The notes under the pieces: generated by a model
What the model was told of the DNA's origin: nothing
Seen by the model: only the letters and a program-made list of their open reading frames with translations
The model's database searches: none
Part shown: positions 1 through 64,000 of the stretch, piece by piece
Layout of the letters: each line of letters opens with the position of its first letter
Position numbering within the stretch: position 1 is the stretch's first letter
From: Acetatifactor muris
GTDB taxonomy: Bacteria > Bacillota > Clostridia > Lachnospirales > Lachnospiraceae
NCBI GenBank assembly: GCA_023664365.1
Contig: JAMPFR010000009.1
Span: forward strand, 1-64,000
Reading direction: 5' to 3'
DNA length: 64,000 nt
Position numbers and translations under genes: made by a program

Positions 1-393
1 AGTGATGTCGATAAGGGGAATGCCGATCAAGGTATTATTCAGCGTTTCCTTAGAATTGTATTTTTCCTTTCCTGTTCTTTGCCTTATCCAACGCCTAAAC
101 ACTCGAAACAGTCTGGTGTATGTGTTAATATCAAGTAAAATGATATAATCACTATATGCAAAACTTTCTTTCAGACATTCTCTGGGTGAACCTTCGACAA
201 TCCAATTCTCACCCTCTATAATTTCTCTGAAAATTCTATCTCTCTCATCAGAACTTCTTTTTTTGTCCCCGTCAGGAGTACGTTCCCATACAATATTATC
301 TTTTTCATAAAATGGAATTTGATATTTTTCAGATATTTCTTTTGCTAAAGTAGATTTGCCACTGGCAACCGAACCAATTATATCTAATTTCAA
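1..393 (-). CDS. P-loop adenylate-kinase-like NTPase, 3' end cut by window
   Basis: The frame is open from 393 to the window edge, so only the first 131 residues are visible. They begin with a TTG codon preceded by AGGAGG at a 7-base spacing. A Walker A motif (GSVASGKST) lies within the first 15 residues, followed by a short nucleoside-kinase-like region ending in an Arg-rich LID-like stretch (RVFRRWIRQRTGK). This is the pattern of the small AAA_17/AAA_18 or FlaR-type topology-modulation kinases, which probably phosphorylate a nucleotide or small metabolite; the substrate is not visible. It is divergent from the methyltransferase at 553. Because the C-terminus is missing, only the family is assigned. 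Confidence 0.75.
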   Translation of the reverse strand, partial: MKLDIIGSVASGKSTLAKEISEKYQIPFYEKDNIVWERTPDGDKKRSSDERDRIFREIIEGENWIVEGSPRECLKESFAYSDYIILLDINTYTRLFRVFRRWIRQRTGKEKYNSKETLNNTLIGIPLIDIT

Positions 394-445
394 AAGATTA
401 CCTCCTGTTCAACAAATTCCGATTTATCTTTATAAATTTTAGAAT

Positions 446-474
446 ACTATACTATATTTTACCGCGTATTTCAA
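446..474 (-). promoter_or_regulatory. Sigma-A-type promoter for the partial kinase gene
   Basis: On the minus strand TTGAAA (469-474), a 17-base spacer and TATAGT (446-451) form a good vegetative promoter about 55 bases before the TTG start at 393. The -10 hexamer is partly duplicated (TATAGTATAGT). Confidence 0.6.
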
Positions 475-489
475 GGTATGCCACATCAG

Positions 490-519
490 TTGATTCCACC
501 CTGGAATTTATGTTATTAT
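490..519 (+). promoter_or_regulatory. Promoter for the methyltransferase gene
   Basis: TTGATT (490-495), an 18-base spacer and TATTAT (514-519) preceded by TG give an extended -10 promoter. It lies 33 bases before the ATG at 553. It is back to back with the promoter at 446-474. Confidence 0.5.
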
Positions 520-552
520 TAAAGCAGTTACGCGGGAATAAGGAGTTAAAAA

Positions 553-1182
553 ATGCAATATTGGGATTCCGTCTGGGATAAAAATGATATTGAAGAGTAC
601 AGACAATACATCAAGGGATATGAACATATAAAAAACAGCGAGGTTTTTGAATTCCAAAAACATAACTGCCGCATAGTGTGTGACGCTGCCTGCGGTTTTG
701 GAGCAAACAGCCTGACCTTAAAGTCCAACGGTTTTGACGTATGGGGCTTTGACATCTCTGAAAACGCAGTGTGGATCACAAAGGAACTGCTGAAGCCTTA
801 TGGTATTCGGACAGGACAATTTAAAACGGCCTCATTATTAAATACGGGGTATCCTGATAACTTTTTTGACGCGGTTGCCGTAAGGGCAGCGTTGGATCAT
901 TTGCGTGCGGAGGAGTTTACGCCTGCGTTGGACGAATTACAGAGAATAACAAAAGAAAACGGACTGTTGTATGCTTCTTTTGATCCGTTGGAACAGGATG
1001 ACACAGAACTTGCGCACATTGTCTTAGAAGACGGAAGCTTTCTGTATACAGATGAAAGCAGAGAAGGCTTACTGTTTCGCTATTATTCCGACGAAGAGAT
1101 TCAAAAGGCATTTCAGAACTATGAAATTCTTAATTTTGAAACGGACGCGCGGGGAAATCGGCATGTGGTCATAAAGTGGTGA
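553..1182 (+). CDS. Class I SAM-dependent methyltransferase
   Basis: A 209-residue single-domain protein. Motif I (CDAACGFGANS, around residues 40-50) and an acidic end of beta-2 (GFDIS) give the classic SAM-binding Rossmann core. Motif IV is DAVAVRAALDHL and a C-terminal sheet closes the fold. The length and plan match small-molecule methyltransferases of the TPMT/UbiE-like group. The substrate cannot be read from the sequence. AAGGAG sits 7 bases before the ATG. It is a single-gene unit whose end faces the minus-strand sirtuin gene 29 bases away. Confidence 0.8.
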   Translation: MQYWDSVWDKNDIEEYRQYIKGYEHIKNSEVFEFQKHNCRIVCDAACGFGANSLTLKSNGFDVWGFDISENAVWITKELLKPYGIRTGQFKTASLLNTGYPDNFFDAVAVRAALDHLRAEEFTPALDELQRITKENGLLYASFDPLEQDDTELAHIVLEDGSFLYTDESREGLLFRYYSDEEIQKAFQNYEILNFETDARGNRHVVIKW

Positions 1183-1211
1183 ACTTAAACAGGCCAACGT
1201 ATTGCAATCTT

Positions 1212-2090
1212 TTACAGTTGTGCCAGCACTTCCCCCACATCCCCGCTGATACAAATTGCCCTCTCTTTAATTTCTTTCGGCACGGATATTTCACCTTTAT
1301 TGATACAAACATATTCGGCGTTTTTATTTTCTGCAGTCATCTGCCAGAACGGATACTTTATGATTCCGGGCGTATTATAGCCCACGCCTAATTCCAGAAA
1401 TAACAGCTTGCTCTTTTCATGTGCGGCAAGAAACTTCCCATAATAGCCGGCATGAATATCCCAGCCTGCATCCTGCACAAAAGAAGCGTCCGCCCGCAGA
1501 TTCATAGTCATCGGTTTTCCGCAGACGGGGCATTTCGGTATCAGTTCGGTCGTAACAGTCATTTGAGGTATTGTTCCTTCCGGAACGATCAATGCACTGT
1601 CAGCCGAAATGACAAACCCTTGTGCCTCCAGCATTTTGCGAACAATAGTCTCATTATCATAGGTCTCCCGATGACAAGGTTTGCTGCACTGGAAAAGCCC
1701 ATAGTCCCCCTGTGTATAAAACAATTTTTCCTTTGCAAAACCCGCTTTTTGAAAACAATGGTCTACGTTTGTCGTCAGCACAAAGTAATCTTTATCCTTC
1801 ACCAGCTCAAGCAGTTTTTCATAAACAGGCTTGGGAGCGTCCATATAGCGGTTGATGAAAATATATCTGCTCCAATATGCCCAATGCTCCTCCAGGCTGT
1901 CAAAGGGGTAAAAGCCTCCCTCATACATATCGCGGAAATGATATTTTTCAATGAAGTCACCGAAATACTTCTTAAAACGCTCACCGCTGTATGTAAATCC
2001 GGCGGAGGTGGAAAGTCCTGCCCCTGCGCCGATAATAATTGCCTCCGCATTTTCTGTTATTTCTCTTAACTGTTCGATTTTATTCTTCAT
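1212..2090 (-). CDS. Sir2-family NAD-dependent protein deacylase, atypical class
   Basis: A 292-residue sirtuin. It has the NAD-binding signature GAGAGLSTSAG near residue 20 and a zinc module made of CSKPC and, about 60 residues later, CPVC. The catalytic-loop region reads TTNVDHCF where ordinary sirtuins have TQNIDGL followed later by the catalytic His. This resembles the macrodomain-associated (class M or SirTM-like) sirtuins, some of which ADP-ribosylate a lipoylated GcvH-like protein, but no macrodomain, GcvH-L or lipoate ligase gene adjoins it here. Sirtuin family membership is secure; activity and class are inference. I chose the ATG at 2090 rather than the GTG at 2099, because the GTG lies inside the AAAGGTG ribosome site. 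Confidence 0.85.
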   Translation of the reverse strand: MKNKIEQLREITENAEAIIIGAGAGLSTSAGFTYSGERFKKYFGDFIEKYHFRDMYEGGFYPFDSLEEHWAYWSRYIFINRYMDAPKPVYEKLLELVKDKDYFVLTTNVDHCFQKAGFAKEKLFYTQGDYGLFQCSKPCHRETYDNETIVRKMLEAQGFVISADSALIVPEGTIPQMTVTTELIPKCPVCGKPMTMNLRADASFVQDAGWDIHAGYYGKFLAAHEKSKLLFLELGVGYNTPGIIKYPFWQMTAENKNAEYVCINKGEISVPKEIKERAICISGDVGEVLAQL

Positions 2091-2174
2091 CCGGTTCACC
2101 TTTCTTATTCTTGATTATCTGACCTTTTTGGTCTATACTTAATATAAATTGCAGCAGTCAAAAATAAAAGTACG

Positions 2175-2248
2175 CACTATTTTATTATATAGTGATACAA
2201 TTCTCACTTAGGTGCAATTTTGACAGTTAGTGCAAAAATGAATATTAT
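2175..2248 (+). promoter_or_regulatory. hxlR promoter with nearby dyads
   Basis: TTGACA (2220-2225), a 17-base spacer and TATTAT (2243-2248) lie 22 bases before the ATG at 2270. Two dyads sit upstream: CACTAT/ATAGTG (2175-2194) and AGTGA/TCACT (2191-2208). They are candidate operators for the HxlR protein. The operator assignment is inference. Confidence 0.55.
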
Positions 2249-2269
2249 ATATTTCAGGAGGTGCCACTT

Positions 2270-2599
2270 ATGCTGACAAAGGAAGAACTGCCGGCCTGCC
2301 CTGTTGCCACAACGCTGATGTTGATTGGAAATAAGTGGAAGATTTTCATTGTGCAAAGGCTGTTGGATCGTCCCTGGCGGTTTAATGAGCTGCAAAAGGA
2401 TATTCCCGGCATCAGCCAGCGGGTTTTAACAGATAACCTCCGTTCCATGGAAGAGGACGGTATCATTACCCGCACTGTTTATCCGGAGGTTCCCGTACGG
2501 GTAGAGTATGCTCTGAGTGAATTAGGCGGCACAATGCGCCCGATTATTAACTCTATGTTCGAGTGGGGAACTATGTACCAGGAACTGATAAAAAGATAA
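2270..2599 (+). CDS. HxlR-family winged-helix transcriptional regulator
   Basis: A 109-residue protein with the HxlR layout: CPVATTLMLIGNKWK at the N-terminus, then a winged helix (FNELQKDIPGISQRVLTDNL) and the typical ISRTVYPEVPVRVEY-like wing. HxlR proteins are dimeric, redox- or ligand-responsive repressors or activators, usually acting on adjacent genes. The neighbours are two ABC exporter genes 42 bases downstream in the same direction, so this protein probably controls their expression. An upstream in-frame GTG at 2261 lies within the AGGAGG site and is not used; the ATG at 2270 has correct spacing. Confidence 0.9.
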   Translation: MLTKEELPACPVATTLMLIGNKWKIFIVQRLLDRPWRFNELQKDIPGISQRVLTDNLRSMEEDGIITRTVYPEVPVRVEYALSELGGTMRPIINSMFEWGTMYQELIKR

Positions 2600-2641
2600 C
2601 GGAACGACGAACGGGAGACTTTAGTAAAAAGGAGACGGACT

Positions 2642-4396
2642 ATGGGCCTGATACTTCACTATATGAAAGGACACTGGAAGCGGATTGTCAGCAGCGTGTC
2701 GCTGAAAACTCTGGCAGCGCTGGGCGAACTGATGATTCCCTATATACTGGAGCACATCATTGATGATGTAGTGCCCACCAAGGATGTGCTCATGGTCTTC
2801 GCCTGGGGCCTGGCAATGATCGCAGCCGCCTTTCTGGTACGCACCCTGAACATCCAGGCAAACCACCGGGCCTGCGCCACAGGGCGGGACTGCATCCGAA
2901 GCCTGCGGCACGACCTGTTTCAAAAGACCATAAACCTGTCCGGCGCCCAGTTTGATCGGTTCGGGCTTCCTTCCCTGACCTCACGCATGACCTCCGACTC
3001 CTACAACGTGCAGAATTTCATTGTGTCCATGCAGGCCATGGGCATCCGGGCTCCCGTCATGCTGCTGGGAGGCATTGTAGTCACCATGACTATGGATCCC
3101 GCTCTGTCCGGCATCCTCTGCATCATGGTTCCTGTTTTGGGCGTTATTATCTACACCGTGACCCGGCACGGCATTCCCCTGTACGATAAGGTGCAGCGTG
3201 GCGTGGACGGCATTGTCCGAGTCATGCGGGAAAATATCACGGGAATCCGGGTAGTAAAGGCCCTCTCCAAGGAAGAATATGAGAAAAAGCGGTTTGACGC
3301 CGCAAACCGGGACATGACAAACGCCGACATCAAAGCGGGCGTAACTATGGCAATGCCGGGCCCCATCATGCAGCTGTTCTTAAACATCGGTCTTACCCTG
3401 GTAGTCATTGTGGGCGCCCGCCGGGTCAACAGCGGCGTCACCAAGCCCGGCGTCATCCTGGCTTTTCTGACTTATTTTAACATGATCCTACAGGGCGTCA
3501 TGGGGCTGAACCGCATCTTTATGATGATGTCCAAGGCAACTGCCTCCGCAGACCGCATCCGGCTTATCCTGGAAGCGGAGGACGACCAGCCGGTGCTTCC
3601 CTTCCGGGAAGAGGAACGGCTTGCCACAGACGCTCACATTATGTTCGACCATATAAGCTTTGCATACCATGAGAACGCGGGAAATCAGCCTTCGGAAGAA
3701 TTTGCAGGCGGCGTCCAGGAAAAATGCCTGTCAGACATTCACTTTTCCATAGGCCGGGGAGAATCCCTTGGCGTCATCGGCGCCACGGGAAGCGGAAAGA
3801 CTACTATCTTAAATCTGCTGATGCGTTTTTATGACTGCAATGAAGGCGGCGTCTACATAGACGGACGGGATGTGCGTACTTACGAGAAGGACGATCTGCG
3901 CAGAAAATTCGGAATTGCGCTCCAGAACGATACTATTTTCAACGATACCCTGCGGGAAAATATCACCTTCGGCCGGAACGTACCGGAGACGGAAATGATT
4001 CATGCTGCGGAGATTGCCCGTCTGGCGGATTTCATCGAAGGACTTGAGGGAAAGTATGACTATATGGCGGACATTAAGGGGGCAAATTTAAGCGGCGGGC
4101 AAAAGCAGCGGACGCTGATTGCCAGAGCCGTAGCGGACAAGCCGGAAATCCTGATTCTGGACGACTCCTCCAGCGCCTTAGACTACCGGACGGACGCCGC
4201 TCTGCGGAAATCCATACAACAGGACCTGGGAGACTCCACATTGATTATGGTGGCCCAGCGGGTCAGCTCCATTATGAATCTCACAAATATTCTGGTGTTG
4301 GATGAAGGAAAAATCATCGGCTACGGAAACCATGAATACTTACTGCAAAGCTGCCCCGTCTACCGGGACATCTTTGAAGCACAGACAAGCGCCTGA
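2642..4396 (+). CDS. ABC exporter half-transporter, subunit with degenerate catalytic site
   Basis: A 584-residue type IV ABC exporter half-unit: six transmembrane helices in roughly the first 310 residues, then an ATPase domain. Walker A (GATGSGKTT), Q-loop (LQNDTIF), canonical signature LSGGQ and Walker B LILILDD are present. The residue after the Walker B Asp, normally catalytic Glu, is Asp. That is the known hallmark of the degenerate subunit in heterodimeric exporters such as BmrC/D, LmrC/D and TM287/288. The partner is encoded 90 bases downstream. A 20-residue insertion around residues 340-360 precedes Walker A. It probably exports a lipophilic compound or drug; the substrate is unknown. 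AAGGAG precedes the ATG by 7 bases. Confidence 0.92.
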   Translation: MGLILHYMKGHWKRIVSSVSLKTLAALGELMIPYILEHIIDDVVPTKDVLMVFAWGLAMIAAAFLVRTLNIQANHRACATGRDCIRSLRHDLFQKTINLSGAQFDRFGLPSLTSRMTSDSYNVQNFIVSMQAMGIRAPVMLLGGIVVTMTMDPALSGILCIMVPVLGVIIYTVTRHGIPLYDKVQRGVDGIVRVMRENITGIRVVKALSKEEYEKKRFDAANRDMTNADIKAGVTMAMPGPIMQLFLNIGLTLVVIVGARRVNSGVTKPGVILAFLTYFNMILQGVMGLNRIFMMMSKATASADRIRLILEAEDDQPVLPFREEERLATDAHIMFDHISFAYHENAGNQPSEEFAGGVQEKCLSDIHFSIGRGESLGVIGATGSGKTTILNLLMRFYDCNEGGVYIDGRDVRTYEKDDLRRKFGIALQNDTIFNDTLRENITFGRNVPETEMIHAAEIARLADFIEGLEGKYDYMADIKGANLSGGQKQRTLIARAVADKPEILILDDSSSALDYRTDAALRKSIQQDLGDSTLIMVAQRVSSIMNLTNILVLDEGKIIGYGNHEYLLQSCPVYRDIFEAQTSA

Positions 4397-4486
4397 GACA
4401 CGCCTGCTGCAGAGCCGAAGGCGAAATGCACTGAAGACGCCCGGCTAAACTCAGTCAGAAAAGCTATGCACCGACAGGAGGAAAAT

Positions 4487-6265
4487 ATGCCACCAAAAGG
4501 CCAGCGAGATACAAAAAAAGAAAAACCCCGTGACGCTAAAGGGACGCTTGTGCGCATCTGGCGTTATGTCACCCGGTTTCGGGCACTGATGATTATAATT
4601 ATTATCATGTGTATCGGCAGTAACCTTCTTGCCCTGGTAGGGCCTTCCCTGGCGGGACGGGCCATCGACGAAGCCGCGGCGGGAGCAGGAAAGGTAAACT
4701 TTCAAAAGGTCTGGTATTATGCAAAGCTGATGCTGCTGTTTTACATCAGTTCCTCTGTCCTGACCCTGCTTATTAACTTCCTGATGATGAACGTGGGCCG
4801 GAATATTGCCAGGCAGATGCGCTCCGATGTATTTTCCAAGCTGATGAAGCTGCCCGTCAACTATTTCGACCGACACGCCGCCGGAGACATCATCAGCCGG
4901 GTATCTTACGACATTGATGTACTCAGCACCAGTATTTCCACGGATATTGTGCAGATTATGACAAGCCTGGTAACCGTTTTGGGATCTCTGTTCATGATGA
5001 TATATATCAGCCCTCTCCTGTCGCTGATGGTGCTGATTACCATACCCTTATCCGTTCTCTACACCCGCTATATGAGCAAAAAGACCCGCCCGCTTTTTGC
5101 CAGACGCTCCGCCGCCTACGGCAAAATGAACGGCTATGTGGAGGAAATGTTCTCCGGTCAGAAAACCATTCTTGCCTATGCAAGAGAGGAATCGGTGCTG
5201 GATAAATTTGAAAATATAAATCAGGAGGCGTCGGAGGCTTTCTACTGGGCAAATCATTACGGCATGACTATAGGCCCCACCATGAACTCCATCAACAACT
5301 TGGGGTTGGCTCTGTTGGGCATGTTCGGCTCCATCCTCTATCTGAAGGATCTTGTAAGCCTTGCCCAGATTTCTTCCTTTGTACTGTACTCCCGGAAATT
5401 TTCCGGCCCCATTAATGAGATTGCCAATATTGTCAGCGAAATATACTCCGCCCTGGCCGCGGCGGAACGGGTTTTCCGGCTGTTGGATGAAGCGGAGGAG
5501 GTTCCGGATGCAGAAAACGCCCGGACGCTTACGGATGTGAAGGGTGATGTGGAAATTGAAAACGTGTGCTTCGGATATGTGCCGGAAAAGACGATTCTCC
5601 GGGACTTTAACCTGAAGGCGGAGGCCGGAAAGCTGATTGCCATTGTGGGTCCCACAGGAGCGGGAAAAACCACTGTTATCAATCTGCTCATGCGCTTTTA
5701 TGATGTGAACGCAGGGGAAATTCGGGTAGACGGACATGAAATCCGCAGTCTGACCCGCCAAAGCCTGCGTCGGGCCTATGCCATGGTATTACAGGACACT
5801 TGGCTTTTCAACGGCACCATCTACGAGAATATCGCCTACGGCAAGGAAGGCGCCACCCGGGAAGAGGTGGTGGCGGCCGCCAAAGCCGCCAGGATACACC
5901 ACTACATCATGCAGCTTCCGGAGGGCTACGACACCGTTATCAGCGAGGACGGCGGCAACATTTCCAAAGGTCAGAAGCAGATGCTGACCATTGCACGCTC
6001 TATGCTGTATGACGCAAGAATGCTGATCTTAGATGAGGCCACCTCCAATGTGGACACCGGAACAGAACGCCGGATTCAGGCCGCAATGCGGGAGTTGATG
6101 GCGGAAAAGACCTGCTTTGTCATCGCCCACCGCCTCTCCACCATCCAAAATGCGGATCGGATACTCGTGGTGAATGAGGGCAATATCGTGGAGCAGGGCA
6201 CCCACCGGGAGCTTATGAACGAAAAAGGATTTTATTACCGGCTGTACACATCACAGTTTGAGTAA
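4487..6265 (+). CDS. ABC exporter half-transporter, partner subunit
   Basis: A 592-residue partner to the preceding gene: six transmembrane helices, then an ATPase domain with Walker A GPTGAGKTT, Q-loop LQDTWLF and a normal Walker B LILDEATS with catalytic Glu. Its signature loop is ISKGQ instead of LSGGQ. In a heterodimer this loop pairs with the Walker site of the first subunit that already lacks the catalytic Glu, so both defects fall in one composite ATP site and the other site is fully consensus. The ATG at 4487 has CAGGAGG 6 bases upstream; an ATG at 4466 in the same frame has no such site. Expression is probably coupled with the HxlR gene. Confidence 0.92.
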   Translation: MPPKGQRDTKKEKPRDAKGTLVRIWRYVTRFRALMIIIIIMCIGSNLLALVGPSLAGRAIDEAAAGAGKVNFQKVWYYAKLMLLFYISSSVLTLLINFLMMNVGRNIARQMRSDVFSKLMKLPVNYFDRHAAGDIISRVSYDIDVLSTSISTDIVQIMTSLVTVLGSLFMMIYISPLLSLMVLITIPLSVLYTRYMSKKTRPLFARRSAAYGKMNGYVEEMFSGQKTILAYAREESVLDKFENINQEASEAFYWANHYGMTIGPTMNSINNLGLALLGMFGSILYLKDLVSLAQISSFVLYSRKFSGPINEIANIVSEIYSALAAAERVFRLLDEAEEVPDAENARTLTDVKGDVEIENVCFGYVPEKTILRDFNLKAEAGKLIAIVGPTGAGKTTVINLLMRFYDVNAGEIRVDGHEIRSLTRQSLRRAYAMVLQDTWLFNGTIYENIAYGKEGATREEVVAAAKAARIHHYIMQLPEGYDTVISEDGGNISKGQKQMLTIARSMLYDARMLILDEATSNVDTGTERRIQAAMRELMAEKTCFVIAHRLSTIQNADRILVVNEGNIVEQGTHRELMNEKGFYYRLYTSQFE

Positions 6266-6270
6266 CGGCC

Positions 6271-6289
6271 CTGCCAGCCATTCCGCCAG
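6271..6289. repeat. 19-bp direct repeat, left copy, flanking toxin-antitoxin cassette
   Basis: CTGCCAGCCATTCCGCCAG is found here and, identically, at 7010-7028. The two copies bracket the toxin-antitoxin pair. On the minus strand the right copy encodes LAEWLA in the remnant gene at 6996-7241. Confidence 0.85.
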
Positions 6290-6293
6290 AACA

Positions 6294-6321
6294 GATGCCC
6301 CGCTGCTTTCAGCGGGGTATC
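6294..6321. terminator. Hairpin between convergent ABC exporter and antitoxin genes
   Basis: GATGCCCCGCTG and CAGCGGGGTATC form a 12-bp stem (one G-T pair) around a CTTT loop. It sits 29 bases after the exporter stop and overlaps the last codons of the antitoxin gene. There is no good T-run on either side, so termination may be weak. Confidence 0.45.
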
Positions 6322-6590
6322 TGACTGCCTATGGGTACGATCTGCAAAGTATACCCCATCGGCGCCAAAATCTTCAAAAGACTGTCAACTTGAGGGGAGT
6401 GTACGGATGATTCCATACGCGCAATAACCGGCTGCTTCACATTACACATTTCAGCCAGTTGCGACTGAGTAAGTCCCTTTTCCTCACGGATAGTTACCAT
6501 TGTACGAATCAGGTCTTTTTCCAGTTCAATAATATTTTTATCCTCCTGACTAATAGATAGATCTTCTTTCAATTCCTTCCAAGTGGTCAT
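6309..6590 (-). CDS. HigA-like XRE-family antitoxin
   Basis: A 93-residue protein with an N-terminal linker and a helix-turn-helix around residues 35-85 (GLTQSQLAEMCNVKQPVIARMES). It belongs to the XRE antitoxins that pair with HigB/Gp49-type toxins. It should neutralise the upstream gene product and repress its own promoter. The toxin-first gene order is the normal arrangement for higBA. I favour the ATG at 6590, ten bases after GGAAAGG, over the ATG at 6599, which abuts that site. It ends close to the exporter operon, facing it. Confidence 0.85.
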   Translation of the reverse strand: MTTWKELKEDLSISQEDKNIIELEKDLIRTMVTIREEKGLTQSQLAEMCNVKQPVIARMESSVHSPQVDSLLKILAPMGYTLQIVPIGSQIPR

Positions 6591-6591
6591 A

Positions 6592-6951
6592 CTATTCATT
6601 CCTTTCCAGATAATCCTGTAGCTTTCTTTTTGCCTGTTCTATTTCCCGTTTCGGTGTTTTCTGCGTTTTCTTAACAAAGTGGTGCAGTATAACAAATTTG
6701 TTATCTTTATAATATGCATAAAGCAATCTGTTATGCAGCGGCCTCAGTTCCCAGATCTCACCATCCAAATGCTTTGTCACCGGCTCACCAACCCTTGTTC
6801 CAAATTCTTCAAGTATATCCAGGTAAGCTATTATCTTATTGAAATTCATTCGGCTTTCTTTGCTTGTATCTGCTCTATCATGTAATTCCCTGATAAAATC
6901 TACAATCTCAGATTTCCCGTTTTTATCTTCATAAAACTCGATTTCGTACAT
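6592..6951 (-). CDS. HigB-like/Gp49-family (DUF891) mRNA-interferase toxin
   Basis: A 119-residue toxin with RelE-superfamily hallmarks: an N-terminal YEIEFYEDKNG strand, GTRVGEPVTKHL, then the conserved IWELRPLHNRLLYAY strand and the basic HHFVKKTQKTPKREIE region. This family cleaves mRNA at the ribosome. The antitoxin gene follows directly. The ATG at 6951 has AAAGGA 5 bases upstream. A longer in-frame reading from 7020 would run over the remnant gene and has no ribosome site. The cassette lies between the two copies of a 19-bp repeat. Confidence 0.85.
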   Translation of the reverse strand: MYEIEFYEDKNGKSEIVDFIRELHDRADTSKESRMNFNKIIAYLDILEEFGTRVGEPVTKHLDGEIWELRPLHNRLLYAYYKDNKFVILHHFVKKTQKTPKREIEQAKRKLQDYLERNE

Positions 6952-6995
6952 AAAATTCCTTTCATATTCGATTATATCAAATTTGCTATTATATT

Positions 6996-7241
6996 TCAAT
7001 AACGAAACTCTGCCAGCCATTCCGCCAGCTCGTGTACATAGCCGCGTTTCCCATCTTTGTCATACAGCACAAACTCAGGCTTCCCCTTAAGCGCCTCGTT
7101 ATCCGCTACTGCTTTTGCATTGATGCCGTAAGCCATACCGATACACGCAGGATGAGAGCACACCAGTACCTTGCAAATTCTTTTTTCAGGATCTCCTCCT
7201 CCGGCTGCTGAAAAGTTACGTTCGATTCTATATTATTTTTT
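6996..7241 (-). pseudogene. Remnant of an unidentified gene, 3' end
   Basis: Reading the minus strand, about 60 residues ending in LAEFRY and a TGA at 6996-6998 form a protein-like tail (CSHPACIGMAYGIN, then EFVLYDKDGKRGYVHELAEWL). Upstream the sensible reading appears to continue in another frame (FQQPEEEILKKEFA), implying a frameshift, and there is no start codon with a ribosome site. The last codons coincide with the right copy of the 19-bp repeat. I do not recognise the parent family. Confidence 0.35.
7010..7028. repeat. 19-bp direct repeat, right copy
   Basis: This is identical to 6271-6289, with a copy-to-copy distance of 739 bp. The flanking bases differ on both sides, so the repeat is exactly 19 bp. 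Confidence 0.85.
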
Positions 7242-7249
7242 AAAACCTG

Positions 7250-7280
7250 TTGACCTTCCACCTTGTGGAAGGGTTACAAT
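7250..7280 (+). promoter_or_regulatory. MerR-type promoter with 19-bp spacer and operator dyad
   Basis: TTGACC (7250-7255) and TACAAT (7275-7280) are separated by 19 bases. The spacer region carries a perfect dyad, CCTTCCAC-CTT-GTGGAAGG (7254-7272). An over-long spacer with a central dyad is the known architecture of promoters untwisted by MerR activators, so this is very likely the self-regulated promoter of the gene at 7303. Confidence 0.8.
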
Positions 7281-7302
7281 AACCACATAAGAAGGAGAGC
7301 TT

Positions 7303-7950
7303 ATGAAAATCAACGAGGTGGAACAGGCTATCGGCATAACCAAAAAGAATATTCGCTTCTATGAGCAGGAAGGACTTCTGGCCCCATCCCGCAGCGCCAA
7401 CGGCTACCGGGACTATTCCCCGGAGGATGTCAGAACGCTGCAGCAGATTAAACTGCTTCGCAGGCTGGATGTTCCCATTGAAGAAATCAAACGCCTGCAG
7501 AATGGCAGTCAGACCTTTGCAGACTGTCTGGAACGCCAGCTCGTCACTTTAAAGCGGCGGCGGCGAAATCTGGAGGCAGCGGAGCATTTTTGCAGAAGCC
7601 TTCTTACGGAACACGCAGAAGAAGCCGTCCTGGAAAATCTCCCCATTGAACAGCTTCTCCGGGAAATGGACAACATGGAGAAAGGAGGTACAAAGTTTAT
7701 GAATGTCCGTGAAAAAGACAAAAGGGCTCGAAAGAAGGGCGCTTTCATCGGAGCAGGACTTTTTATCCTGCTGATGTCAGGATGCCTTGCCAGCACCATC
7801 TGGGGAATCATAATCGCATCGATCCCCGTAATACCTGCCATATTATTAACAGCAATTCCCACTGTGCTGATTATCTGCACACTTTTTGTCCTGTGGGAAC
7901 GATTCAGAGAAATTGAAGGAGGAGAAATGGATGAAGCTTCTAAATATTGA
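7303..7950 (+). CDS. MerR-family regulator with C-terminal membrane domain
   Basis: A 215-residue protein. Residues 1-70 are a MerR winged helix (EVEQAIGITKKNIRFYEQEGLL, then NGYRDYSPEDV), followed by a dimerisation coiled coil to about 125. After a basic stretch there are two hydrophobic segments (around 147-170 and 172-198) ending in LWERFREIE. MerR proteins normally carry a ligand domain here; membrane helices are unusual. They suggest a regulator that senses a membrane signal, or is held at the membrane, which is inference. The promoter at 7250 fits autoregulation. The gene overlaps the next one by 20 bases. Confidence 0.88.
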   Translation: MKINEVEQAIGITKKNIRFYEQEGLLAPSRSANGYRDYSPEDVRTLQQIKLLRRLDVPIEEIKRLQNGSQTFADCLERQLVTLKRRRRNLEAAEHFCRSLLTEHAEEAVLENLPIEQLLREMDNMEKGGTKFMNVREKDKRARKKGAFIGAGLFILLMSGCLASTIWGIIIASIPVIPAILLTAIPTVLIICTLFVLWERFREIEGGEMDEASKY

Positions 7951-8242
7951 CTATGTACCGGGAAAGGAACTTGAAGCCCTCGGAATCGTGAAGGGAACAG
8001 TGGTACACACAAAAAACGTAGGCCGCGACTTTATGGCCGCCATGAAAACTCTGGTGGGCGGCGAGCTGGTGGGCTACACCCAGATGCTGAACGAGGCAAG
8101 GCAGATCGCCATCAAGCGTATGGTAGATGAGGCTGAAGAAATGGGTGCGGACGCCGTAATCAATATCCGCTACGGCACTTCCTCCGTTATGTCCGGCGCG
8201 GCGGAGGTCATTGCCTACGGCACTGCCGTAAAATTTGTATGA
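7931..8242 (+). CDS. YbjQ/UPF0145-family protein
   Basis: A 103-residue protein of the YbjQ family (heavy-metal-binding-domain fold, pentameric in solved members). Typical segments are GIVKGTVVHTKNVGRDF, LVGGELVGYTQMLNEAR and ADAVINIRYGTS. The biochemical role of the family is not established. The ATG at 7931 has GGAGGAG 4-10 bases upstream and overlaps the end of the MerR gene, so the two are translationally coupled and the MerR protein probably controls it. Confidence 0.85.
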   Translation: MKLLNIDYVPGKELEALGIVKGTVVHTKNVGRDFMAAMKTLVGGELVGYTQMLNEARQIAIKRMVDEAEEMGADAVINIRYGTSSVMSGAAEVIAYGTAVKFV

Positions 8243-8268
8243 AGGAATTTCCTAATATATGATATAAT

Positions 8269-8297
8269 CCCCGGCAATGCCTTACGCGCTGCCGGGG
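8269..8297. terminator. Hairpin between convergent ybjQ and mecA genes
   Basis: CCCCGGCA and TGCCGGGG form an 8-bp GC-rich stem with a 13-base loop, 27 bases after the ybjQ-like stop and about 55 bases before the mecA stop. No strong T-run is present. Confidence 0.5.
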
Positions 8298-8350
8298 GTA
8301 TAAATTCAGGTGCAAACTCAGGTATAAATGTCAGATACAGGATAAAAGCA

Positions 8351-9037
8351 TCATCCTGCCCTCAGCTTCCTGATTGCCTTCTCTGCAATCAGACAGGTTC
8401 CGTGTTCCCTTAACTGCAGTATCCTGGCCTCGTCCGCCGCATACAGTGCGGCAAACTCCAATGCCTGAATACAGGCTCTGCTGTATCTTGTATAGGCGGC
8501 ATGACCCTTGCGCATATGCAGATAATAAGAGCCCTCCCACTCATACAACGTGCTTTCCACCCGCAGATTTCCGGGCAGCGCAGCAGCATACTCCATTGCA
8601 TTATGAAGACTGGAAAAGATAAACACCGCATCCTCCGGCCGCTCCACAATCTCCTGCTTTGCCCTGCTTTTCTGCGCCTGACCGGGTGCCGCATCAGCAG
8701 GCGCCATCTGCTCCGTGGCTTCCCGGGTCTTCTGCAGAATACGCTTCATTTCCTTCAGGCATTCTATCAGCTGGCTGCCCTCATTTATCTCCGGATCCCT
8801 GTCGGAAAACGTCAGGACAAGTCCCTGGTCGGCCACCACCATAATCTGCAGATCAAAAGCAAATTTAGGCGGCGTGTAACCCACCTCCTCGGCAGCCTGT
8901 TCGATAATTTCCTGAACAACCTCCCTGGCTTTCTCACTGCGCATAATAAAATCCTTATAGTCAATGTCGTACTCTTCCAACTCCTCGTTGGACAAAAAAC
9001 ACTTTACTGTTTTTTCATCTACACGCTCTATCTTCAT
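8351..9037 (-). CDS. mecA: MecA-type adaptor protein for the ClpC protease
   Basis: A 228-residue protein. The N-terminal substrate-binding half (IERVDEKTVKCFLSNEELEEYDI, then EKAREVVQEIIEQAAEEVGY) is clearly MecA. A Gln/Ala-rich linker around residues 105-130 leads to a C-terminal ClpC-binding domain (AVFIFSSLHNAMEYAAAL). MecA delivers unfolded or regulatory proteins to ClpCP; it is unrelated to the beta-lactam resistance gene of the same name. It appears monocistronic, between a convergent ybjQ gene and the chemoreceptor gene upstream on the same strand. Confidence 0.85.
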   Translation of the reverse strand: MKIERVDEKTVKCFLSNEELEEYDIDYKDFIMRSEKAREVVQEIIEQAAEEVGYTPPKFAFDLQIMVVADQGLVLTFSDRDPEINEGSQLIECLKEMKRILQKTREATEQMAPADAAPGQAQKSRAKQEIVERPEDAVFIFSSLHNAMEYAAALPGNLRVESTLYEWEGSYYLHMRKGHAAYTRYSRACIQALEFAALYAADEARILQLREHGTCLIAEKAIRKLRAG

Positions 9038-9112
9038 TTCTCTACACCCTCTTTACTATGTATACCGTAAGCCTTCACAATCGGGCCAGAGCGCATCCCG
9101 GGACTCTTAGCA

Positions 9113-10828
9113 TTACATTTTGAAGAACTTCATATCCTCATTCAAAGATGTGGAAATCTCCTTCAGCTTTGTTGCTTCCTCCGACAACAGGTTAATTGTC
9201 GCGTTCAACTCCTGCATGGAAGCCGTGGTCTCTTCAGCCGAAGCCGCATTCTCCTCAGAGATTGCGGACAGGTTGGAAATCACATCGATGACGGAGGCTC
9301 TCGCACTGTTGCAGGAATCCGCGCACACGCGAATCTGCTGAGTGCCCTCTCTGGAGACGTCGATTCCGGTGCTTACCTCGCCGAACTTCTCCTTCGTATC
9401 GTTCAGCTTCTCCTGCTGCTCCCGCATCAGGACTTCCGCTTCCTTCATCTCGTCCATGGTCCGCTGGGACTCACTCATCAGGTTTCCGATAATCTGCTGG
9501 ATTTCAACGGCAGCATCGTTGGACTGCACCGCCAGCTTCTGAATCTCCGTAGCAACCACCGCAAAGCCTCTTCCCGCCTCGCCTGCTCTTGCAGACTCAA
9601 TGGACGCATTCAGGGACAGCAGATTGGTCTGTGACGCAATGGAGGTAATCAACTCCGTAGCCTGGCTGATCTGCTTGATGGATTCGTCCGTCAGCCGAAT
9701 CTGATTGCCGATATTTCCGATTGCGCCGGAGGTCCGGTCGTTGGACTCGCTTAGATTCCGCATGGTTTCCGTAGACTCGCTGCCGGCCCTGCTCATGGCG
9801 TCGGAAGCCTCCGTCAGATCGTTTACGTTTTCTACAATGTCTTCTATTACCTCTCCCATAGCCACAATCTCGTTGGAGGCATTCTGAATCTCCTCCGCCT
9901 GGGATACGGCGCCCTTGGAAATCTCCTCCACGGCACGGCTCACATCATCTGTGGTATTGCTGCACTGCTTCGCCATATCCTCCAGTCCGTTGCCCGCTTC
10001 ATACAAAGTATTGGCAGACTTCTGCAGATTGCCCACGATGCCGTTCAGCTTATCCTTCAGGCCCTTCACGGATCTTCCCATATCGCCGATCTCATCGGTG
10101 CGGTTCAGCACTCTCTGATCCACCTTTGCTCCCAGATCGCCGGAAGCCAGAACCTCTACCGCACTCTTTGCCCGCACGATACCGTTAGTCATGCTGTTTG
10201 CCACAACAATACCCAGTCCGCATACAATAAGCAGCATCGCTACAGAGATACCGACAACGCCGAGCACCTTCTGGCGAATAAAAGCATTCACATCTGTCAG
10301 AGGCTCTCCTGCAAACACAACGCCGATGACCTTGCCGGAAAGATCCTCCAGAGGAATATAAACGGCTACATACGGCAGACCGTTGATGACAATGTCAGTA
10401 GTCTCATACTTCTGGCCCTTCTGTACTGCAGCCCAAACCTCGTCGGAAATGTCCGTGCCCAGAATGCGCTCGCCGGTGCTGCTGTCTCTGAGGGACGTCA
10501 CCCTTCTGGTCTTGCCGTAGCAGATAGTCACGTCCGCATCGCTTCCCTCTACATAGCTGTCAATCTCATCCATAAGAGCGGTAAGATTTTCCTCCCCCTT
10601 CCAAAGCTGCAAATCCTCGTCCAGATACCAGTCTCCTTCCATAGTAGTATAAGAACTCTTCAGAGACTGCGCCAGCAGACCCAGTCCTTCCAGAGACCGA
10701 GCCTGCATACCGCTTGACAGAGAATACATTGCATAAAGCGTCAGTACCACCGAAATAAATAACGCCGGTACAATCATCATGGCTATCAGCCTTACCCGAA
10801 CACTAAACCTCATCTTTCCCTCTCTCAT
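9113..10828 (-). CDS. Methyl-accepting chemotaxis protein with cache-type sensor
   Basis: A 571-residue chemoreceptor. A signal-anchor helix at residues 12-34 is followed by an extracellular single-cache domain (to about 185; ITD-like strands and [27 protein letters not shown]). A second helix at about 190-215, a HAMP segment ([20 protein letters not shown]) and a long signalling coiled coil follow. The hairpin tip contains [38 protein letters not shown]-type core residues. The ligand is unknown. No other chemotaxis genes are in the window, so it presumably feeds a remote CheA/CheW system. It starts at the ATG at 10828 behind AAGGGG. Confidence 0.93.
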
Positions 10829-10884
10829 TTGTACCCCTTCCTTTTGTAATAAATTTTTGTATATGTAGGGACAGTTGTGAATTT

Positions 10885-10913
10885 ATTTTATCATTTATTA
10901 CCCAAAAGAGCAA
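10885..10913 (-). promoter_or_regulatory. Promoter for the chemoreceptor gene
   Basis: On the minus strand TTGCTC (10908-10913), 17 bases and TAAAAT (10885-10890) precede the chemoreceptor start by about 57 bases. It looks like a vegetative promoter; I see no match to the flagellar sigma-D consensus. Confidence 0.45.
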
Positions 10914-11010
10914 GTATTTTATCTAAAACAGTAACCTTATTTATACGCATATTTACAGCCATTTTCATAAACCACCTTTGTCAATTTTCGTCAAATTTGG
11001 CAAGGATCAA

Positions 11011-11034
11011 AAATGCCGCCGAAAGGCGGCATTT
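11011..11034 (-). terminator. Rho-independent terminator of the sugar ABC operon
   Basis: AAATGCCGCC-GAAA-GGCGGCATTT is a perfect 10-bp stem with a tetraloop. On the minus strand it ends in ATTTTTG, 34 bases after the permease stop codon, closing the transporter operon. Confidence 0.8.
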
Positions 11035-11067
11035 AATCCTGAATCAACGTACCGGTGAAATGATTCC

Positions 11068-11907
11068 TTATCCCTTCAATCCCGTAGCCGCCACGCCCTC
11101 CACAAAATACTTCTGCAGAATCAGGAACACGATCAGCACCGGTATCAGGGACAGCACGGAGCCCGCCATAATCAGGCCGTAATCCGAAGAATACTGGCTG
11201 ATGAACATTTTCAAGCCCAGCTGAATGGTCTTCTTGTTCTGGGATTTCAAATAAATCAGGGGGCCCAGATAATCGTTCCAGGTAGCCACGAAGGTAAATA
11301 TAGTCAGTGTGGACAGGGCCGGCTTCGACAGGGGCAGCATAATACTCGCATATATCCTGTACTCGCTCATGCCGTCTATCCTGGCTGCCTCGCACAAATC
11401 GTCCGGTATTCCCTCGTAAAACTGCTTCATCATGAACACGCCGAAGGCCGAAAATGCCTGAAGACAGATGATTGCCGTCAGCTTATCGTTCAGCCCCATT
11501 TTCCGCATCATAATGAACTGGGGCACCATGTATACCTGCCAGGGCATTGCGATAGTCGCAATGTAGGCCAGGAACAACCCGTTCTTATGCCGGAAATTCA
11601 GCTTGGCAAAGGAATACGCCGCAAAGCTGCTGGTAAGCAGCTGCAGAAGGGTAACCACAATTGTCAGAAATACTGTATTTCCCACAAACCTGGCAAAGGG
11701 AATCTTTGTCCAGATATTGGAATAATTGCTCCACCTTGGCACCTCCGGAATCCACACAAAGGGATTCATCTGAAATACTTCCCTGTCGCTCTTAACAGAC
11801 GCCGACAGCATCCACAGGAAAGGAATCACCATGACGACAGCAATCAAAATCAAAATAATATATACGATTACTTTGCCCACAACCGCTTTCGTATGTGCCG
11901 ATTTCAT
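11068..11907 (-). CDS. Carbohydrate ABC transporter permease, MalG/UgpE-like
   Basis: A 279-residue CUT1-family inner-membrane permease with six predicted helices. The cytoplasmic EAA loop (EAARIDGMSEYRIYASIMLPLSKPA) that docks with the ATPase is intact. It ends with the typical FVEGVAATGLKG-like C-terminus of MalG proteins. It forms the channel together with the MalF-like permease encoded upstream at 12717. No ATPase gene is present in the locus, so a shared MsmX-type ATPase elsewhere is likely, as is common for Bacillota CUT1 systems. AGGAGG precedes the ATG. Confidence 0.92.
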   Translation of the reverse strand: MKSAHTKAVVGKVIVYIILILIAVVMVIPFLWMLSASVKSDREVFQMNPFVWIPEVPRWSNYSNIWTKIPFARFVGNTVFLTIVVTLLQLLTSSFAAYSFAKLNFRHKNGLFLAYIATIAMPWQVYMVPQFIMMRKMGLNDKLTAIICLQAFSAFGVFMMKQFYEGIPDDLCEAARIDGMSEYRIYASIMLPLSKPALSTLTIFTFVATWNDYLGPLIYLKSQNKKTIQLGLKMFISQYSSDYGLIMAGSVLSLIPVLIVFLILQKYFVEGVAATGLKG

Positions 11908-11922
11908 ATTGCTCCTCCTTTT

Positions 11923-12714
11923 TTATAACACATTGAATCCGTACACCTCTATCTGGCTCAAGGCCGGAAAAGGCGAAGGGTCATCCGCTTTTATCAGGCT
12001 GCCCAGCTCTATCCATGTGATCTCCCGCTCCGGGAAGGTGAGCACATGGCCCCCGCAGGATTTTTCCAGGGGAAAATCAATGCTGCTGCCGTCAGAAAAG
12101 CTTAATGTCACCTGACGCCACCAGTTGTCGTGAGGAAAGTCCGATCGGGTGTAAAGCACCACCCGGCCTGTTCTGACCTTCCGCCCGAATTCCACCTTCA
12201 TCACCGCGTCGTCCTGCCGGTTGACGCCCCAGGACTGGTACGGCCATTGCCCGTGGGACAGGTTCGCCCGCACGCCGTCAATGGCATTCTTTGCCGCGAA
12301 CACGGATTCCCCTCTGGTCTCCACGTTTGCCGTGGCATGGGGATAGCAGGGCACGTCGCAGTGCTGATCCGCAGGATTCAGCGCCAGATTCCGGTAAGCG
12401 GCAATTTCATCCTGCCTGGCCGCCTCCACATAGATATAATGCCTGTCTCCGCTGAACACCTTGGGGGAACAGCTGATACGCTTCTCTCCGAAGGGAATGG
12501 CGTAGGATACAGTCTTTTCGGTAATATATACAAAAGCCGCTCCCAGCGCATCATCCACCTGCCATTTGAGATAACAGTCCTTTACAGAGGCTGTAAGCTT
12601 TATCCTGTCACCCTCCTGATAGGTGCGCATACATACCAGATCCGCAAAATCTTCGCCGCTGCTCACGCAGATGGTGTTGTCAGATTTATCGATCACCTTT
12701 AAGGATACTATCAT
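11923..12714 (-). CDS. Unknown protein with F5/8C (galactose-binding-like) domain
   Basis: A 263-residue protein with no signal peptide or membrane helix, so probably cytoplasmic. The N-terminal 100 residues are beta-rich and unassigned. From about residue 110, NLALNPADQH, ANVETRGESVFAAKNAIDG, SWGVNRQDDAVMKVEFG and VVLYTRSDFPHDNWWRQVTLSFSDGS follow the pattern of discoidin or F5/8C sugar-binding folds. It lies 2 bases downstream of one permease gene and 15 bases upstream of the other, and its ribosome site GGAGAAGG is inside the end of the upstream gene, so it is an integral part of the transporter operon. It may bind or process the imported sugar; the function is not established. Confidence 0.7.
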   Translation of the reverse strand: MIVSLKVIDKSDNTICVSSGEDFADLVCMRTYQEGDRIKLTASVKDCYLKWQVDDALGAAFVYITEKTVSYAIPFGEKRISCSPKVFSGDRHYIYVEAARQDEIAAYRNLALNPADQHCDVPCYPHATANVETRGESVFAAKNAIDGVRANLSHGQWPYQSWGVNRQDDAVMKVEFGRKVRTGRVVLYTRSDFPHDNWWRQVTLSFSDGSSIDFPLEKSCGGHVLTFPEREITWIELGSLIKADDPSPFPALSQIEVYGFNVL

Positions 12715-12716
12715 AT

Positions 12717-13781
12717 TTACGCCTTCTCCTTCTTTGACTGCCCCCAGAACTGGATGATAGTCACTATCAGCACCATGACAAACAGCACCATGGCAATGGA
12801 GCTGGAATAACCCAAATCCCAGTCAATAAAGGCTTTCTGATAAATATAGTATACCAGCACCGTAGAGGAAAGGGTAAGCTCGCCGCTTCCTCCGCCGGCT
12901 AACATGACGGCAATGTCATAAACCTTAAAGCAGTTGATCGTCAGCATGACTACCACAAAGAATGTAGTGGAGGACAACTGGGGCCAGGTCACATATTTAA
13001 ATTTCGCCCAGGTGCCCGCGCCATCCAGGCTGGCCGCCTCATAAAGCTCCGAGGAGATCCCCTGCAGTCCCGCCAGGTAGATCACCATGTAATAACCCAT
13101 GTACTTCCACACGCTGAACAAAATCATGGACAACAGCACCAGCCCGCCGGTGAACCACTGGGGCAGCTTATCCTGATCCACACCGAAGCTGTTCAGCAGG
13201 ATACTGTTGATAGGCCCCTTGGAAGGATGGAAGAGCATCTTCCATACGGCTGTGATTGCCACCAGGGAAGCTACATATGGAAAAAAGGCCAGGGTTCTGA
13301 AAATTCCCCTTCCTTTTACTTTCTGATTCAATACGATAGCCAGCGCCAGGGAGGCTATCATGGTAAGGGGTACTGTGCCCACGCAATATATGATAGTATT
13401 TTTCAGTGCGGCCTTAAAAAAGGTATCCCCCGCAAGTCTCCGGAAGTTGCTGAATCCCGCCCACTCAAGAGGATTGCTTCCGTCCCATTTCAAAAATGCA
13501 AGCCCGAAAGCAAACAGGATGGGAATCAGGGTAAATACGCAGAATCCGATAAAATTCGGAGCGATAAAGGAATAAGCGATCAGATCCCTTTTTGTCTCCC
13601 GGCTGATGATCCTGTCAGCCTTTATCTTGTCGATCTGCCTGTTCAGGGAACCGATTTTCGCCAGCATTTTACGCTTTTTCTTTTTGTCGCCTTCTGTTCT
13701 CACCGACACAATCAACTGTGTCAGTTCACTTTGCAGGCCGTCAATCCTGACAGCCTTCTGCGCTGCGTCCATCTTCGGCAT
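12717..13781 (-). CDS. Carbohydrate ABC transporter permease, MalF/UgpA-like
   Basis: A 354-residue CUT1 permease. About 65 extra N-terminal residues form a charged helical extension (KKKKRKMLAKIGSLNRQIDKIKADR), absent from most UgpA proteins. Six membrane helices follow, with the EAA loop EAASLDGAGTWAKFKYVTWPQL intact. It pairs with the MalG-like permease and the lipoprotein encoded at 13869. The coiled-coil extension might contact the ATPase or the small protein encoded next; this is inference. AAAGGAG precedes the ATG. Confidence 0.92.
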   Translation of the reverse strand: MPKMDAAQKAVRIDGLQSELTQLIVSVRTEGDKKKKRKMLAKIGSLNRQIDKIKADRIISRETKRDLIAYSFIAPNFIGFCVFTLIPILFAFGLAFLKWDGSNPLEWAGFSNFRRLAGDTFFKAALKNTIIYCVGTVPLTMIASLALAIVLNQKVKGRGIFRTLAFFPYVASLVAITAVWKMLFHPSKGPINSILLNSFGVDQDKLPQWFTGGLVLLSMILFSVWKYMGYYMVIYLAGLQGISSELYEAASLDGAGTWAKFKYVTWPQLSSTTFFVVVMLTINCFKVYDIAVMLAGGGSGELTLSSTVLVYYIYQKAFIDWDLGYSSSIAMVLFVMVLIVTIIQFWGQSKKEKA

Positions 13782-13823
13782 ACGATTACTCTCCTTTCCA
13801 AAACGGAGTTATTTACATAAAAT

Positions 13824-13863
13824 GAGCCTCACCGGGCAACTGACAGGCCGTCCGGTGAGGCTC
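13824..13863 (-). terminator. Intra-operon hairpin between binding-protein and permease genes
   Basis: GAGCCTCACCGG and CCGGTGAGGCTC form a perfect 12-bp stem with a 16-base loop. On the minus strand it ends in CATTTTAT, six bases after the binding-protein stop. Such hairpins usually allow partial readthrough so that binding protein exceeds permease, or they stabilise the upstream mRNA. Confidence 0.7.
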
Positions 13864-13868
13864 CCTGA

Positions 13869-15164
13869 TTACTGATTCAAAACCTTCTGAACCTCTTCAT
13901 TCATAGCCTGAATGCCCTCGTCGATGGACATCTCACCGGTCATGATGGAGCCGTGATAGGAATCCAGAATAGAGTTAATCTCGGATACGTTAGGCGCATA
14001 AGGAACCTCCAGGTACAGATTGGAGACATCCAGAGCAGCCTTGCTGGCATCGTCCTGGGGGAAGCCTTCCAGAGAAGCGATGGCATTCTTCACGTCGTCC
14101 GTCATGATTGCAGGGAAGTTACCGCTGGAAGCCATAACAGCCGCGCCCTCTTCGCCGCTGACCCACTTTACAAACTCCCAGGCAGCGTCGGGGGTATCGG
14201 AAGCAGCAGTAACGGAAAGTCCGGTAATGGTTCCCAGAGTGGAGCCGGGCTCCACGCCTTCAGCGTGAGGATACTTTACAATACCCCAGTTGCCGCAGAG
14301 GCTGGAATCATACTCGCCGCTCTTCAAGTTGCTGATAAGGGTTGCAATAAACCAGGAGCCCTGATTCATCATAGCCACGTCTCCGCCGGAGAATGCAGCG
14401 GAATAGTGAAGGCCCTCTGTCTTTAAGTCACTGTACTTTCTTACGACGCCGTCGTTTTCCTGTGCCAGAACCATCTCGTAATAGGGCTTCATAAACTCAT
14501 AACTGCCGTCCAGAATGGTGTGCTGGCCGTCCAGTACGGACATCAGTCCGATACAGCTTCTCCAGGTATGATAATGTCCGCCGTAAACCTGGGAGCCGAA
14601 GGTGGTATCCGTCATCTGTCTTGCAAGCAGGTCATACTCTTCCCATGTCATGTCGTTGGTGGGATAAGCAACCCCCTTAGCGTCGAACAGATCCTTGTTA
14701 TAGAAAAGTACCCAGAAGTCATTTCTGAAAGGCAGCTCATACAGCTGGCCGTCCACCAGCACCTGGTCGGTAGCCCCGGCAAATTTAGCCAGGTCAACCT
14801 TATCCTTTGATATGTAATCGTCCAGTGCAATAATGGAACCCTTCTGAACCAGTGTGGCATATCCGGGAACATCCTTGATGGTAACAACGTCAAAGTCGGA
14901 ACCCTCGCCGGAAAGCTCGGTTGCAAGAACCGTCATGTAATCGGTAGAGCCAAGATCAACCATCTCGATGGTGACGCCGGGATGAGAATCCTCATACGCC
15001 TTCTTAATGTCTCCCCAGTACTGGGTGGTAGATTCATCCCAGATCGCCCACTTCAGAGTCACATCCCCCGAACCGGACTTTCCGGAATCGCCGTCTCCGC
15101 AGCCGGTCAGCATGGCTGCCGTCATTGCCGCTATAAGCGCGGCGCTGAGCAGTTTCTTTTTCAT
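13869..15164 (-). CDS. Extracellular sugar-binding lipoprotein of a CUT1 ABC transporter
   Basis: A 431-residue solute-binding protein of cluster B type. The signal peptide ends in a lipobox (MLTGCGDGD), so the mature protein is anchored by a diacylated Cys at about residue 22. Typical segments are LKWAIWDESTTQYWGDIKKAYEDSHPGVTIE-like N-terminal and PDAAWEFVKWVSGEEGA near the C-terminus. It captures an oligosaccharide for the two permeases downstream. The divergent YesM/YesN sensor pair and the heparinase-like enzyme suggest a uronic-acid-containing glycan, which is inference. AAGGAGG lies before the ATG at 15164. Confidence 0.93.
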   Translation of the reverse strand: MKKKLLSAALIAAMTAAMLTGCGDGDSGKSGSGDVTLKWAIWDESTTQYWGDIKKAYEDSHPGVTIEMVDLGSTDYMTVLATELSGEGSDFDVVTIKDVPGYATLVQKGSIIALDDYISKDKVDLAKFAGATDQVLVDGQLYELPFRNDFWVLFYNKDLFDAKGVAYPTNDMTWEEYDLLARQMTDTTFGSQVYGGHYHTWRSCIGLMSVLDGQHTILDGSYEFMKPYYEMVLAQENDGVVRKYSDLKTEGLHYSAAFSGGDVAMMNQGSWFIATLISNLKSGEYDSSLCGNWGIVKYPHAEGVEPGSTLGTITGLSVTAASDTPDAAWEFVKWVSGEEGAAVMASSGNFPAIMTDDVKNAIASLEGFPQDDASKAALDVSNLYLEVPYAPNVSEINSILDSYHGSIMTGEMSIDEGIQAMNEEVQKVLNQ

Positions 15165-15331
15165 AGTACACCCTCCTTGTTATTGCCCCTTCGGGGCTTT
15201 CTTTTCCTGCTATGCTGTAAGTATAGAAAAAAACAGAAAAGGATAACATGGAAAAAATTAATATTAAATGTATTTTTTTTAGATTTTCGCAATTGTTTAT
15301 GCTATAATGGGTGCAGAGGGGAGCTTTAACC
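15165..15331. promoter_or_regulatory. Divergent control region of binding-protein and yesM-like genes
   Basis: Towards yesM there is an extended -10 TGCTATAAT (-10 hexamer 15303-15308) with a poor -35. Its start point near 15315 rules out the in-frame GTG at 15311. Towards the binding protein a TATACT -10 (15220-15225, minus strand) is followed in the leader by a GCCCC-TTC-GGGGC hairpin (15185-15197). The YesN protein probably binds in this region. Confidence 0.5.
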
Positions 15332-17155
15332 ATGAACAAATCCCACCGTCCCGGCAGAATTCAAAAGAAAATACTTGTCATCACCGTCTCCTGTCTGCTG
15401 GGTATGTGTGTGCTGATCAGCTTTGTCAGTTACTACCTGTTTCAGAATTATCTGCAGCACAGCCTGATTCAGTCTACGGAAACCAATCTGCGGCTGCTGT
15501 CCGATACCATGGACGGGAACCTGAATGACATTTACCGGATGGTCCGCTTCTGCCAGACCAATTCCGATATAGCCGCCTATATCAACAGCAGCCCCAACCC
15601 CGGAACCACCCTGGCCGTAGCCACCCACGACCGCATGACGGAGGAATATAATAATAATCCCTCCGGCGAATACATGATACGGCTGGCTGTTATCACCGAA
15701 GAGCATTTCCTGCAGATCGTCAGCGCTTCCTACTCCTCCACCGTCGACCTGGCGGAGAAGGTGCCGGAGCTCTCCTTTTACGAGACACTTTTAAACAGCC
15801 GCGGATACAATTTTTCCACAGGCTTTATCAAGGATCCCTTTTACCGGAAGGGAAAGGATGTACTTCCCGTAATCAGGCCCATCACCTACAAGTTTAATTC
15901 CATTCAGGGAGGATTTCTCTTTATCGAAATTTCTTCCGACCTGTTTACCGACGCCCTGCAGCGCTACGGCGCCGCGGAGGACAGCCCTGTCATCCTCACC
16001 ATCGGCGGACACGACTACCTGTACGGCGGCGGCAGGCTGACAGAAACGGAAGCGGCTTGGGAGAACGTAAAGAATTTTTCCGATTCCGCCACCATAGAAG
16101 GTATGCAGGTGAACAAGGTCAGGGACAGCGGAGGAATCTCTCATTTTGCGGTGACCGCACCCTTAAATATGCCGGACTGCTATATCACCCAGATCATTTC
16201 CCGGACAGAGCTGCAGAGCCAGCAGCGGATTCTTCTGTTCCTCCTGGCAGGGACTCTGCTTGGAATCCTGGGCATCGGCACACTGCTGATGGCTATGCTG
16301 AACCGGATGATCAGCCTGCCCGTCATCAAAATCCGGGATAAAATGCAGCGGGTGTCGGAGGGTGATTTTACAAGGGATCCTTCCATTGAGTGGAATCACG
16401 AGCTGGGCGACATCGGAAGGGGTATCAACGATTTGTCCGAAAATGTATATCTGCTGATGAACAGGCGGCTGGAGGACGAGAAACAGAAAAAGGATCTGGA
16501 GTACAAGATGCTGCAGAGCCAGATCAATCCCCACTTCCTGTACAATACCCTGAATTCCATTAAATGGATGGCCACCATACAGGGCGCCGACGGCATTTCC
16601 GAGATGACTACAGCCCTTGCGAAGCTTTTAAAAAGTCTCTCCAAGGGAACCAGCCTGCTGGTGCCTGTCCGGGAAGAGCTGTCCCTGCTTCGGGATTACT
16701 TCACCATACAGCGCTACCGCTACGGCGGCACCATCACCCTGGACATTCATACGGACGATGACGAAATTTCGGATGTACCAATTATTAAGTTCACCCTGCA
16801 GCCCCTGGTGGAAAATGCCATTTTTCACGGCATCGAGCCGAAAGGCTCCGGGCATATTGATATACACCTGTATTATGAAGACAGTACAGATAAGGACGCG
16901 CCCCTCAATGTCCGCATTGACGTGACGGACGACGGTGTGGGAATGTCAAAGGAGAAGGCGGCGCAGATCCTGGTATCCAACAGCGAAAACAGCGCTGACT
17001 TTTTCCGGGAAATCGGCGTAAGCAATGTGCAGAAACGGCTGCAATATGAATTCGGGGAACAGTACGGCATTACGGTAAAGAGTGAGGAAGGCCGGTTCAC
17101 CACCATGTCCATACTGATCCCCGGCCACAAAGCGGAGGAAACCATCCATGTATAA
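15332..17155 (+). CDS. yesM: YesM-type sensor histidine kinase
   Basis: A 607-residue membrane kinase. Helices at about residues 13-35 and 290-312 flank an extracellular cache-like domain. A HAMP segment follows, then the His_kinase domain with phospho-accepting His401 in QINPHFLYNTLNSIKWMA, and an HATPase with N-box LVENAIFHG and G-box DDGVGM. These kinases sense a carbohydrate, often through the cognate binding protein, and phosphorylate the AraC-type regulator encoded immediately downstream with an 8-base overlap. The start is the ATG at 15332, with GAGGGGAG 8 bases upstream. It is divergent from the transporter it presumably controls. Confidence 0.93.
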   Translation: MNKSHRPGRIQKKILVITVSCLLGMCVLISFVSYYLFQNYLQHSLIQSTETNLRLLSDTMDGNLNDIYRMVRFCQTNSDIAAYINSSPNPGTTLAVATHDRMTEEYNNNPSGEYMIRLAVITEEHFLQIVSASYSSTVDLAEKVPELSFYETLLNSRGYNFSTGFIKDPFYRKGKDVLPVIRPITYKFNSIQGGFLFIEISSDLFTDALQRYGAAEDSPVILTIGGHDYLYGGGRLTETEAAWENVKNFSDSATIEGMQVNKVRDSGGISHFAVTAPLNMPDCYITQIISRTELQSQQRILLFLLAGTLLGILGIGTLLMAMLNRMISLPVIKIRDKMQRVSEGDFTRDPSIEWNHELGDIGRGINDLSENVYLLMNRRLEDEKQKKDLEYKMLQSQINPHFLYNTLNSIKWMATIQGADGISEMTTALAKLLKSLSKGTSLLVPVREELSLLRDYFTIQRYRYGGTITLDIHTDDDEISDVPIIKFTLQPLVENAIFHGIEPKGSGHIDIHLYYEDSTDKDAPLNVRIDVTDDGVGMSKEKAAQILVSNSENSADFFREIGVSNVQKRLQYEFGEQYGITVKSEEGRFTTMSILIPGHKAEETIHV

Positions 17156-18758
17156 GCTTCTGATTGCAGATGATGAGCCCCTGGTTCAGGCAGGACTTAA
17201 GTCCATGCTGAACTGGTCGGATCTGAATATTGAAATTTGCGGCACTGCCATGAACGGCCAGACGGCTCTGAAAATGATTGAGGAGCAGAATCCGGACTTG
17301 TGTATTACGGACATCAAAATGCCCGTCATGAGCGGACTGGAGTTGATTCGCACCTGCAGAGAGCGCTTTGGCGGCGACAGGCCCTTGTTCATCATCCTCA
17401 CCAGCTACGAGGATTTCCATATGGTGAAGGAAGCCCTTACCTATCAGGTCACCGACTATCTTGTAAAGCTGGAGCTGACCCCCGAAACCCTGCGGGAGGC
17501 TGTAAACCGCGTCATGGAGCGTATAAACCGGGCGGCGGAAAATGCTACCCCCCCCAATTCGATTACCTATTTATTTAATGAGAAGTTTTTTATCCGGCTT
17601 TTAAACAACCTGTTTGAATCAGAGGAACAGTTTGCGCTTCAAAGCCACGATTTGAGCCTGGACTTTCATTATAAGGCTTATGTCTGCTGCTACGGAGAAA
17701 TGTCCGGCAGACAGGCGGACGCACTGCCTGCGGAAAAGCAGATTTCCCTTTTTTCCTCCTCCATACAGATATTGAAGGAGCTGACCGGGAAATATCGTTT
17801 CTGTTATGTCCTCACTCTGGACATCCGGCATTTTGCGCTGATTTTCTGCTATGAGGAAGCGCCGGAGAATCTGCCTGACACATGGGCGGGAGATCTGAAG
17901 GGCATCCTGGAAAGCATCCGGGAGACCCTGAACAACTATTACAATGTATCCTTCCGGTGCGGCATAGGCATTCCCGCAGGTGTGCCACTGGCTGTCTGCG
18001 ACTCCTACCAGTGCTCCAGACAGGCTTTTCAGGAAGGATCCGGAGACTGTGCCGTTACCTGTTTTGAGGACTGTCTGCCCGGGCTGTCCGGCCACAACGC
18101 TTTTAATATCAGCCTGTTTAAGGAGGATTTAACCAAAGCCTTTGAGGAATATGACGCCCTGCTGCTTCAGCAGACCCTGGATGCTCTCTGCGAGCTGCTT
18201 CTGACTCACCCCCGGCATTATCTCCAGGCTCTGGACGCCGCCTGCAATATTCTGTTTCTCTCCCTGTCTCTGCTGCAGAACGGGGAAGCCATTGTTTCCG
18301 GCTTTTTCCGGGACAATCCGGACGGCTACCGCTCCATCTACAAACAGACTACCGTGGAGCAGGCAGTAAACTGGCTGAAATTCTTGGAAAAGCAGTTGTG
18401 CCTGCTATTCGAGGATCACCATAAGGACTACAAGAATCATATTGTCACCAACGTGAAAAAATATATCAACAGCCATGTATCGGAGCGTCTGTCCCTGAAT
18501 GAGACCGCTGCCGTATTCGGCATCAGCCCCAACTACTTAAGCCAGCTGTTCGGAAAATACAATGATTTGGGCTTTTCGGAATATATCAATACCTGTAAGA
18601 TCAACGAGGCAAAACGTCTGCTGGACGACGGCAGCCTGAAGGTATATGAAGTGGCGGATAAGCTGGGGTTTGAAAGTTCTTTTTATTTCAGCAAGGTATT
18701 TAAAAAGCTGGAGGGAATTTCCCCTTCGGATTATGTAAACCGCGCCGCAGGCGCGTGA
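17148..18758 (+). CDS. yesN: YesN-type response regulator with AraC DNA-binding domain
   Basis: A 536-residue regulator. The receiver domain at residues 1-120 has acidic DDEP at the start, phospho-acceptor Asp55 (ITDIKMP) and the conserved Lys in YLVKLEL. A middle domain of about 290 residues is typical of this family. The C-terminal 100 residues hold two AraC helix-turn-helices (LNETAAVFGISPNYLSQLFGKY and VYEVADKLGFESSFYFSKVFKK). When phosphorylated it should activate the divergent sugar transporter operon and perhaps its own operon. It overlaps the kinase gene by 8 bases. Confidence 0.93.
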   Translation: MYKLLIADDEPLVQAGLKSMLNWSDLNIEICGTAMNGQTALKMIEEQNPDLCITDIKMPVMSGLELIRTCRERFGGDRPLFIILTSYEDFHMVKEALTYQVTDYLVKLELTPETLREAVNRVMERINRAAENATPPNSITYLFNEKFFIRLLNNLFESEEQFALQSHDLSLDFHYKAYVCCYGEMSGRQADALPAEKQISLFSSSIQILKELTGKYRFCYVLTLDIRHFALIFCYEEAPENLPDTWAGDLKGILESIRETLNNYYNVSFRCGIGIPAGVPLAVCDSYQCSRQAFQEGSGDCAVTCFEDCLPGLSGHNAFNISLFKEDLTKAFEEYDALLLQQTLDALCELLLTHPRHYLQALDAACNILFLSLSLLQNGEAIVSGFFRDNPDGYRSIYKQTTVEQAVNWLKFLEKQLCLLFEDHHKDYKNHIVTNVKKYINSHVSERLSLNETAAVFGISPNYLSQLFGKYNDLGFSEYINTCKINEAKRLLDDGSLKVYEVADKLGFESSFYFSKVFKKLEGISPSDYVNRAAGA

Positions 18759-18834
18759 ACGGCTTAGACTCCACACAGTCAAGTCTGGAAGTAAACTTCC
18801 AAATATCGATTGGTATATGCAGGAGGTATCAGAT

Positions 18835-20655
18835 ATGGAAATGCGTTTTCGGGAGGCAGCCGATACATTCCTGGCTGCAGACAAAATCTTACAGGACTTT
18901 ATTCCCTTTCCCGCCGCGGCGGACAGAAATGCTTATGAACGGCTGTCCCCGGAGCTTAAGCGGCGGCTGATCGCGGAGGGAGAAGCCTGCCCGGACTACG
19001 GGTATCCCCCCATTTATGCCACGGACTTCATGGCTTTTAAACGGACGGGAAACAGAGTGAATTTTGAACGCCTGTATTTTGAGCGGAGATATAATCTGAA
19101 TTCCCTGGTGCTGGCAGAGTGTGTGGAGCATGAGGGCCGCTTCCTGGATCGGATTATCGACGGCGTCTTTCTCCTCTGCGAGGAAAGCGCCTGGCAACTG
19201 CCGCCCCACAATTCCTATGAGCGGAATCAGCCCCAGGAAATCCTGCCCGACGCCGCACGGCCCGTACTGGATCTCTTTGCCTGTGAAACCGGCGCTCAGC
19301 TGGCCTGCATTTACTATCTGCTTAAGACAGAGCTGGACGCTGTCAGCCCCTTTATCACCGCCCGCATCCTTTCGGAGCTGCATCGGCGTATTTTTGAACC
19401 CTACCTGCATCAGCATTTCTGGTGGATGGGACAGGGAGATGAACCCATGTGCAACTGGACTCCCTGGTGTACCCAGAATGTCCTCATTGCCGCGTTTCTG
19501 GCGGACTGCAGCGCAAACATACGGAGGGCGGTATTACAGAAAGCGGCTGCAAGCTGTGATTACTTCTTAAAGGATTACGGGGAAGACGGCTGCTGCGACG
19601 AAGGCGCCCTCTATTTCCGCCGGGCAGGACTGTGCCTGGACGGGGCGGCTGACCTGATGAACCAAGTGACAGACGGCGCTTTTTCTCATTTGTATCAGTG
19701 GGAGAAAATGAAAAATATAGCCGCCTATATAGAAAATGTGCATGTGGAAGGTAAGTATTACTTTAACTTCGCAGACTGTTCCCCTGCTCCGGGGCGATCC
19801 GGCGTCCGGGAATTCCTCTTCGGAAAGCGCACCGGGCAGCCCGGCCTGATGCTGTTCGCCGCAAAGGATTTTCAGACGGCCCAGGAGGAAATCTATCAGG
19901 AGGAAATCTACCGTCTCAGCCTTTACTACCGTCTGCAGAATGCCTTTTATTACAGTGAGGTTATGGCGTACGACGCCTCCGCTCCCGTGGTTCACAGGGA
20001 TATTTATTATCCCAGCATCGGTCTGTTTATCGCCAGAGGCGGGGACTTCTGTCTGGCCGTCAAGGCCGGAGACAACGGCGACAATCACAACCACAATGAC
20101 ACCGGCAGTCTGACCCTGTATAAAAAGGGCAGGCCCGTGCTTGTGGATATAGGCGTGGAAAGCTACACCGGAAAGACCTTTTCCAACCAGCGGTATGAGA
20201 TATGGACCATGCAGTCCGGCTATCACAATCTGCCTGCCATTGAAGGGACGGATCAGCATGAGGGCAGCAGCTACGGTGCTTCGGATGTAACCTATGGGCT
20301 GAATGAAGACAGGGCGGAAATAGCCATGGAACTGATTCACGCCTATCCGCTTTCCGAAACCGGACATTCCTACCGGAGACAGGTGCTGCTGGACAGGAAA
20401 ACGGAATGCGTCACCCTGCGGGATACTACGGACTGCGGCAATGTGGTTTTAAACTTTATCACCTGTGAAAAACCGAAAACCGACGATTCTGTCATAATCC
20501 TCGGCGACGTGGAGCTGGAATTTAAGGGAGCCCGGCTTCTGGCCGTAGACACACTGCCCATCACGGACCCCCGTCTGCAGGCCGCCTGGGATCATGATTT
20601 GTACCGCATCCGGCTGACTATGACAGAAAGAGAGTTTGTGTTGAATATCAAATAA
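18835..20655 (+). CDS. Heparinase II/III-family polysaccharide lyase-like enzyme
   Basis: A 606-residue protein without a signal peptide. The first 340 residues form an alpha-toroid, including the conserved WQLPPHNSYERN and WWMGQGDEPMCNW regions. The C-terminal beta-sandwich opens with AGDNGDNHNHNDTGSL, the His/Asn-rich motif of heparinase II/III-like lyases. Such enzymes cleave uronate-containing oligosaccharides by beta-elimination. A cytoplasmic location means it would act after uptake by the transporter of this locus. The start is the ATG at 18835, 8 bases after AGGAGG; an ATG at 18817 lies just before that site. It follows yesN by 76 bases and is probably cotranscribed. The exact substrate is not visible. 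Confidence 0.85.
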   Translation: MEMRFREAADTFLAADKILQDFIPFPAAADRNAYERLSPELKRRLIAEGEACPDYGYPPIYATDFMAFKRTGNRVNFERLYFERRYNLNSLVLAECVEHEGRFLDRIIDGVFLLCEESAWQLPPHNSYERNQPQEILPDAARPVLDLFACETGAQLACIYYLLKTELDAVSPFITARILSELHRRIFEPYLHQHFWWMGQGDEPMCNWTPWCTQNVLIAAFLADCSANIRRAVLQKAAASCDYFLKDYGEDGCCDEGALYFRRAGLCLDGAADLMNQVTDGAFSHLYQWEKMKNIAAYIENVHVEGKYYFNFADCSPAPGRSGVREFLFGKRTGQPGLMLFAAKDFQTAQEEIYQEEIYRLSLYYRLQNAFYYSEVMAYDASAPVVHRDIYYPSIGLFIARGGDFCLAVKAGDNGDNHNHNDTGSLTLYKKGRPVLVDIGVESYTGKTFSNQRYEIWTMQSGYHNLPAIEGTDQHEGSSYGASDVTYGLNEDRAEIAMELIHAYPLSETGHSYRRQVLLDRKTECVTLRDTTDCGNVVLNFITCEKPKTDDSVIILGDVELEFKGARLLAVDTLPITDPRLQAAWDHDLYRIRLTMTEREFVLNIK

Positions 20656-20708
20656 AGCGGACAGACCGGAAAAACATATGCCTATTTGCCGATTTAAGAA
20701 ATAATTTA

Positions 20709-20737
20709 TTGAAATACGCAAATGCTTACAGTATGAT
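20709..20737 (+). promoter_or_regulatory. Promoter for the PIN toxin-antitoxin operon
   Basis: TTGAAA (20709-20714), 17 bases and TATGAT (20732-20737) lie 22 bases before the antitoxin ATG at 20760. Confidence 0.6.
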
Positions 20738-20759
20738 AAAAGAAAAAGGATGTGACTAA

Positions 20760-21002
20760 ATGACACAAATCAAAGAAAGAGCCGTTGAATTGATTCAGCG
20801 TATGCCGGACGATAATATGCTTTATGTAATTAATATTCTTAAAAATCTGGAAGAAATGGCGGCAAACAAAGATAGCGACAGAGAGCAGGCAATGGCGGCA
20901 TTACAGAATATACTGAAATATAAAGGAAAACTGCCGGAGGACTTTGATGCAGACAGAGAACTGGCAGAGGCAAGGGAAGAACGTTATGGTAATATTGGTT
21001 GA
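20760..21002 (+). CDS. Putative antitoxin partner of the PIN-domain toxin
   Basis: An 80-residue acidic protein. An N-terminal helical part (IKERAVELIQRMPDDNMLYVINILKNLE) resembles DUF2281/VapB-like antitoxins, and a C-terminal charged tail (DFDADRELAEAREERYG) is typical of a toxin-wrapping segment. I cannot recognise a DNA-binding fold with certainty. The role is assigned mainly from position: the toxin gene overlaps its last 17 bases. AAGGATG precedes the ATG. Confidence 0.75.
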   Translation: MTQIKERAVELIQRMPDDNMLYVINILKNLEEMAANKDSDREQAMAALQNILKYKGKLPEDFDADRELAEAREERYGNIG

Positions 21003-21402
21003 CACAAATATTCTTATAGATGTTATTGCCAATCGGGAACCTCATGCTGAATATGGGGAGAAGATATTAGAAAAATGTGCAAAGCGAGAAGTTGTTGGTA
21101 TCATAGCCGCCCATAGTATCCCGAATTTGTTTTATATCCTCAGAAAAAAATTCAGCCAGGATGAAAGACGGAGTTTATTAAGAAATTTATGTTCCATATT
21201 TCGTATTTCTGATTTGAATACTAAAAAAATTTTGGCTGCATTGGACAACAATAAATTTTCAGATTTTGAGGACTGCCTGCAGGAGGAATGCGCGGCGGAA
21301 GAAATGGCAGATTATATTGTAACCCGAAATCCTGATGATTTCAAAAACGCAAGAGTAAAGGTACTTGAACCGTCTGAATTTTTACGTCTTGATAAATTTT
21401 AA
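20986..21402 (+). CDS. PIN-domain (VapC-like) ribonuclease toxin
   Basis: A 138-residue PIN domain. Acidic residues expected in the active site are visible: Asp in LVDTNILID near residue 5, Glu in ILEKC, Asp in SDFEDCLQEECA and Asp in VTRNPDDF near the end. PIN toxins cleave tRNA or rRNA in the presence of Mg2+. The ATG at 20986 is 7-13 bases after AAGGGAAG and overlaps the antitoxin gene, so translation is coupled. A bidirectional terminator follows at once. Confidence 0.87.
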   Translation: MVILVDTNILIDVIANREPHAEYGEKILEKCAKREVVGIIAAHSIPNLFYILRKKFSQDERRSLLRNLCSIFRISDLNTKKILAALDNNKFSDFEDCLQEECAAEEMADYIVTRNPDDFKNARVKVLEPSEFLRLDKF

Positions 21403-21428
21403 AAAAGCAGGCTGAATGCCTGCTTTTT
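21401..21428. terminator. Bidirectional terminator between vapC-like and aguB genes
   Basis: AAAAAAGCAGGC and GCCTGCTTTTT flank a TGAAT loop. T-runs follow on both strands, so it can stop both the toxin operon and the polyamine operon. Confidence 0.85.
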
Positions 21429-22310
21429 CTATTTCTTCCCACAGATTTCCCCGTACATTTCCGGCCGCCTGTCCCGGAACAGTCCCCAGCTGAACCGCAT
21501 TTCCTCCACGGCGTCCAGGTCAAAGGTGTGTAAAATTACGGTTTCCTCCGTGGGCCCTGCGTCCTCCAGCACCTCCCCCGTCTCGTCGGTGATAAAGGAA
21601 GAACCGTAGAATACCAGGGATGAGGACTGGTTATTGTTGTCCTTTGCGGGAGTTACCCTTTCCTCTCCGATGCGGTTTGCGGCAATCACCGGCACCACAT
21701 TCGCCGCCGCGTGTCCCTGCATACAGCGCCGCCAGTGAGGCATACTGTCGCACTCTATGATAGGCTCGGAGCCTATCGCGGTAGGGTAAAATAAAAGCTG
21801 CGCGCCCATGAGGGCCATACACCTTGCCGTTTCCGGAAACCATTGATCCCAGCAGATCCCTAAGCCTATCCGCCCATAGGCCGTATCCCACACCTTAAAG
21901 CCGGTGTCTCCCGGCGTAAAATAAAACTTCTCCTGATAAAAATGGTCGTCGGGGATGTGGGTCTTGCGGTAAACCCCCAAGACACGGCCGTCTGCGTCAA
22001 TGACTGCCACGGAATTATAGGTCACATTGCCGTCTCTCTCAAAAAAGCTGACGGGCAGAACCGCCTTCAGCTCCCCCGCAAGCTTTTGAAAACGCTGCAC
22101 TGCCGGATTTTCCTCCAGCGGCTTCGCCAATCGATAAAAGTCATAATTTCTCTCCTGACAAAAATACTTTGTCTCGAACAGCTCCGGCAGGAGAATAATC
22201 TGCGCCCCTTTGCCGGCCGCCCGGCGGACGTGGGCTTCCGCCGCCTCTATATTTTCTTCCACAGAGCGGTTGCAGTACATCTGCACCGCCGCCACAGTCA
22301 CATTTTTCAT
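21429..22310 (-). CDS. aguB: N-carbamoylputrescine amidase
   Basis: A 293-residue nitrilase-superfamily enzyme that hydrolyses N-carbamoylputrescine to putrescine, CO2 and ammonia. The catalytic triad is visible: Glu in LLPELFE, Lys in YRKTHIPDD and Cys in GICWDQWFPE. IGSEPI and the FYGSSFITDETG segment are typical of AguB. It lies 90 bases downstream of aguA on the same strand. I chose the ATG at 22310 because AGAGGAAG lies just before it; longer in-frame starts (22322, 22352) have no ribosome site and would run through a leader hairpin that recurs before nspC. Confidence 0.93.
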   Translation of the reverse strand: MKNVTVAAVQMYCNRSVEENIEAAEAHVRRAAGKGAQIILLPELFETKYFCQERNYDFYRLAKPLEENPAVQRFQKLAGELKAVLPVSFFERDGNVTYNSVAVIDADGRVLGVYRKTHIPDDHFYQEKFYFTPGDTGFKVWDTAYGRIGLGICWDQWFPETARCMALMGAQLLFYPTAIGSEPIIECDSMPHWRRCMQGHAAANVVPVIAANRIGEERVTPAKDNNNQSSSLVFYGSSFITDETGEVLEDAGPTEETVILHTFDLDAVEEMRFSWGLFRDRRPEMYGEICGKK

Positions 22311-22312
22311 GC

Positions 22313-22340
22313 TTCCTCTCATTCCGCCGCGCAAGCGGCA
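22313..22340 (-). repeat. Leader hairpin and ribosome-site module before aguB
   Basis: Read on the minus strand, a small GCCGC-TTGC-GCGGC hairpin is followed immediately by GGAATGAGAGGAAG and the aguB start. Nearly the same module precedes nspC at 24997-25025. Confidence 0.6.
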
Positions 22341-22399
22341 TCCGGCCTTCAAGCCCTCACTCTTTCCGGCAATTACTTTTTACGGTTCCAACCGGGACT

Positions 22400-23494
22400 T
22401 CATATCGGTATCTGCTGCGTAATGCAGTGAATGTTGCCGCCGCCGATCAAAATGTCTCTGGCGTAAATCTGTACTACCTCCCGCTCCGGAAACAGTCCCT
22501 GCAGTATCTCCTTTGCCGCCTTATCCGCCGGGTCATCAAAGCCCGGCATAATGATATTTCCGTTGGAAATGTAGAAGTTTACATAAGAAGCCGCCAGCCT
22601 GTCCCCCGGCCTGCGGGCAGGCTCATCCCAGCAGCAGTCCAATCCACGGCACTCCTCCTCCGTCATCACTATCGGCTTTGGCAGAGGCAGCTTATGCACT
22701 TTGATACGCCTGCCTCCGGCATCCGCAGCCTGCTCCAGATAGTCCAGACAGGCCTTTGACATGGCATACTGAGGATCATTCCTGTCTTCCGTCCAGGCCA
22801 GCACCACCTCTCCGGGCGCCACGAAAGCACAGATGTTATCCACATGCCCGTTTGTTTCGTCCAGATAAATTCCACAGGGCAGCCACAGTACTGTGGACAG
22901 ATTCAGGTATTCCTTCAGAACAGCCTCAATTTCCTCCTTAGTCAGGTCAGGGTTCCGCCCTCTGCTCAACAGACAGCTCTCCGTCACCAGACCGGTGCCT
23001 TCTCCGTCCACATGGATAGAGCCTCCCTCCAGAATGAAATCCCGCCTGCAGTACACATCCCTGTCCAGCAGATCGCAAAGCTTCCGGGCCATCCTGTTGT
23101 CCCTGTCCCAGGGAAAATAAAGCCCGTCCTCAAGACCGCCCCAGGCGTTAAAGCCCCAGTCGATACCGCGGATTTCTCCCTGTTTATTTTTCACAAAGGT
23201 AGGCCCGTAGTCTCTGGCCCAGGCGTCATTGCTGCTCATCTCCACCACCCGGATCTGCTCCGGCAGCATGGCCCTTGCATTGTCGTACTGGGCCTCGCTT
23301 GCGCATACCGTCACCTTTTCAGACCGGGCGATTGCCTCCGCCGCCTGTGCGAAAGCCCTGCGGGCGGCATATCCGCCGTACTGCCAGGAATCCGGGCGCT
23401 CCGGAAATATCATGATACAGCCCTGATGGGGCTCGTACTCCGCCGGCATACGAAAGCCGTCCTTCGCCGGCGTGGACTCCGTAATAATCTTCAT
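22400..23494 (-). CDS. aguA: Agmatine deiminase
   Basis: A 364-residue guanidino-group-modifying enzyme that converts agmatine to N-carbamoylputrescine. Family marks include the N-terminal [10 protein letters not shown] and [56 protein letters not shown] and the catalytic Cys in [11 protein letters not shown] near the C-terminus. Length is normal. It supplies the substrate for AguB encoded directly downstream. AGAGGAAA lies before the ATG. The 285-base gap to nspC upstream carries a strong hairpin. Confidence 0.95.
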
Positions 23495-23779
23495 CTGGTT
23501 TCCTCTTATTTTTCCCTCTCATTTTTTATTTAGAAATTTTATAATTTCTTCCGGGTTATGACATAATTTTGACACATTTATAGTGTATGATGAATATATA
23601 AATAAATGGAGCTGTTGAGTTTTAACATTATAGTTAGGGTTCGGTCAGCTTCGACTAAATACAATCCTGCCAATGCAGGTTTACATAGGCGTCAGACGGC
23701 GCAATACAAGGTTCCCGGTATCTGCCGGGAACCTTGTATTTACCGGCCGTTTGCCAATCCCGCCAACCACCCGTTCCGT
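23495..23779. other. Intergenic region between nspC and aguA with a strong hairpin
   Basis: No convincing gene. AATACAAGGTTCCCGG and its exact complement (23703-23740) form a 16-bp perfect stem with a 6-base loop, but neither side has a U-run. It may be an mRNA-processing or stability element between the two polyamine genes. The remainder is AT-rich, with TTGACA on the plus strand at 23569 but no clear -10. Confidence 0.6.
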
Positions 23780-24994
23780 TTACAGACGCATTTTAAAATC
23801 CTCATAGCCGAACTGCCTGACCCTTCTGTACTCTCCGCTTTTTTCCCGCAGCACAATGTCCGGCAGGGGCATACCGTTAAAGGTATTGGTTTTTACCATG
23901 GAATAAATGGCCATGTCTTCAAATATCAGCCTGTCCCCCTCCTGCAGCGGTGTGTCAAAGGAATACTCTCCTATCCTATCCCCCGCAAGGCAGGTAGGCC
24001 CTCCCAGACGATAGGTAAAGGGCTTCTCTCCCGGTTCACCGCTGCCCTGAAGCGGCGGTCTGTAAGGCATTTCCAGCACATCAGGCATATGGCAGGCGGC
24101 GGAGGTGTCCAAAATGACATTTTCTCCCTGTACCTCCAGCACACTGCTCACCAGAAAGCCGGCATTCAGCGCCACCGCCTCCCCCGGCTCCAGATATACC
24201 GTCAGGCCGTACCGCTGCTGCATTCTTCTGATGCACCTTTCCAGCCTTGGAATGTCATAGCCCTCTCTGGTGATATGATGTCCCCCGCCGAAATTAATCC
24301 ACTGCATCCCCCACAGATATTCGCCGAACCGTTCCTCCACTGCCTCCAGCGTCTTCTCCAGAGCGTCCGAATCCTGCTCGCAGAGGGTATGAAAATGAAG
24401 CCCGTCCACCAAAGAAAGCAGGCTCTCCGGCTCAGCGTCTATCTCCGGCTGTCTCCGAATTCTGCCGCCTTCCTCTTCCGCAGGCCGGATAGTGTTCTCC
24501 GGGAGCGCTTCCCTTGTTACTCCCAGACGGGAGCCCGGTGCGCAGGGGTCATAGATTGCATGGCCTTCCTGGGTGGAACATTCCGGATTGACGCGCAGGC
24601 CGATACTCTTTCCCGCCGCTTTAGCCTGCCGGCCGTATTTTTCCACCTGCTTCAGGGAATTGAACACAATATGGCCGCAGTATTTCAGAATCTCTTCAAA
24701 GTCCTCCTGCCGGTAGGCAGGGGAAAAAATATGGTTCTCCGGCTTCCGCCCCAAGGCCCTCAGGGGAGCGCACATCTCCTCCTCGCAAAGTCTGGCCTCA
24801 TACAGCCCGCTGGCCGCAGCGCCGGATAAATACTCTCCAATCAAAGGATAAAGCGCATACATGGAAAATGCTTTCTGGGCAAGCAGAATTTTCGCTCCCG
24901 TGCGTTCCATGACTCCCCGCAGTATTTTTAAATTATGCTCTATCAGCCTTTCATCCACTATATAGCAGGGTGTGGATAATTCAACCCATTCCAT
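23780..24994 (-). CDS. nspC: Carboxynorspermidine/carboxyspermidine decarboxylase
   Basis: A 404-residue PLP enzyme of the alanine-racemase-fold decarboxylases. It removes CO2 from carboxy(nor)spermidine to give (nor)spermidine. The N-terminus (STPCYIVDERLIEHNLKIL) and the PLP lysine segment (ILLAQKAFS) are typical, as are HFHTLCEQ, WINFGGGHHIT, YLEPGEAVALNAGFLV and GPTCLAGDRIGEY. Its usual partner, carboxyspermidine dehydrogenase, is encoded 17 kb away at 41686. It starts at the ATG at 24994 behind GAGAGGAAA. It lies 60 bases downstream of a hybrid kinase gene with no terminator between, so readthrough from that operon is possible. Confidence 0.92.
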   Translation of the reverse strand: MEWVELSTPCYIVDERLIEHNLKILRGVMERTGAKILLAQKAFSMYALYPLIGEYLSGAAASGLYEARLCEEEMCAPLRALGRKPENHIFSPAYRQEDFEEILKYCGHIVFNSLKQVEKYGRQAKAAGKSIGLRVNPECSTQEGHAIYDPCAPGSRLGVTREALPENTIRPAEEEGGRIRRQPEIDAEPESLLSLVDGLHFHTLCEQDSDALEKTLEAVEERFGEYLWGMQWINFGGGHHITREGYDIPRLERCIRRMQQRYGLTVYLEPGEAVALNAGFLVSSVLEVQGENVILDTSAACHMPDVLEMPYRPPLQGSGEPGEKPFTYRLGGPTCLAGDRIGEYSFDTPLQEGDRLIFEDMAIYSMVKTNTFNGMPLPDIVLREKSGEYRRVRQFGYEDFKMRL

Positions 24995-24996
24995 CT

Positions 24997-25025
24997 TTCC
25001 TCTCATTCCGCCGCCCAAGGCGGCA
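24997..25025 (-). repeat. Leader hairpin and ribosome-site module before nspC
   Basis: On the minus strand a GCCGCC-TTG-GGCGGC hairpin is followed by GGAATGAGAGGAAA and the nspC ATG. The GGAATGAGAGGAA part is identical to the module before aguB at 22313-22340. Confidence 0.6.
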
Positions 25026-25054
25026 CAGACAATTCACAGATTGCCCGTTTCGCC

Positions 25055-27106
25055 TCAACATTTTGCAGGCAGCCATCTGCACAGGGCTTTCTCCAGCTTC
25101 TTCAGATCAATGGGTTTGGAAATATGTTCGTTCATGCCCGCCACCAGAGACGCCTGAACATCCTCCGCAAAGGCGTTGGCGGACATGGCAAGAATCGGTA
25201 CTTCCTTTGCATAAGGCCGATCCATGCTGCGGATAGCCTTTGCCGCCTCATAACCGTCCATAACCGGCATCTGGATATCCATAAACACAATATTATAATA
25301 CCCGTCCTCTGCGGCTGCCAGTTTTTCAACGGCTTCCCTGCCGTTCCATGCCTGCTCAATCTCCAGCCCCACCATCTCCAGAATTTCACGGATAATGTCG
25401 GCGTTTGACTCATTATCCTCCACCATCAGCACCCTGTACCCGCTGAAATTTTTCTCCGTCAGAGACTGAATCGGGGACTTTTCATCCTCCGCCTGCTCAC
25501 CGGTTATAATCCGGAACAGATGAATCAGCCGGGATTTGGAATCCGGCCTGGCAATAAATCCGGCTGCGCCTGCTGTCCGCGCCTCCGTCTCAATGTCGGA
25601 CCAGTCATCCTCAGAAATAACCACCACCGCCGTGGAACCGCCTGCCAGGCTGTGAATCTCCCTTATCAGCTCCACAAGGGCGGCGTCCTCCAGCATGCCC
25701 CGTTCCAGAAGCACCGCGCAGTAATCGTCCCCCTCCTCCCGACGTCCGGTAATACGCTTCAGGGCCTCTCTGTCCGTCAACACCCATTCGCTCCTGACGC
25801 CCAGTCCGGCCATGGTATCCCGGGCAGCCTTACACAACTCCTCATCTCTGCTCACCACCAGCACTGCGGAATCCGCAAGCTGCGGAAACACCACCGTTTC
25901 CTCCTCCAGCAGCTTCAGGAAGATTTTGACGGTCACCTTTGTTCCCTTATTCGGCGTACTCTTCACATAGACGCCGCCGTTCATCATGCGGACAATATTG
26001 TTTGTAATCGCCAGACCTAGGCCGCTTCCCTGAACCTTTTCCACACGGCGGTCCTTTGCCCGGGCAAAGGGTTCAAACAAATGCTCCATAAACTCCGGAT
26101 CCATGCCGATACCGTTATCCTCCACCACAATTTCATAACAGCCGATATCCTGCTTGTTGGTAGGCTTCTCCTCCAGCGTCAGGCTGACCCTGCCGTCCTC
26201 CAAGGTATAGTTTGCCGCATTTTCCACAAGATTCATGATAATCTGGTCGATACGCCGCCTGTCGCCCAGCACCTTCTCATGCTCAAGGTGCAGAATCTTC
26301 ATGGAAAACTCATGCCCTCTTTCCCTTACATATGACCCCAATATGACATTAAAGTTTTCAAACAGCTCCGGCAATTCAACTTCTTCCTCCTGAAGCGTCA
26401 TTTTGCCGGATTCAATCATGCTCATATCAAGCAATTCATCCACAAGGGACAACAGATATTTGCCGGAAACGGAAATCTTTTTCAGACACTCTGCCACCCG
26501 CACCGTATTATCCGAATGTCGCTCTGCAATAGCCGTCATGCCGATAATAGCGTTCAGGGGCGTACGGATATCGTGGCTGATCTGGGCAAGAAACTCTGAC
26601 TTCGCTGAATTGGCCCTGTTTGCCGCCTCATATGCCTCCCGGAGAGCCTCCTGCTGCCGGACTTCAGCCTGTTGTATCTCCCTCTGCAGATTCCTGGCTC
26701 CCAGATACACGCAGTAGAGCTTCTCATACCGGTCAAAGGCCGGCGTCAGCACAAAGCGATGCATATCCCGGCTGCCGCTTCTCTGATAAAGGCTCACATC
26801 AAAGGAAACCTCCTGTTTCAGCTTTTTCAGATTTCCGGGCTCCAGATACTGTTCAAAGACGGGCCACTCATCCTCGCCGATACGGTTTTCCATATAATCC
26901 TGCCAGACCTGCCGATAGGAGCTTTCCGTACCGCTTTTCTCCGGCTCATTCCTGTCCTGCAGAATGACCACCGTGCCCGTCAGCATGTTGATTTCCCAGG
27001 CAATGTCCATAAAGAACATCATGTTCTGAAAAAGCGCATGGTTATAATCATGCAGATTCATATCCTGTTCTTTTTCCGTCAATCCGAAATTATTCATCTC
27101 ACTCAT
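25055..27106 (-). CDS. Hybrid histidine kinase with two receiver domains
   Basis: A 683-residue protein without membrane helices. An N-terminal PAS-like region (to about 150) and a helical linker lead to a HisKA domain with His in FLAQISHDIRTPLNAIIG and an HATPase (NLVENAANY, DNGIGM, GSGLGLAI). A first receiver-like domain is degenerate: the phospho-acceptor position reads DDYCAVLLERG. The C-terminal receiver is complete (VEDNESN, VFMDIQMPVMDG, Lys in ISKPID). The gene begins within the stop codon of the upstream kinase gene (ATGA overlap at 27103-27106), which fixes the start. It is part of a phosphorelay operon; the signal and output are not visible. Confidence 0.9.
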   Translation of the reverse strand: MSEMNNFGLTEKEQDMNLHDYNHALFQNMMFFMDIAWEINMLTGTVVILQDRNEPEKSGTESSYRQVWQDYMENRIGEDEWPVFEQYLEPGNLKKLKQEVSFDVSLYQRSGSRDMHRFVLTPAFDRYEKLYCVYLGARNLQREIQQAEVRQQEALREAYEAANRANSAKSEFLAQISHDIRTPLNAIIGMTAIAERHSDNTVRVAECLKKISVSGKYLLSLVDELLDMSMIESGKMTLQEEEVELPELFENFNVILGSYVRERGHEFSMKILHLEHEKVLGDRRRIDQIIMNLVENAANYTLEDGRVSLTLEEKPTNKQDIGCYEIVVEDNGIGMDPEFMEHLFEPFARAKDRRVEKVQGSGLGLAITNNIVRMMNGGVYVKSTPNKGTKVTVKIFLKLLEEETVVFPQLADSAVLVVSRDEELCKAARDTMAGLGVRSEWVLTDREALKRITGRREEGDDYCAVLLERGMLEDAALVELIREIHSLAGGSTAVVVISEDDWSDIETEARTAGAAGFIARPDSKSRLIHLFRIITGEQAEDEKSPIQSLTEKNFSGYRVLMVEDNESNADIIREILEMVGLEIEQAWNGREAVEKLAAAEDGYYNIVFMDIQMPVMDGYEAAKAIRSMDRPYAKEVPILAMSANAFAEDVQASLVAGMNEHISKPIDLKKLEKALCRWLPAKC

Positions 27107-29790
27107 ATCGTCTCTTCCCATTCCACCATAATCTCTTCACAGGTATCGACATCTATATTCTCCACTGCTTCCAGCAGCCGTTCAAAAAGCTCCGCCTGCC
27201 TTCCGCTGTAAGAATACTCCTTCATTGCACCGGCCGCTTCCTCCATCCTGTCCATATCCAACTCATCCATGGCTATCCGCATGTCTGCAAATAATTTCTG
27301 CAGGGTTTCCTTCGGAATCTCTCCCTTGCCTCCTCTTGTCTCCTGCTCTTCGCAGAAGGGAGAAAGCACCGGTATGTATGCCATGTACTCCAGCAGCATC
27401 TCGTCCGTCCGGGCATGAATCATGGCCCCGTCCTTCCTGTTTCCTGCATCCTCCAGGGCCGCCGCCTTCTCCGAAAGGGGGATGGCTCCGATCTGCCTGG
27501 CCGCGCTCTTCAAGGCGTGCACTTCTATAGTATATGCACTCCAGTCCTCACTTTTTTCCGCATCTTTGATCTGCTTACACTTTTTCTCAATGACACGGTA
27601 AAAGTCTTTCAGTACTGCCCAGAACAGCTTCTCGCTTCCCAGCATGCCGATGGCCGTCTCCGTGTCCAGGTTCCCTACCTTGACTTTGTCTTGCTTTTCC
27701 TGCTTATTCTCCTTTGCAAGGTCAAGGGCGGAAATATCCGTTCTCACTATCTTCTCTGCGGGAAGCCACTGCGCCACCTTGGAAATCAGCATTTTCAGTT
27801 CCACAGGCTTGGCAATGAAATCGTTCATGCCCTCCTCCAGAAATACCTCCCTGGTACCGCTCATGGCGTTGGCAGTCAGGGCGATAATGGGTACGTCGTT
27901 GTACTCCGGATGAAAGCGCCGTATGATATGGGTGGTCTCCACGCCGTCAAGCTCCGGCATCATGTGATCCATAAAGATGATGTCATACCGATGCTCGGAA
28001 ATTTTTGTAATCGCTTCCTTGCCGCTTAAGGCCAGATCCACCTTCATCTGCAGCGGCTCCAGCAGACCCTCCGCCACCGTGAGGTTAATTGCATTGTCAT
28101 CTACAATCAGCACCTCCGCGTCCGGCGCTATGAAATTAAACTCCACCACGTCTGCATCCTCGTCCAGGGAACGCAGCCTTTCATGGTTGAAAATCATAGC
28201 CTCGTTCATGGAATACAGGGGCTTTCTTACCATATGTATATTGGGCGCGTTGTAATGGCCCTCCAGAGACTGAAAGGGGAACAGAAACGCCGCCGTAAGC
28301 GCCGGGGTATTCTGTACAAACTCCTCTATCAGGGGCGTCAGCAGTTCTCTCTCCGCAAACAGGAAGCATTCCCTGCCCTCCGGAATTTCAACTTCCTCCA
28401 TGGAAGAAATCTCATGGTACTCCACGCCAAAGCGCTGACAATCCGCCACCAGATTCTGTTTGAGATACTCGTTCTTTATCAGTCCGTAGACCAGAATGTT
28501 TTCAGGATTTTTAACGGAGATGCTTGACTCTGCATTAATCAGCGTCTGCGGTATTTCAAAGGAAAACATGGTTCCTTTGCCGTACTGGCTCTTGACGTGA
28601 ATCTCACCGTCCATCAGATGGGTCAGCTGCCGGGAGATGGCCAGGCCCAAACCCGTTCCCTCAATGTTACGGTTCCGCTTGCTGTCCACCTGCTGGAAGG
28701 AATTGAAGATTCTCGTTAAATCCTCCTCCTTGATGCCGATTCCGGTATCCTCTACGGCAAAGCACAGAAGCACTTTCCCGTCCTCTTTTCTTTCGTGGAA
28801 CATCCTCACCATCACCTGTCCCGTGGTGGTAAACTTGGTGGCGTTGTTGACAATATTCAGCAGAATCTGTTTGATACGGATATTGTCTCCCAAGAGCCTG
28901 CTGGGGATCTCCGGAGAAATATCCAGCACCAGCTCCACTTCCTTATCCTTCAGCCGCTCCTCCGCAATGGTGGCAATATCGTTGACAATGGACATGGGCT
29001 CGTATTCCACCGGCACAATATCCATTTTCCCCGCCTCAATCTTTGAAAAGTCCAGAATATCGTTAATGATTGTCAGCAACGCCTTACCGGAAGACTTTAT
29101 CTGACGGACATACTCCCTGGCAGCAGGGGGAAGCTTTTCCCGCAGAGCCATCTCCGCCATGCCGATTACCGCGTTCATGGGCGTCCGAATCTCATGACTC
29201 ATATTTGCCAGAAAATCGGATTTCATATTGTTTGCCCGCTCGATCTCCCGGGTACCCTGTATGCTCCTGTACTGCCCATAGGCCATATCAGACAGCACGT
29301 TTGCCACAATGAACAGGAATTCTGCCGCCTTGTCAATCTCCTTCTTCTCCAGAATCCTGACCTTCTGCGCCGCCTCCCAGAGATCCTGGGGCCGCACCCC
29401 CAAATCCCAGGCTATCTTGAATATCTGCTCTTTTTTAGGCGGCTCCGTCAGAACCTGGCCGCCGATAAAGCTGCCCACCATCTGTCCGTCCGCCAGTATG
29501 GGCGCCGCATAGTCAATCAGCCCCGCATGGCAGTAATAGGTAGTGGGGCCGCCCTCCTTCCAGGAATCCTCCGCACCGAATTTATCGCACTGCTCACAGC
29601 GTATATGGCCGTCTTTTGACTGGCGGGCATACTTCATACAGAAATCCGTAAAGTTAGAACCCTTCGTCACCGGAACGCCGTCCGCGTCCGTAGTCAGCGC
29701 CGCCATGCCCGTCATGGCAGAAAAGGCGTCCTGCACCCGCTGTAACGTCTCAACACTGATTAAATCCGTTAAATGTAATATTTCCTCCAT
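27103..29790 (-). CDS. PocR-domain hybrid histidine kinase with receiver and Hpt domains
   Basis: An 895-residue cytoplasmic kinase. Residues 1-170 form a PocR-type sensor with conserved Cys (FCMKYARQSKDGHIRCEQCDKFG, then TTYYCHAGLIDYAAPI), which in relatives binds small molecules or metal. HisKA (FLANMSHEIRTPMNAVIG), HATPase (NIVNNATKF, DTGIGI, GTGLGLAI), a degenerate receiver-like stretch, a complete receiver (VDDNAIN, IIFMDHMMPELDG, FIAKPVE) and a C-terminal Hpt domain (HALKSAARQIGA) follow in order. It is therefore a multi-step phosphorelay in one chain. It overlaps the next kinase gene by 4 bases. ATG 29790 is preferred to the adjacent GTG; GAGGTAATAA is upstream. Confidence 0.92.
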   Translation of the reverse strand: MEEILHLTDLISVETLQRVQDAFSAMTGMAALTTDADGVPVTKGSNFTDFCMKYARQSKDGHIRCEQCDKFGAEDSWKEGGPTTYYCHAGLIDYAAPILADGQMVGSFIGGQVLTEPPKKEQIFKIAWDLGVRPQDLWEAAQKVRILEKKEIDKAAEFLFIVANVLSDMAYGQYRSIQGTREIERANNMKSDFLANMSHEIRTPMNAVIGMAEMALREKLPPAAREYVRQIKSSGKALLTIINDILDFSKIEAGKMDIVPVEYEPMSIVNDIATIAEERLKDKEVELVLDISPEIPSRLLGDNIRIKQILLNIVNNATKFTTTGQVMVRMFHERKEDGKVLLCFAVEDTGIGIKEEDLTRIFNSFQQVDSKRNRNIEGTGLGLAISRQLTHLMDGEIHVKSQYGKGTMFSFEIPQTLINAESSISVKNPENILVYGLIKNEYLKQNLVADCQRFGVEYHEISSMEEVEIPEGRECFLFAERELLTPLIEEFVQNTPALTAAFLFPFQSLEGHYNAPNIHMVRKPLYSMNEAMIFNHERLRSLDEDADVVEFNFIAPDAEVLIVDDNAINLTVAEGLLEPLQMKVDLALSGKEAITKISEHRYDIIFMDHMMPELDGVETTHIIRRFHPEYNDVPIIALTANAMSGTREVFLEEGMNDFIAKPVELKMLISKVAQWLPAEKIVRTDISALDLAKENKQEKQDKVKVGNLDTETAIGMLGSEKLFWAVLKDFYRVIEKKCKQIKDAEKSEDWSAYTIEVHALKSAARQIGAIPLSEKAAALEDAGNRKDGAMIHARTDEMLLEYMAYIPVLSPFCEEQETRGGKGEIPKETLQKLFADMRIAMDELDMDRMEEAAGAMKEYSYSGRQAELFERLLEAVENIDVDTCEEIMVEWEETI

Positions 29791-29847
29791 CACTTATTAC
29801 CTCTGATTCCTTTTTTCTTAAAACAGTATCTTACACTAAGCAGTATC

Positions 29848-30738
29848 TTACACTTCCCCAAACTGATTTTTAATGGCCTCAATCAACTTATCATGCTCAA
29901 TGGGCTTTAAGAGATAGCCCTGGGGCTTCAGCGACAACGCTTTCTGAATCTTTGTCTTTTCCTTCACGCCGGTGAGGAAAATCACCGGAATATCCTTTGT
30001 GGATTCGTCCTGACGCAGCTTTTCCAGCACCTCGGATCCGCTCTCCTCCGGCATCTCATAATCCAGAAGAATCAAATCCACGGATTTATTCGTCAGATAT
30101 TTCCTGGCAATCTTTCCGCTGATAGCCGTCGCCACCTCATACCGATCTCTGAGGCTTTCCCTAATTACCTTCAGCATCATGGGATTGTCGTCCACCACCA
30201 GAATATGCCTTTTCACCGGACGGGCCAGCTGCTCCGCCATCTCCGGCGGCATGTCCAGATTCAGCATCCGCGCCGCCTCTATCAGCTTATCCTCCTTGGA
30301 CGGATCCGACGCCCCCCCCGGTTGGCTCTGCTCCGTCTTCCGGTTTCTGCCTGCTTTTGTCTGCCTGTTGTCCAGGAACCTGTTCAGGCGCGCCAGGATC
30401 TGGGTAATTGACAGCATGGACTTCTCAATCACCAGCTGCGCAGAGTTTGCGGAATAGCGGCAGAACTCGTCACAATCCTCACTCTGTCCGATAATCACCA
30501 ACGGAATATCGTCCTCCTCCAGCTTGCTCTTCACGGAAAGTATCTGCTGCATATCCTCATAGCTGTCTTCCATAAGGCAATAGACAAGGGCGTCCGGTTT
30601 ATAATATTTCAAATGGTTCCTGACGTCCTCAAAGCGTCCGGTGCATGAAAGGCATTCCAGTTCATCCCGAAGATGAGTGAAAAAGTCTCCAATCATCACC
30701 TTGTTCCTTCCAACCAGCAGTACGCTGTACTTTGCCAT
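29848..30738 (-). CDS. Tandem-receiver response regulator, first receiver degenerate
   Basis: A 296-residue protein with two receiver domains and no output domain. The first (residues 1-120) lacks the phospho-acceptor Asp: the strand reads DALVYCLMED. A linker rich in Ser/Gln/Lys follows, then a short helical MLNLDMPPEMAEQLA segment. The second receiver (from about 172) is intact, with VVDDNPMM, DLILLDYEMPEESG and Lys in YLLKPIE. It is the first gene of the phosphorelay operon and is probably a shuttle or adaptor between the two hybrid kinases encoded downstream. A promoter is visible at 30768-30797. Confidence 0.88.
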   Translation of the reverse strand: MAKYSVLLVGRNKVMIGDFFTHLRDELECLSCTGRFEDVRNHLKYYKPDALVYCLMEDSYEDMQQILSVKSKLEEDDIPLVIIGQSEDCDEFCRYSANSAQLVIEKSMLSITQILARLNRFLDNRQTKAGRNRKTEQSQPGGASDPSKEDKLIEAARMLNLDMPPEMAEQLARPVKRHILVVDDNPMMLKVIRESLRDRYEVATAISGKIARKYLTNKSVDLILLDYEMPEESGSEVLEKLRQDESTKDIPVIFLTGVKEKTKIQKALSLKPQGYLLKPIEHDKLIEAIKNQFGEV

Positions 30739-30767
30739 AATCCACCCTCCTTTTTCTGTCTGGGACT

Positions 30768-30797
30768 ATTGTACCATATACCGATTATCGAATGCAA
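30768..30797 (-). promoter_or_regulatory. Promoter of the phosphorelay operon
   Basis: On the minus strand TTGCAT (30792-30797), 18 bases and TACAAT (30768-30773) precede the response-regulator start by about 30 bases. Confidence 0.55.
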
Positions 30798-30884
30798 TAC
30801 ATTTACAATATGTTAAAACTTTTATTCTTTATTTTCGTCTGTATTTACAGAGTGGTTTACATCATGTGAAGGGGGATGAATTTT

Positions 30885-32372
30885 ATGAAAATCACAAAAA
30901 GTGCTATAAACGGTATTTTGTATCGTGGAATCTGCGGGGGAGTCTGCGCCGCGCTGACGCTTGCCGCCCTCGCAGGCTGCGGAAACGGCAGCAGCAGCCG
31001 GAACCTGATGAATGAAGTGTCAGCAGGGCGGGAATCGGCAGGCGGGAGCTCTGCGGAGACGGACGGCGGTTCGGTCAGCAGCGCACAGACCGGCGGCTCA
31101 CAGGCTGACGGCGATTCGGCATATTCGGGCGGCGGAGGGCAGACTGACGGCGGTTCGACCATTGAGGGCGCACAGGCTGGGGACGGCCGGGCATATGCGG
31201 ACAGCAGTGCCTCGGCTGACGGCGGTTCGGCCGCCCGCAGACTGCCCTCCGCAGACGCCGTTACCTATACGGATTTTGCGGTGCGCCTGTTTCAGGAGTG
31301 CACCCGCTCCCGGACAGAGGGCAATGTACTTGTGTCGCCTCTGTCTGTCATCAACGCCCTTGCCATGACTGCAAACGGCGCACGGGGAGAGACTCTGGAG
31401 CAAATGGAAGAGCTGCTGGGCGCAGATTTAAATTCTCTTTGCAGTTACCTGAGCAGCTACAACCGAAGCCTTCCCGCAGGGGAAAAGCAGAAGCTGCATT
31501 CGGCTGATTCCATCTGGATAAAAGAGGACAAAAGCTTTACCGCTTCCCCTGACTTCCTGCAGGCAAACGCCGAATGGTTTGGCGCCGACGTTTATATGGC
31601 GCCCTTTGATGCTTCCACTCTCAAGGACATAAACCGGTGGGTATCTGAAAATACGGACGAAATGATTCCTGAGATTCTGGATGAGATTCCGGCAGATGCA
31701 GTCATGTATCTGGTGAACGCTCTTGCCTTTGACGCCGAATGGCAGTCCGTCTATAAAGAGTACCAAATCAGAGAAGGTACCTTCACCCTTGAGGACGGCA
31801 CCGTACAGGATGCCGAAATGATGTACTCCACCGAATATACCTGGCTCCAGGATACACAGGCGCAGGGCTTTGTAAAATATTATTACGACACCGGATATGC
31901 CTTTGCAGCCCTGCTGCCGGATGAGGGCGTCAGCCTGGCGGATTACACGGCTTCCCTTACGGGGGAGCGGCTGCATGAGCTGCTGTCCGATACTGCTTCT
32001 CCATCCCCTTCCGTTGAAGCAGCCATCCCGAAATTCAAATCGGAATACAGCGTATCCCTGAATGACATTCTGGAAAATCTCGGCATGACAGACGCCTTTG
32101 ACTCCGACAGGGCGGATCTCTCCGGGCTTGGAAGCAGCCCTGACGGAACCCTTTACATCAGCCGCGTTCTCCACAAAACCTTTATTGCACTGGATGAAAA
32201 GGGCACAAGGGCCGGAGCCGCCACCGCGGTGGAGATAGTCAAGGAAAGTGCCGCGATAAACCCCCTTGAATCAAAGACAGTTTATCTGGATCGGCCCTTT
32301 GTGTATATGATTATCGACTGTGAAGAAAATCTGCCTGTGTTTATGGGCACGGTGACGGAGCTGGAGCAGTGA
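30885..32372 (+). CDS. Lipoprotein serpin (serine/cysteine protease inhibitor)
   Basis: A 495-residue serpin. A signal peptide ends in the lipobox LAGC (Cys32), so it is displayed on the outer face of the membrane. A 75-residue Gly/Ser/Ala/Asp-rich linker follows, with DGGS units encoded by three identical 12-mers (31062, 31146, 31218). The serpin domain runs from about residue 125: NVLVSPLSVINALAMTANGARGET, the shutter region, the hinge DEKGTRAGAATAVEI (Glu438 at the P17 position) and the closing RPFVYMI. The small-residue hinge predicts an inhibitory serpin. Canonical counting puts P1 at Glu454, but the loop is about six residues longer than in antitrypsin, so P1 is uncertain. The start is the ATG at 30885, with GGGGG 9 bases upstream. 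Confidence 0.93.
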   Translation: MKITKSAINGILYRGICGGVCAALTLAALAGCGNGSSSRNLMNEVSAGRESAGGSSAETDGGSVSSAQTGGSQADGDSAYSGGGGQTDGGSTIEGAQAGDGRAYADSSASADGGSAARRLPSADAVTYTDFAVRLFQECTRSRTEGNVLVSPLSVINALAMTANGARGETLEQMEELLGADLNSLCSYLSSYNRSLPAGEKQKLHSADSIWIKEDKSFTASPDFLQANAEWFGADVYMAPFDASTLKDINRWVSENTDEMIPEILDEIPADAVMYLVNALAFDAEWQSVYKEYQIREGTFTLEDGTVQDAEMMYSTEYTWLQDTQAQGFVKYYYDTGYAFAALLPDEGVSLADYTASLTGERLHELLSDTASPSPSVEAAIPKFKSEYSVSLNDILENLGMTDAFDSDRADLSGLGSSPDGTLYISRVLHKTFIALDEKGTRAGAATAVEIVKESAAINPLESKTVYLDRPFVYMIIDCEENLPVFMGTVTELEQ

Positions 32373-32762
32373 TGCGGCCCCGGATAGTGCCTTGGACTAC
32401 TTTGGGGATTTTATGGGAAATGCCGGAGATGCGATGCTTTTTTGGTGTTCTTGTATTGAAAATTTGGGGGAGACAAGCGCAAACAGTTTAACTATAATTC
32501 AACTCGTTTACAAAAGTCCGGCTGAAAATACGCCAGAAAACCAGAAGCTGCCAGAAGTTCAGCACGCTTGAACCCAATATAAAAATCGAGTGAAAAGATG
32601 GTTAAAATAACAAAAAACACTTTTCATCTATATCTTTTCCGGCTATAATACCTATATAGTCTCGTATACTATTTACATATCCGCAGTTTCCGAATTTTGA
32701 TGCCACCATAGACTATGGGGTTGCAAGCCCTGGAAGATACAAAATGAAAGGAATCTAAAGCA
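32373..32762. other. 390-bp intergenic region, no supported gene
   Basis: It becomes AT-rich rightwards. A 52-codon frame (32413-32571) has no ribosome site. A GTGAAAAG/CTTTTCA imperfect inverted repeat around 32600-32630 is followed by a TATAAT near 32645, a likely promoter for the Rpn-family gene. The composition change suggests the start of acquired DNA. Confidence 0.5.
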
Positions 32763-33560
32763 TTGCAGACAAGCACAGAACAGCAGGCACTCATCAAACA
32801 GCTGAACGTCATAGATGATGTGTTTTTCCACAAAATTGCAGAAGATAAAGATGTCTGTGAAGAAATCCTGCGGATCATCCTCCAGAAGCCACGGCTGAAA
32901 GTAATAGATGCACAAACACAACGCTTTTTGCGCAATATCGGGGCGCACTCTGTGATCCTTGACTTGCTTTGTGAAGATGAAGATGGCAGCCGGATCAATG
33001 TGGAAATGCAGAAAACTGATGATGACCATGTAAAACGTGTCCGTTTCAATAGTTCCAACATTGACACCACTTTTACAGAAAAAGGATTAGACTATAAAGA
33101 CTTCCCTGACATTTATGTGATTTTTATCTCTAAATTCGATATGTTCCAGAAAGATAAAACGATTTATCATTTGGAAACTATCATTAGGGAAACCGAAACA
33201 TTTGTAGATGATGGCATCCACCGGATATTCGTGAACTGTGCAGTAAATGATGGATCCGATATCGCGGAACTGATGCAGTACTTTAAAAACAGTACCGGCA
33301 AAAACAACAAATTCCCCAAATTATCAGACAGGGTATATTATTTTAAGGAATCAAAGGAAGGAGCTGACGCTATGACACAGGTTGTTGAAGATTACTTTAA
33401 GAAAAGAATTTCTGAGCAAATGTCTGAACACGACAAAGAAACAGTAAAGGTACTTTTGCAGAATGGTGCATCTGTCGATTTGATAAAGAAATCATTCCCA
33501 ACTCTCTCGGTGGAATATATCGAAAATCTGGATCAGCAACTTTCAGTAGTTGGACAATAG
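32763..33560 (+). CDS. Rpn/YhgA-family PD-(D/E)XK nuclease (transposase-related)
   Basis: A 265-residue protein of the recombination-promoting nuclease (Rpn, PDDEXK_2) family. The nuclease core is visible in AHSVILDLLCEDEDGSRINVEMQ, giving the Asp...Glu-X-Gln pattern of PD-(D/E)XK enzymes. A helical C-terminal tail (ISEQMSEHDKETVKVLLQNGASVDLIKKS) is typical. Relatives cut DNA and promote RecA-independent recombination. They occur in many copies in Clostridia and are often mobile. A stop codon lies 18 bases upstream in frame, so the TTG at 32763 is the first usable start, with AAAGGA 10 bases before it. A strong hairpin follows the gene. Confidence 0.88.
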   Translation: MQTSTEQQALIKQLNVIDDVFFHKIAEDKDVCEEILRIILQKPRLKVIDAQTQRFLRNIGAHSVILDLLCEDEDGSRINVEMQKTDDDHVKRVRFNSSNIDTTFTEKGLDYKDFPDIYVIFISKFDMFQKDKTIYHLETIIRETETFVDDGIHRIFVNCAVNDGSDIAELMQYFKNSTGKNNKFPKLSDRVYYFKESKEGADAMTQVVEDYFKKRISEQMSEHDKETVKVLLQNGASVDLIKKSFPTLSVEYIENLDQQLSVVGQ

Positions 33561-33601
33561 CAGAAACTTGTCCTCTCTGAAAAATCATAATTCAGTATTC
33601 T

Positions 33602-33632
33602 AACAGGGAACCCGTATATATGGTTCCCTGTT
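33602..33632. terminator. Hairpin after the Rpn-family gene
   Basis: AACAGGGAACC and GGTTCCCTGTT form a perfect 11-bp stem with a 9-base AT loop, 42 bases after the stop codon. There is no long T-run. It also lies between the Rpn gene and the decayed remnant. Confidence 0.6.
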
Positions 33633-33646
33633 GACTATCATAACAA

Positions 33647-33819
33647 TCAATCTCCCACTGCCTTCAGTTTCGCATTTGCCGGCTCCAAGATCACATCCGC
33701 CCCACAGTCGCTGATCCGCTCCTCCGTCTCCTTGATCCCAATGAAGATTCAGATCCGTTTATTTTCCCAGTCAACCTTGTTCCATTTCAGCCCTGATATT
33801 GATACAACGACGTAATAAT
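33647..33819 (-). pseudogene. Decayed remnant of an unidentified gene, C-terminal end
   Basis: On the minus strand one frame reads YYVVVSISGLKWNKVDWENKRI, an in-frame TGA, then IFIGIKETEERISDCGADVI and a tail ending at the TGA 33647-33649. A single Trp-to-stop change would join the two parts. No start codon is seen. The GLKWNKVDWENKRI stretch is faintly like a tyrosine recombinase, but this is not enough to assign a family. Confidence 0.3.
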
Positions 33820-33820
33820 T

Positions 33821-34720
33821 TCAAATAAACCCTTTCTTTTTCAAGTAACAATAAGAATCACCGGCGCTGTTAATTTTACGTTCCACAACCTTATCGATGT
33901 GTCTGTCTATACGCTTTTCGACCCCTTTAAAAACTGTATTCACCGTGAATCCGGCCGCCATTCCGGCAGCTGCCCCTATGGGCTTTGCTGCCGGAGCCAA
34001 CGGCGGCACCATGGCAACAGCCATTGTTACAGACACATCCACCGCTCCGGCAACTGCAGCAGAGGCCGCTGATTTTCCTGTGTCGCATACGACGCCCATC
34101 ACGGCCTCATCCGCATCCTGCCTCCCTTTCAGCACGTCATTGCCGTTTTTAACAATGCTGGCCGCCCCGCCGACTATTGCCCCGCCTTTCGCCATGTTAC
34201 CTGCATAATGGCCGACTGCGCCGAGATGCTTGAACGGATTGGCGCCATTCGCCTGGCAGGCTATCAATTCCGTTGTCTTTGAAGAAACTCCACTGTCCTG
34301 AACCCTCGTCGCCGTTTTTGTCTTCCCGTTTTTCAGGGAGCGATTGACGGCGTCGGCTGTCTCCGTTGTACCTACAACATTTGTCCGGGAATACTGTCCT
34401 TCTCTGATTCTTTTAACCGTATCCTGTACGCCGGCGCTGCTCGGTGTGTCTTTGCACTGAAATCTTTTTACGATACGTCCTCCTTGTTTTACTACAATGT
34501 CATCTCGAACGGCAATCGGAGACTTCGTCAGATATGCCCTCCTCCCGGCTGCAATGTTTCTCATGTCCGCATTAAAGCGATCTTTATAGCATATCTCCAG
34601 GACATGCCCCTTCAAATTCTTACAATGCCCGGCTCTCTGAAGAGCCCTCTGCGCCACCGACCATTGATATGTACCGTTTGCCAGCCCGATTCCGTATACC
34701 GTCTTGTCTGCTTTACTCAT
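33821..34720 (-). CDS. Unknown protein with Gly/Ala-rich hydrophobic C-terminal half
   Basis: A 299-residue protein I do not recognise. The N-terminal half is charged and soluble (SVAQRALQRAGHC, then KRIREGQYSRTNVVGTTETADAVNRSL). From about residue 185 there are glycine/alanine zipper-like stretches (GNMAKGGAIVGGAASIVKNG and KSAASAAVAGAVDVSVTMAVAMVPPLAPAAKPIGAA-type), then a basic amphipathic end. The hydrophobic part could insert into or oligomerise at a membrane. It is the last gene of a minus-strand set containing DUF1232 and a kinase-STAND protein. GGAGG precedes the ATG. A role as the effector of that set is possible but speculative. Confidence 0.7.
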   Translation of the reverse strand: MSKADKTVYGIGLANGTYQWSVAQRALQRAGHCKNLKGHVLEICYKDRFNADMRNIAAGRRAYLTKSPIAVRDDIVVKQGGRIVKRFQCKDTPSSAGVQDTVKRIREGQYSRTNVVGTTETADAVNRSLKNGKTKTATRVQDSGVSSKTTELIACQANGANPFKHLGAVGHYAGNMAKGGAIVGGAASIVKNGNDVLKGRQDADEAVMGVVCDTGKSAASAAVAGAVDVSVTMAVAMVPPLAPAAKPIGAAAGMAAGFTVNTVFKGVEKRIDRHIDKVVERKINSAGDSYCYLKKKGFI

Positions 34721-34730
34721 AGAAACCTCC

Positions 34731-34988
34731 TTATCTCGCCACTTTTCTTAATTTTTCCATTCTGTTCTTTGTCATAGCCGAAATACCTTTATTTCCCAGA
34801 ATCCTTCCCTCCCTGCGCCGTTCTATCATATTTTGGTATGAGCCCAGCATTTCCCTGCACTCTCTGCGGTACAAACGCTTCCTGACAGGATGAAAGCCGG
34901 AGGGCTTGCCTGAGAGAAGCTTATCTGCCCTCTTATTAAGAACAACCGTGGGAAATAACTTAGCTGCCGTCTTGTTAAAATAATTCAT
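34731..34988 (-). CDS. Small basic protein of unknown function
   Basis: An 85-residue, strongly basic protein (many Arg/Lys: KRLYRRECREMLGSYQNMIERRREGRILG). No membrane helix and no known domain are seen. Its ATG overlaps the stop codon of the DUF1232 gene (ATGA, 34985-34988), and AGGAGG lies 7 bases upstream, so it is a real translationally coupled gene. The next gene starts 10 bases downstream. Basic charge suggests nucleic-acid or membrane-surface contact, but nothing more can be said. Confidence 0.7.
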   Translation of the reverse strand: MNYFNKTAAKLFPTVVLNKRADKLLSGKPSGFHPVRKRLYRRECREMLGSYQNMIERRREGRILGNKGISAMTKNRMEKLRKVAR

Positions 34989-35554
34989 GATACTGCCTCC
35001 TCTCTTCTTATAAAGGTCACGTTACTGTCCGTTTCCTCAGTTTCCGTTTCCTCAGTTTCCGTTTGAAAAATACGTTCCGAAAACACAACATTTACTGCTT
35101 CCTGAAATGCAGTCATGTTTTTCCTGTACAAATACTCCTTATACCGGCTTAGTTCATCTGCCAGCTTCCCGGCAACTATGCGCAGCACACAGGCGTCATC
35201 CAGCATTCCCATGATAGGAACCGCATCCGGAATCATGTCCACCGGAAGAGCCAAATACGTCAGGGCGGCCATGATGGTGCCTTTTGCTGCCGTCGAGATA
35301 TTGTATTCCCTCTTATGGGAGTCAACCAGCATACCGCAGAAGAGATTAATATTAACGGCTGCTTTCCCCAGCACGGGTATCCGCGCCATTTTTTCTACGA
35401 ACTTACAGCAGTTTTGCGTGAAATCATTCAGTCCCGCTTCGCTCATAGTATTCTGCATCGCTTCCTCCATTTTTTCCATCGCCATCCCGTTCGCCCATTC
35501 CCAGATTTCCTCGTCTGATTTGTTTCTGAGAATGTCTTCATACTTTGTTTTCAT
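34985..35554 (-). CDS. DUF1232/YkvA-family membrane-associated protein
   Basis: A 189-residue protein. The YkvA core is clear at about residues 85-130: TIMAALTYLALPVDMIPDAVPIMGMLDDACVLRIV, matching the family pattern P-D-xx-PD...GxxDD. The N-terminal part is helical and acidic, and the C-terminal tail is rich in Glu/Thr (TETEETETEET). Family function is unknown, although members cluster with stress and conflict genes. AAAGGAG precedes the ATG. A shared 16-bp promoter box lies 77 bases upstream. It is followed by two coupled genes. Confidence 0.85.
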   Translation of the reverse strand: MKTKYEDILRNKSDEEIWEWANGMAMEKMEEAMQNTMSEAGLNDFTQNCCKFVEKMARIPVLGKAAVNINLFCGMLVDSHKREYNISTAAKGTIMAALTYLALPVDMIPDAVPIMGMLDDACVLRIVAGKLADELSRYKEYLYRKNMTAFQEAVNVVFSERIFQTETEETETEETDSNVTFIRREEAVS

Positions 35555-35604
35555 AGCTTTTATGCTCCTTTCTTTTGGGTTACCTGTTTCTTGATTACAG
35601 GCTT

Positions 35605-35646
35605 ATTATAACAGCCCCCCTATTCTGAATTGTAAAAATGCTTTTC
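35605..35646 (-). promoter_or_regulatory. Shared-box promoter of the DUF1232 operon
   Basis: On the minus strand GAAAAGCATTTTTACA (35631-35646) is followed after 20 bases by TATAAT (35605-35610), about 50 bases before the DUF1232 start. The 16-mer and the 20-base distance recur at 38877-38918 upstream of the kinase gene. Confidence 0.65.
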
Positions 35647-35663
35647 ATCCCGCAAGAGCCGCA

Positions 35664-35704
35664 AAAAAACAGGTGAACAGCGCTCTGCCGTCCAACCTGT
35701 TTTT
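35664..35704 (-). terminator. Terminator of the kinase-STAND gene
   Basis: On the minus strand AAAAACAGGT, a 21-base loop and ACCTGTTTTTTT form a stem ending in a long T-run, 41 bases after the kinase gene stop. It separates that gene from the DUF1232 promoter. Confidence 0.75.
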
Positions 35705-35744
35705 GAAAAATAGTACGATTGACACTGATTCATACAACCGCTTA

Positions 35745-38700
35745 TTACTCCATCTCTTCCTCCATGACCTGTTTGAAGCTTTGCTTACAAACCTCCTTGA
35801 TTTGGCTAAGTGCCATAAAAAAGTATTGCTTTGACCGCCTTAAATTTTTCCGGCGCAAACTAACGGAAACAAGCCTTGAATAAGCGGTTAAACGTGCGCT
35901 GTCATTTTTTTCCGTATATTCCAGTGACTGCCGGATCATTTCTTCTGCTTCCTCCAGCTTTCCCATTTTTTTATACAATACGCCCATCTGGCACAGCAGA
36001 GCCGTCAGCATTACCATATCCCTTTCATCTTCCTCTGTCTGCAAACACAGCTTTAGGGATTTCTCACCATATTCCGCAGCCAGTCCCAGAGTCTTTTTAT
36101 CCGTCAGATAGAATCGGCAGGCCAGCAGATAACTACTTCCCAAAAGAAGAATTTCTCCGTCCTTATAGCACTGCTCCGCAAAATCCATCAGATTTTTCAA
36201 TACCTGCTCTGCGTCTGCAAATACCTCTTTATCGAATTTCATAAAAGGAAGACTGTAATATTGGGATACCAGATCCAGGTAGGCAAATGCATCATCATAA
36301 CCGTCGGTATTCAAATACGCAAAAGCCTTCTTATAGCATTTACGCGCCTTACGAAAATTATAGGCCCACTTACAATGGTTTCCCCACTGCCTGTATATCT
36401 CGCTTAACTCATTTTGATCACGGCAATAATCTATCGCCCGCTTATAATAATGACTTGCCTTAAACGGATACAATTCGCCCGACAATTTCATAATTTCCAC
36501 AAGGTTCTCTCCGCCTTTTTGTTCTTCACATACAGCGAGAGCCTTTTGAAGATACATTTTTGCCTCTTCAGGATCGTTTATCATCGACAGGCGGCTCAAA
36601 TCACAATATATCTCAGATACGGCGGTATCCTTTTCACCGGATGCCTGCCGATAAATATCCAACGCCTTTTCCAATGCCTTCTTATAGGAAGCAAAGTTCC
36701 CTGTCATTTGCAGCACGGAGGATACTTCCTTCAGATAATATGCCACCTCAACCGATCTGTAGTCTCCATCCGTTAATTGCTTTGCGATATAGGATAAATT
36801 TCTGAATACCTCGTTCTCATACTCTTTATCATAGTCATCGCTGTTATATTCCTTAAGGCTGTTCCCAAGGAGCGGCTCCATCCACGCTGTATCGGCTCCT
36901 GCCGCACTTCTCACCACCGCCGCAACAACAGGATGTACTGCAATGCGGTCTGTTTCGGCGTCAAGCTTTATCCACCCCTTTTCCGTCAATTCATTCACAT
37001 CGTCACAGGTTTCCAGACCGCACCATTTTGCAAAGCACTTCGTATGAATTCCCGAAGAAAGCAGAATGGAAAGATTTTTAAGAATAAATAACTCCCGATC
37101 CCCCACATTGGACATATCAAATATGCCTTTAATAAGCTCATATACACTGTTTTTCCGTATTACATTATCTTTGTTTAATGCGATTCTTTCCTTTCCGATG
37201 TCCGAAAATCCGTGACTGCGTAGTTTAGCCAGCATTATATCCGGACGGATTCTGCCTGCCTTCATTAATTTTGCCAGAAGCTCCACCGCCAGCGTGTGCC
37301 TGCTTACCCATTCAATTATTTTATCAATATCCTCCCATTCCTTCTCATCGGCGGATGTACCGTAATAGGAATGAAAGATTTTATGAATATCGGAAATATC
37401 CGAAAGACCGTCCAGCTTCATGGCATTTAAACCGTAAACAGAACCGTCCGCCTGAGACGTAATAACAACCTTGCACCCCACAGACAATAACTCGGCAAGT
37501 CCGGCATCCTCAAAATCCGTTAAATTATCAAGAATAATCAAGGTATCCTTATTCCCTGCATCCACCAAAGATTTAAACTTTCTCATTTTTCTTTTGTAAT
37601 ATGCTGGGAATTCCTCTTTTTCCAACCTGCCAAAATGATATATGTGAAAAATTTCATCGTCACCAAAAACGCATCTGATATCATCCGCATAGGGAGCAAA
37701 AATAACACTCTCATACTCCTGCTTATATTTCACTGCGTATTGCTTCATCAATTCGCTCTTCCCGATACCGTCGATTCCATACAGGCACAATACCGGGTTT
37801 GAATGCAGTCTTTCATGGATTTCTTCCAGCTCCGCCTCACGGCCGACAAAACAATTATTCGGGTTTGGTATATAGCTTAAAATATATTTTCTTCGAGGAT
37901 CCGCCAGTTTTAGCAGTTCTTCTATAAATTCCTTCAATGCCTCATCGGAGGAAAACCGCCTTTTGATATTGACCGCCAGTGTCTTATGGAAAAACTCGGT
38001 CAGCTTTTCAAATATGGCAGGATTCAGATTTTCAACAATACGCTGATCCGCCTCATCAAAATTCCACTCGCAAGAACGTTCCCTGTCCGAAGAAGTTATA
38101 TCTCTGTGAAATAAATAATCAAATACGATGGCTCCAACGGCATAAAAATCCGTTGCGGGGCACAGCGATTTCCTCTCTCCGTATTCTTGTTCCGGAGCAG
38201 CCCACTTAGGGGAGTACGATACTATATCTCCCTCTTCCTCCAGCTCTGTCCTTTTAACAATACTGTCAAAATCAAACAGCATGACATGCTCGTCCGTCTC
38301 CGGTATTCGAAACACATTGGCAGGCTTAATGTCTAAATGCAGTATTCCCTTCTCATGGTATACTCCCAATACCTTTGTGAGCGACAATACTATCTTCAGC
38401 AGCTCCTCCAACGATTCCGCGGGCCTTTTGTCAAAGCTTTCCCCCGTCATATCTGTTGTAACAATATACTCCGTTCCATAACCGTAACAATACGCCTCTG
38501 CAGGTATGATAGAATTGGTAAGGCGGGCGTCCCGCCTTAATTCCTGCTGTAAATCATAGCTTCTGCGGAACCGCGTTAAACCCTTGTTAAATTCTTCCGT
38601 ATTCTCCTCCGGAACCACATCAAGCTTTTCGTTTCTGACGCATACGGGCAGCACCGGGAAGTATTCCTTTATCCTCATCTTCCGTTTATCTTCTTTTACG

Positions 38701-38822
38701 GCGTCATAAACAATACAGCTGGCGCCGTTACCGCATACGCCTGCAATCGTACAGGTTATTTTTTCCTTACTGCCGCTGTCTGTCAAAATAATGGTTTGAC
38801 CGGCCTTAAATGGTGTCTGCAT
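35745..38822 (-). CDS. Ser/Thr protein kinase fused to STAND NTPase and TPR repeats
   Basis: A 1025-residue soluble protein. Residues 25-300 are a Hanks-type kinase: glycine-rich loop GVCGNGASCIVY, Lys52 in RIKEYFP, catalytic HLDIKPANVF (162-171), DFDS in place of DFGS (184-187) and APEQ (209-212). Residues 325-560 are an NB-ARC/STAND module with FVGREAELEEI, Walker A GIDGIGKS (349-356) and Walker B TLIILDN (about 427-433). A winged-helix-like part follows, and the C-terminal 350 residues carry repeated helical pairs typical of TPRs. STAND proteins act as ligand-triggered switches in defence and signalling. A kinase output on a STAND-TPR sensor is unusual. It is flanked by an HTH-like gene and the DUF1232 operon. 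Confidence 0.88.
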   Translation of the reverse strand: MQTPFKAGQTIILTDSGSKEKITCTIAGVCGNGASCIVYDAVKEDKRKMRIKEYFPVLPVCVRNEKLDVVPEENTEEFNKGLTRFRRSYDLQQELRRDARLTNSIIPAEAYCYGYGTEYIVTTDMTGESFDKRPAESLEELLKIVLSLTKVLGVYHEKGILHLDIKPANVFRIPETDEHVMLFDFDSIVKRTELEEEGDIVSYSPKWAAPEQEYGERKSLCPATDFYAVGAIVFDYLFHRDITSSDRERSCEWNFDEADQRIVENLNPAIFEKLTEFFHKTLAVNIKRRFSSDEALKEFIEELLKLADPRRKYILSYIPNPNNCFVGREAELEEIHERLHSNPVLCLYGIDGIGKSELMKQYAVKYKQEYESVIFAPYADDIRCVFGDDEIFHIYHFGRLEKEEFPAYYKRKMRKFKSLVDAGNKDTLIILDNLTDFEDAGLAELLSVGCKVVITSQADGSVYGLNAMKLDGLSDISDIHKIFHSYYGTSADEKEWEDIDKIIEWVSRHTLAVELLAKLMKAGRIRPDIMLAKLRSHGFSDIGKERIALNKDNVIRKNSVYELIKGIFDMSNVGDRELFILKNLSILLSSGIHTKCFAKWCGLETCDDVNELTEKGWIKLDAETDRIAVHPVVAAVVRSAAGADTAWMEPLLGNSLKEYNSDDYDKEYENEVFRNLSYIAKQLTDGDYRSVEVAYYLKEVSSVLQMTGNFASYKKALEKALDIYRQASGEKDTAVSEIYCDLSRLSMINDPEEAKMYLQKALAVCEEQKGGENLVEIMKLSGELYPFKASHYYKRAIDYCRDQNELSEIYRQWGNHCKWAYNFRKARKCYKKAFAYLNTDGYDDAFAYLDLVSQYYSLPFMKFDKEVFADAEQVLKNLMDFAEQCYKDGEILLLGSSYLLACRFYLTDKKTLGLAAEYGEKSLKLCLQTEEDERDMVMLTALLCQMGVLYKKMGKLEEAEEMIRQSLEYTEKNDSARLTAYSRLVSVSLRRKNLRRSKQYFFMALSQIKEVCKQSFKQVMEEEME

Positions 38823-38876
38823 AAACTACCTCCTTATTATTACTGGCATTTTAAAAAAACTGCTCTGATACCGGCA

Positions 38877-38918
38877 ATAATAACATAGACAGACCCTGCA
38901 TCTGTAAAAATGCTTTTC
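38877..38918 (-). promoter_or_regulatory. Shared-box promoter of the kinase-STAND gene
   Basis: On the minus strand GAAAAGCATTTTTACA (38903-38918), 20 bases and TATTAT (38877-38882) lie about 55 bases before the kinase ATG. The arrangement is identical to 35605-35646. Confidence 0.65.
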
Positions 38919-38934
38919 CTCTAAACTTTTTCTT

Positions 38935-40125
38935 CTAAGCTTCATCCTCCGAAGAAAGCATATTATCTATGATATTCCTTAATTCATCCAACGGCTGGTA
39001 TAAATCCACATCACAATTCTCGTCATGGCTGCAGGCCGCGCAATGCAGGAAAATCCAGTCATATGGATTTCTGGGATATAACAATGCGTATCCGCACTCA
39101 TACAGCATATCATCCGTTTCTTTCCAAAAGTCTTCAAAATCCTCCTCCCCATTAGCCTTCTTGTTTTCAACCTTCTTAAAAAAACAGTAAAATTTTAATA
39201 AAATTAAGGCCTTTCTAATTGCATCATAGGAGGACTTTATATCTTCGTTTTGTATATCGGACATGGTCTTCTTACTCGGAAAATTATTCCGGACAACTTT
39301 TACAAAGTCGGAATCTTTATTTATAGTAATCTTCTTTCCGTCCGTATCGGTCTGCTCTCCATATATTTCATATATAGCGCCCAATAATTCATCATTAGAA
39401 CTCACTCCTGCCAATTCCTTTGCTTTTGCTGACAGTTCTTCATACTTTTTCATAGCTGTTCTATTACCGATAAGAATACCTTCACTGCTCTCGGCATAAA
39501 AATTATCACTGTTTATTTCCACAAAAGCTAAAAAATCATGCTCACTCTTTATTTTTAAGATCATATCGTTCAAAACTTTCGTATGGGTAATAATTTTATC
39601 GCTCTTCAGCTCCTCCTCTTTCTTTGCCTTTAAGATATCTTTCGCGCGCCTCTTCAGTTCTTCCACTTTTTCATAAGGCAAATGATGATTCATACAGAAC
39701 AGGTAGACCGCCTCGCTGACATTTCTGCCGTCATATGGACGGTTTAAATACACCTTTGAGAAAAACTCCGCCGTTTCTTCAACGGTAAAGTCAAGAGCGA
39801 AGCATAATATGAACATATTATCACGGCTTGTTTCATTACCCTGCGGATTTGACCCGCCCGACAGCCAATTCCGGATAGTCGCCATGGGCAGCTCTATTCC
39901 TCTTTCCTCACCGCACTTATCAATAAACAGGCTCAGCTCATCCTCCGAAATGCTTCCGTATTTACGGTTTATAAAGTCTTTAAGTCCTTCGGGAAATGTT
40001 ATATAATTTTCCGGCGTCCGTATATACGCATTTCTGTCCTCAACATTGCTGCTGTCAAAATCAAAAAAGGCACCTATTGATGTCTTTGTTAATTCACCCC
40101 ATTTGTTTTCCGCTTCGTATCCCAC
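38935..40125 (-). CDS. Unknown protein with helix-turn-helix-like segment
   Basis: A 396-residue protein I cannot place in a named family. Around residues 50-95 a segment (LSLFIDKCGEERGIELPMATIRNWLSGG) looks like an XRE-type helix-turn-helix, followed by DNMFILCFALDFTVEETAEFFSKVY, a helical arrangement often seen in regulators near protein kinases in Clostridia. The rest is helical and acidic, with a Cys/His-rich patch near the end (HCAACSHDENC). A TATAAT at 40163-40168 overlaps the upstream ATG at 40170, so I prefer the in-frame GTG at 40125, preceded by AAAGGAAG. It may regulate the two box-bearing promoters downstream; this is inference. Confidence 0.6.
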   Translation of the reverse strand: MGYEAENKWGELTKTSIGAFFDFDSSNVEDRNAYIRTPENYITFPEGLKDFINRKYGSISEDELSLFIDKCGEERGIELPMATIRNWLSGGSNPQGNETSRDNMFILCFALDFTVEETAEFFSKVYLNRPYDGRNVSEAVYLFCMNHHLPYEKVEELKRRAKDILKAKKEEELKSDKIITHTKVLNDMILKIKSEHDFLAFVEINSDNFYAESSEGILIGNRTAMKKYEELSAKAKELAGVSSNDELLGAIYEIYGEQTDTDGKKITINKDSDFVKVVRNNFPSKKTMSDIQNEDIKSSYDAIRKALILLKFYCFFKKVENKKANGEEDFEDFWKETDDMLYECGYALLYPRNPYDWIFLHCAACSHDENCDVDLYQPLDELRNIIDNMLSSEDEA

Positions 40126-40252
40126 ATCTGCTTCCTTTCTCTGATTGTCTGACTTTCCATCATTATACATCTTCCGGAAACATTTTCATAGTCTTCCCTT
40201 GCGGAATATTTTGGTCCTGCCCGGTTATACTACAGAAAAAGGAGATTCAGCC

Positions 40253-40426
40253 ATGAAATATATTTGCGACGTATGCGGATGGGAATATGATGAAGAAACC
40301 GGGTATCCCGAGGGCGGAATCGCCCCCGGAACCCCTTGGGAAAATGTACCGGAAAATTTTTTATGTCCTCTCTGCAGTGTGGGCAAGGAACTTTTTTCCC
40401 CGGAAGCACAAAGTCAACACAATTGA
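40253..40426 (+). CDS. Rubredoxin
   Basis: A 57-residue rubredoxin: CDVCGWEYDEETGYPEGG and, 30 residues later, CPLCSVGKELF supply the four Cys ligands of the single iron. It is a cytoplasmic one-electron carrier for oxygen or peroxide detoxification in anaerobes. GGAGATT precedes the ATG at 40253. It is divergent from the HTH-like gene and convergent with the GH88/105 gene, with no redox partner nearby. Confidence 0.93.
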   Translation: MKYICDVCGWEYDEETGYPEGGIAPGTPWENVPENFLCPLCSVGKELFSPEAQSQHN

Positions 40427-40454
40427 CTCGCTGCCTTGCTTTCCGTTAAAAAAG

Positions 40455-41597
40455 CTACCAGATGAACAACTCCTTCTCATTCAGCTTCATCAGGGCCTCC
40501 AGGAAATAGTAATCGCCATAAATAATGGAGAATTCGTGTACCTCTTCATGGTATGCCGCCGTACACTTCTCCAACAGATTGTCCTCTCCCTCGTTCCAGT
40601 TTACACTGTGCTCCGACAGGGCGCGAAGCAGCTTCAGGGCTGCATTCAGGTAAATACTCCCCTGCCGTCCTTCCCGAAGCTTCGACAGTTCAATCAGGCC
40701 GCAGGCCGCTATGGCCGCCGCTGTGGAGTCCTGCCAGGACACCTCCGGCGGCTGCCTGAAATCTACAGGTATCAGTCCGTTCTCCGGAATATTGGCAATA
40801 AAATAGTTGGCGATTCTCTCCGCCGTATCCAGATACAATTCTTTTTTTGTATGCAGGAAGCTTAAGGTAAAGCCGTACAGCCCCCACGCCTGCCCTCTGG
40901 TCCAGGAGGAGCCTGTTCCATAGCCCTGGCCGCCGTAGCTCTTTACCATTTCTCCCGTCTCCAGGTCAAACTCCACAATATGGTTGACAGAGCCGTCCCC
41001 CCGGACAAAAGCCTTCGCTGCCGTGTCCGCATGACTCATGGCAATCTGCCGGAATCTGGGGTCAGTGGTCTCCTCCGAAGCCCAATACAGCAGGGGCAGA
41101 TTCATCATGCAGTCGATGATCGCCCAGCCCCTGTGGTCGTCCTCTCCCCACTCGTTCCAAGCCCGGATAAAGCAGCCCTTATTGTTATATCTTCCTGCAA
41201 GGTTGCCCGCCGCCAGAAGCCCCCTGTTTTTGGACGCGGCATTTCCCGTCACCCGGTAATCCGCCACAGCGGTGGGAAGCCATTTGAAACCGTTGTCATG
41301 ATCCAGCTTGCCGTAGTCCATCAGACAGGCATCCAGCTTCCTCTCGTTGTCCTCTGCAATCCGACGGTATTTTTCCTCACCTGTCAGGGTGTACATCTGC
41401 CACATCATGCCGCCCCAGAAACCGTTTGTCCACCACCCGATGTCGCCGCTTCTGTCGTCATGCACACCCTCTGTCGTGGTATAAGGTATCTTGTCCGCCG
41501 ATCTGTCGCTGACCTTTGCCAGCTTACGCTCCACCTTCGCCAGTGTTTCCTCCGCCCATTTTTTCTGATTTTCTTCCATGCTCAACTCAACTTCCAT
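40455..41597 (-). CDS. GH88/GH105-family unsaturated glucuronyl hydrolase
   Basis: A 380-residue (alpha/alpha)6-barrel hydrolase without a signal peptide. Recognisable segments are IGWWTNGFWGGMMWQMY, DHDNGFKWLP, RGWAIIDCMMNLPLLYWAS, SSWTRGQAWGLYGF and VSWQDSTAAAIAACGL. These enzymes remove the 4,5-unsaturated uronic acid left by polysaccharide lyases. It therefore fits functionally with the cytoplasmic heparinase-like enzyme at 18835, although it lies 20 kb away behind the polyamine block. It is 88 bases downstream of the carboxyspermidine dehydrogenase gene. The start is taken at the ATG at 41597; an ATG at 41579 is possible. Confidence 0.88.
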   Translation of the reverse strand: MEVELSMEENQKKWAEETLAKVERKLAKVSDRSADKIPYTTTEGVHDDRSGDIGWWTNGFWGGMMWQMYTLTGEEKYRRIAEDNERKLDACLMDYGKLDHDNGFKWLPTAVADYRVTGNAASKNRGLLAAGNLAGRYNNKGCFIRAWNEWGEDDHRGWAIIDCMMNLPLLYWASEETTDPRFRQIAMSHADTAAKAFVRGDGSVNHIVEFDLETGEMVKSYGGQGYGTGSSWTRGQAWGLYGFTLSFLHTKKELYLDTAERIANYFIANIPENGLIPVDFRQPPEVSWQDSTAAAIAACGLIELSKLREGRQGSIYLNAALKLLRALSEHSVNWNEGEDNLLEKCTAAYHEEVHEFSIIYGDYYFLEALMKLNEKELFIW

Positions 41598-41685
41598 TCT
41601 TCTATGCTGCTCCTTTTGACAGGCTTTCCGCCTGAAGCGTCTCTTGGTCTACTATCCTGCCAGGGTCAACCTTTCACAAACTATA

Positions 41686-42966
41686 TTATGGCTCTATGGG
41701 CGTGGGATTTTCCTCCACCACCCAGGGCAGCCCGTATTGATTCAGCGCTTCCATAAAGGGATCCGGATCAAACTCTTCCACATTGAAGACTCCCGGCTTC
41801 TTCCAGGTGCCGTTCATAACCAGCATGGCTCCTATCATGGCCGGAACTCCCGTAGTATAGGAAATTGCCTGAGAACCCAGCTCCCGATAACATTCCTGAT
41901 GATCACAGACATTGTAAATATAGATGGTTTTCTCCCTGCCGTCCTTGACTCCTTTAAAAATACAGCCGATATTGGTCTTGCCCACGGTGCGGGGCCCCAG
42001 AGAAGCCGGATCGGGAAGCAGCACCTTCAGAAACTGGATGGGCACAATCTCACGCCCCTCGTACATCACAGGGTCTGTGCGCAGCATCCCCACGTTTTCC
42101 AGACATTTCATATGGGTCAGATAGCTCTGTCCGAAGGTCATAAAGAAACGGATCCGCTTAACGCCGGGAATATTCTGCGCCAGGGACTCGATCTCCTCAT
42201 GGTGCAGAAGATACATATCCTTTTTGCCCACCTGGGCGAACTCGTACTCTCTCTTGATCTCCATGGGCTTTGTCTCCACCCAGTGACCATCCTCCCAGTA
42301 GGAGCCGTTGGCGGAAACCTCCCGGAGATTGATTTCCGGATTAAAGTTGGTGGCAAAGGGATAGCCGTGGTCGCCGCCGTTGCAGTCCATGATGTCAATA
42401 TAATGGATTTCGTCAAAATAGTGCTTCAGGGCATAGGCGGAAAACACCCCGGTGACGCCGGGATCGAAGCCGCTGCCCAGCAGCCCCGTGATGCCTGCCT
42501 TTTCAAAACGCTCCCTGTATGCCCACTGCCAGGAATAGTCAAAATAAGCCGTAAAGCCCTTTTCCCGGCAGCGCTTTTCATAAGCGGCCCGCCACACGGG
42601 ATCCTCGGTATCCTCCGCCTCGTAATTTGCGGTATCAATATAATCCACGCCGCAGGCCAGGCAGGCGTCCATGACTGTCAGATCCTGGTAGGGCAGGGCC
42701 AGATTCAGCACTGCCTTCGGCTGTTCTCTTTTTATTAGGGCCTTCAGATCCTCCACGTCGTCCGCGTCCACCTTTGCCGTGGTAATAACAGGAGCCTGCT
42801 TCCCGGTTTTCTTACATTCTTCCTCAATTTTTGCCTTCAGGGCGTCGCACTTGCCCACCGTGCGGCTGGCAATGCAGATTTCCGAAAACACATCCGCCTT
42901 CCCCGCACACTTCTGAATTGCCACGGACGCTACGCCTCCGCAGCCGATAATCATGATCTTAGACAT
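41686..42966 (-). CDS. Carboxynorspermidine/carboxyspermidine dehydrogenase
   Basis: A 426-residue saccharopine-dehydrogenase-fold enzyme. It condenses putrescine (or diaminopropane) with aspartate semialdehyde and reduces the product with NADPH. The N-terminal Rossmann motif is IIGCGGVASVAIQKCAG. LNLALPYQDLTVMDACLACGVDYIDTANYE, LGSGFDPGVTGVFSAYA and MDCNGGDHGYPFATNFNPEINLREVSANG-type segments are specific to this branch rather than to lysine enzymes. Its partner decarboxylase is nspC at 23780. The pairing is established for the alternative spermidine pathway. GAGGAG precedes the ATG. Confidence 0.92.
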   Translation of the reverse strand: MSKIMIIGCGGVASVAIQKCAGKADVFSEICIASRTVGKCDALKAKIEEECKKTGKQAPVITTAKVDADDVEDLKALIKREQPKAVLNLALPYQDLTVMDACLACGVDYIDTANYEAEDTEDPVWRAAYEKRCREKGFTAYFDYSWQWAYRERFEKAGITGLLGSGFDPGVTGVFSAYALKHYFDEIHYIDIMDCNGGDHGYPFATNFNPEINLREVSANGSYWEDGHWVETKPMEIKREYEFAQVGKKDMYLLHHEEIESLAQNIPGVKRIRFFMTFGQSYLTHMKCLENVGMLRTDPVMYEGREIVPIQFLKVLLPDPASLGPRTVGKTNIGCIFKGVKDGREKTIYIYNVCDHQECYRELGSQAISYTTGVPAMIGAMLVMNGTWKKPGVFNVEEFDPDPFMEALNQYGLPWVVEENPTPIEP

Positions 42967-43002
42967 CTTTTCTCCTCTCTTTCCGTCATTCTCCTTTTTC
43001 CC

Positions 43003-44454
43003 TTACAAGATACCCATTTTTTCTTTCAGCCGCAAGATCCGCAGCGCACTCTCGTTCAGCCTTTCTTCTGTAATTACCCCTGTCTCCACCGCATTGATCA
43101 GGGCATTTGCAGCCGCCTCCAGATCCTCCGGGCACAGCAGTATGTCCACTCCTGCCTGTATCGCCAGCACCGCCGCCTGGCCGCTGTCGTAATAATCCGT
43201 CACCGCCTTCATCTGCAGGGAATCCGTTATCACCACACCCTCAAAGCCCATCTCTTCCCTGAGAAGCTCCGTCACGATCCGATAGGAGAACAGGGCGGGA
43301 ACCTCCTCTATATCCGAGACGGTCAGATGCCCGATCATAACCATATCCGCCCCCGCGTCTATCCCCGCCTGGAAAGGAAGCAGTTCTCCGCTTCGCAGCT
43401 CCTCAAGGGTCTTTGTCACATAGGCGGCGCCTGTATGGGAATCCGCCGCCGTATCCCCGTGGCCGGGAAAATGCTTCAGGGTACAGGCCACTCCCCCTGC
43501 GTGGAAGCCTTCCACCGCAGATGCCACCAGGGTGGCAGCCTGGGCAAAATCATCGCTGTACGCCCGGTCCCCAATCACCTTATTTTCAGGGTTGGACCAC
43601 ACATCCGCCACCGGCGCCAGATCTGTGTTAAAGCCACAGCTTACCAGGTCTTTTGCGATAATCTCCGCATTTTCCGCCGCCTTCTCCGGGCCCTGATCCC
43701 GATAGCTCATCATACTGTCTATATAGGTGGTTCCTACCGTACTCATCAGGCGGTTTACCCGTCCCCCTTCCTCATCGCAGGTGAGGATCAGAGGAATTTT
43801 GGAATAGGTCTGTACTTTGGTGAGCATTTCCGTCACCTGCGCTCTGCTCACCATGTTGGTCTTATCGTAGATAAAGCCCCCCACAGGGTAGTCTGCAAGC
43901 GCCTGACGGGTTCGATCTCCTGCTTTCGTCACAGGCGACACGCCCGTCACCGCAGAGGGAAACACCATAAAAAGCTGGTAAACCTTTTCTCTGGTACTCA
44001 TATTTGCCAGCAAAGCCTCCGGCAAAGCAGGAGCCTGTTCCGGCCCGGCTTCCGATTCCTCTGCAGGCGCAGATTCCTGTTCTGTCGGACTTTCCGAGCC
44101 TTCTGCAGACTCTGCCCCCTGCGGGGTATTTTCCTGAGAATTCCCGGACTCCTCCCCGGAATCCGCCGTATCTCCTGACCCTTCCTCCGCCTCCGGCTCC
44201 GTATCAGAGGCCTGATTTGATCCTGTCGGCGCTTCATTTTCCGGTCCCGACGATCCGAGACCAGTCTCCGAAGAGCCCCCATCAGTGTCCGACACGCGTG
44301 TCATATCTTCAGTCGGTAAGCTTTCACTGCTCTGTTCCTCTGTGGATTTCTGACCTGTAAAATGAATCACAGCAAAGACCACCGCCAGAAAAAGGGCGCA
44401 CGCCATCACTACTAACGCCACAGTCTCCGCAATTTTCCCGGAATTCCTTTTCAA
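43003..44454 (-). CDS. Membrane-anchored GH3 beta-N-acetylhexosaminidase (NagZ-like)
   Basis: A 483-residue protein. A signal-anchor helix at residues 10-33 is followed by a 100-residue Glu/Ser/Thr/Pro-rich spacer. The GH3 barrel starts at about 150: LILTCDEEGGRVNRL, LKHFPGHGDTAADSH with the NagZ-type acid/base His, and VVITDSLQMKAV with the nucleophile Asp. It probably trims N-acetylglucosamine from peptidoglycan fragments outside the membrane. It sits between speE and the carboxyspermidine dehydrogenase gene, an unexpected guest in a polyamine operon. Translation starts at a TTG (44454) preceded by AGGAAAGC. Confidence 0.92.
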   Translation of the reverse strand: MKRNSGKIAETVALVVMACALFLAVVFAVIHFTGQKSTEEQSSESLPTEDMTRVSDTDGGSSETGLGSSGPENEAPTGSNQASDTEPEAEEGSGDTADSGEESGNSQENTPQGAESAEGSESPTEQESAPAEESEAGPEQAPALPEALLANMSTREKVYQLFMVFPSAVTGVSPVTKAGDRTRQALADYPVGGFIYDKTNMVSRAQVTEMLTKVQTYSKIPLILTCDEEGGRVNRLMSTVGTTYIDSMMSYRDQGPEKAAENAEIIAKDLVSCGFNTDLAPVADVWSNPENKVIGDRAYSDDFAQAATLVASAVEGFHAGGVACTLKHFPGHGDTAADSHTGAAYVTKTLEELRSGELLPFQAGIDAGADMVMIGHLTVSDIEEVPALFSYRIVTELLREEMGFEGVVITDSLQMKAVTDYYDSGQAAVLAIQAGVDILLCPEDLEAAANALINAVETGVITEERLNESALRILRLKEKMGIL

Positions 44455-44532
44455 GCTTTCCTACCCATGCCTTTCTTTTCAACAGCAGCTTTTTCTACGC
44501 TGCGTTTTTAAGTTCCTGCGTCGGCAGCTCTG

Positions 44533-45390
44533 TCACCGCACCTCCACTCTCCGCAGCAGCTTTTCCACATAAGCGGGAAGACAAAACGCGCCCTCATGAA
44601 GCTTCGGCGTGTAATACCGTGTATCCAGATCCCTGTTCAGCCAGCGCTCCCGGTCCAAATCATGCACCGGATGATATTTCTTGGAAGCAAAGCCAAACAG
44701 CCAGTGCCCGGAAGGGTAGGTGGGGATGTGAGCCTGATAGACCCGGCTGATGGGAAAGGTTTCCACAATGCGCTTATGTGCCCGCATACAGGCCGTGGCA
44801 TCCGCTTCATAAAAGGGGCTCTCGTGCTGATTTACCATAATGCCGTCCTCCTTCAGGGCCTTATAGCAGTTGCCGTAAAATTCCTTGGTAAACAGGCCCT
44901 CTCCCGGCCCGAAGGGATCCGTGGAATCCACGATAATCAGGTCATATTCATTTTCTTTTCCACGGACAAATCTCAGACCGTCCTCATAGTGAATATGCAC
45001 CCGCTCCTCGTCCAGCCTGCAGGCAGTCCTGGGCAGAAACTCCCTGCACACCTGAATCACCTGCTCGTCAATTTCCACCAGATCAATCTGCTCAATCTCG
45101 GGATACTTTACAAGCTCTCTGACTGCGCCGCCGTCCCCCGCCCCGATGACAAGCACCCGCTTTACATCCGGGTGAACCGCCATGGGCACATGGACAATCA
45201 TCTCATGATAGATAAACTCGTCCTTCTCCGTCAGCATAATATAACCGTCCAACACAAGAAACCGCCCGAACTCCGGCGATTCAAACACGTCGATCCTCTG
45301 AAAATCACTCTCTCCGCTGTAAAGCTGCCTGTCCACCCGGATGGAGAGCTTTACATCCGGCGTGTGCGGCTCCGAAAACCACAATTCCAT
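44533..45390 (-). CDS. speE: Spermidine synthase (putrescine aminopropyltransferase)
   Basis: A 285-residue enzyme of normal length. The N-terminal beta domain (WFSEPHTPDVKLSIRVDRQLYSGESDFQ) is followed by the Rossmann domain with VLVIGAGDGGAVREL, DLVEIDEQV, YDLIIVDSTDPFGPGEGLF and HESPFY. It transfers the aminopropyl group of decarboxylated SAM (made by SpeD at 47135) to putrescine. It lies 167 bases downstream of speA across a composite palindrome. Confidence 0.95.
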   Translation of the reverse strand: MELWFSEPHTPDVKLSIRVDRQLYSGESDFQRIDVFESPEFGRFLVLDGYIMLTEKDEFIYHEMIVHVPMAVHPDVKRVLVIGAGDGGAVRELVKYPEIEQIDLVEIDEQVIQVCREFLPRTACRLDEERVHIHYEDGLRFVRGKENEYDLIIVDSTDPFGPGEGLFTKEFYGNCYKALKEDGIMVNQHESPFYEADATACMRAHKRIVETFPISRVYQAHIPTYPSGHWLFGFASKKYHPVHDLDRERWLNRDLDTRYYTPKLHEGAFCLPAYVEKLLRRVEVR

Positions 45391-45453
45391 ACGCTGCCAC
45401 CTCTTTTTTATACTGCGAACCGCTTCGCCTCTCCTGCAGAAGAAATCTTTGAT

Positions 45454-45563
45454 GAAGAATGCCGCACTTCAGGCATTCTTCGGGGTGAGAAAAGCCTGCT
45501 TTGCAGACTTAGAACTTCTTCACGAAGCAGCCTTGCTGCAAGTGTTAGAAGTTCTTCTCACCC
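45454..45563. repeat. Composite palindromic element, copy 1 (3' end of speA)
   Basis: Two adjoining hairpins. On the plus strand, GAAGAATGCC pairs with GGCATTCTTC (45454-45481). A larger structure then runs from GGGTGAGAA (45483-45491) to TTCTCACCC (45555-45563), with inner arms AGAACTTC/GAAGTTCT. The distal arm contains the last codons and stop of speA. Copy 2 is at 56315-56402. Confidence 0.65.
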
Positions 45564-47021
45564 TGCCCAGACCTCCTTCAGCACATTCAGCCGCTCAATG
45601 GCCGCATCCTCCGGCCCTGTCATGGAACATCCCTTCTCTTTGGCATATGTGATATACTCCAAAATTTCCGCCGTTATCTCTTCGCCGGGAGCCAGGATGG
45701 GAATACCCGGAGGATAGCACATGACAAACTCGCTGCAGATACGCCCTTCCGTCTCCATCAAAGGCAGGGATTCCTTCTCCGCATAAAAGGCGCTCTGAGG
45801 AGACACGGCCACCTTAGGGTCAATATATTCCTGGGTATACATATCCGAATTGTCCTTTGCATATTTCCGCTTAATCTCCGCCAGAGCGCCAATCAGCCGC
45901 TCCATATCCCGCTCCCTGTCGCCAATGGAAATATAAGCAAGCACATTTGCAATATCCCCCAGCTCCATCTGAATATCGTACTCATCCCGCAGGAGATCAT
46001 AGACCTCAATTCCCGCCAGGCCGATGCCCAGGGTGTTGACGGTCAGCTTTGTCCTGTCAAAATCAAAGATACTGTCCCCGTTAATCAGTTCCGCAGTATA
46101 AGCATAATATCCGCCGATGCAGTTAATCTCCTGTCTCCCGTACTCGGCCAGCGCCATAACCTTGCGAAACTCCTCTTTTCCCCGAAGCGCCAGATTCCGT
46201 CTGGAAATATCAAGGCTTGCCAGCAGCAGATAAGACGCGCTGGTAGTCTGGGTCAGATTGATAACCTGCCGCACATAGCCGGGATTCACGCCTGGACCGG
46301 TAAGCAGAAAAGAGCTCTGGGTCAGGCTTCCGCCGGACTTGTGCATACTGACCGCAGCCATATCCGCTCCTGCCTCCATAGCCGACAGAGACATATCCTC
46401 CCCAAAGTAAAAATGGGTTCCGTGCGCCTCGTCAACCAGTACCTTCATGCCGTTTGCATGGGCAAGCCTGACAATACTCCGCAAATCGGAGCAGATACCG
46501 TAATAGGTGGGATTGTTCACCAGCACCGCCACGGCGTCCGGATTTTCCCGGATGGTCTTCTCCACCTGGGAAACCTTCATACCCAAAGCGATTCCCAGCT
46601 TCCTGTCCATGTCCGGATTCACATAGATGGGAATAGCCCCTCCCAAAACCAGCGCATTGATAACGCTCCTGTGCACGTTTCTTGGCAGGATAATCTTGTC
46701 TCCCTTTTTGCAGACGCTCAATACCATGCTCTGCACCGAGGATGTGGTTCCGCCCACCATGAGAAAGGCATAGGCCGCTCCAAAGGCTTCCGCCGCCATC
46801 TCCTCCGCCTCCCGGATAACCGACACGGGATGGCAGAGATTGTCCAGGGCCTTCATGGAATTCACATCAATTCCCACGCACTGCTGCCCCAGCAGCTCCA
46901 CCAGCTCCGGATTCCCCCTGCCCCGCTTATGTCCCGGCACGTCAAAGGGTACGACCCTGTTTTTCCTGAACTCCTCCAGCGCCTCGTAAACGGGCGCCCT
47001 GGCCTGATTAAAACGACCCAT
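45558..47021 (-). CDS. speA: Arginine decarboxylase, Orn/Lys/Arg decarboxylase fold, short type
   Basis: A 487-residue PLP enzyme of the Bacillus SpeA type. DVPGHKRGRGNPEL, VLVDEAHGTHFYFG and the PLP lysine in SMHKSGGSLTQSSF are conserved, and the C-terminal domain (GRICSEFVMCYPPGIPILAPGE) is present. The family includes arginine, lysine and ornithine decarboxylases of nearly the same sequence. Arginine is favoured because agmatine-using genes aguA and aguB are nearby. The ATG at 47021 has GGAGA 7 bases upstream and is preferred to 47048. Its stop codon lies in a composite hairpin. Confidence 0.92.
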   Translation of the reverse strand: MGRFNQARAPVYEALEEFRKNRVVPFDVPGHKRGRGNPELVELLGQQCVGIDVNSMKALDNLCHPVSVIREAEEMAAEAFGAAYAFLMVGGTTSSVQSMVLSVCKKGDKIILPRNVHRSVINALVLGGAIPIYVNPDMDRKLGIALGMKVSQVEKTIRENPDAVAVLVNNPTYYGICSDLRSIVRLAHANGMKVLVDEAHGTHFYFGEDMSLSAMEAGADMAAVSMHKSGGSLTQSSFLLTGPGVNPGYVRQVINLTQTTSASYLLLASLDISRRNLALRGKEEFRKVMALAEYGRQEINCIGGYYAYTAELINGDSIFDFDRTKLTVNTLGIGLAGIEVYDLLRDEYDIQMELGDIANVLAYISIGDRERDMERLIGALAEIKRKYAKDNSDMYTQEYIDPKVAVSPQSAFYAEKESLPLMETEGRICSEFVMCYPPGIPILAPGEEITAEILEYITYAKEKGCSMTGPEDAAIERLNVLKEVWAG

Positions 47022-47134
47022 CCGGCGTCTCCTTTCCATAATTCCCAATCTTCCATGCCGAAGCTCTCCTGCGCAGGCGCCGCGATGAGAAATCCGCGCT
47101 CCTATACCTTTTCACTGACAGGATGATATTCTGT

Positions 47135-47893
47135 CTAATACACATTCCTGCCGCTGAATATCTCAATCATCTCTTTCCGCAGATTATCCATGATTTCCAG
47201 CCGGGTTTTCGGCGGCAGCTCATAGGCGTCGCTGTTGAACAGATACTCCTGCAAATCAATTTCCTTTATCAGCATCTTTGTGTGGAAAATATTAGCGTCG
47301 TACACATTAATATCCACCGCGTCATATCTGCGCAGAATGGACTCGTCAATATAGTCCTGAATAGACGTTATCCTGTGGTCTATAAACAGCTTGTGGCCGC
47401 CCATATCCCTGGTAAATCCCCTGACCCGGTAGTCCATGGTAATAATGTCCGAATCGAAAGAACCAATCAGATAATCCAGGGTAGACAGGGGCGTAATTTC
47501 CCCGCAGGTAGCCACGTCAATATCCACCCGGAAGGTAGCCAGGCAGGTCTCCGGATGATACTCCGGATAGGTATGCACCGTAATGTGGCTCTTGTCCAGA
47601 TGAGCCACCGTAGTATCTCCCACCGGCACCATGCTCTGCTCCGCCACCAGAATGGTTACGGAGCTGCCCTGGGGCTCATAATCCTGACTGGAAATATTCA
47701 ACACCCTGGCGCCTATCATGTCCGTCACGTTAGTCAGAATCTTTGTCAGACGTTCCGAATTATACTGTTTGTCAATATAGGCAATATAATCCTTCTGCTC
47801 CCGCTGGGTCTTCGCATAGCATACGTCATAAATGTTGAAGCTTAAAGATTTCGTCAGATTATTAAAACCATACAGGGAAATTTTGTCGCTCAT
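47135..47893 (-). CDS. speD: S-adenosylmethionine decarboxylase proenzyme, long bacterial type
   Basis: A 252-residue proenzyme close in length and sequence to E. coli SpeD. The self-cleavage serine lies in [14 protein letters not shown]; cleavage there creates the pyruvoyl group. [31 protein letters not shown] and [19 protein letters not shown] are also family marks. It supplies decarboxylated SAM to SpeE. The ATG at 47893 follows GGAGAGGAG. The reading can be extended upstream to 47950, but that would run through an attenuator hairpin and is rejected. A leader of about 375 bases precedes it. Confidence 0.95.
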
Positions 47894-48270
47894 TTTTTCT
47901 CCTCTCCTGTGAAAAACCGTTATAAAAAGGCAAGTGACGCCTCTCATCACTTGCCTTGAAAATCTGTCTGTTTATGCCATGCCGCCTGCGGCGCACTGCG
48001 CACCTTATCAGCGGAAGGTCTCAAAACCGGCTGACAGGCTTCCCCGCCCCTCCGGTATAACAGCAATGTATGGACAGATATGTGGTTTTTAGAGTCTATA
48101 TAGCAAATATTTTACTTTTACTACTCTTATTGACCGTTTCACAAGTTAGATGTGCATCAGCACTGGTTTATAGTAACCAACTTATAAAATTTGAGCTTTT
48201 AACTCAATCAATAAGGCAACCCCGTTGCCAAAATATTTGCATGGAAGACTCCTGCGCCTGTTTTCCATAC
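47894..48270 (-). promoter_or_regulatory. Long structured 5' leader of speD, candidate riboswitch
   Basis: From a likely start near 48270 to the ATG at 47893 no gene is present, but the RNA can fold extensively. Visible are GGCAAC/GTTGCC, an AAGTT...AACTT stem enclosing GGTT/AACC and GTGC/GCAC hairpins, GGAAG...CTTCC, and GCCGC/GCGGC. It ends in the attenuator at 47927-47957. I do not recognise it as a SAM, lysine, cobalamin, TPP, FMN or ykkC aptamer. Confidence 0.55.
47927..47957 (-). terminator. Attenuator (rho-independent terminator) before speD
   Basis: On the minus strand AAGGCAAGTGA, a 9-base loop and TCACTTGCCTT are followed by TTTAT, a textbook terminator 34 bases before the speD start. 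No minus-strand gene lies upstream before the divergent gene at 48426, so its only target is the speD leader transcript. Confidence 0.8.
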
Positions 48271-48276
48271 GCTTAC

Positions 48277-48306
48277 ACTATATCACGAAAGCTTCCCAAA
48301 AGTCAA
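48277..48306 (-). promoter_or_regulatory. Likely promoter of the speD leader
   Basis: On the minus strand TTGACT (48301-48306), 18 bases and TATAGT (48277-48282). This would start transcription near 48270. Confidence 0.55.
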
Positions 48307-48425
48307 TGAAAAAATCAAAAACTGCTCAGAAACATGACAGCATAAGGTTGCCTGTAAAAGCTGTTGAATATAGATTTATCTTGGTATACAATCATACTAA
48401 CGCACTTTCTGCAAAGGAGAATTCT

Positions 48426-48767
48426 ATGAAATTCAACAGGGATGAGATACCGGTTTCCAATTTATGGGATATGATCGTAAGACACGCCGGAGAGGAATTT
48501 GCCACAAAAAAGGGACTGCCCTTTGTGTATTCCATTAAGGGTGGAGAGCTTTTCACCGACAGACGGGAACGCTCCATTACTCGAAGTACTTTTGAAAAGG
48601 CATATGACAAGCTGGAGAAAGACCAGTACGGAGACGGTGCGCCCCGGCGGATTGTGGGCCCCAAAACCCTGAATGTATATGGTGCGCCCTATGTGTGGGC
48701 AGTTTTTGTGGGAATCGGTTTGATTGAGGAGGATGCGCAGTATTGCCAGGAGGAGTTGGATTTGTAA
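48426..48767 (+). CDS. Small conserved-looking protein of unknown function
   Basis: A 113-residue soluble protein. It reads LWDMIVRHAGEEFATKKGLPFVYSIKGGELFTDRRERSITRSTFEKAYDKL, then GPKTLNVYGAPYVWAVFVGIGLI. The balanced composition, a good ribosome site (AAAGGAG 6 bases upstream) and an isolated position suggest a real gene, but no domain is recognised. The middle SITRSTFEKAYDKL resembles a DNA-binding helix pair only loosely. It is convergent with the DUF4143 ATPase gene. Confidence 0.65.
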   Translation: MKFNRDEIPVSNLWDMIVRHAGEEFATKKGLPFVYSIKGGELFTDRRERSITRSTFEKAYDKLEKDQYGDGAPRRIVGPKTLNVYGAPYVWAVFVGIGLIEEDAQYCQEELDL

Positions 48768-48795
48768 GGAGGTATTCCAACCTCTGATGAATCGC

Positions 48796-49992
48796 TTACA
48801 GCCTGTCGCTCAATAAGAAATCCGCCAAATGCACTATCCTCACTCCATTGACATTTCCGCCCGCAAGTTCATCAAGTGTTACCACATACTTGGGATAATG
48901 GTCTTTTATATCAAGAAGATTTCCTATTTCGCGATCCGATTCCTCGGGCAGGTTACGGCATACTTGAACATATATACGCTCATTGCGCAGCATTGCAACG
49001 AAATCAATTTCCCTCGTCTCGAATTTGCCGATATATACCCCGTACCCACGTCTGAGCAGTTCAAAATAAACGATGTTTTCAAGCATCGAAGAAATTGATT
49101 TCGGATTAAATCCCATTATACAGTATTTAAGCGAAGCGTCTGCCAGATAGAATTTCTCCTGCGTTTTCAGCACCGACTTTCCCTGAAGATCGTAACGCTG
49201 GCAGCGATAGATCACAAAAGCCTTCTCCAGCCATTCAAGATAATTGTAGACCGCTTCCACCGAAAGAGAACGTCCCTCACCTTTCAAAAACTTCACAATT
49301 GCATTTGCGGAAAACGGCTTTCCCACATTCTCGATGACGTATTTTACTACACGGTTGAACAAGTCGAAATTTGTGATATTATGCCGTCTTGTAATATCGT
49401 TTGTAATAACGGAAGTATAAATACCTTCCACAATCTGATATGCCGAACGGTCGTCAAAGTTTCCGAGGGCAACTATCGGAAATCCGCCCGTCCGAATATA
49501 TTCCTTCAGCAATTCCTTTGTTGAACTGCCCGACTCTTTGAAATCCAGATACTCGGAAAACGACAGCGTGAAAACGGGTATCGAAATGTATCTGCCGCTT
49601 AAATAAGTGGAGATCTCGCTGGACATCAATTTTGAATTAGACCCCGTAACATAGATATCTGTATTCGCATTTTCGAGCAGACTATTAACCGCTTTTTCCC
49701 AACCGTCGATCTCCTGAACCTCGTCAAGCAAAATATAATAACGGCCTTTATCGGTCATTTTATCCTTGATAGTCCGATACATATCCTTATCCGTCATTCC
49801 CTCGTCCAATTCCTCCGAGGTGTACCGTGAGAAAATGATATGATCATCGGGAATACCGCTGTTTTTCAAATCGTCACTCAGCATTTCCAGAATCGTAGAC
49901 TTTCCACAGCGGCGAACACCGGCCAAAATCTTCACAAGCGGAACGTCCCTATATGTTTTCAGCACTTCCATATAATGCGGTCTGATAATCAT
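48796..49992 (-). CDS. AAA-family ATPase with DUF4143 domain
   Basis: A 398-residue protein. N-terminal ATPase: Walker A GVRRCGKST (about residues 26-34), Walker B YYILLDEVQEIDGWEKAVNSL, and the sensor segment YVTGSNSKLMSSEISTYLSGRY. The C-terminal DUF4143 domain holds a winged helix and an endonuclease-like fold (YFELLRRGYGVYIGKFETREIDFVAML). These proteins are very common in gut Bacteroidota and Bacillota, often in variable regions; their function is unsettled. CAAGGAGG precedes the ATG. It is monocistronic. Confidence 0.92.
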   Translation of the reverse strand: MIIRPHYMEVLKTYRDVPLVKILAGVRRCGKSTILEMLSDDLKNSGIPDDHIIFSRYTSEELDEGMTDKDMYRTIKDKMTDKGRYYILLDEVQEIDGWEKAVNSLLENANTDIYVTGSNSKLMSSEISTYLSGRYISIPVFTLSFSEYLDFKESGSSTKELLKEYIRTGGFPIVALGNFDDRSAYQIVEGIYTSVITNDITRRHNITNFDLFNRVVKYVIENVGKPFSANAIVKFLKGEGRSLSVEAVYNYLEWLEKAFVIYRCQRYDLQGKSVLKTQEKFYLADASLKYCIMGFNPKSISSMLENIVYFELLRRGYGVYIGKFETREIDFVAMLRNERIYVQVCRNLPEESDREIGNLLDIKDHYPKYVVTLDELAGGNVNGVRIVHLADFLLSDRL

Positions 49993-50099
49993 ATTACCGC
50001 CTCCTTGTTATACAAGTATGCCAAAAAACTTCCCATAAGTCCATAGTTTTTACTAAAATTTCAGAAAAACTTTTCCGCTTCCATGCCATAGGAATCTCC

Positions 50100-51188
50100 T
50101 TACCGCGCCTTGATTCTTACATCTCCGCTGGTGGTGATGATCTCAATCTTCAGCCCGCCGCTGCCGACGGTTCCCTCCGCATGATTTCCTTTCCTGGAAA
50201 AGCTTAAGGCGTCATCAAAGAAGGTGTCGATTTCACCGCTGGAGGTGCCCGCCTCAAACTCCAGAGAAGCTTCCTTCGGCAATTCCATAGTCACCTCGCC
50301 GCTGGAGGTGCTGACGGAAATATCCCCGGAAAGCTCTGCCAGAGAGAGAAATACGTCGCCGCTGGTGCTTCCCATGCTGCCATATCCCGAATCTCCGCTG
50401 ACATTAATTTCCCCGCTGGTAGTGTCTACAGAAATGCGGCCCGAAAGCTCCTTTACCCAAATATCTCCTGAGGTGCTGTCCACATCCCTGTTTCCCGTCC
50501 CGCCGGAAACGGTGATCTCTCCGCTGGTGCTTGCGCAGGACACGGGAGCGTCCGCTTTCTCAATCCATATGTCGCCGCTGGTGGTGCTTACATTGACCTC
50601 TTCCGTCTCCAGAAGAGACAGGCGGATTTCGCCGCTGGTCGATGCGGCATTGATTTTCTTCGCTTTGATATTCTGGCTGTAGGTATTTATATCGCCGCTG
50701 ATGCTTGCCAGGTTCAGTTCGCCCTCCAGCGTAAGATCCATGGACAGGGAGATCTCTCCGCTGACCGTCCCTATATTCAGCCGGCCGGAATAACCTGCAG
50801 GCAGGTAAATTTCCGTGTAAATATCCCTGTTGATACTGATAAAGCTGTTGGTGCGCCGGGGGCCTTTTACCGTCAGCTTTCCGCTCTGCAGCTTTATCTG
50901 GGCAAGCTCCCTGCCGGCCGCCTCATAATTAGCATATTCCCTTATAATGACAGTGTCTCCTTCCGCCTCGTACACAGCCACGTCATTGCCGCTTTTTGTG
51001 TATTCAATGCGAATGTCCTCCACGTCCTTTAAGGGAATTTCCTGCTCCTGCACCAGCTGGTAACGGCCTCCCCAGCTCACGCTTCCGGCCCTGCCAAACC
51101 GTCCGCTGATACCGTACCCCAGCAGGACGCAAAGCCCAAGTATTATCACACATAAAATTGCTATCAGCGCTATTTTTGTATTTTTCAT
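50100..51188 (-). CDS. DUF4097-family beta-helix protein, membrane-anchored
   Basis: A 362-residue protein. A signal-anchor helix at residues 5-25 leads to an extracytoplasmic DUF4097 domain made of many short repeats of the form TTSGEI or TSGDIWV (about a dozen), which stack as a beta-solenoid. It is the last gene of a PadR, DUF1700, DUF4097 operon; its ATG overlaps the DUF1700 stop codon (TAATG). Such operons respond to cell-envelope stress in Bacillota, and the DUF4097 protein probably acts at the surface. An in-frame reading from 51281 lacks a ribosome site. Confidence 0.9.
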   Translation of the reverse strand: MKNTKIALIAILCVIILGLCVLLGYGISGRFGRAGSVSWGGRYQLVQEQEIPLKDVEDIRIEYTKSGNDVAVYEAEGDTVIIREYANYEAAGRELAQIKLQSGKLTVKGPRRTNSFISINRDIYTEIYLPAGYSGRLNIGTVSGEISLSMDLTLEGELNLASISGDINTYSQNIKAKKINAASTSGEIRLSLLETEEVNVSTTSGDIWIEKADAPVSCASTSGEITVSGGTGNRDVDSTSGDIWVKELSGRISVDTTSGEINVSGDSGYGSMGSTSGDVFLSLAELSGDISVSTSSGEVTMELPKEASLEFEAGTSSGEIDTFFDDALSFSRKGNHAEGTVGSGGLKIEIITTSGDVRIKAR

Positions 51189-51865
51189 TATAACCTCTTT
51201 TCCTTCCGCAGACTGTTTATCAGTACCGCCACCGACTGCACACAGGCCCCGATCAGGAACGTGACCCAGGTAATGTACCATGCGCCGGAGGTAAAGCTTA
51301 CGATAAAATAGATCACCAACGTCAGGCTCCAGATGATGCTGCTGACAGCGCCCATGATCGCCTTGTCCCTGTTATTGAGATATTTTGTGCGCTTATACTT
51401 CTCCACCATGTCCGCATTTTCCTTCCTGCTGTAATCGGGATACATATTTGCCGCATAGACCATCATAATAGTGGGTGCAATACAGATCAGTCCTGCCAGC
51501 ACGATGCCAAAACCCTCATAATTCATCCAGCCGGAGTCCGACAGAATTTCCATGGCAAAGAACGCCACACCTGCCAGAATGTACAGCCCTATGGCCACCG
51601 CCTTTATCATGGCCCTTTTCTTCCTGTCCTTCTCCGGAAGCATCAGCAGGTTCTTCTCCTCCACTTCCTCAAAAAGCTCCGTCACATCCCCGATAGACTG
51701 GATCACATTCTGGTAAGCATCTGCTTCCGAATGTCCCTCCTGCACCAGATCCTCATATTTGTCCAGCGCGTTCTGCGTCATCTCCCGCTTCAGTTCCAGC
51801 GCCTTCCGTGTCTTCGGCCCATCCTCAAACAGCTGGTCGAAATACTGCGTAATCTTCTCTTTCAT
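51188..51865 (-). CDS. DUF1700/permease-prefix (HAAS) membrane protein
   Basis: A 225-residue protein. The N-terminal 75 residues form the HAAS helical domain (ITQYFDQLFEDGPKTRKALELKREMTQN, then EADAYQNVIQSIGDVTELFEEV). Four to five membrane helices follow, in two pairs separated by a charged KYKRTKYLNNRD loop. In these operons it is thought to work with the PadR regulator in membrane signalling. It lies 26 bases downstream of padR and overlaps the DUF4097 gene by one base. Confidence 0.88.
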   Translation of the reverse strand: MKEKITQYFDQLFEDGPKTRKALELKREMTQNALDKYEDLVQEGHSEADAYQNVIQSIGDVTELFEEVEEKNLLMLPEKDRKKRAMIKAVAIGLYILAGVAFFAMEILSDSGWMNYEGFGIVLAGLICIAPTIMMVYAANMYPDYSRKENADMVEKYKRTKYLNNRDKAIMGAVSSIIWSLTLVIYFIVSFTSGAWYITWVTFLIGACVQSVAVLINSLRKEKRL

Positions 51866-51890
51866 ACTTATTCCTTTTCCTTTCCTTTTA

Positions 51891-52214
51891 CTATCTCAGC
51901 AATTGATCGATCATTTCCTTCGCTTCCTCCCACTCCTGCCTGTACCCCTGGTACGCCTGGCGGCCGGCGTCGGTAATGGCATAATAGCGGCGTCTTGCCC
52001 CGGTGGTCTCATCCCCCCAGTAGGTTCTCACATAACCCGCCTGCTCCAGCCTGCGGAAAGCGGAGTACAGGGTTGCCTCCTTCAGTTCATACCTGTTATC
52101 CGTCTTTTTCATAATATCCTTATTGATCTGATACCCATAACTGTCCTGCTCCAGAAGGTGCGACAGGATAATCGCCTCCGTATGTCCCCGGAGAATGTCC
52201 GACGTAATAGACAA
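51891..52214 (-). CDS. PadR-family transcriptional regulator
   Basis: A 107-residue PadR protein (subfamily 1, short C-terminal helix). The winged helix reads LRGHTEAIILSHLLEQDSYGYQINKDI, then EATLYSAFRRLEQAGYVRTYW. It ends in a dimerisation helix (YRQEWEEAKEMIDQLL). It starts at TTG (52214) with AAAGGAGGG 6 bases upstream. It should repress its own operon through the dyad at 52264-52290. Confidence 0.93.
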   Translation of the reverse strand: MSITSDILRGHTEAIILSHLLEQDSYGYQINKDIMKKTDNRYELKEATLYSAFRRLEQAGYVRTYWGDETTGARRRYYAITDAGRQAYQGYRQEWEEAKEMIDQLLR

Positions 52215-52253
52215 GCTCGTCCCTCCTTTCTCTCCTTCGTTCTTTGTAGATAC

Positions 52254-52290
52254 AGCTTATCACAATATACCTCACCTGTCAAGGTATATT
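52254..52290 (-). promoter_or_regulatory. padR operon promoter with overlapping operator dyad
   Basis: On the minus strand TTGACA (52277-52282), 17 bases and TAAGCT (52254-52259). The dyad AATATACCT/AGGTATATT (52264-52290, 9-base centre) straddles the -35 and spacer, so a bound PadR dimer would block RNA polymerase. Confidence 0.7.
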
Positions 52291-52565
52291 TTTCATTCAA
52301 GTATCTTGTATTAAAACTTTATCCCATTCAAAAAACAACTTCGGCGTGGTATCAGAGCAGTTTTCAGACCAAAGCGGCCGGTCGATTCTACGGCGCCGCT
52401 TCAACCCGGACGATTGGGCAAGTATGACTCAGAACCTCTTCCCAAATATCTCAAACTGTGTTATACTGCCTTTCAGGCGTAAAGGCCTCAAGCTTGTAAA
52501 GTAAACACGGGATTGGACGATACTTCCGGGTGACAAAAAAGATATGGGTAAGGAAGGTAGCGCTA
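52291..52565 (+). promoter_or_regulatory. Intergenic region with extended -10 promoter for the membrane-protein pair
   Basis: TGTTATACT (extended -10; hexamer 52462-52467) lies about 100 bases before the ATG at 52566; its -35 (TTCCCA) is weak. The remaining sequence, including a GC-rich stretch at 52350-52430, has no supported gene. Confidence 0.4.
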
Positions 52566-54161
52566 ATGAAGAAAAAAATCAGTTTTGCAGTTTATCTTCT
52601 GCTGCTAATTGTATTCATGCCGGTTCTGGGAGCCATTATTTTTGTCGGCAATAAAATGGACTATTATGAGGGGCTGAAGCTTCCCACCCTGCTTCCGAAT
52701 CTGATACTGGCCCTGATTGCTCTGGCGGGAATGGGGATCTGCGGATATTTGATCCGGATCTGCAGAAAAGCAGAGCTGACATTCCGGAAGAATCTGATTG
52801 CAGACGGCATATTTGCGGTTTTATTTGTTCTTTTATATTTTATAAACGTCAGAGTTGCCAGGGAAGTTGTTTTCGAGCTTCCCTGGGACATCATGATAGT
52901 AAGGGGAACTGCCTACCAGATCGCGCATAAGGAAGCGCTGGGATATTTTCCCTACCTGTCTATCTATCCCAACAATATACCCATATCCTATATTCTCGGA
53001 AGAATTTTCAGAAGTGCGGAGCAAATGGGAAAAACCTTTTATGAGACGGAATTTGTATGGATTCAGGTGAATTGCATGCTGATATCCCTGGGAGGATTTT
53101 TCAGCTGTCTTCTCGTTAAGAAGATAACCAAAAAGCTGATGCCCGCCATTATCACTTTCTTCCTGTACCTGGTTCTGGCCGGAATGTCAATGTGGAAGAT
53201 TGCGCCTTATACGGATATCTACAGCATCGTTTTTCCGGTTATGTGCATTTATTTCTACTTTTGTTACAGGGATGCAGACAAAATCCGGCAGAAATGTCTG
53301 TTTATTTTGCTTACCTTTGCGGCAGCCGGAGCCGGCGGTTTCATAAAGCCAAGTATTTATCTCCTTTTTATTGCGGTTCTCGGAAGCGAATTTATCCGTC
53401 TTATATCCGAAAAAGGAAAAAACTGGATATTCCTGTTGGGGGGGGCGCTTTTAGCGGTCGCATTGCTGTTTGCCGCCAAGGTGTATACCAATCATATTAT
53501 TGAAGAAATCGGACTGGAATATAATGAGGAGCTGGAGGCCAGCTGGCACCACTACTTCTATATGGGACTGAACGAACGTACCACGGGCGGATATAACACA
53601 GACGACACCACATTGTTCGGGGAATTTCAGACCAGCAAAAAGGAAAGGCGGGAAGCACAGCTGGAGCGGGCTTTCGGGCGGATGAAGGAGAGGGGCGTCT
53701 GGGGAAGCTTATATTTCTGGTTCCGGAAATTGGTTATGACCTTTAACGACGGGCGCTTCGGCTGGACAGGCGAAGTGTGGGTTGACAAATATTTTCCTGC
53801 GAATTTCGCCAGCAATACGCCTTTGACGGAATGGCTGAGAAGTATTTATTGGAATGGCGCCAATACGGGCAGATATAATACGCTTTGCCAACTGGCATGG
53901 ATATTCTGCCTGCTCTGTATACCGGGTATCTGCCTGGGACATGACGAAAGAACCGTCATCCTTGCAGTAAGCTTCTTGGGACTCTTCTTTTATCAAATGC
54001 TGCTGGAAGCCAGGGCAAGGTATCTTCTGGCATTTCTTCCGCTGTTGATTGCAACTGCCGTGTGCGGTTTGTGGCGGTATGTAACCTGGGCGGAAGGGTT
54101 TTTTCAGGGCGAAGGCGGTATTTCACGGAAAGTAAAATTATGGAGAAAATCGCGAAAATGA
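52566..54161 (+). CDS. Polytopic membrane protein, GT-C glycosyltransferase-like, paralogue A
   Basis: A 531-residue protein with 10-12 hydrophobic helices. The first extracytoplasmic loop carries acidic and Arg residues (VAREVVFELPWDIMIVRGTAYQIAHKE), as in GT-C enzymes that use polyprenyl-phosphate sugars. A conserved loop, MTFNDGRFGWTGEVWVDKYF, and a late LLEARARYLLAFLPLL segment recur in the next gene. It probably transfers a sugar to a cell-wall polymer or protein; this is inference from topology. AAGGAAGG lies 8 bases before the ATG. Confidence 0.7.
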   Translation: MKKKISFAVYLLLLIVFMPVLGAIIFVGNKMDYYEGLKLPTLLPNLILALIALAGMGICGYLIRICRKAELTFRKNLIADGIFAVLFVLLYFINVRVAREVVFELPWDIMIVRGTAYQIAHKEALGYFPYLSIYPNNIPISYILGRIFRSAEQMGKTFYETEFVWIQVNCMLISLGGFFSCLLVKKITKKLMPAIITFFLYLVLAGMSMWKIAPYTDIYSIVFPVMCIYFYFCYRDADKIRQKCLFILLTFAAAGAGGFIKPSIYLLFIAVLGSEFIRLISEKGKNWIFLLGGALLAVALLFAAKVYTNHIIEEIGLEYNEELEASWHHYFYMGLNERTTGGYNTDDTTLFGEFQTSKKERREAQLERAFGRMKERGVWGSLYFWFRKLVMTFNDGRFGWTGEVWVDKYFPANFASNTPLTEWLRSIYWNGANTGRYNTLCQLAWIFCLLCIPGICLGHDERTVILAVSFLGLFFYQMLLEARARYLLAFLPLLIATAVCGLWRYVTWAEGFFQGEGGISRKVKLWRKSRK

Positions 54162-55732
54162 GAGATCAGGAGAAAAAGGAACATACGCTGCCAGGGACTG
54201 TTATGGACAGAGCGGACAGTATCGCAATCTATGCCGGCGTGGTCTGCGTGGGTATTATTCTGGTTATTTTGATGACCTGCGAAAGGGATCCCGAACGGCT
54301 GGCTGATAATAAAATTTTAGCGCTGATTGCTTTGCTCATAATGATACCGATATTTATCCTGTATGGGTTTTTTGTCTGCAGGGAGAAGAAATTTGTCAAA
54401 TATCCCCTGCTTTGGCTGGCATTAGGATATGTCATACTGTTTGCGGCGCAGCTCTTCTGGGTGAACAGGGTATATTTTTATACTTCATGGGATGCAGGGC
54501 TGATGAAGTTCCGGGCGGATGCGATTGTAAACGGCGGCAGTATGGAATCTGTCTCCGCAGATGTGGGTTACTCCACCTGTCCGAACAATCTGTTTCTGTT
54601 TTATGTTATATGCGTTATTGAGAAAATCGGCAAGCTTCTCTCCATGCGGGAGCCTTATCACTTATGTATTTACATTTCCTGTCTCTGCGTGAATCTCTCC
54701 TGTTTTCTCGGAAATCTCATCATCCGGAAGTTGACGGATTCGGGAATCATGCGGGGATGCTATTTTATTTTCAGTACGCTTTTGATCTTATTTTCGCCTT
54801 GGATCATTATCCCTTATTCGGACACATACGGTATGGTTTTTGTAATGCTGGGAATGTGGGGACTTGTGTGCCTGGAGAAGAAATATTTGAAGTGGGTGGT
54901 GGTGGCGTCTGCCGCAATGATAGGATACTGTGTCAAGCCCTCCTGCCTTTTCCCGCTGTTTGCCGCCTATATGGTATACGGGGTCCGATACATGCTGTCC
55001 ATAAAGGAACATTGGAAAGAACTGCTTGCCCTCATCGGCGGTACATTGCTCTTTGGCGGTGTAAGTATTCTGATACCTGTGTGGATTCAGCATACTTACA
55101 GCTTTCGGCTGAATCCTGATCTGGAACTTCCCTCCACGCATTATCTGATGATGGGATTTAACTGGGAAACAAGCGGAGGATTCAGTGTTGACGACTATAT
55201 CTATTCGGTAAATCTCCCTGATTTAACGACGCGCAAACAGGCGAACAAGGAAGAATTCAGCCTTAGGTTCAGGGCATTCCTTGAGCAAAAAATGCTGCTG
55301 AAGTTTCTGAGGAAGAAGGCTGTTGTCAATTTTAACGACGGCACTTTTGCCTGGACCGGGGAAGGCTCCTTTTTTATAGGCTATGTGGAGCATGATAGTA
55401 TTCTGGCTGAATGGTTTCAGGAGACGATGGTTCCGCCCGGGGTCTGGGAAAATGAAGGAAAATATTATTATTTATATCGGACCGTCATGCAGACAATCTG
55501 GCTGGCCGTTCTGATGGGAATCCTGTTTACGGGAATGGCAGCAAAGGAAAAACGCAAACATCTGCTGTGCATGATGATTGTAATATGCGGCCTGATCGCT
55601 TTTGTCATGCTGTTTGAGGCACGAGCGCGTTATCTGTTCCTATACGCCCCGATTTTCCTAATCCTGTCTTTGTGCGGGTGGGAGTCCTTGTTCCGCCGGG
55701 GCCGTAAATTATGGGACAGAAAATGTGTTTGA
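54140..55732 (+). CDS. Polytopic membrane protein, GT-C glycosyltransferase-like, paralogue B
   Basis: A 530-residue paralogue of the preceding protein, overlapping its gene by 22 bases. Shared marks are the early loop with RVYFYTSWDAGLMKFRADAIV, MMGFNWETSGGF, NFNDGTFAWTGEGSFF and MLFEARARYLFLYAPI. Several membrane helices are predicted throughout. Tandem overlapping paralogues suggest a heteromeric complex or two steps of one glycan pathway. ATG 54140 follows GGAAAG; an ATG at 54158 overlapping the stop codon is also possible. Confidence 0.7.
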   Translation: MEKIAKMRDQEKKEHTLPGTVMDRADSIAIYAGVVCVGIILVILMTCERDPERLADNKILALIALLIMIPIFILYGFFVCREKKFVKYPLLWLALGYVILFAAQLFWVNRVYFYTSWDAGLMKFRADAIVNGGSMESVSADVGYSTCPNNLFLFYVICVIEKIGKLLSMREPYHLCIYISCLCVNLSCFLGNLIIRKLTDSGIMRGCYFIFSTLLILFSPWIIIPYSDTYGMVFVMLGMWGLVCLEKKYLKWVVVASAAMIGYCVKPSCLFPLFAAYMVYGVRYMLSIKEHWKELLALIGGTLLFGGVSILIPVWIQHTYSFRLNPDLELPSTHYLMMGFNWETSGGFSVDDYIYSVNLPDLTTRKQANKEEFSLRFRAFLEQKMLLKFLRKKAVVNFNDGTFAWTGEGSFFIGYVEHDSILAEWFQETMVPPGVWENEGKYYYLYRTVMQTIWLAVLMGILFTGMAAKEKRKHLLCMMIVICGLIAFVMLFEARARYLFLYAPIFLILSLCGWESLFRRGRKLWDRKCV

Positions 55733-55735
55733 TCA

Positions 55736-56242
55736 CTATAAAGAAGAGCTTTCTGCCCAGGACAGCCTGTGAAGCTCCCCCTCCCTCTCCAGCCCTGCAA
55801 ACTCATTCTGTCTGAGCGCCTCATAAAGCACAATGGCAGCGGCATTGGACAGATTTAAAGAGCGGATGTCGGGCAGCATGGGGATGCGGATACAGCGCTC
55901 CTCATGCTCCACCAGGATCTCCTCCGGAATGCCGGCGCTTTCCTTTCCGAACATGATATAATCATCCTTGCCGTAGCTTACATCCGTATAGGCCTGTTTT
56001 GCCTTGGTGGTAGCCATCCATATCCCGGCTTCCGGGTGCTTCTTCCGGAATTCGTCAAAGTTTACATATCTGTATACCTCCAGATCCTTCCAGTAATCCA
56101 TGCCCGCCCGGCGGATAGACTTTTCATCCAAACGGAATCCCAAGGGTTCAATTAAATGCAGGGACGTACCTGTCGCAACACAGGTACGTCCGATATTTCC
56201 GGTATTTCCCGGTATTTCCGGCTGATGTAATATAATATTCAT
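55736..56242 (-). CDS. trmL: tRNA (cytidine/uridine-34-2'-O)-methyltransferase
   Basis: A 168-residue SPOUT enzyme. NIILHQPEIPGNTGNIGRTCVATG at the start, the FGKESAGIPEEIL loop and IPMLPDIRSLNLSNAAAIVLYE at the knot are the TrmL signature. It methylates the wobble ribose of tRNA-Leu species using SAM. It is convergent with the paralogue pair, 3 bases apart, with no terminator hairpin visible between them. Confidence 0.95.
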   Translation of the reverse strand: MNIILHQPEIPGNTGNIGRTCVATGTSLHLIEPLGFRLDEKSIRRAGMDYWKDLEVYRYVNFDEFRKKHPEAGIWMATTKAKQAYTDVSYGKDDYIMFGKESAGIPEEILVEHEERCIRIPMLPDIRSLNLSNAAAIVLYEALRQNEFAGLEREGELHRLSWAESSSL

Positions 56243-56314
56243 ACGTCCTCACACTGCACTCTCTTTAGCCGCCTTCGGCGGCACAAACCAATCCCACGGA
56301 GTCTGCGGCTCCGA

Positions 56315-56402
56315 GAAGAATCGCTTCCCTTGCGATTCTTCAGTGTGAAACTTAGATTTTCTTAGACAGTGTACTTTACTGTCTTAGAAAATCTTTTCAC
56401 AC
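56315..56402. repeat. Composite palindromic element, copy 2 (3' end of the aminotransferase gene)
   Basis: GAAGAATCGC pairs with GCGATTCTTC (56315-56341). Then GTGTGAAA and TTTCACAC (56343-56402) enclose a 16-bp stem, GATTTTCTTAGACAGT with its near-complement. The stop codon of the downstream-facing aminotransferase gene lies in the distal arm, exactly as for copy 1 at speA. A GCCGCC-TTC-GGCGGC hairpin lies nearby (56268-56282). Confidence 0.65.
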
Positions 56403-57565
56403 TCCTTCCGCAGCCTCTCCACAAACCGCTCAAGCCTTCCCAGCGCCTCCTTCAGCTGTTCCAGGGAATAAGCGTAGGAAATTCTCAAGAAGCCTTCGCC
56501 GCAGTCTCCGAAAGCCGTACCCGGCACTACCGCCAGCTTTTCCTCCTCCAGCAGTCTCTCCGCAAAGGCGTCGCTGGTCATGCCGAATTCTTTGATACAG
56601 GGAAAAACATAAAATGCGCCGTAGGGCTCAAAACACTCCAATCCCATTTCCCGAAGGGCATGCATCAGGTAACGTCTGCGCTGATTATAGGCATTACGCA
56701 TTTCCTCCACATCCCCGTCGCCGTTCTTTAATGCTTCCACTGCCGCGCACTGACTGGTGGTGGGGGCGCACATAATGGCAAACTGATGGATTTTTGTCAT
56801 CTGCCGAATAATCTCCTCCGGCCCGCAGGCATAGCCCAGTCTCCAGCCGGTCATGGCATAAGCCTTGGAAAAGCCGTTAATGAGAACCGTGCGTTCTTTC
56901 ATGCCGGGAAGCTCCGCAATAGACACATGCTTCTCCTTATAGGTCAGTTCGGAATAGATTTCATCAGACATGACAAATATGTCATGTTTTAAAATCACCT
57001 CCGCTATGGCCTCCAGATCCTTTCGTTCCATAATGGCGCCTGTGGGATTATTGGGAAAAGGCAGAATCAGAATCTTGGTCTTTTCCGTAATAGCCTCCTC
57101 CAGCTCCCGGGCCGTGAGACGGAACTCATTTTCCGCCTTCAGGTTGATAATCACAGGCGTGGCCCCCGCCAGTACCGCACAGGGCTCATAGGATACATAG
57201 CTGGGCTGGGGAATCAGCACCTCATCCCCGGGATTGCACATGGCGCGAAGTCCCATGTCAATGGCCTCGGAGCCGCCCACGGTAATCAGCACTTCCTTTG
57301 CGGGATGATAGGCAAGCCCCTGCTTTCTGTACAGATAATTGCAAATCTCCTGACGCAGCTCCATAAGCCCTGCGTTGGAGGTATAATGCGTTTTCCCCTT
57401 TTCCAGAGAATAAATGCCCTCGTCCCGGATATGCCAGGGCGTATCAAAATCCGGCTCGCCCACTCCCAGGGAAATGGCGTCCTTCATCTCGCTGACAATA
57501 TCGAAGAATTTACGGATTCCTGACGGTTTAATCTCTACAACCTTGTCTGCTAACGGGTTTCTCAT
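56384..57565 (-). CDS. Class I/II PLP-dependent aminotransferase
   Basis: A 393-residue fold-type I aminotransferase. ISLGVGEPDFDTPWHIRDEGI, PFPNNPTGAIM and the PLP lysine in NGFSKAYAMTGWRLGYACG are conserved, with Arg in FLRISYAYS binding the substrate carboxylate. It is closest in feel to PatA/aspartate or aromatic aminotransferases; the substrate is not determinable. It overlaps the Lrp-type regulator gene by 4 bases (ATGA), so it is probably controlled by it. Confidence 0.92.
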   Translation of the reverse strand: MRNPLADKVVEIKPSGIRKFFDIVSEMKDAISLGVGEPDFDTPWHIRDEGIYSLEKGKTHYTSNAGLMELRQEICNYLYRKQGLAYHPAKEVLITVGGSEAIDMGLRAMCNPGDEVLIPQPSYVSYEPCAVLAGATPVIINLKAENEFRLTARELEEAITEKTKILILPFPNNPTGAIMERKDLEAIAEVILKHDIFVMSDEIYSELTYKEKHVSIAELPGMKERTVLINGFSKAYAMTGWRLGYACGPEEIIRQMTKIHQFAIMCAPTTSQCAAVEALKNGDGDVEEMRNAYNQRRRYLMHALREMGLECFEPYGAFYVFPCIKEFGMTSDAFAERLLEEEKLAVVPGTAFGDCGEGFLRISYAYSLEQLKEALGRLERFVERLRKECEKIF

Positions 57566-58044
57566 GGCGTAATCATCTCCCTTTCGTCTTCTTTTTTCTG
57601 GGAGAGTACCGTGCCGTGATCCTTATACTTCCTCAAAATAAAATGTGTAGCCGTGCTTAAAACAGCTTCCAGGGTGGAAAGCTTGTCGGATACAAAGGAG
57701 GATACCTCTCGGAGGGTTTTTCCCTCCAGAATAATCATGAGATCATAGCCGCCGGACATCAGATAAACGCTCTGCACCTCCGGGTATTTCTGAATCCGCT
57801 CCGCCACGTTGTCAAAGCCCTGGCCCCTCTGGGGCGTCACCCGCACCTCAATCAATGCGGAAACCTTTTCAATGTCCGTCTTCTCCCAGTTAATCAGGGT
57901 ATGGTAGCCGCAGATAATGCCTTCACTCTCCAGCGCCGCCAGCTCGTTCACAACGTCGATTTCCTCCACGCCTAAGATGACAGCCAGCTCTTTTAAGTCA
58001 ATACGGCTGTTTTTTTCAATGATTGTAAGTAATTCGTCTCTCAT
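57562..58044 (-). CDS. Lrp/AsnC-family transcriptional regulator
   Basis: A 160-residue protein. The N-terminal HTH (IDLKELAVILGVEEIDVVNELAALESEGII) is followed by an AsnC ligand domain (LIEVRVTPQRGQGFDNVAERIQKYPEVQSVYLMSGGYDLMIILEG). It senses an amino acid and regulates the adjacent aminotransferase gene. It lies 13 bases after the AIR-synthase-like gene. Confidence 0.93.
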   Translation of the reverse strand: MRDELLTIIEKNSRIDLKELAVILGVEEIDVVNELAALESEGIICGYHTLINWEKTDIEKVSALIEVRVTPQRGQGFDNVAERIQKYPEVQSVYLMSGGYDLMIILEGKTLREVSSFVSDKLSTLEAVLSTATHFILRKYKDHGTVLSQKKEDEREMITP

Positions 58045-58057
58045 TTTTCCTCTCCAT

Positions 58058-59113
58058 TCACTCTTTATTTATTTCATCGCTTTTCGGCCTGTCCAGGAAA
58101 CGTGTTTCCTCCCCGTTCCGGATAATCCTGTCATTGCTGTCCGTCGTCCTCCCCACAATGGCCGCCGGAATGTTCTCCGCCTTAAGCGCTTCCAGAAGCC
58201 CCGGCCCGTCCTCCGTCACCATGATAAGGGCGCCGCCCGAAAGCAGCTCGTAAGGATTCACATTACAGTATTCGCAGACCTCCACCGTCTCCTGGCGGAG
58301 CGGAAGCTTTTTCAAATCTATTGTCAGTCCAACGCCTGCCCTTTCCGCCAATTCCCAAAGAGCCCCGAAAATCCCGCCCTCGGAAGCATCATGCATCATG
58401 CAAGCGCCGGACTTCATGGCGGTGGCGGCCTCCGGTATCACGGAGAGCAGACGGTCAAAGCCTGCTGCCTCCTCCACAAAATAAGCCGGATACCTTTTCA
58501 GCAGCTTATCCCTGTAACGCCCGGCCAGCATAGCCGTTCCCTCCAGCCCTATCCACTTGCTGATTACTATGTGCTGTCCGGCCTGAACTGCCGATGCCGG
58601 ATACTTCCCCGGCCTGCCGGGCTTTTCACTGCTTTTTCCCTGCCGGACAGTTTCATTTTCCGGCTCAAAGGGCTTTCCGTACCCCGTTACTGCCGCCACA
58701 GGCTGCCTCACCGCACCGCTGACCCGGGTCTGTCCCCCGGCAATCTGCATATGCAGCTCCCGGCATTTTGCCTCAGCGTCTGCCATCAGCGCCTTGACGT
58801 CCGCCTCCTCTGCGTCCTCCGGAAGGGTAAGGGCTATCGCCGCTCCTACGGGCTGTGCCCCGGCCGCCGCAAGATTATTGGCGCAGCGCTGAAGCAGGTG
58901 CGCCATGGAGATTTCCGGCTTTTCCGGCGAATGGAATCCGCTGCACTTCACCGCCGCGGTCTGCATACAGGTCATCATGATTCCGCCGTCAAACGAAAAA
59001 ATGGCGCAGTCTTCCCCTATGCCTGCGCCGCTTATAATTTCTTCCCTTTTCGTTTGCAGCTGTCTCAGAACGGAGCGTTTTAAAACGTTCTCCGGCACCT
59101 TGCCAATCTTCAT
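58058..59113 (-). CDS. AIR-synthase-related (HypE/PurM-fold) protein
   Basis: A 351-residue PurM-fold protein. GIGEDCAIFSFDGGIMMTCMQTAA at the N-terminus and MMHDASEGGIFGALWELAERAGVGLTIDLKKLPL in the C-terminal half match HypE-like AIR synthase proteins. It has an unusual 30-residue low-complexity insertion (NETVRQGKSSEKPGRPGKY). HypE itself dehydrates a thiocarbamoyl group for NiFe-hydrogenase, but no hyp genes are near and the C-terminal Cys of HypE is missing. It probably belongs to the uncharacterised ATP-using group found beside aminotransferases. Confidence 0.8.
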   Translation of the reverse strand: MKIGKVPENVLKRSVLRQLQTKREEIISGAGIGEDCAIFSFDGGIMMTCMQTAAVKCSGFHSPEKPEISMAHLLQRCANNLAAAGAQPVGAAIALTLPEDAEEADVKALMADAEAKCRELHMQIAGGQTRVSGAVRQPVAAVTGYGKPFEPENETVRQGKSSEKPGRPGKYPASAVQAGQHIVISKWIGLEGTAMLAGRYRDKLLKRYPAYFVEEAAGFDRLLSVIPEAATAMKSGACMMHDASEGGIFGALWELAERAGVGLTIDLKKLPLRQETVEVCEYCNVNPYELLSGGALIMVTEDGPGLLEALKAENIPAAIVGRTTDSNDRIIRNGEETRFLDRPKSDEINKE

Positions 59114-59201
59114 GTCCGTAACTCCTCGCCTGTGGGCCGGCAGAGCCCCGGGGCAGCCTTTATATCTTTATACCGCCGCCGGGCAGCACTGCCTTCCTGC
59201 G

Positions 59202-60689
59202 CTACTGCTCCCCTATTTCCACGCTGTTGGTCGCTGCCTGGGCAGTCAGCGACGCAATCACCGCCTTCACCTGATCCACACTGCCCGAATTAATCGCCGC
59301 CATTATCTGTTCGTAGGCGGCGGGATCATCCGTGGCCGTCCCTACGGTAGCGCTTCTGGGTACCATCTTGTAGGTGCTGCTGTTTACCTGGGTGCGGCTT
59401 ACCTCCTTGCCGTTTTCCTTCACAATCTTCCACAGCTTTGCCTTATATCCGATATGAGCGCCCTCCGACACTATGTAACCCACGGGCTTGGATGCGTCCG
59501 CGTATATTTCATCTCTGGAGGGAACGTTGACCTCCAGCTCCTCGCTTTCAAAAATAACCTCCCTGCCCGAATCTCTTGTCTCTTTCCCGTATATGTTAAA
59601 AGTAATCTGCTTCTTATCAATATAGCCTTCTATGTAAACGGGAACCTCCAGATTATTCCTGAACCGGAAGTCCTTGCCGGAGCTCTCCGCAATGGCCGCG
59701 TCCGCAGAACGGGGCACATAACTCACCACCATGGAGTGATTGTGCCGCTCCGTAATCTCCAGCTCGGCCCGCAGCACTGCATTGTAAAGCGTGGTAGATA
59801 CCTGACAGATTCCGCCTCCCAGACTGTCTACCACCTTCCCGTTGATATAAGAACCGGCCATATAATAACCGTTGGACTCGGAAAAAGGAGACACCGCCGC
59901 ATAGGCAGAAAACTCCTCCCCGGGATAGAGCAGAATCCCGTCAATCAGCTTACAGCCATTCTCCACATTCGCGCTTCTTGAAGCGTTGGAAGACTTAAAG
60001 GAAGTGGTAAAGCTGCCCAGAACATCCTTTACCTGCGCCAGCTCCTCCACGCTGCCTTTCGGCTTCTCCACCGCAACATCCAGTGCAATGGCGCATGTCT
60101 GACAGTCCCAGCCCCGGGTCAGGGCGTCATATATCAAATCGATGGATGTCTCCACATCCAAAAGATAGCCCTGCTGTCCCTCGATGATTCGAAACTCTCC
60201 GTTTTCCCGGATAAGCCCGTAATCCACGGCCTCCTGATCATAGCCTGCGCATTTGTTCGTCAGGATATCGCTGATTTTCTGCATGTCAAAGGACAACTCA
60301 ATGGGATAAATCTTATTTTCATGCTCCAGGTCCTTCAGCATTTTGTATCTTTCTATTACATTTCCCTGTGTGCCAAGCTCCGCAGCCTCCGTCACAATCT
60401 CCGGGTTCGCCCAGGCAATACCCAGATCGCCGGCCGTAACCGTCACCTCTGCCACAGAATCATACTGCAGCACTACCTTTATGTCCTCCAGGCCTTTCAC
60501 ATAGGCTTCCACCGCCGCTTCCGCCTGTTCCTCAGTCATGCCGGACAGTTCAATGTCCCCTGCATAAATGCCGGGCTTTATGGTCTCTCCGCCCTCAGCT
60601 CTGACCGGTATGCCGAACAGCAGAAAACATGCCGTCATCAGCCCAAGGCATAGGCCGCTCCTTCCGATTTTCCCTTTACAAGCTTCCAT
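59202..60689 (-). CDS. VanW-family exported protein
   Basis: A 495-residue protein. A signal peptide or anchor at residues 9-31 is followed by a peptidoglycan-binding-like (PG_binding_4) domain, then the VanW domain at about 235-370 (YPGEEFSAYAAVSPFSESNGYYMAGSYINGK, GGGICQVSTTLYNAVLRAELEITERHNHS) and a G5-like C-terminal strand region. VanW proteins occur with cell-wall and resistance genes, but their chemistry is unknown. It is a common envelope protein in Clostridia. It is not linked to a van cluster here. Confidence 0.92.
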   Translation of the reverse strand: MEACKGKIGRSGLCLGLMTACFLLFGIPVRAEGGETIKPGIYAGDIELSGMTEEQAEAAVEAYVKGLEDIKVVLQYDSVAEVTVTAGDLGIAWANPEIVTEAAELGTQGNVIERYKMLKDLEHENKIYPIELSFDMQKISDILTNKCAGYDQEAVDYGLIRENGEFRIIEGQQGYLLDVETSIDLIYDALTRGWDCQTCAIALDVAVEKPKGSVEELAQVKDVLGSFTTSFKSSNASRSANVENGCKLIDGILLYPGEEFSAYAAVSPFSESNGYYMAGSYINGKVVDSLGGGICQVSTTLYNAVLRAELEITERHNHSMVVSYVPRSADAAIAESSGKDFRFRNNLEVPVYIEGYIDKKQITFNIYGKETRDSGREVIFESEELEVNVPSRDEIYADASKPVGYIVSEGAHIGYKAKLWKIVKENGKEVSRTQVNSSTYKMVPRSATVGTATDDPAAYEQIMAAINSGSVDQVKAVIASLTAQAATNSVEIGEQ

Positions 60690-60723
60690 TCTGCGCCCTT
60701 TCCTGTAATCCTACATTGAATTC

Positions 60724-60828
60724 TTAAAAGAAATATGCTAAAGTGGGAATAACCATAGCAAGTACCAGTATCAGAATAATGACTACCGAAACCTTCTGTC
60801 TGGTTTTCTTATTGTTCATGTTAAACAT
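60724..60828 (-). CDS. 34-residue single-pass membrane protein (DUF4044/Prli42-like)
   Basis: On the minus strand a 35-codon frame encodes a basic N-terminus (NNKKTRQK) followed by one hydrophobic helix (VVIILILVLAMVIPTLAYFF). This is the plan of the tiny DUF4044/Prli42-type membrane proteins of Bacillota. CGGGG precedes the ATG at 60828 by 5 bases; an in-frame ATG at 60819 gives 31 residues. Prli42 anchors the stressosome in Listeria; the same role here is not shown. It lies between vanW and the next divergent gene. Confidence 0.6.
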   Translation of the reverse strand: MFNMNNKKTRQKVSVVIILILVLAMVIPTLAYFF

Positions 60829-60905
60829 GTGAACCCCGTTTCCGCCATGCCCCGTGAAATTTCCCGCATGGCTGCTTCATATAAAACTCTGAAAGGATAT
60901 TATAT

Positions 60906-61523
60906 ATGAATTTAGTGTTTTTGGCAAGTTTTCTGACCTTCATTCTGGTGATTTTCTTTATCATGAGAAATCAGCAGAAAAAATTTAAGGAGCAGGAGGC
61001 CGAATTCTGGTCCCGGGAACAGCGCGCCAATGCCGTGCGCCGCAAGTCTCTGGACAACCTGAATTATATCAAAATACCTCTGGAGGCCTTCCCCACCCAT
61101 CTTTTGAACGATGACGCCCGGGTGCTGGAATGTATCGATATTCTGGAATCCCTTACCTCCCGGAAGATTGTAAATTTCACCGGCTGGTCCAACACAGATC
61201 TGAAGCTGGAATACGGCACCGCAAATCTGGAAGCGCTCACGGAGTTTGATCAGAATTATACGCTCCTGGTACGCACTCTGCAAAAGTGGGCCGACTGCCT
61301 GGTTGAATGCGGTTTTCAAAAGGAAGCGGTTCCCCTCATGGAATTTGCCGTCAGCACAAATACGGATATCAGCCGTACCTACTATATTCTGGCGGAATAT
61401 TATGCTTCCGTCGGACGATTTCAGGAGATCGACCGCCTGCGGACAGTGGCAAAAAATCTGCGCTCCGCCAACCGAAATGTAATTGCAAAGCATCTGCAGG
61501 AAAGCTACCCGGATGTGTTCTGA
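60906..61523 (+). CDS. Membrane-anchored protein of unknown function with helical repeats
   Basis: A 205-residue protein. An N-terminal helix at residues 3-20 (LVFLASFLTFILVIFFI) anchors a soluble domain. The early part is charged (KKFKEQEAEFWSREQRAN). The C-terminal half (VRTLQKWADCLVECGFQKEAVPLMEFAVSTNTDISRTYYILAEYYASVGRF) looks like one or two TPR-like helical pairs. AAAGGA lies 8 bases before the ATG. It is a single gene; I do not recognise the family. Confidence 0.75.
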   Translation: MNLVFLASFLTFILVIFFIMRNQQKKFKEQEAEFWSREQRANAVRRKSLDNLNYIKIPLEAFPTHLLNDDARVLECIDILESLTSRKIVNFTGWSNTDLKLEYGTANLEALTEFDQNYTLLVRTLQKWADCLVECGFQKEAVPLMEFAVSTNTDISRTYYILAEYYASVGRFQEIDRLRTVAKNLRSANRNVIAKHLQESYPDVF

Positions 61524-61805
61524 TCTCCGGGCAGTTTCCTTTTTTATATCCGCTATATGATTTTATGGTAACGGTTCAGCCATAAAAGATAAGCCGCGGA
61601 AGCGGCGACGGATGCGAAGCAGACGCTTTTATGAATGGGAGGGGCTGAACTGTTACATTTTATGCGATCCTGTCCGCAGATATGACTGCGGCGGCATTTT
61701 TCTGTTACGACCTTTTCTGCGGCGACGATTTCTGCGGCGGATGCTTTCTGTTACGACCTTTTCTGCGGCGGATGTTTTGCGGCGACGTTTTCTGCGCGGG
61801 GCAGA
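61524..61805. repeat. Repeat-rich intergenic region between convergent genes
   Basis: A 26-bp direct repeat, TTTCTGTTACGACC followed by TTTTCTGCGGCG, occurs at 61699-61724 and 61745-61770 (46-bp period). TCTGCGGCG-like units recur several more times between 61690 and 61800. No gene is supported; an 86-codon frame across it has no ribosome site and an Arg/Leu-biased repeat translation. Confidence 0.7.
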
Positions 61806-63671
61806 TCAGGGAGTCCACCCCTCTTCCCCGGCTTTCACCATCTGCCAGTATTTTATGACAATCTCACGCTGATAATCTATGACGGCATTGTCCATGGCGT
61901 CCCCTACAAAGATATTCCCTTCAAAGGTCTTTAACGCCTTCCAACCGTCCACCGTGGACATCATAGAGGACTCGTATCCGCCGATGAAGGTGTTATTTTT
62001 GTAAATCTGGTGGGAGGCAATAAATTTAATCACATCCGTTTGGCCGGTGCTGTCCCAGCTGTAAACGCTGGTTCCGTTGAAATCGTTCTGCCACCGAAGC
62101 ACTCCCTTCTGTTCACCCGCATAAGCCACATAATTATTCGAGAAAATGATATCGTCCATGTCAAGGCCGATCCACTCATCCCCTTCCTGGAACCCAAGCC
62201 CGACGCCAGTGTAGGCCACCACGTTGGAGTCAGCGATAAAGGCGTCAAGATGCTCCACAAGATCTGGGCCGAAGGCGTCCCCCTTGATGGGGCTGTCGGG
62301 GGAAGTATAATGCTCGCCGGTAATGCCCACGCAGCAGGTGTGGTGGACATAATTATTTTTCACCACACCGCCGTTGACGCAGTTGTATATCCCGTCTCCG
62401 ATATAGTTTACGGAGATCTGCCAGATGTTCTCCGGACGCCATTCCGTATAGTTCCAGACATGATTTCCGATGAAGCTTACTTCGCAATTCTGGATGGTAG
62501 AGTGACTCATATGACCGATACCATACTGCACTCCATTGCTCACTTCGATGTTGTCCAGCGTGACATTTTCGCGGCCGTATGTACTCAGGGCAGTGGTGGT
62601 TACACCATCCGGCCCCATGGGCGCGGCGGTAGTAAGCTTGACCGTCTCAAATACATCTGCAGGGTTGCCTTCATCACAGCGAAGATAAAGATCCGTGTCC
62701 AGTACATCCATGCACCAGACGGTACCGCTCTCATCTTTGAATCCGTTCGTTCTGCTGATAAATGTGAGATCCTCTGTCAACTGCTCCTCGATGCTCATGG
62801 TTACAAGTTCACCGTAGCGATCCCGGTTGAGGCCCTCACCGGGCTTAAAATCGCTGTAGTCAACATAGTTCGTGCTGATATGTTGAAATCCGTTTTCCTC
62901 GGACCAATATTCATAGACCGGATAGGCATACTTGTCATCGGACAGATCAAAGTCAATCCACCCCACGCTTCCGATTCTTCTATCCAGAAAATGCCATATT
63001 TTTTTGCCATCGGTATCGCTGTACTGTTCCCAATATGCCGGATCATTAGCCGTGGCGGGAGAGGCTGTGAGGACAGGTTTGCGCCCCTCTCCGTAGGCGG
63101 AGTAGGTTACGCCGTCCTGCAGCTCCAGTTCTCCGCCGTAAAACACGCTGCCCCGCTTCAAAAATACGGCGTCTCCCTCCTGCAGCCAACCGCCGTTGAG
63201 CCTGGCCACGCTTCGAAAGGCCTTCTCCGGCGAAGTCCCGGCGTTATCGTCATTTCCGCTTTCCGGATCCACATAGTAAGCGATACCGGAATAGGAAATA
63301 CCCTGAACATACTCGTCGGCTTTCACGATTTCCGTAGGACTGTTTATGATCTCCTGTATGCGCTGTTCCATATTGGCGATCTCCTGCCGTCCCTCGGCGG
63401 AATCCGACAGGTAAAACCCGGAGTCTCTCAAATAGCTTTTGTACGCGGCGATAACTTTTTTGTCGTCTGTGTAATATCCGGTATATTTCATCTCCGGATA
63501 GTCACTGTCAAATGTTTCCGTCTCCCGGGTCGGTTCCGGAGCAGGCACGGCGGCAGCCTCCGTTTCCGGTACGGAAGAGCTTACCTCCGGGTCTGCCGGT
63601 GAAGCACAGGCGGCTAAATTCAGAACAAAACAGAGGGATAACGATAAACGCAATAAACGCTTCATAGCCAT
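61806..63671 (-). CDS. Right-handed parallel beta-helix lipoprotein
   Basis: A 621-residue exported protein. A signal peptide ends in the lipobox LAAC (Cys at about residue 22). A Glu/Pro/Thr-rich spacer and a helical segment precede the beta-helix domain, which starts at about 130 with IAYYVDPESGNDDNAGTSPEKAFRSVARLN. Many later coils follow (NVTLDNIEVSNGVQYGIGHMSHSTIQNCEVSFIGNHVWNY and similar). Such proteins are surface polysaccharide-binding proteins, lyases or epimerases; no catalytic residues can be named with confidence. It lies next to a probable esterase gene on the same strand. Confidence 0.88.
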   Translation of the reverse strand: MAMKRLLRLSLSLCFVLNLAACASPADPEVSSSVPETEAAAVPAPEPTRETETFDSDYPEMKYTGYYTDDKKVIAAYKSYLRDSGFYLSDSAEGRQEIANMEQRIQEIINSPTEIVKADEYVQGISYSGIAYYVDPESGNDDNAGTSPEKAFRSVARLNGGWLQEGDAVFLKRGSVFYGGELELQDGVTYSAYGEGRKPVLTASPATANDPAYWEQYSDTDGKKIWHFLDRRIGSVGWIDFDLSDDKYAYPVYEYWSEENGFQHISTNYVDYSDFKPGEGLNRDRYGELVTMSIEEQLTEDLTFISRTNGFKDESGTVWCMDVLDTDLYLRCDEGNPADVFETVKLTTAAPMGPDGVTTTALSTYGRENVTLDNIEVSNGVQYGIGHMSHSTIQNCEVSFIGNHVWNYTEWRPENIWQISVNYIGDGIYNCVNGGVVKNNYVHHTCCVGITGEHYTSPDSPIKGDAFGPDLVEHLDAFIADSNVVAYTGVGLGFQEGDEWIGLDMDDIIFSNNYVAYAGEQKGVLRWQNDFNGTSVYSWDSTGQTDVIKFIASHQIYKNNTFIGGYESSMMSTVDGWKALKTFEGNIFVGDAMDNAVIDYQREIVIKYWQMVKAGEEGWTP

Positions 63672-63710
63672 AGTCCTTTCCTACAATATCTTTCCGGTAT
63701 CGCAACCTTT

Positions 63711-64000
63711 TTAAGGTAATAATTTTTCACAAAATTCCGACAGCGTATCTCTGAACCAGCTTTCGGGAACTTCGTGTCCGTAACCCTCGAAAATCTGGTG
63801 GGAAAATTTAGTGCCGCCCAACGCTTCTACTTTTTCCTTCAGCGCGGCACAGCCTGCAGGCGGTCCCGCCTCATCATCCTCCGCACCGTTGGCCGCAAAC
63901 ACCCACACGTCAACAAAATATTCAGGAAAATTCACCGCCTTATAAGCCGAGACAAAGCTTTCCATTTCATCCCCTGTCCAGACGGCAGGCTGGCCGTTTT
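63711..64000 (-). CDS. Alpha/beta-hydrolase (esterase-like), C-terminal end
   Basis: The frame remains open to the right edge, so only the last 95 residues are seen. FVDVWVFAANGAEDDEAGPPAGCAALKEKVEALG and FEGYGHEVPESWFRDTLSEFCEKLL give the late part of an alpha/beta-hydrolase: the acidic residue region followed by the catalytic His in GYGHEVP. It may be a carbohydrate or polyester esterase or a prolyl-oligopeptidase relative. It lies 39 bases upstream of the beta-helix lipoprotein gene and is probably in the same operon. Confidence 0.75.
   Translation of the reverse strand, partial: NGQPAVWTGDEMESFVSAYKAVNFPEYFVDVWVFAANGAEDDEAGPPAGCAALKEKVEALGGTKFSHQIFEGYGHEVPESWFRDTLSEFCEKLLP

What the first reader, a model, noticed from the sequence alone, without database searches (positions are those of the whole stretch)
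33821..40125. Compact gene set around a kinase-STAND-TPR protein: candidate undescribed signalling or defence system
Five minus-strand genes lie together: a protein with an HTH-like segment, a 1025-residue Hanks-type kinase joined to a STAND NTPase and TPR repeats, a DUF1232 protein, an 85-residue basic protein and a 299-residue protein with a Gly/Ala-rich hydrophobic half. The last three are coupled. STAND proteins are established triggers in phage defence and signalling, and here the output would be phosphorylation. The hydrophobic protein could be a membrane effector. The block is more AT-rich than its surroundings and adjoins an Rpn nuclease and a gene remnant, as expected for acquired DNA. 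Assignment as one system is inference from layout.
Basis: partly seen in the sequence, partly recalled or inferred. Interest (0 to 1): 0.75.

Follow-up and report, generated by a model that had tools for sequence, protein, structure and literature searches.

The report
Kinase-output NLR-like mobile gene cassette
A movable cluster of five gut-bacterial genes looks like an immune-style alarm in which a sensor protein carries its own protein kinase and sensor and effector genes share a private genetic switch, though what it responds to has not been tested.

Summary
The five genes are real and form one unit. A Roseburia metagenome genome carries all five in the same order (62-88% protein identity), with DNA similarity to the window confined to the block. 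That genome has the window's flanking genes side by side elsewhere without the block, so the block has changed place. A genome of another family in the class has the same regulator, kinase-STAND-TPR protein and 299-aa-type protein in the same order, with an NYN nuclease-family gene replacing the DUF1232 and 85-aa genes.

In these three genomes a box (TTTTTACA-N17-TGNTANNAT) precedes both the kinase gene and the effector operon and matches nowhere else. The 'HTH-like' protein models as a CI/ComR-type domain plus helices; its wider family lies beside a kinase gene at 14 of 17 surveyed places (one weak).

I read it as an NLR-like trigger (TPR sensor, STAND switch, active kinase) that, through a dedicated transcription factor, controls its own gene and an effector operon ending in a nuclease-motif/hydrophobic protein. 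Unit and shared box are shown; phosphorylation, DNA binding and defence are inferred. One relative of the 299-aa protein stands alone; DUF1232 homologues lie elsewhere. New variant of a known kind.

The parts
38935..40170 (-). 411-aa putative transcription regulator: HTH DNA-binding domain (about residues 56-145) and helical C-terminal part; partner of the kinase gene
38877..38910 (-). box TTTTTACA-N17-TGTTATTAT upstream of the kinase gene
35745..38822 (-). 1025-aa protein: Hanks-type kinase (about 1-305), STAND NTPase (about 311-660), TPR region (about 690-1010)
   Evidence: Pfam; catalytic and Walker motifs
35605..35638 (-). box TTTTTACA-N17-TGTTATAAT upstream of the effector operon
34985..35554 (-). 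189-aa DUF1232 protein, first gene of the effector operon
   Evidence: Pfam PF06803 41 bits against cut-off 23
34731..34988 (-). 85-aa basic protein (23 K+R, 6 D+E), overlaps the DUF1232 gene by 4 nt
   Evidence: among the fetched loci a homologue only in L102; no database was searched with it except family libraries
33821..34720 (-). 299-aa candidate effector: N-terminal half with an invariant E...D...QxKDT motif (nuclease-like reading is inferred), Gly/Ala-rich hydrophobic C-terminal half
   Evidence: weak PADLOC match PDC-M72B E 1.7e-4

Best explanation
A movable two-operon module. TPR repeats sense a signal, most plausibly a phage or other invader product. The STAND domain switches on NTP binding and oligomerises, which brings together and activates the N-terminal Hanks-type kinase domains. 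The kinase then phosphorylates the dedicated HTH regulator encoded next door. That changes its grip on two near-identical boxes, one before the kinase gene and one before the effector operon, so alarm and effector are made together. The 299-aa protein, with a nuclease-like motif and a hydrophobic Gly/Ala half, then harms the cell or the invader, helped or restrained by the DUF1232 and basic proteins. Shown: the five-gene unit, its change of place, the conserved trio in a distant family, the paired boxes, intact kinase and STAND motifs. Inferred: sensing, phosphorylation of the regulator, its binding to the boxes, effector toxicity, defence.
For: Same five genes, same order, similarity confined to the block (blastn 84% over window 33820-40169). 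Empty site: in that same genome (G583) the two genes flanking the window's insert are neighbours 132 bp apart. A genome of another family (G305, L105) has regulator, kinase-STAND, NYN gene (Pfam E 2.9e-33), 299-aa-type gene in this order. The box occurs exactly twice in each of these three genomes, all six sites in the block; 12 other genomes have 4 hits in all. Regulator family beside a kinase gene at 14 of 17 places, one of them weak; in a class survey 3 of 291 genomes have the closer regulator type, all three beside a kinase-STAND gene. HTH-like fold. Kinase Lys, HxDxKxxN and Walker A/B kept in the window protein. Defence-type company elsewhere: NYN (PADLOC E 1.2e-19), TerB plus a PDC-M09A-type gene behind the kinase-STAND gene in L087, two DNA methylases and two MvaI/BcnI endonuclease genes beside the pair in L117.
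Confidence: 0.5

Rival explanations
1. A stress- or envelope-signalling module rather than immunity: the kinase-STAND protein senses a host signal and, with the regulator, tunes expression of DUF1232 and membrane proteins.
For: The regulator family pairs with kinases in which no STAND hit was seen, one fused to DUF5050 (L091), and one pair lies beside a carbohydrate phosphorylase gene (L092); no known defence family beyond domain-level kinase matches is assigned in the block.
Against: Patchy, movable distribution; middle genes replaced by an NYN gene; defence-type neighbours in L087 and L117.
Confidence: 0.25
2. A regulated toxin or toxin-antitoxin type cassette: the 299-aa protein is the toxin and the kinase, DUF1232 or 85-aa protein controls it, with maintenance of a genomic island as the main role.
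For: Tight coupling of the last three genes; the 299-aa protein has a hydrophobic Gly/Ala half and an invariant E...D...QxKDT motif; the block changed place.
Against: No plasmid record matches the 299-aa protein or its L101 relative; the candidate antidote genes are replaced by an NYN gene in L105 and were not seen in L142.
Confidence: 0.15
3. Two unrelated operons (regulator-kinase; DUF1232-85aa-299aa) that happen to be neighbours.
For: Homologues of the DUF1232 protein and one of the 299-aa protein occur away from kinases.
Against: Order kept in three genomes, one in another family; both operons carry the same box; the empty site lacks both together.
Confidence: 0.05

Closest known systems
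Bacterial NLR-like STAND systems (Avs, recalled; STAND conflict systems in PMC7159879 and PMC8195603, abstract starts and passages seen)
   Same: Effector domain, STAND NTPase and repeat region in one chain; those papers list S/T/Y kinases among predicted effectors
   Different: Here the kinase sits in the STAND protein, with a dedicated HTH-like regulator and a separate effector operon under the same box; a passage of PMC7159879 calls most kinase domains of its systems catalytically disrupted, here the key residues are kept
KKP kinase-kinase-phosphatase antiphage module (PMC11341870; abstract start and passages seen)
   Same: Hanks-type kinase at the centre of a (here only candidate) phage response
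   Different: No phosphatase and only one kinase in the block; no STAND or TPR part of KKP is mentioned in the passages seen
PD-T4-6 and MADS MAD6 kinases (PADLOC, NCBIfam)
   Same: Kinase domain matches (PD-T4-6 E 8.9e-19; MAD6 E 1.7e-13)
   Different: Best stretches cover the kinase region only; MAD6 50 bits against cut-off 460
PDC-M09 and PDC-M72 candidate systems in PADLOC
   Same: 299-aa N-terminal half weakly matches PDC-M72B; its region 111-214 aligns with PDC-M09B-type proteins (hhalign probability 88%); a PDC-M09A-type gene with TerB follows a kinase-STAND gene in L087
   Different: No PDC-M09A or M09B match is listed for the window's five proteins

Membership tests
Hanks-type protein kinase | beta-3 Lys, HxDxKxxN, metal-binding Asp | tested here: met
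   RIKEYFP, HLDIKPANV, DFD in the window protein; Pfam PF00069 57.8 bits, cut-off 31.7. In relatives the His is replaced in L087, L117, L118 and L123
STAND NTPase | Walker A and B followed by helical repeats | tested here: met
   GIDGIGKS and LIILDN; nSTAND6 29.0 bits, cut-off 27.7, and TPR_12 51.1 bits, cut-off 30.1. The relative in L087 has a degenerate Walker A
NLR-like (STAND) antiphage system | recognition of a phage product and protection | not testable with these tools
   no phenotype data
MADS (MAD6) | NCBIfam NF047741 cut-off | tested here: not met
   50 bits against 460
FxSxx-COOH system TPR protein | NCBIfam NF040586 cut-off | tested here: not met
   64 bits against 300
KKP | two kinases and a phosphatase in one operon | tested here: not met
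   one kinase and no phosphatase match among the five genes
PDC-M09 | M09A and M09B genes together (as the PADLOC names imply) | tested here: not met
   no M09A or M09B match listed for the five proteins (for the kinase protein the best 25 of 33 matches are shown)
PDC-M72 | M72B plus its partner | tested here: inconclusive
   weak M72B match E 1.7e-4 over residues 30-147; no other M72 match listed
PD-(D/E)xK nuclease fold (299-aa protein) | conserved acidic residues and (D/E/Q)xK in a restriction-endonuclease fold | tested here: inconclusive
   E42, D74, Q88, K90 invariant in five relatives; motif reading recalled; fold model failed
HTH (CI/RRNPP-type) DNA-binding domain (411-aa protein) | helix-turn-helix bundle fold | tested here: inconclusive
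   [not shown]

The most novel reading that the evidence does not exclude
A bacterial NLR-like receptor whose output is phosphorylation of a dedicated transcription factor: on sensing, the kinase-STAND protein and its HTH partner switch on a closed two-promoter regulon consisting only of the receptor gene and an exchangeable effector operon (DUF1232/basic/299-aa or NYN/299-aa), giving an inducible, self-amplifying immune response instead of a pre-loaded effector.
Probability: 0.35. Interest if true: 0.85.

Novelty: new variant of a known kind. Interest (0 to 1): 0.68.

Why it matters
If right, it couples an NLR-type receptor to a kinase and to transcriptional induction of its own effectors, a layout familiar from animal and plant immunity but rarely described for bacterial STAND systems (recalled). 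The two shared boxes make the circuit directly testable with one DNA-binding assay and a reporter, and the replaced middle genes suggest a modular effector slot worth screening for in gut Clostridia.

Tried and rejected
Rejected: chance neighbourhood; 'fixed core gene' (no 299-aa, DUF1232 or 411-aa match in G022, which the tool places in the same genus; block absent from the corresponding site in G583); filing under MADS, KKP, FxSxx or PDC-M09 (see membership test).

Led nowhere: DUF1232 protein in viral contigs; 299-aa alignments there and the kinase-STAND alignment there; 299-aa protein and its L101 relative in plasmids; DUF1232 protein in plasmids (two partial matches); a DNA search for the flank in G022 (no match, which the tool says shows nothing); PDB sequence profiles for the 299-aa and 411-aa families (nothing credible); the 299-aa structure model (unusable, so no fold search with it); Foldseek of the 411-aa model (not completed), leaving only the VIA second look. 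Paper searches (listings seen) turned up no paper on this combination; only open-licence PMC papers are held.

Rows and biases: one search gives 17 places in 16 other genomes. Kinase gene adjacent at L082-L094 (13 loci) and L044 (weak, with in-frame stops in the regulator-like stretch and no ORF-level match); misses are L081, L095 (207 bases from the contig end) and L045 (a response regulator). Kinase-STAND genes examined: window, L102, L105, L082, L083, L087, L092, L117, L118, L123 with the regulator, L111 without; most of these were found through the regulator or the 299-aa protein. Of the five other genomes whose rows in the capped list span kinase and STAND, four have the regulator. Weak 299-aa hits set aside as long PDC-M09B-type or unrelated: G098, G103, G147, G534, G667, G877, G678 and the second G652 place.

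Full report
WHAT IS THERE. The window lies on one contig of a 3.86-Mb, 174-contig genome. Five minus-strand genes fill 33821-40170: a 411-aa protein, a 1025-aa kinase-STAND-TPR protein, a DUF1232 protein, an 85-aa basic protein and a 299-aa protein. The last three are coupled by a 4-nt overlap and a 10-nt gap. Pfam assigns the 1025-aa protein to protein kinase (57.8 bits), nSTAND6 (29.0 bits) and TPR families. The 411-, 85- and 299-aa proteins match no Pfam or PHROG family, and in NCBIfam only the 411-aa protein shows a 12-bit match far below its cut-off.

ONE UNIT. A peptide-pattern scan of the 84,980-species genome collection with the 299-aa protein, which finds close relatives only, gave one locus, in a Roseburia sp. 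metagenome genome (L102). It carries all five genes in the same order. Protein identities to the window are 83, 83, 62, 79 and 88% from regulator to 299-aa protein. A blastn of that 16.9-kb locus matches the window only over 33820-40169, at 84%. In a second family of the class (G305, locus L105) the order is regulator homologue, kinase-STAND (1005 aa), an NYN-domain protein, then a 272-aa homologue of the 299-aa protein, on one strand. Identities there are 31, 31 and 38% over the aligned parts. So three components keep their order across families, while the DUF1232 and 85-aa genes are replaced by a nuclease-family gene. In a survey of the family of G305, only G305 of 16 genomes has the 299-aa type.

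MOBILITY. The genome of L102 (G583) also holds the window's flank, on another contig. There the gene matching window 41686-42966 (90% protein identity; it looks like a carboxynorspermidine dehydrogenase, a recalled name) and the serpin gene are convergent neighbours 132 bp apart, whereas in the window 9.3 kb separates them: a 380-aa gene without Pfam match, a rubredoxin, the five genes and the Rpn nuclease gene. Block and flank DNA differ to a similar degree between the two genomes (84% against 80-83%, the serpin parts 65-69%), so this shows a change of place, not necessarily a recent transfer between species. The block is AT-richer than its flanks in the window and in L102 but not in L105. 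The only other genome that the tool places in the same genus, G022, has no match to the 299-aa, DUF1232 or 411-aa proteins.

A SHARED BOX. The gap before the kinase gene and the gap before the DUF1232 gene share an exact 16-nt stretch, GAAAAGCATTTTTACA, followed after 17 nt by TGTTAT(A/T)AT. Close versions with the same spacing stand at both places in L102 and L105. Searched in 15 whole genomes, TTTTTACA-N17-TGNTANNAT occurs exactly twice in each of the three genomes that carry the block, all six sites inside it; the other 12 genomes have 4 hits in total, and the reversed control 2 hits over all 15. A first-order Markov estimate on window composition expects 0.03 per 3.86 Mb; the observed background is about ten times that. 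The pattern was written from these sites, so the informative facts are its absence elsewhere in those genomes and its sharing between families. The four other hits are not on the contigs of those genomes' regulator loci. With up to 3 mismatches the 16-mer gives two matches in 14 of 100 shuffles of the window, against two exact matches observed. The boxes look like promoters, but a sigma-70 scan did not list them.

THE KINASE-STAND PROTEIN. The window protein keeps the catalytic residues and Walker motifs, with DFD in place of DFG, as in the relatives (DMD in L092). Some relatives depart: the HxD histidine is replaced in L087, L117, L118 and L123, and L087 has a degenerate Walker A. PADLOC and NCBIfam matches (PD-T4-6, MAD6, FxSxx) are domain-level only. 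Closest plasmid hits cover at most 58% of it.

THE 299-AA PROTEIN. Five short relatives (window, L102, L105, faecal contig L101, L142) share invariant E42, D74, Q88, K90, D91 and T92, which I read as a Mrr-like PD-(D/E)xK motif; this reading is inferred, and the structure model failed. The C-terminal half is Gly/Ala-rich and moderately hydrophobic (best 19-residue mean 1.77). Longer proteins of the PDC-M09B type share part of it. Three of the five short relatives sit in the block. L142 stands alone among housekeeping-looking genes. L101 is a 6.5-kb unverified contig where it lies near an open frame with weak, sub-cut-off HTH and STAND matches, a DUF3825 gene and a DNA methylase.

AGAINST ME. 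DUF1232 homologues occur in 16 other genomes of 200, many matching only the short motif; the two whose surroundings I fetched (L099, L100) have no kinase hit nearby. The 85-aa protein was seen only in L102, and only fetched loci were compared with it. The surveys of 391 class and 398 phylum genomes gave the short 299-aa type only in G000 and G305, and in G000 and G652, so it is rare. No bench evidence exists.

MECHANISM AND VERDICT. The anatomy fits an NLR-like trigger whose output is a kinase acting on a dedicated transcription factor that controls trigger and effector genes together. Sensor, switch, kinase, shared boxes and candidate effector are present in the sequence; every functional arrow is inferred. 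Conflict-system papers already predict kinases as effectors of STAND-linked systems (PMC7159879, PMC8195603; passages read), and a kinase-based antiphage module is known (PMC11341870; passages), so I call this a new variant of a known kind.

Noticed in passing
G000:C174:65152-65916 (1.2 kb beyond the window end): Another Hanks-type kinase gene (29% identity over the kinase domain) lies just outside the window, with a small gene of HTH-like look behind it (L108).
   Followed up: partly
L107 (G000:C119): Two tandem kinase genes followed by two genes that look like phosphatases (by eye), a separate signalling cluster of the same genome.
   Followed up: no
L096, L097, L144; L087: PDC-M09B and PDC-M09A type genes recur together, in L096 and L097 with a TerB-type gene; L087 has TerB plus the M09A type directly behind a regulator and kinase-STAND pair.
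   Followed up: partly
L117 (IMGVR_UViG_3300037044_000163): Regulator and kinase-STAND pair beside two DNA methylase and two MvaI/BcnI restriction endonuclease genes on a contig of the viral collection.
   Followed up: partly
[not shown]
   Followed up: no
L098 (G147:C73): A 427-aa protein with a similar Gly/Ala segment lies beside a 1317-aa gene of FtsK/EssC look (by eye), perhaps a type VII secretion cluster and an unrelated protein.
   Followed up: no
window 30876-32372: Serpin gene (Pfam E 2.7e-88) next to the inserted stretch; its counterpart in G583 is only 65-69% identical at DNA level over the aligned parts.
   Followed up: no
window 40253-40426: A 57-aa rubredoxin gene, divergent from the regulator gene, lies inside the stretch missing at the empty site.
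   Followed up: no
   Followed up: no
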